From: Desulfobacteraceae bacterium
GTDB taxonomy: Bacteria; Desulfobacterota; Desulfobacteria; Desulfobacterales; Desulfosarcinaceae
Length of the DNA: 33,059 nt
Assembly (NCBI GenBank): GCA_013003715.1
Contig: JABDIN010000019.1
Coordinates: forward strand, 1 to 33,059
Direction: 5' to 3'
Made by a program: the position numbers and the translations under genes
Notes under the pieces: generated by a model
What the model was told of the DNA's origin: nothing
The model's input: the letters and a program-made list of their open reading frames with translations, nothing else
The model's database searches: none
In this document: positions 1 through 33,059 of the stretch, one piece after another
How positions within the stretch are numbered: the first letter of the stretch is position 1
Layout: each line of letters starts with the position of its first letter

Positions 1-2243
1 CCCTTGCTTTTATGGATGGTGACTATTTTTACGGCGCTGTCATCCGATTCCAGGCGCAACACACTGCTGTCGCTGGAAATCAGGGCTTGGCGACGCTGCT
101 CTTCCAGCCATTTTACCGTACCGCCGGCACCCAGATCGTACTCCCTGGCGGCTTGATCGATCAACTCCGCCAGATGGAGAATGTTGGTGATACGGCGTTC
201 TCCATCCGGGAGGGACAGAAGCCGGTCCCGCACCGTGGCATCCACCAGCAATGATCGGAACATGGGAATAAACCCCCGGTGTTCCCAATCGGACAGGCAT
301 TGTTTGAATTTCAAATACCAGCTTTCGAGGGACCTGATCGATGACGGTGTCTCGAAAAGATCTTCAGCATTGAATCCCATAAGGCCGGTGGCCAATGCGC
401 GTTTTACCAACCGGTCGTTCAAGGGTTCCGCAAGCGCGGCGAGCACATACGCCATCTCCAATGCATCAGGTGTCGAGAACACATTTTCAAAGCTGTATTG
501 GACGGCCGGAATGCGGTATTGCGTCAGAAGATTTTTCATTAAATGCGCCTGGGCGTTGGTGCGTACCAGAATAGCAATCTGTTCCGGTCTGATCGGGCTT
601 TGCGTTTTTCCAACCAATCGGCCGACTTCCGCCACCACCGCTTCAGCGATTTTCCGGGTAGCCTCCACTTTATTATGTAAAAACTGACGTTTACTGCTTG
701 ATTCCGGCGGTGAATCCAGAAACCAAAGGGTCAATGGCGTGATATCCGCCGGTTGTTCCGTATCACCTGTTTCTCCGATCTCCGTCCGGGCGCTATCAGC
801 CGGTTCGAAAGAAATGCCGTCAATTACAAACGGCCGGTTATTATTTGAAAAAATGGTATTGACGGCGGTGATCAGCCCGGGATTCGAACGCCAGTTTGTT
901 AATAGGGTGCATTTGCGTTCGGCATCGTGAGACGCTTTAATGTAGGTAAAGACGTCAGCTCCCCGAAAACCATATATGGCCTGTTTCGGATCGCCAATAA
1001 AGAAAAGCGCTCTGCGGTCGCTGAAGAGCCGTTTAAAAATGTCATACTGAACCGTATCCGTGTCCTGGAATTCATCCACCAGGACGGCATGGTATGTATT
1101 CCTGACCGAATCAGTCAGTTGCCGGTGCTTTTCCGAAGAAACCACCCTGTGCAGCGAGAGCAGCAAGTCGTCGAAGAACATGACATTGGATTTCTGTTTT
1201 TTTTGGGCAATTGCCCCCGGGTAGCGGCTGAATAGTGCCGACTTGAGCATCAGCAATCGATGGTCCATTTGCGACTGAAGGTGGTCCCCGATCTGCGCGA
1301 GCCGCTCACAAATATCGTAAAAAGGGTGTAACGGCGGTTGTTTTCCCTTCTTGGTGGATGACCTGATCTTGACGGTGGCAAAATAATTGAATCCGTCGAA
1401 AATCGGGAACCCGATGCTGTTCCGGTGCGTGTACCGGTCCATTTGATCGGCGATGGACTTCAATTTAATGTCCCGGTGTGTCGGCGAGCCGGGGTATTGT
1501 GATGGTTCGGTATTGCCATATATGTTAGCTTTCAAGTCGTCCGTACTTAACCGCTCTAGAACCGCCGCTCGCTGATCCGGCCATTTGGCCTGAAGTTCCT
1601 TAAACAGTTTCCGGAATTCACCAAGGGACGACAGCGGAGCGTCCATAATTTGGGGTAACACGCGAATCCCGGGTATGAAATGACGCGACAGCAGTCCGGC
1701 CAGGTGATCGGGGTGGCCGAGTTTTGATAATACATATTGAACGAATTCCCGTGGTGCCGATGACAATTCAGTCCGCCAAAAATCTTCCGCGAACTCACCG
1801 ATGATGGTGGATTGATCGCTGGTGAGTTCCGTGTCGAATAATCCGCCGGTTTCAAACACATGATCGCACAGAACACGGTGACAGAATCCATGAATGGTGA
1901 ATACCGCGGTCTTATCGAAATCCACAATCGCATCATGTATTTTCTTCAATGCAAGCTGGTTATCTAATTTTTTATCAAGTAGTGCCTGAAGTATTGCATC
2001 ATCACTATTCCCGGTGAGAAACGCCTGTTGGGCCCCTAAAAGCTTTTGGCGGATGCGCTGTTTGAGCTCTTCAGTGGCAGCCGTGGTGAACGTGACAACG
2101 AGAATCCGGTCCGCCGGAATCCCCTCTTCCAGAATCAGACGGATGAATAACCCGGTCAGCGTATAGGTTTTCCCGGTGCCGGCGCCGGCCTCGATAAGAG
2201 TTGTCCCGGACAACGGTGTGTCGATGGGGTTACATTTTTCCAT
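1..2243 (-). CDS. recB: RecB-like exodeoxyribonuclease V beta subunit, N-terminal part (3' end outside window)
   Basis: UvrD/Rep-superfamily helicase open without a stop from the ATG at 2243 to base 1 (about 747 codons visible). The translation shows Walker A AGAGTGKT at residues 19-26 inside an IEAGAGTGKTYTL context typical of RecB, a VVTFTTAATEELKQRIR motif Ia, AVFTIHGFCHRVL as in RecB, a VDEFQD motif II, an FFIGDPKQAIYGFRGAD motif III, and ends in motif V (VTIHKSKG) exactly at the window edge. RecB processes double-strand breaks with RecC and RecD; its C-terminal nuclease domain would lie outside. The start overlaps the 3' end of the FlhB-like gene by 14 bp, so translation is probably coupled. 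AddA is the alternative assignment, but the FTIHGFC region and N-terminus look closer to RecB. Confidence 0.85.
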   Translation of the reverse strand, partial: MEKCNPIDTPLSGTTLIEAGAGTGKTYTLTGLFIRLILEEGIPADRILVVTFTTAATEELKQRIRQKLLGAQQAFLTGNSDDAILQALLDKKLDNQLALKKIHDAIVDFDKTAVFTIHGFCHRVLCDHVFETGGLFDTELTSDQSTIIGEFAEDFWRTELSSAPREFVQYVLSKLGHPDHLAGLLSRHFIPGIRVLPQIMDAPLSSLGEFRKLFKELQAKWPDQRAAVLERLSTDDLKANIYGNTEPSQYPGSPTHRDIKLKSIADQMDRYTHRNSIGFPIFDGFNYFATVKIRSSTKKGKQPPLHPFYDICERLAQIGDHLQSQMDHRLLMLKSALFSRYPGAIAQKKQKSNVMFFDDLLLSLHRVVSSEKHRQLTDSVRNTYHAVLVDEFQDTDTVQYDIFKRLFSDRRALFFIGDPKQAIYGFRGADVFTYIKASHDAERKCTLLTNWRSNPGLITAVNTIFSNNNRPFVIDGISFEPADSARTEIGETGDTEQPADITPLTLWFLDSPPESSSKRQFLHNKVEATRKIAEAVVAEVGRLVGKTQSPIRPEQIAILVRTNAQAHLMKNLLTQYRIPAVQYSFENVFSTPDALEMAYVLAALAEPLNDRLVKRALATGLMGFNAEDLFETPSSIRSLESWYLKFKQCLSDWEHRGFIPMFRSLLVDATVRDRLLSLPDGERRITNILHLAELIDQAAREYDLGAGGTVKWLEEQRRQALISSDSSVLRLESDDSAVKIVTIHKSK

Positions 2244-2505
2244 ATTCACGGTTCAGTTTATAAACAAATACAAGTACTTCGGCTACTGCGCGATAGAGTT
2301 CGGATGGTATCTCACGATTCAGGTCAAGGGCGTCCAGCACCTGAACCAGATTTCGATCTTCGTGCAGGGGAATGTTATTGGCATTGGCGATGCCGATAAT
2401 TTTTTCAGCTATTTTCCCTTGCCCTTTGGCCACCACCAGAGGAGCGGTGTCCGACCCGTGATCATAGCTTAGGGCCGCCGCTTTTTTCAGTTTTTTTTTC
2501 TTCAT
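2230..2505 (-). CDS. Stand-alone FlhB C-terminal-domain protein (FlhX/YlqH type)
   Basis: A 91-residue protein matching only the cytoplasmic C-terminal domain of FlhB/YscU-family export-switch proteins: APLVVAKGQGKIAEKI, then NIPLHEDRNLVQVLDALDL and EIPSELYRAVAEVLVFVYKLN are the classic FlhBC blocks. The membrane domain is absent, and the autocleavage NPTH tetrapeptide that should precede the AxxLxYD strand is missing, so it cannot self-cleave. Such orphans occur next to FliK-like genes, as with ylqG-ylqH in Bacillus. Here it overlaps the FliK-like stop by 4 bp (ATGA-type coupling) and overlaps recB by 14 bp. A role in substrate switching or as a partial FlhB substitute is known or suspected for relatives; its role here is unknown. 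Confidence 0.82.
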   Translation of the reverse strand: MKKKKLKKAAALSYDHGSDTAPLVVAKGQGKIAEKIIGIANANNIPLHEDRNLVQVLDALDLNREIPSELYRAVAEVLVFVYKLNREYGKM

Positions 2506-4175
2506 GCCTTTATATCCACAAGTTTGCCGTCCAATGGTTTAAAAGGTTCGTGTTCAAATTGTTCAATTTTACGCCTGGATACGATCACATGCAGGCCGAT
2601 ATGATTGAATCGGCCTGCCAATGCGCCGGATATGTCCCCCAGATGTGACTGCATTTCAGATTTCACCTTTTCCCCGGAGACATAAAAGGTGATATCAAGG
2701 TCCTGTTGAATCAATGTCAGATCCGATCTGACCGGGCCAAGCCTGTCCAGATCCAACAACAGGGATATTTTGGGGTTTACCGGCGTGCCTTTTTGTTTCT
2801 TCGGATAATATACATGCAGATTCACCAACTTGTCGCGGGATTTTACCGGTAGTGAATACATCATGGTCTGGAAGGGCTCGGCATTCCCTTTGCGCTCTGC
2901 GGCGTGATCCTGTTGCCGGTCCATTTCCGTAATCATGGACGCCAATGCGGCCGTCAGCCGATGTGCCGTTTTCATGTCCATATACTTTCGCGTTTCCGAA
3001 CCATTTTCCAGGAACTGCTGCACCATCAGGATATTCGGTTTAAGATCAGATCTAATCAATGCTTTGATATCGCCACGATCCGCCGTATCCCCCGAATGAA
3101 TAACAATACGTTTATCAGGAGAATCCGTATTCGGGGCCTGCTTCACTTGTGACGCCGGAGTAGACCGGTCTTTTGACGAAAGCATGTCCAGCACTGCTTT
3201 TTCCAGGTCTGCCTGTTTGAGGGAGCCGTCTTTTATAAAAATGGATTTTAATGCGGTAACCACCTCGTCAAGCCGCAGAGATGTCTCCGCCGGTAACAGG
3301 AGCCTGGCCATGTCCGTCAGCATGGTCTGTGTCTGCCGGGGAAGTGCCGCTGCATTCAATTGACGCGGTGCCATCGTCAGAACACGGACAAGCTCCCGGA
3401 CCATGATTTTCTGCTGGGCCGCGTCGCCGGACAATGCCTGGACCGTCAATCCGTGTTGCGTTTGACTTGCCGTCCCCGGGGGTGCCTTTTCGGCAACCAG
3501 GTTTGCAGGTAAGGCGGGACCTGGTTTGTTGGTGCTTTCCGGCAGCGTGGGCTGGGAAACCAGGGGTCCCGGTGGCAGAGATACTGGGTTCGGATTTTTT
3601 TCCGGAGACATTTTATCCGTACCGGCCATGACCTGCTGAAGAATCGTCCCCATCTTTTTTTCAAAAAAGAAACCGCTGTTTTCCACCATGTTTTTTAATT
3701 GGCTGACCAGCACGTCCGTTGGTTCAGTGACCGGCAGCGGGGTTAAAAATTGTCGGATCGTTGACAAGGCGTCCTGGATCTCCTGCGGTATCGGCGGCTG
3801 CCCATCCGGACGATCCGGTGACAGAATCCGGCCAATGTCCTTTAGCATGGCCGGGTATAATTTGGCCGGGTGTTCAGCACCGGTGGGTGTATGCTGTTCC
3901 ACACCTGTCCGCCCGATCATATCGGTATTCAACTGCAACTTTAGCTGTTGTCCGGTTTCAATCACCCGAAGCGGGAGGCGGTCGCCGGTATTCACCGGAA
4001 ACCGAATTTCGGTTAACGCACGGAATTTGCCGAAATCAACCAATACGGTGCCATCTTCTTTGAGCGATAAGACCGTCCCCATAAGTAGATCCCCGTTTTT
4101 CAGCTGTAATTGCCGGTGATCAAGCTTTTTGAAATCCGGAGTAATAAATGTTTTGATGAATGCGGTAATATCCAT
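2502..4175 (-). CDS. FliK-like flagellar hook-length control family protein
   Basis: A 557-residue soluble protein with no signal peptide. The N-terminal about 80 residues form a small beta-rich unit (LKNGDLLMGTVLSLKEDG). The middle (about residues 190-260) is Pro/Gln/Thr-rich and looks disordered. The C-terminal about 90 residues (ISLLLDLDRLGPVRSDL through GLHVIVSRRKIE) resemble the Flg_hook domain of FliK, with the LDLDxLGxV and FYVxxE signatures. FliK measures hook length and triggers the FlhB specificity switch. Pairing with an FlhB-C orphan immediately downstream supports the family call. No other flagellar gene is visible, so this is probably an accessory paralogue rather than the main hook ruler. 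The ATG at 4175 has only a weak Shine-Dalgarno. Confidence 0.75.
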   Translation of the reverse strand: MDITAFIKTFITPDFKKLDHRQLQLKNGDLLMGTVLSLKEDGTVLVDFGKFRALTEIRFPVNTGDRLPLRVIETGQQLKLQLNTDMIGRTGVEQHTPTGAEHPAKLYPAMLKDIGRILSPDRPDGQPPIPQEIQDALSTIRQFLTPLPVTEPTDVLVSQLKNMVENSGFFFEKKMGTILQQVMAGTDKMSPEKNPNPVSLPPGPLVSQPTLPESTNKPGPALPANLVAEKAPPGTASQTQHGLTVQALSGDAAQQKIMVRELVRVLTMAPRQLNAAALPRQTQTMLTDMARLLLPAETSLRLDEVVTALKSIFIKDGSLKQADLEKAVLDMLSSKDRSTPASQVKQAPNTDSPDKRIVIHSGDTADRGDIKALIRSDLKPNILMVQQFLENGSETRKYMDMKTAHRLTAALASMITEMDRQQDHAAERKGNAEPFQTMMYSLPVKSRDKLVNLHVYYPKKQKGTPVNPKISLLLDLDRLGPVRSDLTLIQQDLDITFYVSGEKVKSEMQSHLGDISGALAGRFNHIGLHVIVSRRKIEQFEHEPFKPLDGKLVDIKA

Positions 4176-4240
4176 ACGGTCTATTTCGAAAATTTCAATT
4201 ATCCATTTTACAATTCGTACTGCGGTCTGGGATCATTTGA

Positions 4241-7200
4241 CTATTGCATTTTTCGAAAAACAACCACTTTTTTATGTTCGACATTGACGTCGAACAGGGT
4301 GCGCAGCGTATCGAGGTACGGGCTTTTTGCAGCCGGCAACTCGTTGATTTCCGCGATATCGATGTATTTCAGCGGATCAATGCATCGTGTGAGCAAATGA
4401 TTCATAAATGAAAGATATTCTACCATATGTTCATGGTCGGGGGGTACGGATATTTTCAATGACCCGCCGTGTCGTCGTGATACGACGACACGGCGTGAAC
4501 CATGATAAACTATGTGGTTTCCGGGCAACCGGGTGGGCAGGTCGGCCGGCAAACCGCCCAACCCATATCCGCACAGGGAGGCAGGATCCACGGCACTCAT
4601 CCAGTAGATCGCGCTTTCCGGCAAGTTGTTGTTGAGGGTTCGCCAGGCCTGGCGGGAGATGAATTGGGGGCCGGGTAGCTGATCAAAGAAAAGGCCGCCG
4701 ATGATTTCACCGGAAAGCTCCATGAGCCTCAGTGTTCGAAAAATTGAGGTCCATCTGAAAACCGGTAGTTCCTTTTTGAGTATTTCCCGGAAAAGGATAC
4801 CGTATCGATCCAGCAGCAGACGAACACGATCTTTTTTCAACTCCTCTACTTCCAGCAGATCGCTGCATTGCACCGGAGGTTCAATGGCATACCAATTGCC
4901 AGGAACCATCATGCCACGGTCATTGGACGATTTGAGTGGTTTTCGATATCCCCGGCGCCGCTTGTATGGACCGGCCGCGGTCATCTTTCGGCCTGTGGCC
5001 AAGGTAAATTTCCATTCGATGGCTTTTCGAACCGACATAAAGGTATCGTTGGTCAGATTGCCGGCCCATACCCTCTCCCAGATTCGGTTCCAGAGGTCGC
5101 TGCCGCTGATATCCGATAAGCGCAACAACGATGCAAAATCATAGCGTCCATAGGTGTCGGGCAGTACTTCCGGTGCCGTCGGGGAGTCTCGGTCCTCAGA
5201 TGGGATCTTATTCTCTCCGGTTTCCAATGCTGACACATCGGAATTTGTTTCGGGCGCGATCAGATCCATATCATCATGAACACAGAATAATACCTGCTTG
5301 TTCTCCCGCCCCTTCCACATCATCCTGTTTTCGTTCATAAGCGCATCGAGCCACAGCGGATCGTAGGAAGGCACTCGGGCCGGTATGAACGCGGTTTCCC
5401 ATAGCTCGGCCGGTGCCGCGTATCCGGACAATTGAACCATGATGTCATGCAAACCGTCCCGGTTGTCCGTCTGTCGGGTAAGCCCCTGCCATTGGGCGAG
5501 GAACAATGGCAGCTTGGCAAGATCAAGGGGTTCGAATGCTTTTGACTGCGCGGCCCGGTTCATTCTGAGCAGGATTTCAAAGTTATCGCTATCGCAGAAC
5601 GTGATATCGCCCGTGTCTTTGACAAGTTGCCCGGAAATAACCGCATTGTCGTCCATCAGGTTGTTCATGTGCGTTTGAAGTACGTGTTCAGGCAGGGTCA
5701 GTGCATCACTGATGAATACCATGGTGAGCGGTCCATAGTACGACAACCATTGGCTTACGGACGAAAGCACATCCATTGCGTCGTTCATTGTATTTCCAAC
5801 GGAACGGGCTTCGGAAATTGCGGGTGCGGTGACCGGTTTACCATCCAGAGATGCATACCGGATATCGTCGGTTGCACCATCCCAGAAAAACGCAACGAGT
5901 CTCGCGGCATCCTGGATTGCCGCTATATATACCGCCTCTCCAGCGGATGGATCAGGTTTTCGAACGCAGATGCATATGAGATGCACCATCATCACACCCA
6001 TCAGGTCAGGAATATGAATTCCATGATCCCTTGTGACCGCTTTCAGAAGTGATTCCCATTCAGCCTGCGGAATCAGCAATCGTTCCTTTACCCATTCAAC
6101 AAGCTCCATCGCACTGCCGGGCGCATATCCCGGTGCCAGGCGTTGGCGTTTTTCTTCGAAACCGCGGATCAAGGCTCCTGATATCGTGGGTCGAAGACCG
6201 GGGGTAAACACCACCTGTCGCATCAGATCTTCACTTAAGGCCGACGTCCCTAAGCCAGAGGGGGAGTCATCCCTGTACATGTAATCGTTGACCTGACGCC
6301 ATGCCCCCGTCAGAGCCATGGGGCTGGGGTTACTATTGTGAATGCGGGTCCATCGGATCGTTCCCTCGGCGACCTCAGTGAGCACGCATCTCAGGTTTTC
6401 CATGTCAAATTCATCTTTCAGACAGGTACGCCAGGTTTCCAGCAGGATGGGAAAATCAGTATATTTCGAAACGGATTCGAGCAGTTTTTGAGACCTGAGC
6501 CGTGTCATCCACAGCGGCATGCGTTCCCCGATTTTTCGGCGGGTCAACAGGAGCGCCCGGCCGCAGCTTTCACGAAATCTGGCGCCGAAGAAGCCCGTGC
6601 TTTCCAGGCGTTTTCGAATCAGGGCATCCACATCGGCACTGGTGATCAGGCGGATAAACCGGTCTGATGAAAAAGCTTTCGGCAATTGCATGGCAATGCA
6701 GTCGTTGGCGGCAAACACTTCAATCCTGTATCCGAATTCTTCGGCCCAGATCGCTTCCAGTACCAAAGCAAACGGACGATTGACCCGGCCGCCCCACATG
6801 GTGTGTATCACCAGTTGAGAGCCGGGCCCGCCGCCGGGGCCGGCATTGATCCATTCCAACACCAGGTGGTGCCGGTGCGGCAAATCGCACCCCGTTCTGG
6901 CTTTCTGGTATTTTAAGAATTGAATAATATCATTGGCTGCATGTTTATTTAATATAAATTGTGCCGCAAGCCGCTCTGCCAATCCGCTTTGATTCAGTTG
7001 GTCATTGATGTTCTCAAGGAAAAGGCCGATCTTCTCAGACAAATGAAAATCACGATTGGTTTCTTCCGCTTTCCAGAAAGGGGGCGGGGCTTTTGAGGCC
7101 CGTGCCGGCACGACCAACACATCATTATGGGTAATATGCCGGATTTTCCAGTCCTGGTTGCCGAGGGTGAATACCTGCCCTTTTCTGGCTTCCCAGACGA

Positions 7201-8788
7201 ACTCTTCATCCAGTTCGCCAATCCGCGCCTGGGTGTCGTTGTGCCGCAAGTTGTAATAACCGCGATCCGGTATCACACCACCGGACAGATACAGGGACAT
7301 GAGCGCACCTTTTCGGGCAGTCAGCCGATTGTGCAGGCGATCGATGGCGATTCTCGGTTTCAATTCCCGTATCCGGGTTTCCACATACCTGCCCGCCAGC
7401 ATATTCAGCACCAGATCATACTGGAGACGGGTCAAGGGATGAAAAGGATAGCTGGTTTTCAGTTCAGCGAACAACTCATCCGTCTCATGGTCTTCAACAC
7501 CAACCATGGATACAATGACCTGGGCTAGGACATCCAGCGGGCAAATCGGGGCGGAGGCGCGTTCGATATCCTGTTGAACGATGGCTTCGGCAACAACCGC
7601 CGATGTGATGGTATCCATGGGATGGGACGGGAAAATGATGCCCCGGCTGACCGTTCCCACATGATGCCCTGCCCTGCCGATTCGCTGCACGGCCGCGGAT
7701 ACCGACGGTGGGGTCTGCACCAGAAACACTTCATCCAGCGCGCCGATATCGATCCCCATTTCAAGGGAACTGGTGGCCACGATGGCTTTCAGTTCACCTT
7801 GTTTCAATTTGGTCTCCACCTCATGACGTATTTCCTTGGACAGCGAGCCATGGTGGGAATAAGCCACCGGTTCCCTTTGCCGCAGGTTGATCAGGAATGC
7901 CAGTTTTTCACAAAGCTTTCGGCTGTTGGTGAAAATCAAGGTGGATTTGTTTCGTCGTAGATACTGGTGGAAGGTTTCCGCCAGAGGTTCCCAAATAGAC
8001 TTGTCCTGCGGCCGGTTTACCACATCATCCGGGATTTCGATCCGGACGTCGTATTGTTTGCCAGTGATAGACCGTATGACCGATACCTTCCGGGCCTTGT
8101 ATGACGATGCCGTGGGGTGCCCTTCCCGGCGATAACCGCCCACGAAAGCCGCCACTTCTTCCATCGGATTGATGGTTGCCGATAATGAAATACGCTGGAA
8201 TTCACCGCTCAGCCGGACAAGCCTGTCCACCGCGGAGATCAGGTAGGTGCCGCGTTTGTTGCCGAAGACCGAATGTATTTCATCAAGAATGACCGTCTTC
8301 AAACCGGTGAGAATGGAACGACCGCCCTTTGAACTCAGCATCAGATTCAGGCTCTCCGGAGTGGTGATCAGGATTTCAGGCGGTTGTTTCAGCATACGGC
8401 GCCGGTCGCTTTGCGGTGTATCGCCACTTCGGGTAAGCACCCGGATTACCGGAAGCGGTTGATTTTTCGCATGACCCTGGGCTTGAATTCCATCCAGCGG
8501 TTCGTGCAGATTTCGTTGGATATCGTTATTGAGCGCTTTCAGGGGGGAGACATATAAAATCCGCGGAACACCCCCGGACCAGGTTTCGGATACCAGTTGG
8601 TTGACCGCCCACAGAAAAGCCGTGAGGGTTTTTCCGCTGCCGGTGGGCGCCGTGATGAGTACATGCTCCCCCCGTGCGATTCGTGGCCAGGACTGGTTCT
8701 GAATGTCGGTGGGGTTGCCGTAAGTGTTACCAAACCATTGTGATACCAGGGGGTGAAAAAATTTCAAAGATGGTGAAATACTGGACAT
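4241..8788 (-). CDS. lhr: Lhr-type DEAD/DEAH superfamily 2 helicase, full length
   Basis: A 1515-residue protein, close to the length of long bacterial Lhr (about 1540 in E. coli). Visible motifs: Walker A APTGSGKT at residues 47-54, motif Ia SPLKALNND, TPESL, motif II DEIH at 169-172, motif III SAT at 203-205, then the second RecA domain with HHGSLSKEIR, ATSSLEMGIDIG and the QRIGRAGH motif VI. The remaining about 1000 residues correspond to the winged-helix, Lhr-core and long C-terminal regions. Lhr proteins are ATP-dependent 3'-5' translocases that unwind RNA:DNA hybrids and DNA, and are linked to repair. It is the first gene of the minus-strand run, with a 65-bp gap before the FliK-like gene. 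A frame without breaks over 4.5 kb makes the call firm. Confidence 0.95.
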   Translation of the reverse strand: MSSISPSLKFFHPLVSQWFGNTYGNPTDIQNQSWPRIARGEHVLITAPTGSGKTLTAFLWAVNQLVSETWSGGVPRILYVSPLKALNNDIQRNLHEPLDGIQAQGHAKNQPLPVIRVLTRSGDTPQSDRRRMLKQPPEILITTPESLNLMLSSKGGRSILTGLKTVILDEIHSVFGNKRGTYLISAVDRLVRLSGEFQRISLSATINPMEEVAAFVGGYRREGHPTASSYKARKVSVIRSITGKQYDVRIEIPDDVVNRPQDKSIWEPLAETFHQYLRRNKSTLIFTNSRKLCEKLAFLINLRQREPVAYSHHGSLSKEIRHEVETKLKQGELKAIVATSSLEMGIDIGALDEVFLVQTPPSVSAAVQRIGRAGHHVGTVSRGIIFPSHPMDTITSAVVAEAIVQQDIERASAPICPLDVLAQVIVSMVGVEDHETDELFAELKTSYPFHPLTRLQYDLVLNMLAGRYVETRIRELKPRIAIDRLHNRLTARKGALMSLYLSGGVIPDRGYYNLRHNDTQARIGELDEEFVWEARKGQVFTLGNQDWKIRHITHNDVLVVPARASKAPPPFWKAEETNRDFHLSEKIGLFLENINDQLNQSGLAERLAAQFILNKHAANDIIQFLKYQKARTGCDLPHRHHLVLEWINAGPGGGPGSQLVIHTMWGGRVNRPFALVLEAIWAEEFGYRIEVFAANDCIAMQLPKAFSSDRFIRLITSADVDALIRKRLESTGFFGARFRESCGRALLLTRRKIGERMPLWMTRLRSQKLLESVSKYTDFPILLETWRTCLKDEFDMENLRCVLTEVAEGTIRWTRIHNSNPSPMALTGAWRQVNDYMYRDDSPSGLGTSALSEDLMRQVVFTPGLRPTISGALIRGFEEKRQRLAPGYAPGSAMELVEWVKERLLIPQAEWESLLKAVTRDHGIHIPDLMGVMMVHLICICVRKPDPSAGEAVYIAAIQDAARLVAFFWDGATDDIRYASLDGKPVTAPAISEARSVGNTMNDAMDVLSSVSQWLSYYGPLTMVFISDALTLPEHVLQTHMNNLMDDNAVISGQLVKDTGDITFCDSDNFEILLRMNRAAQSKAFEPLDLAKLPLFLAQWQGLTRQTDNRDGLHDIMVQLSGYAAPAELWETAFIPARVPSYDPLWLDALMNENRMMWKGRENKQVLFCVHDDMDLIAPETNSDVSALETGENKIPSEDRDSPTAPEVLPDTYGRYDFASLLRLSDISGSDLWNRIWERVWAGNLTNDTFMSVRKAIEWKFTLATGRKMTAAGPYKRRRGYRKPLKSSNDRGMMVPGNWYAIEPPVQCSDLLEVEELKKDRVRLLLDRYGILFREILKKELPVFRWTSIFRTLRLMELSGEIIGGLFFDQLPGPQFISRQAWRTLNNNLPESAIYWMSAVDPASLCGYGLGGLPADLPTRLPGNHIVYHGSRRVVVSRRHGGSLKISVPPDHEHMVEYLSFMNHLLTRCIDPLKYIDIAEINELPAAKSPYLDTLRTLFDVNVEHKKVVVFRKMQ

Positions 8789-8846
8789 TTATATCTCGAT
8801 ATGCAATTGGTTATCAGCTCGGACGAACCGGTGGAGTCGAGTCTCA

Positions 8847-8865
8847 CATCCGGCAGCACCGGATG
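8847..8865. repeat. 7-bp perfect inverted repeat upstream of lhr and of the divergent small gene
   Basis: CATCCGG and CCGGATG arms separated by five bases, in the 150-bp divergent intergenic region between lhr and the plus-strand gene at 8939. It has no T-run, so a protein-binding site or small hairpin is more likely than a terminator. Function is unassigned. Confidence 0.4.
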
Positions 8866-8938
8866 GAATAGTCGGGACACCGGATAATCAAATGGCCGCC
8901 TTGGTGTTGAACAGACTGAAAAATAAAAGGAATAACAC

Positions 8939-9373
8939 ATGACACATGCTGATGCAGGACATTATAAAAAAAAACATCCCGAGGGCACACCCCTTAGCCC
9001 GGAAATTGCCGATCCCCTCCGGCAAAAAACCAGAGATGGTTGTGTTACCTGTGCTCAAGCCCATGATATCGCCAAAACAGGAAAAAAACCTCCCCGTGAT
9101 GTGGGTATGTCCATGGACCTGATGGAACTGCGCCTGACCGCCTGCCAACTCGGGCTGTTTGGTTATGGGCCGAAGCAAAAAAAGGTTTCGCCGGCGGCAA
9201 CCGTTTCCGCCGACCTGGCTGATGCCATCGAAAAAAAAACAAGATCAGGCAGAATAAGCTGCGAATCCACATGGGACATCGCCGAACAGCTCGGGATCCC
9301 CAAAATGGCGGTGGCGGCGGCTTGTGAAACGCTGAAATTCAAAATCAGTCCATGCCAGCTGGGGGCGTTTTAG
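8939..9373 (+). CDS. Small conserved-looking protein built of two tandem 56-residue repeats (unknown function)
   Basis: A 144-residue soluble protein with no signal peptide; I do not recognise a named family. Residues 19-74 and 89-144 align without gaps as two copies of one unit (my count: 18 of 56 identical). Shared positions include ADxxxxxK-TR-G, a central Cys, a D-I-A triplet and a C-terminal CQLGxF signature that closes both copies. In the second copy, DIAEQLGIPKMAVAAACETL reads like a helix-turn-helix; the first copy has lost the Gly-Ile turn. Cys residues at the same place in both units could bind metal, but this is speculative. The gene has a good AAGGA ribosome site and ends 29 bp inside the convergent darP gene. 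Confidence 0.72.
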   Translation: MTHADAGHYKKKHPEGTPLSPEIADPLRQKTRDGCVTCAQAHDIAKTGKKPPRDVGMSMDLMELRLTACQLGLFGYGPKQKKVSPAATVSADLADAIEKKTRSGRISCESTWDIAEQLGIPKMAVAAACETLKFKISPCQLGAF

Positions 9374-9872
9374 ACACACTCAGCTCTTTCAGATAATCCA
9401 ATAATTTCTGAAATGCTTTCGCATGCTGCGGTGTTTCCTGCAGTGCTTCTTTATTCGCGTTTCTTACCAGATTACGGATGCGCTGTATATCGGCATGCGG
9501 ATATTCGGACACTACTATCGCCAGTGTATCTTCATCCATTGCGGCTAGCCGTTCAGCTCTATCCCTGAGCTGGCCGGCCCTGACTGCACTTAGATGATCC
9601 CCATCGGCCATGCGTTTGAATTCCTGCAGTATGGGTTCGACATCGACGCTGCGCAACAGGCTGCCGATATGGAGAATCTGGCGTCTGCGGGCACCATGTT
9701 TTTTCATGGTTTTGGCCTGCAGGACCGCATCCAGCAGGTCCGCTGGCATGTCAATTTTTCTTAGTCTTTCGGCCGCAAGCCCCACCATCTCCTCGCCCAA
9801 CCGCTGAAGTTTCCTGACTTCCTTTTTCTGCTGTGTCCGGCTGATAATCTCTGTTTTCGGCATTAATTTCAT
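9345..9872 (-). CDS. darP: DarP/YjgA family ribosome biogenesis factor
   Basis: A 175-residue basic, helical protein of the DUF615 (YjgA/DarP) family, with the usual length. Signatures seen: SRTQQKKEVRKLQRLGEEMV near the N-terminus, RRRQILHIGSLLRSVDVEPI in the middle, and the helix YPHADIQRIRNLVRNANKE followed by KAFQKLLDYLKEL at the C-terminus, all in family order. In E. coli DarP binds precursors of the large ribosomal subunit and helps 50S maturation in the cytoplasm. The ATG at 9872 has an AAGGA motif contributed by the second copy of a 13-bp tandem repeat (9882-9907). It lies just after a small conserved gene, probably in one transcript. Its 3' end overlaps the opposing small gene by 29 bp. 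Confidence 0.87.
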   Translation of the reverse strand: MKLMPKTEIISRTQQKKEVRKLQRLGEEMVGLAAERLRKIDMPADLLDAVLQAKTMKKHGARRRQILHIGSLLRSVDVEPILQEFKRMADGDHLSAVRAGQLRDRAERLAAMDEDTLAIVVSEYPHADIQRIRNLVRNANKEALQETPQHAKAFQKLLDYLKELSVSKTPPAGMD

Positions 9873-9881
9873 TCGTTCCTT

Positions 9882-9907
9882 AGATAGTGTCCTCAGATAG
9901 TGTCCTC
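9882..9907. repeat. Perfect 13-bp tandem duplication spanning a stop codon and the darP leader
   Basis: AGATAGTGTCCTC occurs twice head to tail. On the minus strand the first copy encodes the last residues (EDTI) and stop of the upstream small gene; the second lies between that stop and the darP ribosome-binding site. Removing one copy would leave the same protein end with TAA in place of TGA, so the duplication is neutral for coding but lengthens the spacer by 13 bp. Confidence 0.85.
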
Positions 9908-10225
9908 AACCACAAAAGGCGTACTGCGAATACCCAGACTCCCCTTTTTAATCCAGACCCTGACCATGGGGATGGTTTCGTTCTCAAAGTTGACGATATT
10001 GGTTTGGTTTTCCACATAGGTGATATCGTCGATTTGAAATTCATAAAAAAAGGTATTCGTGCTCACCGGATCCACAACAAGGATCACACGCTGATGGTCG
10101 TGGGGGTGTTTTCGCGGTGACCCGCTGAAGGCAACGTTCATTGACCGCAAATCCCTTATGTTCCTGGGTTTCCGGTATGCCTGTATTTCAAATTTCATTG
10201 TTTCCTGAATGGATTCAACCGGCAT
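9893..10225 (-). CDS. Small conserved hypothetical protein
   Basis: About 110 residues, soluble, no signal peptide or membrane segment. The sequence (KFEIQAYRKPRNIRDLRSM..., FSGSPRKHPHDHQRVILVVD, then a beta-rich half ending MVRVWIKKGSLGIRSTPFVV) looks like a compact alpha/beta domain. I recall similar short proteins in sulfate-reducing deltaproteobacteria, sometimes labelled Ppa or pyrophosphatase, but the classical pyrophosphatase active-site motifs are not visible, so I assign no function. I chose ATG at 10225 because a GGGGGA ribosome site lies just upstream; an in-frame TTG at 10237 would add four residues. It precedes darP by about 20 bp and is probably cotranscribed. Confidence 0.7.
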   Translation of the reverse strand: MPVESIQETMKFEIQAYRKPRNIRDLRSMNVAFSGSPRKHPHDHQRVILVVDPVSTNTFFYEFQIDDITYVENQTNIVNFENETIPMVRVWIKKGSLGIRSTPFVVEDTI

Positions 10226-10653
10226 CTCATCCCCCAATTCAAATATTTGATTTAATAGTAGTTTTACCCGGCCATGTGCACTCCGATTGTCGGGTTCGGT
10301 GTCATTTTTATGAGCCTACGGAACCGCACGGCAGATGCTACGGGAATTCTTTTTTTTGACATCAAACACCGGAGGCCGTGTTCACCGGCTTTCCCCAATG
10401 TCGGTATTTCGGGGATAGCGATATCCGGCTCGAACATTCCTGAATATACCCGATTTTGAAAATATTTCAAAATCAATCATCATATAATTTGAAAAACCGT
10501 ATAATTCCGGGATAAAATTTAAATACAATGCACCTGCAGGGTTTTATAATATCCAAAATATTTTACGGGAAATGAAAAACAAATGTAACCTCAAGCCCGA
10601 TTATGATTCTCTAATCTCGCTTAGGTATTGAATCCATTTTACAAGGAGTACGA
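10226..10653. other. Divergent intergenic region, 428 bp, no convincing gene
   Basis: It separates the minus-strand darP pair from the plus-strand iron-sulfur gene. Short overlapping frames exist on both strands (for example 10264-10476 minus and 10274-10459 plus), but neither has a credible ribosome site or recognisable domain. The right half is AT-rich and contains a 10-bp perfect inverted repeat (10452-10474) and a possible sigma70 promoter: TTGAAA at 10489-10494, 18-bp spacer, TAAAAT at 10513-10518. A leader of more than 100 nt would then precede the gene at 10654. Confidence 0.5.
10452..10474. repeat. 10-bp perfect inverted repeat (possible operator)
   Basis: GATTTTGAAA, three bases, TTTCAAAATC. 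It sits about 15 bp upstream of the possible -35 element at 10489 for the FeS/cytochrome/rhodanese run. The position suits an activator or repressor dimer; no T-run follows, so a terminator is less likely. Confidence 0.5.
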
Positions 10654-11637
10654 ATGTCCACATTACTATCGAGACGTGCTTTTTTGCGTGGTGGGGTGGC
10701 CGCAGCCGGAACCGTTGCGGCGAGCCCGGTGGCCAAGGCGCTGCCCCAAGACAACACCTCGGAGCAATTGGCGACGCTCATTGACATCCAACGATGCATC
10801 GGTTGTGAATCCTGCGTGGAGGCATGCCGTGACAGCAATCAGACAAAGTTTCCGAATCCGGCCAAACCCTTTCCAAAAATGTATCCGAATCGGGTGCCGG
10901 TGGAAGACTGGTCTGAAAAACAGGATGTTATGGATCGTCTGACGCCATACAACTGGCTTTTCATCCAGAGTGCTTATGTGGACGTTAACGGGGAAGAAAC
11001 GGAGCTGAGCATTCCGCGGCGCTGTATGCACTGCACGAATCCGCCCTGCGTTAAATTATGTCCATGGGGCGCAGCGCAGCAACTGGATAATGGTATATCG
11101 AGAATCGATGCCGACTTATGTTTGGGGGGATCCAAATGCAAGAATGTCTGCCCATGGCAAATTCCCCAACGCCAGACCGGAACGGGGCTCTACCTGGATC
11201 TGCTCCCATCTCTGGCCGGAAACGGGGTAATGTACAAATGCGACAGGTGTCATGATCGAATTGCAGAGGGAGAGCTGCCGGCGTGTATAGACGCTTGCCC
11301 CGAGGATGTCCAGACCATCGGCCCGCGTGATGAAATTATTGCCGAAGCCCACCGGATTGCAGCGGACATCGATGGTTATATCTATGGTGAACATGAAAAT
11401 GGCGGTACAAATACCATATATGTTTCACCGGTACCTTTCGAAGAGATAAACAGGGCCATGGAGGGGGGGAAAGGTATCCCTCACTTGGGTGCTGCGACGA
11501 ACAGGATGGAGGCGGCTGAAAATCTGGCGCTTGCCATGGTCATCGCTCCCTTTGCCGGGCTGGCCGCCGCTGCCGGCAAAATCGTAAAACACTTCAAATC
11601 CGGTATCGATCAAGGAGACGCCAATGAAACCAAATAG
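10654..11637 (+). CDS. Tat-exported, membrane-anchored iron-sulfur subunit (FdhB/HybA/PsrB-like)
   Basis: A 327-residue protein. The N-terminus carries a twin-arginine signal (SRRAFLRGG, residues 6-14) ahead of an Ala-rich stretch, so it is exported folded. Four cysteine motifs follow: C48/51/54/58, C124/127/132/136, C156/162/166 and C196/199/211/215. Fifteen of the 16 expected ligands are present; residue 159 in the third motif is Gly where Cys is expected, so one cluster is probably [3Fe-4S] or has an unusual ligand. A hydrophobic helix near residues 284-305 could anchor the C-terminus, as in formate dehydrogenase-N beta and HybA. Such subunits pass electrons between a periplasmic catalytic subunit and membrane cytochrome b. 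No catalytic molybdopterin subunit is adjacent. AAGGAG precedes the ATG. Confidence 0.9.
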   Translation: MSTLLSRRAFLRGGVAAAGTVAASPVAKALPQDNTSEQLATLIDIQRCIGCESCVEACRDSNQTKFPNPAKPFPKMYPNRVPVEDWSEKQDVMDRLTPYNWLFIQSAYVDVNGEETELSIPRRCMHCTNPPCVKLCPWGAAQQLDNGISRIDADLCLGGSKCKNVCPWQIPQRQTGTGLYLDLLPSLAGNGVMYKCDRCHDRIAEGELPACIDACPEDVQTIGPRDEIIAEAHRIAADIDGYIYGEHENGGTNTIYVSPVPFEEINRAMEGGKGIPHLGAATNRMEAAENLALAMVIAPFAGLAAAAGKIVKHFKSGIDQGDANETK

Positions 11638-12100
11638 CACCACCGCAACTCAGTCATCCAGCAGATGGTCTGCGACCTTTAACGGCGGTATCCTGTTTCT
11701 GCTGATGTTGACCGGATTTGCGCAAATGCCGATATTTAAAAGGTACTACATCGCCGATATTCCCGGATTAGGATGGTTGGCCCAATTCTATGTGACCCAT
11801 TTCCTGCATTATCTGTTTGCAGCCATTTTTGTCGCCATCGCGACCTATAAAACGGCGGAATACATGCTAGAAAAAAAGCAGGTGTGGAAACTCAGCCCAA
11901 GGGGATACCTGATGGTCCTGACACTGTTCGGGCTGATATTCACCGGCGGGCTGCTGGTCATTCGAAATCTGTCCGGTATCTACTTTCCGGCTTCATTTAT
12001 TATCGCCCTGGATATCGGCCATTTGCTGCTGGTGTTCGGATTGATGGCAGGTGTTGCATATGGCCTGTTTTCCAAAACGGGGTGGTTGGCACGTCGATAG
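11624..12100 (+). CDS. Cytochrome b-type membrane subunit (FdnI-like), four helices
   Basis: A 158-residue membrane protein with four predicted helices (about residues 16-36, 55-76, 94-113 and 122-148). Histidines His59 and His62 in helix 2 and His133 in helix 4 are placed like haem ligands of formate dehydrogenase/thiosulfate reductase gamma subunits. The helix-1 histidine usual in FdnI is absent (Asn20 in that area), so perhaps only one or an atypical haem pair is bound. It overlaps the iron-sulfur gene by 14 bp and has an AAGGAGA ribosome site inside that gene, so the two are coupled and almost certainly form one complex linking periplasmic electrons to the quinone pool. It is smaller than FdnI (about 217 residues). 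Family assignment is by topology and context more than motif. Confidence 0.78.
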   Translation: MKPNSTTATQSSSRWSATFNGGILFLLMLTGFAQMPIFKRYYIADIPGLGWLAQFYVTHFLHYLFAAIFVAIATYKTAEYMLEKKQVWKLSPRGYLMVLTLFGLIFTGGLLVIRNLSGIYFPASFIIALDIGHLLLVFGLMAGVAYGLFSKTGWLARR

Positions 12101-12475
12101 ATATTACTATAGGCGCTCCCCCAAAAGACCTTTTGCCCGATACCGGTGTTGGAGCCGCCTTGATCTTGAAACAAAATATGAATTGCAGATGGTTTCCAGT
12201 CACAGCCCGTTTGATATGTTCAAGATACACTTGATCTGATATATCCAAAATCCTGAGGAGTCGCAATTTTACTGCGGTTCCTCCCCCCATCACCTCCACA
12301 ACCTCGTCGCCCTTCGATGTTATCCGGTCAATACCTGACACCTCTGTTGATGATCAACAGCTGGCCGAAAGACTGGCGTAATTTTTGCTGTTCAAATTAA
12401 GTTGTCCCTGCCCATTGTTTTTGATATGCCACAGAACTGTTATAACTGAGCGATGTTAATGGAGGATAGAAACAC
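12101..12475. other. Intergenic region, 375 bp, between cytochrome b and rhodanese genes
   Basis: No plus-strand gene is visible. A minus-strand frame starting with GTG at 12341 runs 113 codons, but its last third is antisense to the cytochrome gene and nothing in it is recognisable. The region contains a 7-bp perfect inverted repeat (CTGTTGA/TCAACAG, 12344-12360) about 115 bp before the rhodanese start. The gap makes a separate promoter for the rhodanese gene possible, though I see no strong -35/-10 pair. Confidence 0.5.
12344..12360. repeat. 7-bp inverted repeat upstream of the rhodanese gene
   Basis: CTGTTGA, three-base gap, TCAACAG. Candidate operator for the rhodanese-kinase genes; no poly-T follows. 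Confidence 0.4.
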
Positions 12476-13234
12476 ATGATCGGAAGATGCGTTTATGGTT
12501 CCAGTACGGCTCTTTTTCTTCTTTTTTTTCTAACGCATGTTGTAATCGCTGCTGAAGCTGCCGACATCAGACGGATCAGCGCACCTGAAGTTAAAAACCT
12601 GGTCGAAACCGACCAGGCCCTCTTAATACATGTGCTCAGTGAAATTGAGTTTGAGTTTCAACACATTCCGAAATCCATAAATATCCCCATCATAAAGATG
12701 GCTTCCACGAATTTACTGCCCCTCGATAAAAACCGCCCCCTGATTTTTTATTGCATGGGAGAACGCTGACCCTATAGTCTGCGTGCTGCAAGGATTGCAG
12801 CAGAAAAAGGATATACCGAAATCTATGCATTTGTGGGCGGTATTCCGGAGTGGCGAAAATTCAGTTATCCCATGGAATTCGATGTGGAATGGCAGCAGAT
12901 TAAAGTCAAAAAAATGACACCGGAACAGGTCAAGGAAAGCATAGAAAAAGCAAATCCTTTTATTCTGGACGTTCGCCCCTTGAATTTTCAACGGGATACC
13001 AGTTTCATTCATGGCGCCCATTTATGCCCCCTGGTTTATCTTTCGGATAAATACGATGAGGTTCCAAAGGTCAGGGAAATCATCATCACGGATTGGGCCA
13101 TGAAACAATCACCGGTGGCCGCTAAATATCTCATCAAAAGAGGGTACCGGGTCATCGGTGTGCTAAAAGGAGGCCTCGAACGCTGGAAAGCGGAACTCTA
13201 TCCGGTCGAAGACCGGACCCCCATGAAAGATTGA
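12476..13234 (+). CDS. Exported double-rhodanese protein with in-frame UGA, probable selenoprotein
   Basis: Read through the TGA at 12767-12769, this is one 252-residue protein. An N-terminal signal peptide (hydrophobic core about residues 9-26, cleavage probably after AEA) sends it to the periplasm. Domain 1 (about 30-130) has the rhodanese order: EFEFQHIPKSINIPI, IFYC, active-site loop, AARIAAEKGY, VGGIPEW. The UGA is codon 98 in the loop C93-M-G-E-R-U98-P-Y-S, where family members of the YCxGxxCxxSxxAA type carry a second Cys. Domain 2 (about 140-245) keeps the fold (FILDVRPLNF, GGLERW) but has DWAMKQS where the Cys loop belongs, so it is probably inactive. A SECIS-like hairpin follows the UGA. 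GGAGG precedes the ATG. The alternative is a nonsense mutation or sequence error, in which case the 97-residue upstream fragment would be non-functional. Likely works in periplasmic sulfur or polysulfide transfer with the upstream FeS/cytochrome pair. Confidence 0.8.
12767..12804 (+). promoter_or_regulatory. Selenocysteine UGA codon with bacterial SECIS-like hairpin
   Basis: TGA at 12767-12769. The stem TGCTGCAA (12784-12791) pairs perfectly with TTGCAGCA (12795-12802) around a GGA loop. The distance from UGA to loop is 22 nt, within the 16-37 nt window used for bacterial SECIS elements, and the loop begins with G, the feature SelB recognition requires. The hairpin is inside the coding frame, as in fdhF-type genes. 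Confidence 0.75.
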
Positions 13235-13290
13235 TGTTCATCAGTTATCTCCGTTGAAACAGATACACGACTTTAATTGCGAAGCAGTCA

Positions 13291-15708
13291 ATGAATTCTA
13301 TAGAACGCAAACCGGTCCGCAGGCAGATTATTCATCAGATCATGATGTTATTCGGCCTGCTGTTTTTCGTCATTATCGCCAACGCTTTCTTCTCCGCTTA
13401 TCATACGAGTAAAGATATCATTGCCTATGCGGAGAAAGAACTCGATTACCGGCTCAAAAACATCACTTCAATACATCAAAACCAGATCGACAAGTTGGCG
13501 ACTATATCGTTGATTGTAACGGAACAAAATCAAAAATTTTGTGATTTCATCGATTATGACAATGTCCGCGCCCTTACCTATATGCTTAAATCCCTGGGAA
13601 CCATTCATGATGTCGATACTGCGGTGATATTCAATGAAATCGGCCAAATCATCACCACATACCCAAAAGGTTCCGGGTTTTCGGATATACAGGCATACAA
13701 GAGCCTTATTACCATAAAAACGGAATGGGTGGGTATTGAAGAGATTAACCCGCAGATCGTCATGGATCAGTTCACCGATAACACCTACAATACCAGGGCC
13801 GGTTCCACTCTCGGGTTTAAATCGACCATACCGCTTGTTCATGATACCGGTGAAATTTACGGTCATGTGGTATTGGTCAAATTCATCAACGGAAATGACA
13901 GGCTGGCGGAACAGATGGTGCAGTACACCGACGCGGATATTTTTTATTTCGACCGCAACCAGGCCCCCATCCTGACCAACCTGCCCTTAAACACAAGGGT
14001 TGAACATGCCCTTGACCAATTTATCATCAACGGACAATCCTACCTTTCAGCCAAAATCGAATTGAATAATTATGCGGGCATACCCATTGGCGAATTGGCC
14101 ATCGCTTTTTCCAACGAAAACTACCTGAGTCAAAAAACACAATTGCTCTTCAGTCATATATTGCCGTTCGTCATATCGATCTTTATATCCATCGCCTTCT
14201 TCCTGCTGTTGAAGCGGCGGGTCTTCAACAAGGTCCACCGGCTCAGCCAGGCATTGAGAATGGTCACTTCCGGAAAAAGTGATTTGAGTATCCGATTATT
14301 GAATTTTCCGGAATCCAAAGCGGACGGCTCAGATGAAATAGAGAATATGTGTATTGATTTCAATCATATGATGGACAAGTTGGAGGACACCTATAATGAG
14401 ATGGTCACCGTACGTGGTGATGTCGAGGATGCCAATCGTTCGCTGGAGCTTCGGGTCAAACGCCGGACATCCATAATTTCAGAAATGTATGATGACCTTA
14501 AACTGCAGATGGAAGAGCGACGCCGGGCGGAAACAGAGCGCAAGGAGCTCGAGTTGCGGCTGGAGCGTGTACGAAAGATGGAGGCGCTGGGAACGCTTGC
14601 CGGCGGCGTCGCCCATGATTTGAACAATATACTTTCAGGCATCGTCAGTTATCCTGAACTGCTGTTGTTGGAGTTGTCCGAAGACAGCCCCCTCCGGAAA
14701 CCCGTTCTCACCATTAAACAATCCGGCGAAAAAGCCGCTCAAATCGTTCAGGATCTGCTCACTTTGGCCCGGCGGGGGGTCGCCTCCATGGTTCCGGTCA
14801 ATTTGAATGCCACCATTAAAGACTATCTGAACAGTCCGGAATTCGAAAAGCTTAAATCCTACCATCCCAAACTATTGCTGACCATAGAATTGGCGGAGGA
14901 TTTGTTCAATGTTATGGGATCGACGATTCATTTATCGAAAACCATTATGAACCTGGTTTCTAACGCAGCCGAAGCAATGCCGGACGGCGGAAAATTGATC
15001 ATTCGTACCGAAAACAGGTATGTGGATGCCGTCATCAAAGGGTATGATAACATCGATGAGGGTAATTATTGTATTTTGACGGTATCCGATTCCGGCATCG
15101 GTATATCCGAAGACAATCTTGAACGCATTTTTGAGCCGTTTTTTACCAAAAAAATAATGGGCCGCAGCGGCACCGGTTTGGGTATGTCGGTGGTATGGGG
15201 TACCGTCAAAGATCACCACGGTTACATCGATGTCAGAAGTCAGGAAGGGTCCGGCACCACGTTCAATCTCTATTTTCCCGTGACACGCGTGGCCTTGCAG
15301 GTTGAAGGCGATGCCATAACCCTGGAAAGTATCAAGGGAAATGGTGAGAGCGTTCTTGTTGTGGATGATGTGGAGGAACAACGGGAAATAGCATCGAAGA
15401 TGGTGGAAAAGCTTGGATACCGGGTGCATGCTGTCGACAGCGGAGAAGCGGCTATAGCTTATCTGACGGAACAAGCTATGGATATCCTGATATTGGATAT
15501 GATCATGACACCGGGAATAGACGGACTGCAAACCTATAAAAAAATAATCGGGATCAATCCCCGCCAAAAAGCCATCATCGCCAGCGGTTTTTCAGAGACT
15601 GCGGATGTAAGGACCGCCCAGGAGTTGGGGGCCGGTGAGTATATCAAAAAGCCCTATTCGTTGGAGCAAATAGGAAAAACCCTTCGGCGGGAATTGGAAG
15701 ACGGTTAG
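13291..15708 (+). CDS. Hybrid sensor histidine kinase with periplasmic sensor, HAMP, kinase and receiver
   Basis: An 805-residue inner-membrane kinase. Order: TM1 (about 15-35), a periplasmic sensor region of about 240 residues (dCache-like by length), TM2 (about 287-308), HAMP (about 310-365), a coiled coil, HisKA with phospho-acceptor His442 (GGVAHDLNN), and a HATPase with N box (NLVSNAAEAMPDGG), G1 (DSGIGI), F box and G2 (GTGLGMSVV). A C-terminal receiver follows, with Asp736 (LILDMIMTPG) and the conserved Lys-Pro near the end. No output domain is attached and no DNA-binding response regulator lies next to it, so phosphate probably goes to a distant partner or is drained by the receiver. 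It begins 56 bp after the rhodanese stop on the same strand, so it may sense the same chemistry. The Shine-Dalgarno is weak. Confidence 0.92.
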   Translation: MNSIERKPVRRQIIHQIMMLFGLLFFVIIANAFFSAYHTSKDIIAYAEKELDYRLKNITSIHQNQIDKLATISLIVTEQNQKFCDFIDYDNVRALTYMLKSLGTIHDVDTAVIFNEIGQIITTYPKGSGFSDIQAYKSLITIKTEWVGIEEINPQIVMDQFTDNTYNTRAGSTLGFKSTIPLVHDTGEIYGHVVLVKFINGNDRLAEQMVQYTDADIFYFDRNQAPILTNLPLNTRVEHALDQFIINGQSYLSAKIELNNYAGIPIGELAIAFSNENYLSQKTQLLFSHILPFVISIFISIAFFLLLKRRVFNKVHRLSQALRMVTSGKSDLSIRLLNFPESKADGSDEIENMCIDFNHMMDKLEDTYNEMVTVRGDVEDANRSLELRVKRRTSIISEMYDDLKLQMEERRRAETERKELELRLERVRKMEALGTLAGGVAHDLNNILSGIVSYPELLLLELSEDSPLRKPVLTIKQSGEKAAQIVQDLLTLARRGVASMVPVNLNATIKDYLNSPEFEKLKSYHPKLLLTIELAEDLFNVMGSTIHLSKTIMNLVSNAAEAMPDGGKLIIRTENRYVDAVIKGYDNIDEGNYCILTVSDSGIGISEDNLERIFEPFFTKKIMGRSGTGLGMSVVWGTVKDHHGYIDVRSQEGSGTTFNLYFPVTRVALQVEGDAITLESIKGNGESVLVVDDVEEQREIASKMVEKLGYRVHAVDSGEAAIAYLTEQAMDILILDMIMTPGIDGLQTYKKIIGINPRQKAIIASGFSETADVRTAQELGAGEYIKKPYSLEQIGKTLRRELEDG

Positions 15709-15793
15709 GTTTACACTAATGGCGGTAGTCAATTCATCAGCATTTCGCCTTTGATGCATCGCCAAGGCCAATGCAAAAAGGCAATTACCTTCC

Positions 15794-15821
15794 TCCGGTA
15801 TTTAGCTGTGAGGTTACCGGA
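15794..15821 (+). repeat. Hairpin in the leader of the substrate-binding protein gene
   Basis: TCCGGTA and TACCGGA pair around a 14-nt loop in the 228-bp gap between the two kinase units. The loop and 3' arm faintly recall the end of a GEMM riboswitch, but the rest of that motif is missing. There is no T-run directly after, so a structured leader or binding site is as likely as a terminator. Confidence 0.35.
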
Positions 15822-15823
15822 TT

Positions 15824-15904
15824 GAAAAATAGGACAATTGGTGTATGATAAAACTCATCCCTTCCCGTTCGAAGTGATGATTACCCGAAATCGAAAAATA
15901 GGAC
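15824..15904 (+). repeat. Pair of 12-bp direct repeats upstream of the SBP-kinase operon
   Basis: GAAAAATAGGAC occurs at 15824-15835 and 15893-15904, each preceded a few bases earlier by TTACC. The second copy is about 30 bp before the ATG at 15937. The arrangement suits a regulator binding site, but its function is unknown. Confidence 0.5.
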
Positions 15905-15936
15905 GTTGATTTAACTATAGGCATGTCGGACATTAT

Positions 15937-17070
15937 ATGAACTTCAAATCAAGGGTCGACTATAAAGCCGTTTTTGTGTTCTTCGTATCCTTTTTGCTAT
16001 TGTTTTCGGCGCTTTCGTGGGCCGAGAATACGCCCAGGCTCAACAACGGCAAAAAATGGCGCATCGGATATTATGAAGGTGGCCCCTACTCCGATTACAC
16101 GGACACCATGAGAACATTCGTGAAGGGATTGATTGAGCTGGGGTGGATCCAGGAGACACCGCCCCCGGAACTATTTTCCGACATACCCAAGCCCTATTGG
16201 AAGTGGTTGGCGGAGTGTGACAGCAAGTTTTTATCTTTCCAGGCCGAAGACGGCTATTCCGCCTCCTGGGATGAACAAAAACGGTCGACGATCCGCAGTG
16301 CGTTGCTGGAAAAGCTGAAAGCGAACACCCTGGATCTGGTTATTGCCATGGGGACATGGGCAGGTCAGGATTTGGCCAACAACGAACACGCCATACCGAC
16401 TCTTGTCATGTCTACCTCCGACCCCATCAAAGCAGGAATCATCAACAGCGCGGGAAGTTCGGGACTTGAACACGTCACCGCCAGGGTCGATCCGGGTCGA
16501 TATTTGCGGCAGATACGGATGTTCCATCGGATAGCGGGATTTCAAAAATTAGGTATAGCATATGAAGATACACCGGATGGGCTGCTCTATTCCGCCGTCA
16601 GCGAAGTTCATCGAATTGCCGAAGAAAGAGGTTTCGATGTCATCACCTGCCATGTGATCGATTCAACGGCTGATACCGAACTTTCGGATCGTTCCTGCAT
16701 GGATTGTTACCGTCAATTAGTCGAAAAAGCCGAGGCTGTTTATGTCACGGCGCTGACCTGCGTGGACCGGCAGGTGAAGGCTCTTGCGGATCTTTTTAAA
16801 GCCGCGGGTGTCCCCTCTTTTTCATTGGTGGGTTCGAAATATGTCCGGAAAGGATTGCTTTTGAGTATCTCCAGCGATTCCGGTTACACCGAATTGGGCC
16901 GGTACAACGCCGGAAAATTCGGAGAAATCCTCAATGGTAAGAAACCTATATCGCTCGAACAAGTCTTTGAGGATCCATTGGCAATTGCCGTGAATATTAA
17001 GACCGCCCGCGAAATCGGAATTGAAATACCGAAGAGCATTCTACGAATTGCAGCAGAAAAATACGAATAG
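15937..17070 (+). CDS. Periplasmic ABC-type substrate-binding protein (PF04392-like), sensor partner
   Basis: A 377-residue protein with a signal peptide (hydrophobic core about residues 11-27, cleavage near SWA-EN). The mature part has the two-lobed pattern of the ABC_sub_bind family related to TrpX-like proteins: WRIGYYEGGPYSDY at the start, an LDLVIAMGTWAG strand-turn, IPTLVMSTSDPIKAGI, FQKLGIAYEDTPDG and GKKPISLEQVFEDP near the end. No ABC permease or ATPase gene is adjacent. Instead the stop is only 2 bp from the start of a hybrid histidine kinase, so it most likely binds a ligand in the periplasm and presents it to that kinase. The ligand cannot be read from sequence. A cluster of Cys around residues 248-271 is unusual for this fold. 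Confidence 0.85.
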   Translation: MNFKSRVDYKAVFVFFVSFLLLFSALSWAENTPRLNNGKKWRIGYYEGGPYSDYTDTMRTFVKGLIELGWIQETPPPELFSDIPKPYWKWLAECDSKFLSFQAEDGYSASWDEQKRSTIRSALLEKLKANTLDLVIAMGTWAGQDLANNEHAIPTLVMSTSDPIKAGIINSAGSSGLEHVTARVDPGRYLRQIRMFHRIAGFQKLGIAYEDTPDGLLYSAVSEVHRIAEERGFDVITCHVIDSTADTELSDRSCMDCYRQLVEKAEAVYVTALTCVDRQVKALADLFKAAGVPSFSLVGSKYVRKGLLLSISSDSGYTELGRYNAGKFGEILNGKKPISLEQVFEDPLAIAVNIKTAREIGIEIPKSILRIAAEKYE

Positions 17071-17072
17071 TC

Positions 17073-18878
17073 ATGCCCTTGCGATTAAAAGGATATTTAG
17101 GCGTTTTCATTGTATGTTGCGTCTATTGGATACTTGACAGTATCTGGTCTTTTTTGTCGTTTGAATACAACTTGAAAAATTTGATCGTCCGTGAACCGTC
17201 CTCCTATGTTGATACCCTGCTGCTAAGGGTTCCCCCCTATCAGATTGTCTCGCGGTTGATGGTAATCGCACTATTGACCATTCTGGGGATCATCATTCTC
17301 GAGTTTTTCAGAAAAAGGCAGATTGCCGAAAAGGATCGTAAGCAGGCCCACGACACTTTTCTAACCATATTGAACAGCATTGATGCGACCATTTATGTCG
17401 CCGATATGCAAAACCATGACATCCTGTTTATGAATCAGTATGTCATCGATCATTACGGATTAGGGGACGCCGGCAAGAAATGTTACGAGATTTTTTGTCA
17501 TAACAGGCAAATCTGCGGCAATTGCACCAATGATCAACTACTGGACGAATCGGGAAATCCCAACGGTGTGGTGGTTTCGGAAAAAAAGAATCCGATAACC
17601 AATGCCTGGTATCTCAACTATGACAGGGCGATAAAATGGATCGACGGCCGTATCGTCCATTTACAGATCGCCACGGATATCACCCGATTAAAGGAACTTC
17701 AGGAAAAACAGTTAGAGGCTGAGTCCCATTTGCGCCAGGCGCAGAAAATGGAGTCCATCGGCACGTTAGCCGGAGGAGTCGCCCACGATTTTAACAATAT
17801 TCTATACATGATCATGGGGAATGCGGAGCTTGCAATGGAAGATATCCACGGGTCAAGTCCCGCCCATGAAAATCTCAGGGATATCACCGGTGCGTGCAAA
17901 CGTGCTGCCGGTATCATCAAACAACTGCTGAATTTCAGCCGCAAGGCCGACCCGGAACGCAAATCCGTCAATGTAATACCCGTGATCAAGGACGCACTCA
18001 GGTTAATGCGATCCACCATACCCGCCTCCATTGATATTCGAGCAACTTATGCTGCCGACGAATTGAACATCCTTGCCGACCCGATCCAGATCGATCAGCT
18101 ACTGATAAACCTGCTCACCAATGCGTCCCAGGCCATGGAAGAGACGGGCGGGATTCTGAGTATAAGTGTTGAAAATGAGCACAACCATCAGGAAACCCCT
18201 GAGCCCTTTCATGAAAAGGCTTCAGGCGAATATGCCCGAATCACCATCCGCGATACGGGCCAGGGTATAGACCCTGACGACCTTGACCGTATTTTCGATC
18301 CGTACTTCACCACCAAAGCCCTGGATAAAGGTTCAGGCATGGGCTTGGCGGTGGTTCACGGCATCGTTAATAATCATGGTGGTACCATTGCCGTGGACAG
18401 CCAACCCGGTGACGGCACCTGTTTCACCATACGGTTCCCGGTGATCGCGGAAAAACCGGAAGTCTTTACCGAATCGGCAGATGAAATACAGGGTGGCGAT
18501 GAAAAAATACTGTTTGTTGACGATGAGGAATCCATTACGAATATGATCCGGAGGTTGCTGAACCGGCTTGGGTACCAGGTTGAAACAAAGAACAACCCGG
18601 TGGAAGCCATCGAATTGTTCCGACAACAGCCTGATGCCTACAATCTGCTGATAACCGATATGACCATGCCGCAGATGACAGGCCTGAAATTGTCGGAAAA
18701 ACTGAGAACGATTCGTCCGGATCTGCCGGTTATCATCTTCACCGGGTATAACTCCCTGATCGATGAGACAAGAGCATCGGCACATGGCATAAACGCCTTT
18801 GTCATGAAACCCCTTGATACCCGAAAAATGGCAATTACCGTTCGGCACGTGCTGGATGGAACAAATGGATCAAGATGA
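17073..18878 (+). CDS. Hybrid histidine kinase with PAS, coupled to the binding protein
   Basis: A 601-residue kinase. Two membrane helices (about 7-28 and 60-82) flank a short periplasmic loop too small to be a ligand domain, which fits sensing through the binding protein encoded 2 bp upstream. A PAS-like domain (about 95-205) holds a Cys cluster (KKCYEIFCHNRQICGNC) common in anaerobic sulfate-reducer PAS domains and possibly redox- or metal-responsive. Then come HisKA with His238 (GGVAHDFNN), HATPase (NLLTNASQAMEETGG, DTGQGI, GSGMGLAVV) and a receiver with Asp529 (LLITDMTMPQMTG). As with the first kinase there is no DNA-binding output and no neighbouring response regulator. The two kinases have the same HisKA subtype and may share a partner. 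Confidence 0.92.
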   Translation: MPLRLKGYLGVFIVCCVYWILDSIWSFLSFEYNLKNLIVREPSSYVDTLLLRVPPYQIVSRLMVIALLTILGIIILEFFRKRQIAEKDRKQAHDTFLTILNSIDATIYVADMQNHDILFMNQYVIDHYGLGDAGKKCYEIFCHNRQICGNCTNDQLLDESGNPNGVVVSEKKNPITNAWYLNYDRAIKWIDGRIVHLQIATDITRLKELQEKQLEAESHLRQAQKMESIGTLAGGVAHDFNNILYMIMGNAELAMEDIHGSSPAHENLRDITGACKRAAGIIKQLLNFSRKADPERKSVNVIPVIKDALRLMRSTIPASIDIRATYAADELNILADPIQIDQLLINLLTNASQAMEETGGILSISVENEHNHQETPEPFHEKASGEYARITIRDTGQGIDPDDLDRIFDPYFTTKALDKGSGMGLAVVHGIVNNHGGTIAVDSQPGDGTCFTIRFPVIAEKPEVFTESADEIQGGDEKILFVDDEESITNMIRRLLNRLGYQVETKNNPVEAIELFRQQPDAYNLLITDMTMPQMTGLKLSEKLRTIRPDLPVIIFTGYNSLIDETRASAHGINAFVMKPLDTRKMAITVRHVLDGTNGSR

Positions 18879-19000
18879 AAGTGGTGGGTAATAAAGACAC
18901 GTACACCAGGCTACCATCTGAAAAAACGGGTAAGAATTATACACCCATACTGCGTTTTTTTATAAACTGGATATTCGGGAGTATCGAAATTGAACTATAT

Positions 19001-19022
19001 TAACTATAATTACTAATAGTTA
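19001..19022. repeat. 7-bp inverted repeat just upstream of a sigma54 promoter
   Basis: TAACTAT, 8-bp spacer, ATAGTTA, ending about 28 bp before the -24 element at 19051. Possible regulator site for the ZraP-like gene; closer than most enhancer sites, so function is uncertain. Confidence 0.4.
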
Positions 19023-19050
19023 CCAATTTCAAACCGAATTGATCTTCCTC

Positions 19051-19066
19051 TGGCATACGGGTTGCT
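19051..19066 (+). promoter_or_regulatory. Sigma54 (-24/-12) promoter of the ZraP/Spy-like gene
   Basis: TGGCAT, five bases, TTGCT: the GG and GC dinucleotides are spaced exactly as in the sigma54 consensus. Predicted transcription start is near 19076, about 57 nt before the ATG at 19133. In enterobacteria zraP is likewise sigma54-dependent (activator ZraR), which supports the reading. Confidence 0.75.
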
Positions 19067-19132
19067 CTATAGGAGATGTAAATACAGCGCAATTCATGAA
19101 ATCGCAACTCACAAATCAGGAGGAATATTACC

Positions 19133-19624
19133 ATGCGTACTTCAAAACTGTTAGTTATCGGGATAATCAGTATCGGTATCATCTGGATGGGATTCAATGT
19201 ATTCGCCCACGGCCGGGGCATGGGACGCGGCGGCGGTTGGGATCAAGGCGGCCAGGGATGGCATCAACGCGGGGGAAATTGGGGACCCAATGGCGGAAAT
19301 CTTACCGATGAAGAAGTCTCCATGCTGAGGGAAAAGCGTGAGGCCTTCTTCACCGAAACCAAGGGACTCCGCGACAGCATCATTGAAAAGCAACAGGAGC
19401 TGCAGACCCTGCTCGCCGAAGACGAACCGGATATGGCCAACGCATCCCAGATCCAAAAAGAGATCTCCGACCTGCGGTCGGACCTGGACCAGATCAGGCT
19501 CAATCATCGGGTCGAAATGCAAAAAACCTTCCCGAATATGGGCCGCGGTTACAAGAGCGGCGGACCGATGGGCGGCCCCATGAGAGGTTCCGGCGGCCCC
19601 AGGGGCGGGGGGTGGTGCTGGTAG
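19133..19624 (+). CDS. ZraP/Spy/CpxP-like periplasmic stress protein, Gly-rich
   Basis: A 163-residue exported protein. The N-terminal signal has its core at about residues 5-22 with cleavage after FA. A Gly/Arg/Trp-rich segment with His residues (HGRGMGRGGGWDQ...) follows, then LTDEEVSMLREKREAF, which corresponds to the LTxxQ-family start, a long amphipathic helix pair (about 63-130), and a second Gly-rich tail ending in GGGWCW. ZraP-type proteins are zinc-binding periplasmic chaperones; Spy and CpxP are related. Terminal His and Cys could bind metal. It has AGGAGG-like ribosome binding, its own sigma54 promoter, and a strong terminator immediately after, so it is a single-gene unit. Which activator drives the promoter is not visible here; the two kinases upstream carry no sigma54-activator output. 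Confidence 0.82.
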   Translation: MRTSKLLVIGIISIGIIWMGFNVFAHGRGMGRGGGWDQGGQGWHQRGGNWGPNGGNLTDEEVSMLREKREAFFTETKGLRDSIIEKQQELQTLLAEDEPDMANASQIQKEISDLRSDLDQIRLNHRVEMQKTFPNMGRGYKSGGPMGGPMRGSGGPRGGGWCW

Positions 19625-19656
19625 TATAAAAGAATAGAGAATAATGTTTTTCAATA

Positions 19657-19699
19657 GGGTCCTCCGTGGTTTCAGAGGGCCCTGGTACTTTCTTTTTTT
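19657..19699 (+). terminator. Rho-independent terminator after the ZraP-like gene
   Basis: GGGTCCTC (19657-19664) pairs with GAGGGCCC (19675-19682), with one G-U, around a 10-nt loop. A pyrimidine-rich tail with seven T follows by 19699. It begins 33 bp after the stop. Confidence 0.85.
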
Positions 19700-19772
19700 G
19701 TCCATTTTATTTGGGGACAATTGTTATCGTAAAATTCTCAGAACAGCTAATTGTCTTTGAAATCATAGTATT

Positions 19773-20711
19773 TTATACTGGTTTGTTTTCCTTCATAAAA
19801 AAAATGTTTATCAATAATAGCGGCAAGCTTAACATCAGCACATAGCTGAATAAGACCGCATGGGATACAATGGCGAAGTTAAGGGATTCAGCAGTTGATA
19901 AACCCAATAGCGATAGACTTGCCACCCATCCACCTTCATGGTTCCCGGCATTCGCGATACCTTGTATAGGTATAAATTGTAATGGAAGTTGAATTGAGAT
20001 AACAATCCACACCTCCCAGAAAGAAATGTTTAAACCAATTGCCTTGACTGTGCAGAATAAACAAACTCCAACGAAAGTCCAGATGAAGAAGCTTAAAACC
20101 AAATCATATATTTGTAGTGGAGGAAAATGTCCTAATAATAGAATCTTTTTTAGAATACCAGAAGTTATAGGTGTTGATAATTTGCTTATTATTCTAACCG
20201 CTGAATATGAGAAAATCATCATAAAACCTAATATTATCCAAACTATTTTCAATGACTGAGAGATGTTGATAGTTCCTAAAAAAGCGGCCAGAAGTGTAAA
20301 AATCCCCAACGCGATTAAATCCAAAAGTCTCGCTCGAGCCAATAATATAGTTCCATCTGATATTTTCAAATCACTCTCTGTTTTAATTAGAAATGGCAGG
20401 GACATATCTCCGGTACGCAGGGGTAGCATGTACGAAAGGAAACCATGAAGCATGGAGATTCTGATAGCATTTGGCCACTTTCTGATAATTCTATCAGAAA
20501 GATTATGTATTCTGATGCCTCGGAATACATAATTAATATAATAACATAGCATCCCAGCAAAAAGCCAGCCCGGCTTAATTGCAATTATTTTCTGATAAAC
20601 CTCTTTTCCCTTTAGAAATATTATTAAAACCAGAATGATAAAGAAAAGGATGGAAATTAGATTTCGAGGGTTGATAAACTTATTTGAGGAGTACATGTGC
20701 CCACATTTCAC
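19773..20711 (-). CDS. LPG-synthase-TM family membrane protein (UPF0104, flippase-like)
   Basis: A 312-residue integral membrane protein with about eight helices. It shows the family signatures FLSYMLPLRTGDMSLPFLI and the late QGIANAGNHEGGWVASLSLLG block found in the lysylphosphatidylglycerol-synthase TM/AglD-type family. The soluble aminoacyl-transfer domain of MprF is absent, so this is the membrane-only form that in many polysaccharide clusters is thought to handle lipid-linked glycans. The frame opens with GTG at 20711, overlapping the stop of the acyltransferase gene (GTGA); an ATG at 20696 is an alternative start. It is the last gene of the AT-rich minus-strand cluster; I see no strong terminator on this strand. 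Confidence 0.82.
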   Translation of the reverse strand: MKCGHMYSSNKFINPRNLISILFFIILVLIIFLKGKEVYQKIIAIKPGWLFAGMLCYYINYVFRGIRIHNLSDRIIRKWPNAIRISMLHGFLSYMLPLRTGDMSLPFLIKTESDLKISDGTILLARARLLDLIALGIFTLLAAFLGTINISQSLKIVWIILGFMMIFSYSAVRIISKLSTPITSGILKKILLLGHFPPLQIYDLVLSFFIWTFVGVCLFCTVKAIGLNISFWEVWIVISIQLPLQFIPIQGIANAGNHEGGWVASLSLLGLSTAESLNFAIVSHAVLFSYVLMLSLPLLLINIFFMKENKPV

Positions 20712-21271
20712 GTTTCATATGTATTTCCTTCATATGGTTCCTTTTCCCTGATAATGCGTAATGGATTCCCTGCCACAATAAGGTTAGAGCCCACTTCATC
20801 TGTGACAACAGAATTTGCACCAATCATAACGTTGTTCCCTATTATTACACCTGGTAAGATAACAGAATTCATCCCTATCCAGACATTATTACCGATCCGA
20901 ATTGGCGCATCATGGGTATGTGTATCATAGTTGTTCAAATTATGATTCGAACTGATAAGCCCAACACCCGGACCCATTCTCAAATTATGGCCAATTTTAA
21001 TACTATTACGTGCTTGTATGTAACAACAAGCATTCATCCCGGGAGCTGACCTATTACCAACAGAAACATTTTTATAATATAATACTCGTGAAGTGAAATG
21101 AACGGGCCAGGGTACCCTTCCATTAATCCTCAGTATTTTTTGAGGGAAAAAAAAGTAAAGCAAATAGAAAATAGGTATCCCCTTAGACTTGGGATAAAAA
21201 AGTTTGACCCAAGAAAATAAGAATTTGTATTTTTCAACTAATTTTGTATAATATTCAATGCGTTGATTCAT
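20708..21271 (-). CDS. Hexapeptide-repeat (left-handed beta-helix) acyltransferase
   Basis: A 187-residue protein of the WcaF/Maa/NodL-type O-acetyltransferase group. After about 65 residues of helical N-terminus, hexapeptide turns run from about residue 70 to the end: VGNRSAPGMNACCYIQARNSIKIG, GPGVGLISSNHNLNNYDTH with the catalytic-type His, then IRIGNNVWIGMNSVILPGVIIGNNVMIGANSVV, and closing AGNPLRII. It would transfer an acetyl group to a sugar of a surface glycan in the cytoplasm. It overlaps the sulfotransferase gene by 17 bp and the flippase-like gene by 4 bp, so the three genes form one translational unit. Base composition is low-GC like the rest of the island. Confidence 0.87.
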   Translation of the reverse strand: MNQRIEYYTKLVEKYKFLFSWVKLFYPKSKGIPIFYLLYFFFPQKILRINGRVPWPVHFTSRVLYYKNVSVGNRSAPGMNACCYIQARNSIKIGHNLRMGPGVGLISSNHNLNNYDTHTHDAPIRIGNNVWIGMNSVILPGVIIGNNVMIGANSVVTDEVGSNLIVAGNPLRIIREKEPYEGNTYET

Positions 21272-21899
21272 TTGATTTAATTTTTAATGCAGCCGGTGCT
21301 ATTTTTATGCTATAGCCAAAGTGATCAAATATTAATTTTTGTAGAATATTGGATGAAAAAAAATTTTCCATTTCAATTTGCAAATAATTTGAATTGAACT
21401 TGTATTTTTTTTCAAAAAGTTCATTTTTCAATCGATGAATTTTTTTGTACTTTTCAATAATTTTGGGATTCAATGTATTCTCCAATGGCCATAAACCTGG
21501 CTGCCATAGAGGGATAAGATTGTGCGCAATATAGCTTCTACCCCTGGATCTTGATAATGAATACATAGAATGAGCAAATTGCTCACAATCCCTTTTAATA
21601 TGAATAATTGATACATTCCTGTCCAATATGAAGTTTTTTGGAATGATATGAGAGGTTAATGGGTCCGTGGAAATAAAAAAATCTTTTGTGTCATAGTTCT
21701 TTAATATTTTGTGAAAAAAAAGCTCAATGACCAACTTAAAATGGTGATTATATAATGAATAATTCCCAATTATATTCGCCATCCTTGAATATTTCATTTG
21801 ATGGACTACTGAAAAATTATTGGGTAGCGTGTTCGTAAGGATTTCATACATCCGTTTCGTGCCGCAACGACCAGTAGAAACAAAGAACATTTTTTTCAT
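21255..21899 (-). CDS. Sulfotransferase-like protein
   Basis: A 214-residue soluble protein. The N-terminus begins with the 5'-phosphosulfate-binding loop of PAPS sulfotransferases (FVSTGRCGTKRM, residues about 6-17). A 3'-phosphate-binding element, SIIHIKRDCEQFAHSMYSLS, follows at about 93-112 with the Arg and Ser expected for the 3' phosphate. FISTDPLTSHIIP between them may hold substrate residues. Enzymes of this type move sulfate from PAPS to sugar or lipid hydroxyls. PAPS is unusual as a donor in a dissimilatory sulfate reducer because the main pathway uses APS, so a PAPS supply would be needed. It could also be a degenerate family member. It lies head to head with the deacetylase gene, only 42 bp apart. 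Confidence 0.75.
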   Translation of the reverse strand: MKKMFFVSTGRCGTKRMYEILTNTLPNNFSVVHQMKYSRMANIIGNYSLYNHHFKLVIELFFHKILKNYDTKDFFISTDPLTSHIIPKNFILDRNVSIIHIKRDCEQFAHSMYSLSRSRGRSYIAHNLIPLWQPGLWPLENTLNPKIIEKYKKIHRLKNELFEKKYKFNSNYLQIEMENFFSSNILQKLIFDHFGYSIKIAPAALKIKSNESTH

Positions 21900-21941
21900 T
21901 TATTCACTATTCCCTGCCATAATTAAGAGTACCAATTAAAA

Positions 21942-22709
21942 ATGATACATGACTTTACAATAGAAAAGTATGAGCAACTTTGTGCGGCTATTTTAAAATC
22001 GGATTATTCCACACTAACAATGGAGCGTTACTTTTCAAGTAGGAGTTTACCGTCCAGATATATAATCCTGAGACATGATGTAGATCGCAAACCTCAAAAT
22101 GCATTATCACTAGCAAAAGTTGAGGCTAAATTTGGTATCTGTTCCACATTTTATTTCCGTCACACACCTTCCGTTCTTAAACCAAAATTGATTGATGAAA
22201 TATCGAAAATGGGGCATGAAATTGGCTATCATTACGAAACATTATCCAAAACAAGGGGAAATATCAAGAAAGCGATACAATTGTTTGATACAGAACTTCA
22301 AAACCTAAGAAAAATATGCAAAATAAATACCATTTCCATGCATGGCAGGCCATTATCGAGATGGGACAATCGCGATCTATGGACATATGCCGATCTATCT
22401 CACTTTGGGTTATTGGGTGAAGTTTATCTGTCAATTGATTATAATAAAATATATTATTTTACGGATACAGGTAGAAATTGGCGTTCAACAAGATATAATG
22501 TCAGGGATAGAGTTGAAGGGAAAACGATACCTGATTTGGATTCCACAGATGAATTGATCACATATATCTCAAGTGAAAACCCAAAGGCGATTTGTATCCT
22601 GACCCATCCAAATCGATGGACAAATAACAAATTAGAATGGTTGATGGAAAGCCTGTCAGATTATCTGGCAAATTCTGCAAAAGTCTTGATATCAAAATTT
22701 TATCATTAG
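21942..22709 (+). CDS. NodB-like polysaccharide deacetylase family protein
   Basis: A 255-residue soluble protein. It has the motif-1 Asp pair in YIILRHDVDRKP (about 36-47), CSTFYFR as strand 2, the metal-binding motif 2 GHEIGYHYETL (about 90-100), a MHGRPLSRWDN motif 3 and an AICILTHPNRW motif near the C-terminus. This is the carbohydrate esterase 4 (NodB) pattern in the cytosolic, signal-less form seen in surface-polysaccharide loci. It would remove N- or O-acetyl groups from a sugar. It is the only plus-strand gene in a 9-kb minus-strand run. It starts 42 bp from the divergent sulfotransferase gene and ends 12 bp from the convergent GT2 gene, so it may be a separate insertion. Confidence 0.82.
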   Translation: MIHDFTIEKYEQLCAAILKSDYSTLTMERYFSSRSLPSRYIILRHDVDRKPQNALSLAKVEAKFGICSTFYFRHTPSVLKPKLIDEISKMGHEIGYHYETLSKTRGNIKKAIQLFDTELQNLRKICKINTISMHGRPLSRWDNRDLWTYADLSHFGLLGEVYLSIDYNKIYYFTDTGRNWRSTRYNVRDRVEGKTIPDLDSTDELITYISSENPKAICILTHPNRWTNNKLEWLMESLSDYLANSAKVLISKFYH

Positions 22710-22720
22710 AGTTGGGGGTA

Positions 22721-23668
22721 TTATTTTAAGCCCTTATTATATTCCATATCAAACCACATTCCAAAAAAAAGAGTTTGCAGACCACTGATAAGGGTGAAAA
22801 TCAGGGCCATCGCATTAATATCAGGTATATTTCCCAATGTTATCCAAATGTATATCAGTCGAATCAATAGTGGTACACTTGAACATAATAAAATAAATGA
22901 AAGAAGATAAAAGAATATCAATGGATGGAAGTCCTTGATTACATATTTGAATAGAAGCCTTCTCCAGAAACCTTTAAATAGCACCCAACTGATTTTTGGA
23001 ATCACCTTCCTCAGCTTTATTCCTGATTTTTCACCGACATCGTATACAGGTTTGATATGCACGTCTTTGACTATGAAATCGAATTGATTCAATCTGATCA
23101 ACAAATCATTCGGCATACCATAATATTTATAAATTAAATCGGGATCGATTCGTTTTAAAGCTGTCAGTGAGATCGCTGTATACCCACTTTGAGAGTCCGC
23201 GACATGCCAATAGCCGGAAGCGACCTTCGTCATCAGGGATAGCATGGAATTCCCGAGATATCGATAGTGGGGTATCATGTCCCATGCATCCCCATAGAAC
23301 AACCTGTTCCCTTTGGTATAGTCAGCAGATCCGTTAACGACAGGATCAATTATCTGGGGAAGATCCTCAGGATCCATTTGTCCATCTCCTGCCATCACAA
23401 CGGTAACATGCTGATCATTATCACGGGCCCATTTATATCCTGAGGCAATTGCACCGCCGACCCCTTGATTCGTTGGATGTTTTATCAGATGAATTTTTTT
23501 TGTATTTTTCATATCATCCCGAACAACCTCAGCGGTCTTATCTTCACTGGCATCATCAATCACGACTATCGCGTCGATATAGTCAGGCATTGTACGAAGG
23601 ACTTTTGAGATTTGTGTCTCTTCATTGTGGGCCGGCACTACGACGCATATTACTTTATCTTGGTACAT
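22721..23668 (-). CDS. GT2 family polyprenyl-phosphate glycosyltransferase (DPM1-like)
   Basis: A 315-residue protein. The GT-A catalytic domain is clear: VVPAHNEETQISKVLRTMP, VVIDDASEDKT with the nucleotide-sugar Asp residues, NQGVGGAIASGYKWA, VVMAGDGQMDPEDL (the metal-binding D-x-D area) and ADSQSGYTA. It ends with two hydrophobic helices (about 245-268 and 280-300). This arrangement is typical of dolichol/polyprenyl-phosphate mannosyl- or glucosyltransferases, which make the lipid-phosphate sugar donor used by GT-C enzymes on the other side of the membrane. A GT-C gene lies 30 bp upstream, consistent with a donor-maker and donor-user pair. An AAGGA ribosome site lies 12 bp before the ATG. 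Confidence 0.9.
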   Translation of the reverse strand: MYQDKVICVVVPAHNEETQISKVLRTMPDYIDAIVVIDDASEDKTAEVVRDDMKNTKKIHLIKHPTNQGVGGAIASGYKWARDNDQHVTVVMAGDGQMDPEDLPQIIDPVVNGSADYTKGNRLFYGDAWDMIPHYRYLGNSMLSLMTKVASGYWHVADSQSGYTAISLTALKRIDPDLIYKYYGMPNDLLIRLNQFDFIVKDVHIKPVYDVGEKSGIKLRKVIPKISWVLFKGFWRRLLFKYVIKDFHPLIFFYLLSFILLCSSVPLLIRLIYIWITLGNIPDINAMALIFTLISGLQTLFFGMWFDMEYNKGLK

Positions 23669-23698
23669 CTGATTGGCTTATCCTTTCTGAAGGAACAT

Positions 23699-25357
23699 TT
23701 ATGGACTGTTTTCATTCTTTGGGACCAATTCAAAAACAGCGTAGCCGTTTTTCGAAAAGAGCAGAACGCAATTATTTTTCAACCATTGTGAGACGAATTT
23801 CTGTTGCTCAGGGTCAAAGATCTGATTTGCCCATGATCCAAAATGGTGGACACCGATAATACAATGTGTAAATTTCTTACTTTGCAATTGCAAAGCTATA
23901 TTATTTTCGGAAGCGTTGCCAGTGGCAACCATACCAGCAAAGGCATGGATTCCGGATTCGACAGGTCTGTCAAAGTAGTATAATCGTTTACCTACAAACA
24001 AGGCTAAAACTTTGATGCCTTCATTTTCTATCTGATTAATGAATTGTATCGCAGGATACTCCGCCAGTTTTTCAGTCAGGTATTCTTCTCGGGTAGTTTC
24101 GCCCAGAATAAAGGGCACGGGGTTCACGGATTGAAAAAGACCGACGACATATCTGACGTTCATGGAAAGAAAAAAACATACGACTGCGCAAATCATCCAT
24201 CGGCTGAAAACCCGGTTTCTTTTCCTACTAATCCCATCAATCCTTTTTAGGATATCTTGCAATCCAAAAATCGTTAACACCACCAGGGGTGGAATTATCG
24301 GAGCGATGTATCGAATTCGCATATCAACCATAAAACTGGCATATAATACGAATAAAATGCAAAACGAAAACAATATCAACTGCTCGAGTTTCAGTTGAGC
24401 ATCAGTATTCCGACGTCCGATTAAGAGAAGGAAAGGGGAAAAAAACAGGATGGGATTAAGCTTTCCGTCAAATAACCGCGGGTTGTCATCTTCTCCCTGA
24501 AAAAAAATACGCAGTGGAATGGAGGCCGTCTCCACAAATGATTCCTTATAAATCAATTTTCTTTGCATCCATGGTTTCATGGACATATTGGAATTCGTAT
24601 TTTGTTCTGAATTGCTGTTAAAATGATGATTGTAGAGTGGATAGATCGGGTTCGCTGTCAAACAATAATTTTTTATCATCCATGGGGAAAAAACAGCTAT
24701 TGAAATTATAGAATATACAATTGGATAACATATAGCATATCCTATCCTGATTTTCGTTTGATCAGGTACCCGCACGTGAATAATAGCGACCAGCAAAGTA
24801 AGCAGGAATAGGACTATGATGCCATTGTATTTCGTACCCAAACCCAACCCGCAGAATATTGCTGAAAAAATGAGATACCTGGGTGATTGTGATGAATTCG
24901 CCCATTTGAAGAGAAAAAATATCGATCCCCATGAAAAGAAAACCAAACCAAGATCGACATAGACAGTTGTTGAAAGCTTAACAATCACCGGGGTGGAAAG
25001 AAATATCAAGGCACCCAACAGCGATAATGTCTGGGTTGTCCGTTTTTTTAAATAGGATAAGATTAACCAAGCTGTTCCCAGGGCAAATAGAAAATGTATA
25101 TATTTTGGAACGATATCGTTTTCGAATAGCAGTGGAATAAGATAGAGCAGATTCAAATTCATGGGGTAATAGGAAAAATTCAAGTGTGGGATTTCATAAA
25201 TATATCCATGTTCGATCCACATCTTTGGAACTACAAGATGGTGTGTTAGTGCATCACGGCTAGTAGGAGGGCAATAGTTCAGAATTAAGGTAGAAATAAT
25301 TAAAATTGCTAATGTTGCATAATGTGAATAGGTAATAATTTTTCTACTATTATTCAT
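23699..25357 (-). CDS. GT-C type glycosyltransferase (PMT/ArnT-like family 39 fold)
   Basis: A 552-residue polytopic membrane protein with about ten helices. The first extracytoplasmic loop contains TSRDALTHHLVVPKMW, matching the Asp-centred catalytic loop (D-x-x-x-H/Y) of GT39/GT83-type enzymes. FCGLGLGTKYNG in the middle is the conserved turn of this group (GLxxxTKxxG). The C-terminal about 150 residues form a soluble periplasmic domain. These enzymes use polyprenyl-phosphate sugars to glycosylate lipids or proteins in the periplasm. Lying between a DPM1-like GT2 and a VKOR-DsbA gene near pilA, it could glycosylate pilin or a surface glycan; the acceptor cannot be read from sequence. Membership of a precise GT family is uncertain. 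Confidence 0.77.
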   Translation of the reverse strand: MNNSRKIITYSHYATLAILIISTLILNYCPPTSRDALTHHLVVPKMWIEHGYIYEIPHLNFSYYPMNLNLLYLIPLLFENDIVPKYIHFLFALGTAWLILSYLKKRTTQTLSLLGALIFLSTPVIVKLSTTVYVDLGLVFFSWGSIFFLFKWANSSQSPRYLIFSAIFCGLGLGTKYNGIIVLFLLTLLVAIIHVRVPDQTKIRIGYAICYPIVYSIISIAVFSPWMIKNYCLTANPIYPLYNHHFNSNSEQNTNSNMSMKPWMQRKLIYKESFVETASIPLRIFFQGEDDNPRLFDGKLNPILFFSPFLLLIGRRNTDAQLKLEQLILFSFCILFVLYASFMVDMRIRYIAPIIPPLVVLTIFGLQDILKRIDGISRKRNRVFSRWMICAVVCFFLSMNVRYVVGLFQSVNPVPFILGETTREEYLTEKLAEYPAIQFINQIENEGIKVLALFVGKRLYYFDRPVESGIHAFAGMVATGNASENNIALQLQSKKFTHCIIGVHHFGSWANQIFDPEQQKFVSQWLKNNCVLLFSKNGYAVFELVPKNENSP

Positions 25358-25449
25358 ACATTTTCAACATAGTTGATATGGTAAACTGTTTCATTTGCAT
25401 TTATCGCTTACCCTTAATGAAATTTAACCACCGCTGTAATAATCTAAAC

Positions 25450-26619
25450 CTACTCAATGATTTTTTCAATAATATGTGCAGGAATCGTTCCTTCATACAA
25501 TGCACCATATATTATGAAGCTAGGTGTTCCAGTTATTCCCATCTTCAAACCTTCGCGAATGTCATATCGTAATTTTTCTCTAATTTTCTGATTCTCAAGT
25601 GCCAGATACAATTCTCTTTGTGAGAGGTTTAACTCTTCCGCAATTCGTTTAATACTTATTTCATCAGGTTTACTTGCAAATTCAAATAAAAAGTCAGTAG
25701 CTTCCCAGAATTTATTTTGTGAAGCAGCGTAAATTGCGATAATCGATAGTTTACCGGCTCCTACATGGAAGGGTTTTTTTACTAGTATATCATTAAATTC
25801 ATGGTCCATAGGATAGTGTCGGTGTATTAGCCTGATTTTGTTGGGATGTTGGCTAACTAATTCTTGAAGATACAAATGTGTTTTTTTACATTGTATACAT
25901 TGATAATCTGAAAAAATCTCTATAGAGAGGATCGGATTTAGCGCACCTATCCAAGGTGAGCCATCCGGAGTCAAGCCATTGGTAACGGCTTTATATGATG
26001 TATGACGCGACATTTCCCAATAATTAGGCATGAACAACCCGGTAATAATAAAAAATGAGAAAAAAGGAAGAAACAAGTATTTAAATAGAACTCTGGTCTG
26101 CAAAACAAGTCTAATATCTTTCATCAGACTTTTAATCAGGTTGGAATCACCGAATCTTCTTAGAATTAGCCAGGAAAGATATGCCATGAAAAAATTAATA
26201 GCATGGTTAAGAATGCACATAATACAATAACTATTAATTATTAGCCACGAGACTATGGATAGATAAATGCTGAAAAAACAATAAGAGGATGCAGTTATGA
26301 AGATTAGACTCCACATTGCTTTTTTTTTATTCTTATATTTTAATCCAGAAAATAATAATAATAAAAGTAAAAATGAATAGCCAAAAATACCTATAATTGG
26401 TATGGGTATTCCTAACAGAATAGAATACTCACTTAATGACACAGAGTCACAATTTAGTGTTTTTGTAATTGAACAAAAGCTTTCATAGCCTATATCTGTG
26501 TATATCCTAAAGTGACTAATCGAAAGATATACAGAATCGATAATTCCTATTAATAACAAACAGATAAAAATTATACGATAATTATCATAGGATAGATGTC
26601 TACTCTTTATTTGATTCAT
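25450..26619 (-). CDS. VKOR-DsbA fusion: disulfide bond-forming enzyme
   Basis: A 389-residue protein joining two oxidative-folding modules. Residues about 15-150 form the vitamin K epoxide reductase four-to-five-helix domain, with loop cysteines Cys49 and Cys57 (SITKTLNCDSV) and the quinone-side CxxC Cys132/Cys135 (YCIMC). After a further helix (about 180-197), residues about 215-389 form a DsbA-type thioredoxin domain with the active site Cys241-Ile-Gln-Cys244 and the cis-Pro motif GTPSF. The fusion takes electrons from periplasmic substrate thiols to quinone, doing the job of DsbA plus DsbB. The neighbouring pilin has two cysteines and is an obvious candidate substrate. It sits 38 bp after the TPR gene and 92 bp before the GT-C gene. 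Confidence 0.92.
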   Translation of the reverse strand: MNQIKSRHLSYDNYRIIFICLLLIGIIDSVYLSISHFRIYTDIGYESFCSITKTLNCDSVSLSEYSILLGIPIPIIGIFGYSFLLLLLLFSGLKYKNKKKAMWSLIFITASSYCFFSIYLSIVSWLIINSYCIMCILNHAINFFMAYLSWLILRRFGDSNLIKSLMKDIRLVLQTRVLFKYLFLPFFSFFIITGLFMPNYWEMSRHTSYKAVTNGLTPDGSPWIGALNPILSIEIFSDYQCIQCKKTHLYLQELVSQHPNKIRLIHRHYPMDHEFNDILVKKPFHVGAGKLSIIAIYAASQNKFWEATDFLFEFASKPDEISIKRIAEELNLSQRELYLALENQKIREKLRYDIREGLKMGITGTPSFIIYGALYEGTIPAHIIEKIIE

Positions 26620-26657
26620 CTCATTTTTTGATAGTTGAATTTAAATTGTATATTGAA

Positions 26658-27311
26658 TCAATCAGAGGTGAGATCTCTCTCCGCATTCGTTAATACTTGT
26701 TTTTCCAGAGAAAATTGCCTTAAAATTACTGGTGTGATTTGTTCAAAAGATACTGGTACTGTTAAATAACTATTAGATAATTCTTTTATAACTGAAGAAA
26801 TTTCAGAGTGATCAATCAAAGCAAACAATTTTCTTGCCCACTCGTCAGAGTTATTGTTGTCACCCAATTGTGAACTGATTTGAATTAAGCACAAAATCGG
26901 TAATATATCTGTTTTATCAATATGATGTGCTTTGTTCAAGTACCAAAATGCCTTGCGGTGATATCCAATCGCATTAAACGCCATCCCAATATTGATAAGA
27001 CTTTTATAATGATGCGGGTTGTTTTTCAGTGCAATGCTAAAATTCGAAATAGCTTCCATATTCTTTCCTGAACGTAATAGAAAAAAGCCTTTCTGATTAT
27101 GATAATCTGGTTTCTCCGGATATATTTCTAATGCATTTTCGGTGTATTCAATAGCTTTTTCGAATTCTCCCTTTATAGCCATTAATGTTGCTAGTCCAAA
27201 GTTAATGTTAGCGTGCGCATAGTCAAGTTTCAATTTTAATGCATCCTTCCACGTTTTCTCAGCGAGATCAAATTTTCCGGTATTGTAATAAATACCTCCA
27301 ATAGTATCCAA
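26658..27311 (-). CDS. C-terminal TPR half of the frameshifted TMTC-like protein
   Basis: A 217-codon frame carrying at least four tetratricopeptide repeats (GGIYYNTGKFDLAEKTWKDA, NFGLATLMAIKGEFEKAIEY, NQKGFFLLRSGKNMEAISNF, NIGMAFNAIGYHRKAFWYL). The only start is an internal TTG with no ribosome site. The repeats continue directly from the end of the upstream frame, one base out of register, so this is the 3' part of one disrupted gene rather than a separate one. Adding one A to the four-A run at 27314-27317 restores a single protein of about 720 residues running to 28822. Confidence 0.75.
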   Translation of the reverse strand: MDTIGGIYYNTGKFDLAEKTWKDALKLKLDYAHANINFGLATLMAIKGEFEKAIEYTENALEIYPEKPDYHNQKGFFLLRSGKNMEAISNFSIALKNNPHHYKSLINIGMAFNAIGYHRKAFWYLNKAHHIDKTDILPILCLIQISSQLGDNNNSDEWARKLFALIDHSEISSVIKELSNSYLTVPVSFEQITPVILRQFSLEKQVLTNAERDLTSD

Positions 27312-28822
27312 GGTTTTAGCATTTGAGTATTAGAATGCATTTTTAGGTTTATGGCTTTTTGGTTTAGCTCTAATGTTTTTTTTGTGTCACCGATTTTAGA
27401 ATAATGCCCATATGCTAATTGTATATATGGTCGGGCTGAAGATGGGGCTTTCATTAAGGCATCATTCCACAAAGATTTCTCATCTTTCCAAACGTCATTT
27501 CTTAGATAAGTTCCTATCCCCATTGAAAAAACTAAAACAACACCGAATACCATCAGAAAATACATTATTAATTTATTGGATCGATTATATCGTGATAATA
27601 GTTTAATTAAACCTAATGATATTGGTATAAATAAGAAAAATGAGGGTAAATAGTTTCTATGTTCAAAAATCAATTCCAGAGGTAATATGGATGACTCAAT
27701 AGTATGGTTTAAGAAATAAAAAAGGATCGAGAATGATAGTATAGGATAAGTTTTTTTTCCCAAAACCCCAAACAGAATAAGACTAAACACTATAATAATG
27801 GAGATTAACGTTGTCCATGGAGACAGAAAGGAAGTTGACAACTCGAAATCATGCGCAATTGATAGCCGCGAACCTACCGGATAAAAGATTTGCGAGAGAT
27901 AAAAAATAAGTACTCTAGGTTCTGTGAGCATCCGTTCAAAAAATGAAAAAGGTCTGATTTGATAGAGTTTTGTCAAAAATGTGATAGGATCCGTTCTTCT
28001 AACGCCGTAAAAGTAAATAATTGTAATAAATGAAATAGTTAAGAGCACAAAAATTAAAAAGTAAAGCAATTTTTTGGAAATGAGGTTTTCATCTCGGAAA
28101 AAAACAAAATCCACTAGAAGTAATGATAGTGGAAAAACAATAGCATTTTCTTTTGATCCAATTGCAAGCATATAAGATAACAAGCAACAGGTATAGAACA
28201 GTATTTTTTTATTAAATACAGTTGCAAATTTTCCCTTAAGATAAAAAAACAAACCAACGGCATAAAACAAAGCAGCCATGGAAGCCATTCGCTGTACAAT
28301 ATATGTAATTGCTTGTGTTTGAATAGGGTGAATGGCCCAAATAACTGAACTCAGGAGTGCTATAGAATACCCAAAAGATCGATATTTCAAATATAAATTT
28401 GGTGTCTTGAATAATAACCGAATTACAGAGAATAGTGTAAATGCTGTCAGAAGGTGTATAGATATATTCACTAAGTGATAACTTAAAACAGCTTGTTGGC
28501 TTGTATACCAATTCAAACCAAAAGACAGGCAAGGAATTGGTCGATATAATCTGTCATGCGTAGTTTTTTTTTGAAAAAAGGTTTTTTTAATTGACTCTAA
28601 GGAAAGAGTATTTAAATGCAGCTCAGATCTTTCTACGATGTTTATGTAATCATCTAGATGCCATGAGCTTTGGAATGTATTGGAATATGATAGGAAAATT
28701 AAAGTTATTAAAATAATAAGAGTCGAAATTGTTTTTTTAATGGGTGCAAGGCCATTATCTATAGGCATCTGGCATGATTTGGCTCTTTGTGAGTTTTCGA
28801 GGTTCGACGGCATATAGCTCAT
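27236..28822 (-). CDS. TMTC-like membrane protein with TPRs, N-terminal part (frameshifted)
   Basis: A 528-codon frame. The N-terminus (residues about 30-430) is a polytopic membrane domain with about ten helices. Its first periplasmic loop reads SSWHLDDYINI and continues with DRLYRPIPCLSFGLNW, which is the TMTC/PMT-like GT-C pattern (an acidic pair after TM1 and an RP loop). YIVQRMASMAALFY and IGSKENAIVFP are further family blocks. TPRs begin about residue 455. The frame then departs at the A4 run at 27314-27317: the last about 25 residues look out of frame while the true TPR continuation lies in the -1 register. Related proteins are protein O-mannosyltransferases. Lying directly after pilA, it is a candidate pilin glycosyltransferase. 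The ATG at 28822 has no Shine-Dalgarno. Whether the break is real, a sequencing error or programmed cannot be told from one sequence. Confidence 0.8.
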   Translation of the reverse strand: MSYMPSNLENSQRAKSCQMPIDNGLAPIKKTISTLIILITLIFLSYSNTFQSSWHLDDYINIVERSELHLNTLSLESIKKTFFQKKTTHDRLYRPIPCLSFGLNWYTSQQAVLSYHLVNISIHLLTAFTLFSVIRLLFKTPNLYLKYRSFGYSIALLSSVIWAIHPIQTQAITYIVQRMASMAALFYAVGLFFYLKGKFATVFNKKILFYTCCLLSYMLAIGSKENAIVFPLSLLLVDFVFFRDENLISKKLLYFLIFVLLTISFITIIYFYGVRRTDPITFLTKLYQIRPFSFFERMLTEPRVLIFYLSQIFYPVGSRLSIAHDFELSTSFLSPWTTLISIIIVFSLILFGVLGKKTYPILSFSILFYFLNHTIESSILPLELIFEHRNYLPSFFLFIPISLGLIKLLSRYNRSNKLIMYFLMVFGVVLVFSMGIGTYLRNDVWKDEKSLWNDALMKAPSSARPYIQLAYGHYSKIGDTKKTLELNQKAINLKMHSNTQMLKPWILLEVFITIPENLISLRKRGRMH

Positions 28823-28832
28823 TGGAGGAATA

Positions 28833-28880
28833 GAAAAGACTAAGGATGATATAGTGCTCCCTAGTCTTTTCTTTTTTTAA
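28833..28880 (-). terminator. Strong hairpin between pilA and the TMTC-like gene
   Basis: A 14-bp stem with one mismatch (28833-28846 with 28858-28871) around an 11-nt loop. The T-tract lies on the plus-strand side (28872-28878); on the minus strand, in which pilA is transcribed, the 3' arm itself is U-rich (TCTTTTCTATT). It probably terminates or attenuates the abundant pilA transcript before the downstream gene, and may also protect the mRNA 3' end. Direction is not certain. Confidence 0.6.
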
Positions 28881-28918
28881 TGATTCAAATTTAATATTTT
28901 AACAACGAACGAATTAGC

Positions 28919-29320
28919 TTATCTCCAAATATCGGTCGTCGGGCTGCCGGGAACGCTGGATTGATATCGTGCCCCTCTTGGACATCTGGTACTTACGTCA
29001 GTCACGAATACAGCAATCAGTGTGTTTGGTGCTGCACCTATAATTGTTCCAGTATTTACTGAACCAGCGCTACCGGAAAAACCGAAGCCTCTCAACTGAG
29101 CGAGAGTGGGCGTGTTTATATGTTCTGGTTCCGAGAAGTAATCTGCAATAGCTGCTTGAATATTTTCGGCATCACTTTCAGCCTGGCTGCAGAAAGTTTT
29201 ATTACGATAAGCAATAAAATTCGGAATAGCGATGGCGGCCAGGATGCCGATGATGGCGATGACGATCATCAGTTCGATCAGTGTGAAACCTTCTTTGTTG
29301 TTTCTTAATTTTGATAGCAT
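28919..29320 (-). CDS. pilA: Type IV major pilin PilA
   Basis: A 133-residue prepilin with an 11-residue leader ending KEG, cleaved before Phe. The mature N-terminus FTLIELMIVIAIIGILAAIA has the invariant Glu5, and the helix continues to about residue 52. Mature length is 122 residues: longer than the 61-residue Geobacter e-pilin, shorter than most class IVa pilins. Aromatic residues fall at 1, 24, 27, 32 and 50/51, the pattern of conductive Geobacter pilins. Two cysteines at mature 33 and 102 could form a disulfide. GGAGGG precedes the ATG; a sigma54 promoter lies at 29433-29448 and PilR is encoded upstream. Assembly genes (pilBCDMNOPQ) are not in the window. The C-terminal half is Gly/Ser/Thr-rich and could carry O-glycans made by the neighbouring enzymes. 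Confidence 0.94.
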   Translation of the reverse strand: MLSKLRNNKEGFTLIELMIVIAIIGILAAIAIPNFIAYRNKTFCSQAESDAENIQAAIADYFSEPEHINTPTLAQLRGFGFSGSAGSVNTGTIIGAAPNTLIAVFVTDVSTRCPRGARYQSSVPGSPTTDIWR

Positions 29321-29432
29321 GTTAACCCTCCGATTGGTTTGTTATTATTTAGACGTTAAGTTGATCTGATCCGTTATTGAACTCCGCGCCTCACCTCCCT
29401 TTCTAAAGAATGAATAATTGAGAATGTTATTG

Positions 29433-29448
29433 AGCAAGCATTGTGCCA
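29433..29448 (-). promoter_or_regulatory. Sigma54 promoter of pilA
   Basis: On the minus strand the sequence is TGGCAC, five bases, TTGCT, a full match to the -24/-12 consensus. Predicted start of transcription is near 29421, giving a leader of about 100 nt before the pilA ATG at 29320. pilA promoters in Pseudomonas and Geobacter are sigma54/PilR-dependent. Confidence 0.9.
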
Positions 29449-29574
29449 TCTTTAAGGAAAAATTATTATTTACGTAACCATCAGTAATATTAACTTAAAT
29501 TGATTTGATTTTGAGATTCATGCCACGTTGTGGAAGTGTAAGGAACTATGGCCATCACAAAATATGTTAGGAAC

Positions 29575-29591
29575 CTGACAATTTTTGTCAG
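29575..29591. promoter_or_regulatory. Candidate PilR enhancer dyad 1
   Basis: CTGACAA, three T, TTGTCAG: perfect 7-bp dyad about 130 bp upstream of the sigma54 promoter. The TGTC core matches the half-site reported for Pseudomonas PilR (C/G-TGTC type). Confidence 0.6.
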
Positions 29592-29624
29592 TCGTGATTC
29601 TCTGGGTTGTCACACGCCGTCTTT

Positions 29625-29656
29625 AATTGTCGGCCTGTAAAAAAATATCGACAATT
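29625..29656. promoter_or_regulatory. Candidate PilR enhancer dyad 2
   Basis: AATTGTCG (29625-29632) and CGACAATT (29649-29656), perfect 8-bp arms with a 16-bp spacer, again centred on TGTC. A further TTGTCAC lies between the two dyads near 29608-29614, so the region is a cluster of related sites. Confidence 0.6.
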
Positions 29657-29830
29657 CTCTTAAAACCTTAAGGTCTTGGAATCAAATATTCGGTTCTCTT
29701 CGGCAGGAAATTTTAAAAAACCGGATAGAGAATGTTGATATTCGGACGGATGCAAAAAGAATAGCTGCGCAAACAAAATGCAACGACGGTTTCGGTTGGC
29801 CGATGTTCCGTGCCGGAATCGGTTGTTCGT

Positions 29831-31222
29831 TTATTCGGCTTTTAATTTATCGACACGATACCGGAATGAGCGGAAACTGATATCGAGCAGGTCGGCGGCT
29901 TTGTTTTTATTTCCATGGGTGCATTCCAGAGCCTTTTGGAGATAGGCGCGTTCAATTTCCGATAGAATGGTATCCAATGACACCCCCTTGGACACCTCAT
30001 CCAGATCATACCGCCGGTCCTTTACTCCTTCCACCCATCGCCGTTTGTGGATGGACATGGCCAGGCTGTCGGGCAGCAGGATGTTGGTGCTGGAAAGGGC
30101 CACGGAGCGCTCGATGAGATTTTCGAGTTCACGGATATTGCCGGGGAAGTCATATTTATTCAGCATATCGATGGCGTAGGAGGATATTTTTTTCATGTCC
30201 TTGTTCATTTGTTTGGAATATTTATCCAAAAAATGCTGGGCAAGGATCTTTAAATCGGTCTTCCTCTCCCGCAAGGGGGGGACCTTGATTTCAATGACAT
30301 TCAACCGGTAGAACAGATCTTCCCTGAAATTTCCGGCGATCACCTCTTCTTCAAGCAATTTGTTGGTGGCGGAAATGATGCGGATATCCACTTCAATATC
30401 ACGGGTGCCCCCTACCCGTTTAAACACCCGCTCCTGAACGGCTCTTAACAGCTTGACCTGTATGGGCATGCTGAGATCCCCGACTTCATCGAGGAAGATG
30501 GTGCCCCGGTGGGCAACTTCCAGCAACCCCTGCTTGTCCTGGGTTGCACCGGTGAAGGAGCCTTTTTTATGCCCGAAAAATTCACTTTCGATCAGTGTTT
30601 CCGGGATGCCGCCGCAGTTAACGGTGACAAAGGGTTTTTTCACCCGGTCACTTTCGTTGTGGATGGCGCGGGCAATGAGTTCTTTTCCGGTACCGCTTTC
30701 CCCGGTAATCAAAATGCTTGTGCGCGTCTTGGCCACCTGCCGGACCATGTCATAAATATGGATCATCCGGGGACTGTTGCCCACGATGCATCCGAAATGC
30801 ACCTTGTCCTTCAGCTCATCTTCTATGAATTTCCGATCATGCTCAATGGTTTTGCGGGACAAGGCATCGGCGATGGTCTGTTTGAGTTCTTCATTGTTGA
30901 ACGGTTTGGGCACATAATCGTAGGCCCCGTCGTTCATGGCGGCCACGGCGGTTTCGGTGGATGCATAGGCGGAGATGAGAATGACCACCGTGTTCGGGTT
31001 GTTTTTTTTGGCGGCCCGAAGCACTTCCAACCCGGTGATGTCACCCAACCGGATATCGCACAGAATCAGATCAAACGTCTGCTTTTCGAGTTTGGATATC
31101 GCTGTGTTTCCGTTTTCGGCACAGGTTACGTGGTATCCCTCTTTGGACAGCATGAATTCAAGGAGTTCGCGCATGCTCAGTTCATCATCAACCACAAGTA
31201 GCTCAGGGGGATTTTGATTCAT
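29831..31222 (-). CDS. pilR: PilR-type sigma54-dependent response regulator
   Basis: A 463-residue NtrC-family activator. Receiver (about 7-120) with acidic pair Asp12/Asp13, phospho-acceptor Asp56 (LILCDIRLGD) and Lys106. AAA+ domain (about 145-375) with Walker A GESGTGKE (174-181), the sigma54-contact loop GSFTGA (221-226, Ser in place of the usual Ala), Walker B TIFLDEVGDL, and an R-finger region ending in FPGNIRELENLIERSV. C-terminal Fis-type helix-turn-helix (about 420-460: GNKNKAADLLDISFRSFRYRV). Its position upstream of pilA with a sigma54 promoter identifies it as PilR. The partner kinase PilS is not adjacent; pyrC precedes it by 44 bp. AGGA lies just before the ATG. It should bind the TGTC dyads ahead of pilA. 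Confidence 0.92.
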   Translation of the reverse strand: MNQNPPELLVVDDELSMRELLEFMLSKEGYHVTCAENGNTAISKLEKQTFDLILCDIRLGDITGLEVLRAAKKNNPNTVVILISAYASTETAVAAMNDGAYDYVPKPFNNEELKQTIADALSRKTIEHDRKFIEDELKDKVHFGCIVGNSPRMIHIYDMVRQVAKTRTSILITGESGTGKELIARAIHNESDRVKKPFVTVNCGGIPETLIESEFFGHKKGSFTGATQDKQGLLEVAHRGTIFLDEVGDLSMPIQVKLLRAVQERVFKRVGGTRDIEVDIRIISATNKLLEEEVIAGNFREDLFYRLNVIEIKVPPLRERKTDLKILAQHFLDKYSKQMNKDMKKISSYAIDMLNKYDFPGNIRELENLIERSVALSSTNILLPDSLAMSIHKRRWVEGVKDRRYDLDEVSKGVSLDTILSEIERAYLQKALECTHGNKNKAADLLDISFRSFRYRVDKLKAE

Positions 31223-31266
31223 ATTTATCCTAATTTTTAAGATATCATCTGTTTTCCGTGAACGGA

Positions 31267-32559
31267 TCAGCCATTTTCATCATCCTGATAAATGATCTTA
31301 CCCGCCACGATGGTGCAAACGGCCTTTCCCTTGAGCCGCCAGTTCGCAAATGGCGTATTTCGGCTCAGGGAACGGAACCGCTCCGGATCGACTGTATATT
31401 CCCGGTTCAGGTCCATTATGGTTATATCGGCAGGTTTTCCGGATTCAATACCGTTTTTTTGGTTTAAAATCCGTGCGGGTATTTTGGACATTCTGTCAAT
31501 AAGCTCCGGTAATGTCAGCGTATTGTCGTTCACCAGCTTCAACCCAAGGGGCAATGCGGTTTCAAGTCCGATGATGCCGTTGGGGGCCTTTTCAAAGGCC
31601 GTTTCCTTTTCCGAAACCGAATGGGGTGCGTGGTCCGTGGCGATAAAGTCTATGGTGCCGTCCTTAAGACCCGTGACGACGGCCTGCCTGTCTTTTTCCG
31701 ACCGAAGCGGCGGGTTCATCTTGGCATTGGTGTTGTATCCATTCACCGCGTCATGGGTCAATGTGACATAATGGGGAGCCGTTTCAGCGGTGACCCGCAC
31801 CCCCCTGGCTTTGGCCTCGCGAATGGCCTGCACCGATTCCGCGGTACTGACATGGGCGATATGGATGGGAACACCGGTCAGTTTGGCCAGGGCGATCTCG
31901 CGCATCACCATGATGCTTTCGGCGGCGTTGGGTATTCCCGGCAGGCCCATCCGAACGGAAAGGCCGCATTCGTTCATGACCCCATCGGCAACCAGATCCG
32001 GGTCTTCACTATGGGAAATCACGATCAGATCCAGTGCCCCGGCATATTCAAGCGCCTTTCTCATCAAGGCACTGTTGACCACCGGCATGCCGTCATCGGA
32101 AACCGCCACCGCTCCCGCATCTTTCAATTCCTTGAAATTGGATAAGGTGTCACCCTTCAATCCCAGGCTGATGGACGCCACCGGCAAAATCCGGGCGGCA
32201 CCGGTTTCCCGGGCTTTTTTCAGCATAAAGTCCGTCACCATGGCGCAGTCGTTGACCGGATGGGTGTTGGGCATCGGGCAAACCGCTGTAAATCCGCCTG
32301 CCGCCGCCGCCTGACATCCGGTGGCGATGGTTTCCTTATGTTCGAACCCGGGCTCCCTGAAATGAACATGCAGATCAATGAGACCCGGCGTCACGATCTT
32401 GCCGGACGCGTCAATAATTTGTGATGCGGCGGCTTCTATGTCGGAACCGGCCGACGGCAGAACGTCCGCTATTTTTCCGTCATCCACGATGATGTCCATG
32501 ACCCCGGTGATGTTGCCGGGATCGATGACTTCACCGCCCTTAATAAGCAGTTGGACCAC
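31267..32559 (-). CDS. pyrC: Dihydroorotase, type I
   Basis: A 430-residue amidohydrolase of the length of the type I dihydroorotase group. Metal and substrate motifs: DLHVHFREPG (His64, His66, Arg68), GGFTAVCPMPNTHP, the Lys/Asp region with AVSDDG, ISHSEDP and HIAHVST for the next His ligands, and ATDHAPHS with the catalytic Asp. It converts carbamoyl-aspartate to dihydroorotate in pyrimidine synthesis. The start is GTG at 32559 with an excellent AGGAGG six bases upstream, inside the pyrB-like gene (20-bp overlap). All catalytic motifs are intact, so it should be an active enzyme rather than one of the inactive DHO subunits that pair with some ATCases. Confidence 0.95.
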   Translation of the reverse strand: MVQLLIKGGEVIDPGNITGVMDIIVDDGKIADVLPSAGSDIEAAASQIIDASGKIVTPGLIDLHVHFREPGFEHKETIATGCQAAAAGGFTAVCPMPNTHPVNDCAMVTDFMLKKARETGAARILPVASISLGLKGDTLSNFKELKDAGAVAVSDDGMPVVNSALMRKALEYAGALDLIVISHSEDPDLVADGVMNECGLSVRMGLPGIPNAAESIMVMREIALAKLTGVPIHIAHVSTAESVQAIREAKARGVRVTAETAPHYVTLTHDAVNGYNTNAKMNPPLRSEKDRQAVVTGLKDGTIDFIATDHAPHSVSEKETAFEKAPNGIIGLETALPLGLKLVNDNTLTLPELIDRMSKIPARILNQKNGIESGKPADITIMDLNREYTVDPERFRSLSRNTPFANWRLKGKAVCTIVAGKIIYQDDENG

Positions 32560-33059
32560 GATTGCCTCCTGCGATCAGGTATAAAAGCGCCATGCGGATC
32601 GCCACGCCATTGCCGGCCTGGCTGAGCATATCCAGTATCTTGATGCCATTACGCTGATACGCCAGTTTTTTCCGTTCGCTGCACACCCCGTTATGTATGA
32701 CCACGGCTTCTTTTTTCATATGTGGGATGGAGGCATCGGACAATTGAAAAAGAGGGTGAATGTTCGGTTGAGACACCCCTTTTATCGGCGGACCCGTTTC
32801 ATCAGTTGCCGAATGCCAGAGAAATACATCGCCCTGGCGTATGGCCTCATCCACCGGGCAGATGGTGGCGCCAATATCCTCGAATCCTGGTGGAATAAGG
32901 GACATTGGACCGGCAATCAGCACCTGTGCGCCAAGCTTGGTAAAACCGATACAATTGGACCTTGCCGAGTAGTTCGAAAAGATATCGCCGCCGATGACGA
33001 TGGTCCGGCCACTGATGTTGCCCGCTACTTCACGCACCGTCATCAAGTCGGTTAATGTC
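32540..33059 (-). CDS. pyrB: Aspartate carbamoyltransferase-like protein, C-terminal part (5' end outside window)
   Basis: An open frame entering from the window end, about 172 residues visible. TLTDLMTVREVAG at the start corresponds to the ATCase LLDLLTIRE helix, followed by TIVIGGDIFSNYSARSN (VGDI-hxRVARSN), FTKLGAQVLIAGP, LIPPGFEDIG and the final NGVAIRMALLYLI helix, all in ATCase order. Two active-site blocks are changed: the aspartate-binding RxQxER segment is replaced by WHSATDETGPPIKG, and the MHPGPVNR motif reads IHNGVCSER. It lies directly before pyrC with a 20-bp overlap, which supports a pyrimidine role. It may be a divergent ATCase clade or a related carbamoyltransferase; the N-terminal carbamoyl-phosphate domain cannot be inspected here. 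Confidence 0.75.
   Translation of the reverse strand, partial: TLTDLMTVREVAGNISGRTIVIGGDIFSNYSARSNCIGFTKLGAQVLIAGPMSLIPPGFEDIGATICPVDEAIRQGDVFLWHSATDETGPPIKGVSQPNIHPLFQLSDASIPHMKKEAVVIHNGVCSERKKLAYQRNGIKILDMLSQAGNGVAIRMALLYLIAGGNRGPTAY

Follow-up and report, generated by a model that had tools for sequence, protein, structure and literature searches.

A two-domain rhodanese gene with an in-frame UGA

The window, by which we mean the whole 33,059-nucleotide stretch analyzed here, is the entire contig 76 of a 5.5 Mb genome (115 contigs, 97% complete) from a Desulfobacteraceae bacterium. It contains a gene for a two-domain rhodanese that is crossed by an in-frame UGA codon, a SECIS-like hairpin downstream of that codon, and a gene for a receptor kinase directly 3' of the rhodanese; genes for an FeS protein and a hydrophobic protein lie upstream (Table 1). 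L and G numbers below are our labels for loci and genomes.

Table 1. Position of the features discussed, in window coordinates
Feature	Position	Strand	Basis
FeS protein and hydrophobic protein, judged outside the conserved module	10654..12100	+	In 0/19 other clade loci; 375-nt gap to rhodanese
Two-domain rhodanese gene with in-frame UGA	12476..13234	+	ATG at 12476; terminal TGA at 13232-13234
Cys93 codon, first active-site residue	12752..12754	+	Cys in 29/29 rows of alignment A4 (29 rows, double-UGA relatives absent from these rows)
UGA codon, predicted Sec98	12767..12769	+	TGA in 23/23 clade sequences; Cys in 26 other two-domain relatives
SECIS-like hairpin, 8-bp stem, GGA loop, TGCTGCAA-GGA-TTGCAGCA	12784..12802	+	Folding and synonymous-choice comparison
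Cys184 codon, third conserved Cys, domain 2	13025..13027	+	In 22/23 clade sequences
Asp206 codon, in place of the expected domain 2 catalytic Cys	13091..13093	+	In 23/23 clade sequences and 29/29 A4 rows
Predicted periplasmic sensor region, double-CACHE-like	13291..14220	+	AlphaFold2 (pLDDT 85.8); Foldseek
Receptor kinase: sensor, HAMP, HisKA, HATPase_c, receiver	13291..15708	+	Pfam; directly 3' of rhodanese

An earlier reading of the DNA letters alone (hereafter, the sequence-only reading) had described two frames in the same register split solely by this TGA, with rhodanese sequence continuing across it. A single frame does run from the ATG to the terminal TGA, and the Pfam Rhodanese family (PF00581) is matched in two stretches (7.9e-24; 84.5 bits against a gathering cut-off of 22.2). 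With UGA98 read as Sec, the product has 252 residues; its AlphaFold2 model is a confident two-domain structure (mean pLDDT 90.6) whose nearest PDB folds are rhodaneses. The hydrophobic N-terminus suggests that the product is exported. The active-site loop reads YCMGERUPYS and contains C93 and U98. The UGA had been placed at the second Cys of this loop, and many relatives have the second Cys of a C-x4-C pair exactly there. The loss of the catalytic Cys from domain 2 was also correctly noted, Asp206 standing in its place throughout the clade defined below. The source genome has 13 rhodanese-profile matches including that of the window (e.g., G000:C82:58713-59555), and those at C39, C83, and C86 have a TGA within the matched frame.

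Decoding of the UGA codon

The source genome encodes selA (TIGR00474, 601 bits), selB (380 bits), a tRNA-Sec with anticodon TCA (selC; 71 bits, also detected by ARAGORN), and selD, which carries an in-frame TGA of its own (TCGUAAK); all four genes that the sequence-only reading had proposed looking for are thus in place. The sensor or the module (see below) occurs in 19 genomes, source included; selA is present in 18 of them and a tRNA-Sec over the cut-off in 17. G509 has a UGA rhodanese, and neither selA nor a tRNA-Sec over the cut-off was found in its incomplete assembly (89%); no tRNA-Sec over the cut-off was found in that of G568 (72%).

A scan of named genomes yielded a sole relative, L010, from the metagenome-assembled genome Desulfobacteraceae bacterium BH30, with 57% identity and a TGA at the same codon; no relative was found in viral contigs. 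Within the 30 genomes of the window's own family, four relatives were translated, of which L013 has TGA at site 98, L012 and L014 have Cys, and in L017 both active-site codons are TGA. Many more Sec and Cys relatives came from a profile search of 395 genomes of the phylum and from a search of 22 genomes of a second family. Homologs therefore show the exchange that the sequence-only reading had anticipated, with Cys at position 98 in some and UGA in others. A tree of 62 two-domain rows, in which both active-site residues were masked, requires at least five changes of Sec/Cys state at the site; it was built by a quick search with no bootstrap and has some long branches outside the window's group. 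The window falls within a 23-row, all-Sec group (SH-aLRT 100), hereafter, the clade, and in alignment A4 every one of its 23 sequences, which come from 16 genomes, carries TGA at codon 98.

Two-domain rhodaneses with two UGA codons occur at L017:748-1518 (minus strand), at L099:7964-8728, and in L064, with the motifs YUMGYRU and YUMGYTU; they have the UxxxxU spacing of TsoB without its DsbD part, and the one in L099 sits 14-40 nt ahead of a hybrid kinase (8766-11594).

To what extent the frame past the TGA is conserved as protein can be judged from four close pairs of relatives, on which the dN/dS estimates rest because dS is undefined for most segments between the window and L010 or L158. After the TGA, dN/dS is 0.095, 0.156, 0.136, and 0.237, similar to the values before it in the same pairs (0.159, 0.260, 0.100, and 0.208, respectively); over the 32 codons just past the TGA it is 0.036-0.121. 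Such low values point to a translated protein and not a decaying tail, so the decay that the sequence-only reading had named as a possible refutation is contradicted by purifying selection. These results also bear on the possibility that the gene is a pseudogene or contains a sequencing error, in which case the TGA would truly end translation or would be misread. Table 11 assigns TGA to termination, and the window hairpin alone is not significant, but recurrence of the TGA at the same codon in every clade sequence and dN/dS of 0.095-0.237 past it in the four pairs make this explanation extremely improbable.

Bacterial SECIS elements follow a distance rule, by which the hairpin lies close downstream of the UGA. 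Here the stem begins 14 nt past the TGA and the loop is reached after 22 nt, as the sequence-only reading had it. The folding check proposed with that claim gave a divided result: the hairpin is present, with G in its loop, but it is not remarkable in the single sequence (z -1.35 for a 44-nt fold of the window hairpin alone, with 21 of 200 shuffles equally stable). A 91-nt fold gives z -2.96. No comparable hairpin follows the terminal TGA at 13232 by folding (z +1.45), and an Rfam scan of the window gave no match at gathering score. We rejected single-sequence folding as proof of a SECIS element: in a test of 56 rows (7 of the 63 distinct two-domain rows were absent, nearly all for an unmatched active-site pattern), only 4/30 Sec rows and 3/26 Cys rows beat 95% of synonymous shuffles, and the two classes differ only at p 0.048. 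Because this approach is too weak, we used a synonymous test at fixed positions in its place.

The hairpin axis sets third codon positions opposite each other at three pairs, where pairing is consequently decided mainly by synonymous choice, and expectations come from synonymous shuffles that follow the codon use of the gene concerned. Across the clade, with two inner wobble-wobble pairs in each of its 23 sequences, 43 of 46 are complementary where 13.6 would be expected, a score reached in 0 of 4000 shuffles; as the clade sequences are related, these and the following statistics are not probabilities for independent lineages. When the outer pair is added, 52 of 69 are complementary (23.3 expected), the outermost pair being formed in only 9 of the 23 sequences. 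One inner pair is C-G in 11 sequences, U-A in nine, and U-G in three. L010 differs from the window at two stem pairs; each of them has changed on both sides, and all four changes are synonymous. The loop codon is AGG (Arg) in 19 clade sequences and AGT (Ser) in four, yet AGG makes up just 70 of the 259 Arg codons in these genes. Eight further Sec relatives show the same excess (18/24 vs 8.7 expected), and 26 Cys relatives show no significant excess (36/78 vs 29.4, p 0.06). This wider axis test left out the Sec rows L017, L058, L060, and L064; of these, L060 is without a clear hairpin in its best fold and the other three form one in a different register. The clade test dropped none. It is the comparison of relatives, not the single-sequence fold, that lifts the hairpin above chance, and judged by codon choice the SECIS-like hairpin is maintained by synonymous selection.

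Ordinary UGA readthrough, or production of a 97-residue fragment only, would leave the protein without Sec. This is a very improbable account given that relatives have Cys at site 98, the sel genes are present, the hairpin is under selection, and the codons past the TGA are under purifying selection. The suggestion of a selenocysteine enzyme is instead borne out by the sel genes, the invariant TGA of the clade, the purifying selection beyond it, and the hairpin kept by synonymous choice. We consider it almost certain that the gene encodes a putatively exported two-domain rhodanese in which SelB and tRNA-Sec decode UGA98 as Sec with the aid of the hairpin.

Mechanical ORF calling splits the rhodanese gene at the TGA, and no NCBIfam model reaches its cut-off for the window protein or six relatives checked, so genes of this kind may be recorded as truncated. 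They can be recognized from the alignment of the clade together with the hairpin.

Gene neighborhood of the rhodanese

The sequence-only reading had singled out an FeS/cytochrome pair upstream of the rhodanese. The FeS protein is real by Pfam and resembles HmcB/HybA, below cut-off, but the name cytochrome is not borne out for the 158-residue product of 11624-12100, which has no Pfam match at E 0.001 and no NCBIfam match. In principle these two proteins and the rhodanese could make up an electron-transfer chain with the rhodanese at its catalytic end, since all three genes are on the same strand and the FeS protein has the resemblance just given. Against this, a tblastn search at E 0.001 found neither protein in any of the 19 other clade loci (several of which are short or end at contig edges), and the rhodanese is set apart by the gap given in Table 1. 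We rejected the partnership, and regard such a chain as highly unlikely. Across 33 loci of the wider family, there is one FeS match, in L104 (25% identity, ~4 kb from the rhodanese), and none to the hydrophobic protein.

The conserved partner is instead the downstream sensor kinase, of which the sequence-only reading made no mention. The N-terminal 310 residues of this receptor, its sensor region, have no Pfam match at E 0.001 beyond the HAMP edge and no PDB sequence match at E 0.01. In the AlphaFold2 model two PAS-like parts come after a long helix, and Foldseek matches this model to the sensor domains of LuxQ, DctB, and KinD; a double-CACHE-like fold is thus predicted. No Cys is conserved in the sensor (alignment A5), which makes direct thiol exchange with the rhodanese unlikely.

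The sensor is found in 3/395 genomes of the phylum, the same three that have the highest-scoring Sec rhodaneses, and in 10/389 genomes of the order (the source is counted in both). A rhodanese stands immediately ahead of the sensor gene in 17 of 20 loci, one of which, L159, is counted on the last 50 residues of a rhodanese at the contig edge. When genomes were found by the sensor alone, the preceding same-strand gene was the rhodanese in 9 of 12, and the other three lacked this arrangement. Conversely, 9/9 genomes of the second family picked by their Sec rhodanese have an adjoining sensor (two of them, G174 and G330, belong to the phylum set as well), and the sensor is present in 0/13 Cys-paralog loci of that family within 1.5 kb or less on each side. 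Seven loci have two complete tandem Sec rhodaneses ahead of the receptor. The three loci in which the sensor has no upstream rhodanese (L162:5214-8573, L164:407-3550, L165:554-1534) indicate that it can exist without one. The receptor gene of G490 has an in-frame TAG in its sensor region (L158:8546-8551), which may reflect pyrrolysine, an error, or decay.

The output of the receptor is not constant. The window protein joins the sensor to HisKA, HATPase, and a receiver, and L010 has the same arrangement with two receivers. L088 has HisKA-HATPase; L168 and L163 have HisKA-HATPase plus two or three receivers and Hpt, and L166 is similar without a listed Hpt. In L160 and L161 the sensor is joined to a SpoIIE phosphatase. 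The output domain varies, then, and the sensor and rhodanese remain together. We hold it very probable that the rhodanese and the downstream receptor kinase work together as a conserved two-gene module.

Relatives of the wider family also neighbor signaling genes. Chemoreceptors adjoin the Cys rhodaneses of L086, L089, L091, and L085 (the last by a local profile and HAMP match) and the Sec rhodaneses of L092, L094, and L096. Hybrid kinases adjoin the Sec rhodaneses of L093 and L095 and the double-Sec rhodanese of L099, and the Sec rhodanese of L084 adjoins a Tll0287-HAMP protein. By local profiles, L087, L102, and L108 have no signaling neighbor, and the FYCES- and FYCNG-type Cys groups are mostly without one. 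A same-strand signaling neighbor was scored in 25/46 loci vs 10/270 other ORFs by the local profiles, a count that favors positives because the profiles were trained on receptors of these loci; it includes L114, whose kinase is 1038 nt off, and misses L092 (chemoreceptor 42 nt downstream), L084 (Tll0287-HAMP), and L158 (receptor frame cut by TAG).

Other neighbors were seen as well. In L098 a two-domain Cys rhodanese is followed by a 628-residue protein (8694-10580) that has a membrane part and contains several CxxCH motifs, as seen in this one locus. L098 is one of 10 loci (L097, L098, L100, L101, L103, L105, L107, L110, L112, and L113) in which the rhodanese is followed by an ORF of 610-645 residues. 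In the window itself, positions 15937-18878 encode an ABC-type substrate-binding protein (PF04392) and then a hybrid histidine kinase, a second pair of periplasmic protein and kinase.

Proposed role and known systems

We propose that the Sec rhodanese is a Sec-dependent periplasmic partner of transmembrane receptors, its ligand and mechanism being inferred. Close relatives are encoded beside one family of membrane sensors, which suggests a part for the selenium protein in how the cell senses its surroundings. In the periplasm, Cys93 would either become oxidized or accept sulfane sulfur, the donor being polysulfide, persulfide, or thiosulfate. Attack on it by Sec98 would produce a perselenide or a Cys93-S-Se-Sec98 bridge, and the likely switched state is the Cys93-Sec98 selenenylsulfide. 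The double-CACHE-like sensor could read this redox or sulfur-loaded state by docking or through a released product, altering the activity of whichever output domain the receptor carries. Domain 2, with Asp206 for Cys, may serve structure or docking instead of adding another catalytic site. For the mechanism as a whole, from Cys93/Sec98 through sensor to output, we see even odds. A broader generalization is more tentative and somewhat less likely than that: Sec rhodaneses may sense reactive sulfur or redox state for a dedicated sensor in kinases and SpoIIE phosphatases, and their Cys and Sec kin may do likewise for chemoreceptors.

The protein might instead be a stand-alone selenocysteine-containing periplasmic sulfurtransferase or sulfur-redox enzyme, with a receptor that controls its expression or answers to the same substrate. 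The rhodanese fold and loop are intact, and the multiheme or membrane cytochrome that follows the Cys relative in L098 is what a redox enzyme would predict; the link goes with the sensor region and not with the output domain, however, and no metabolic gene is common to the clade loci when the window genes are used as queries. Judged by gene order, the association speaks for a sensing partner no less than for a sulfurtransferase that acts by itself. We consider the stand-alone enzyme unlikely, though a serious alternative, and give a probability of roughly 0.6 to the reading in which the protein contains Sec, the module is functional, and sensing is its role. Most discussion of selenoproteins treats them as redox enzymes. 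In this case a Sec rhodanese has an evolutionary tie to the input domain of a receptor, not to its output; if the sensing role is true, selenium chemistry would operate at the entry point of bacterial signaling, and an uncharacterized sensor family would gain a testable partner.

The sequence-only reading noted that Sec in rhodaneses was not wholly new, and rightly so. PMC13188914 tabulates five rhodanese-like selenoprotein forms (PF00581) with the motifs UxxS, UxxG, CxU, UxxG, and UxxxxU, and rhodanese selenoproteins are mentioned in PMC9312934, PMC8318568, and PMC2398784. Forms 1, 2, and 4 (UxxS/UxxG) share the rhodanese fold, and U98-P-Y-S101 of the window fits UxxS, the last residue being S or G within the clade. 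Going by this motif match to form 1 (WP_010941598.1), the Sec position of the window protein has probably been cataloged already. Passages of PMC13188914 on these forms describe no receptor link, two-domain architecture, or clade.

Other families differ in the active site. The best NCBIfam match is NF041203, a rhodanese-related (seleno)protein with the motif LYCAU (form 3, CxU; 85 bits vs a cut-off of 115), in which Sec is two residues past the Cys, whereas in the window it is five past. TsoB (NF045694), a rhodanese/DsbD fusion of form 5 (UxxxxU), has Sec at the second position with the same spacing, but the window protein scores 64.6 bits against a cut-off of 805, is without the DsbD part, and has Cys, not Sec, at the first position. 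The PQQ-associated CXXCW protein (TIGR03865; 43.1 bits vs a cut-off of 128) and ordinary C-x4-C rhodaneses have two Cys in the same loop region, one of them where the window has Sec.

For the receptor, the nearest comparison is LuxQ, whose structure (3c38) matches the sensor fold with a TM-score of 0.69 by target length and 13% identity; two of the Foldseek matches are titled LuxP-LuxQ complexes. LuxP is a soluble periplasmic binding protein that works with LuxQ, and LuxQ is instructive for this reason, although the partner in the window is a rhodanese and not a binding protein. No paper linking a rhodanese or selenoprotein to a receptor in this way was found in open-licence full texts. The sequence-only reading had looked for novelty in an exported two-domain rhodanese beside FeS and cytochrome genes, a neighborhood that is not conserved; the receptor context is the new part. 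Sec in rhodaneses is known, and a receptor-coupled subfamily of Sec rhodaneses is new in the open-licence literature searched.
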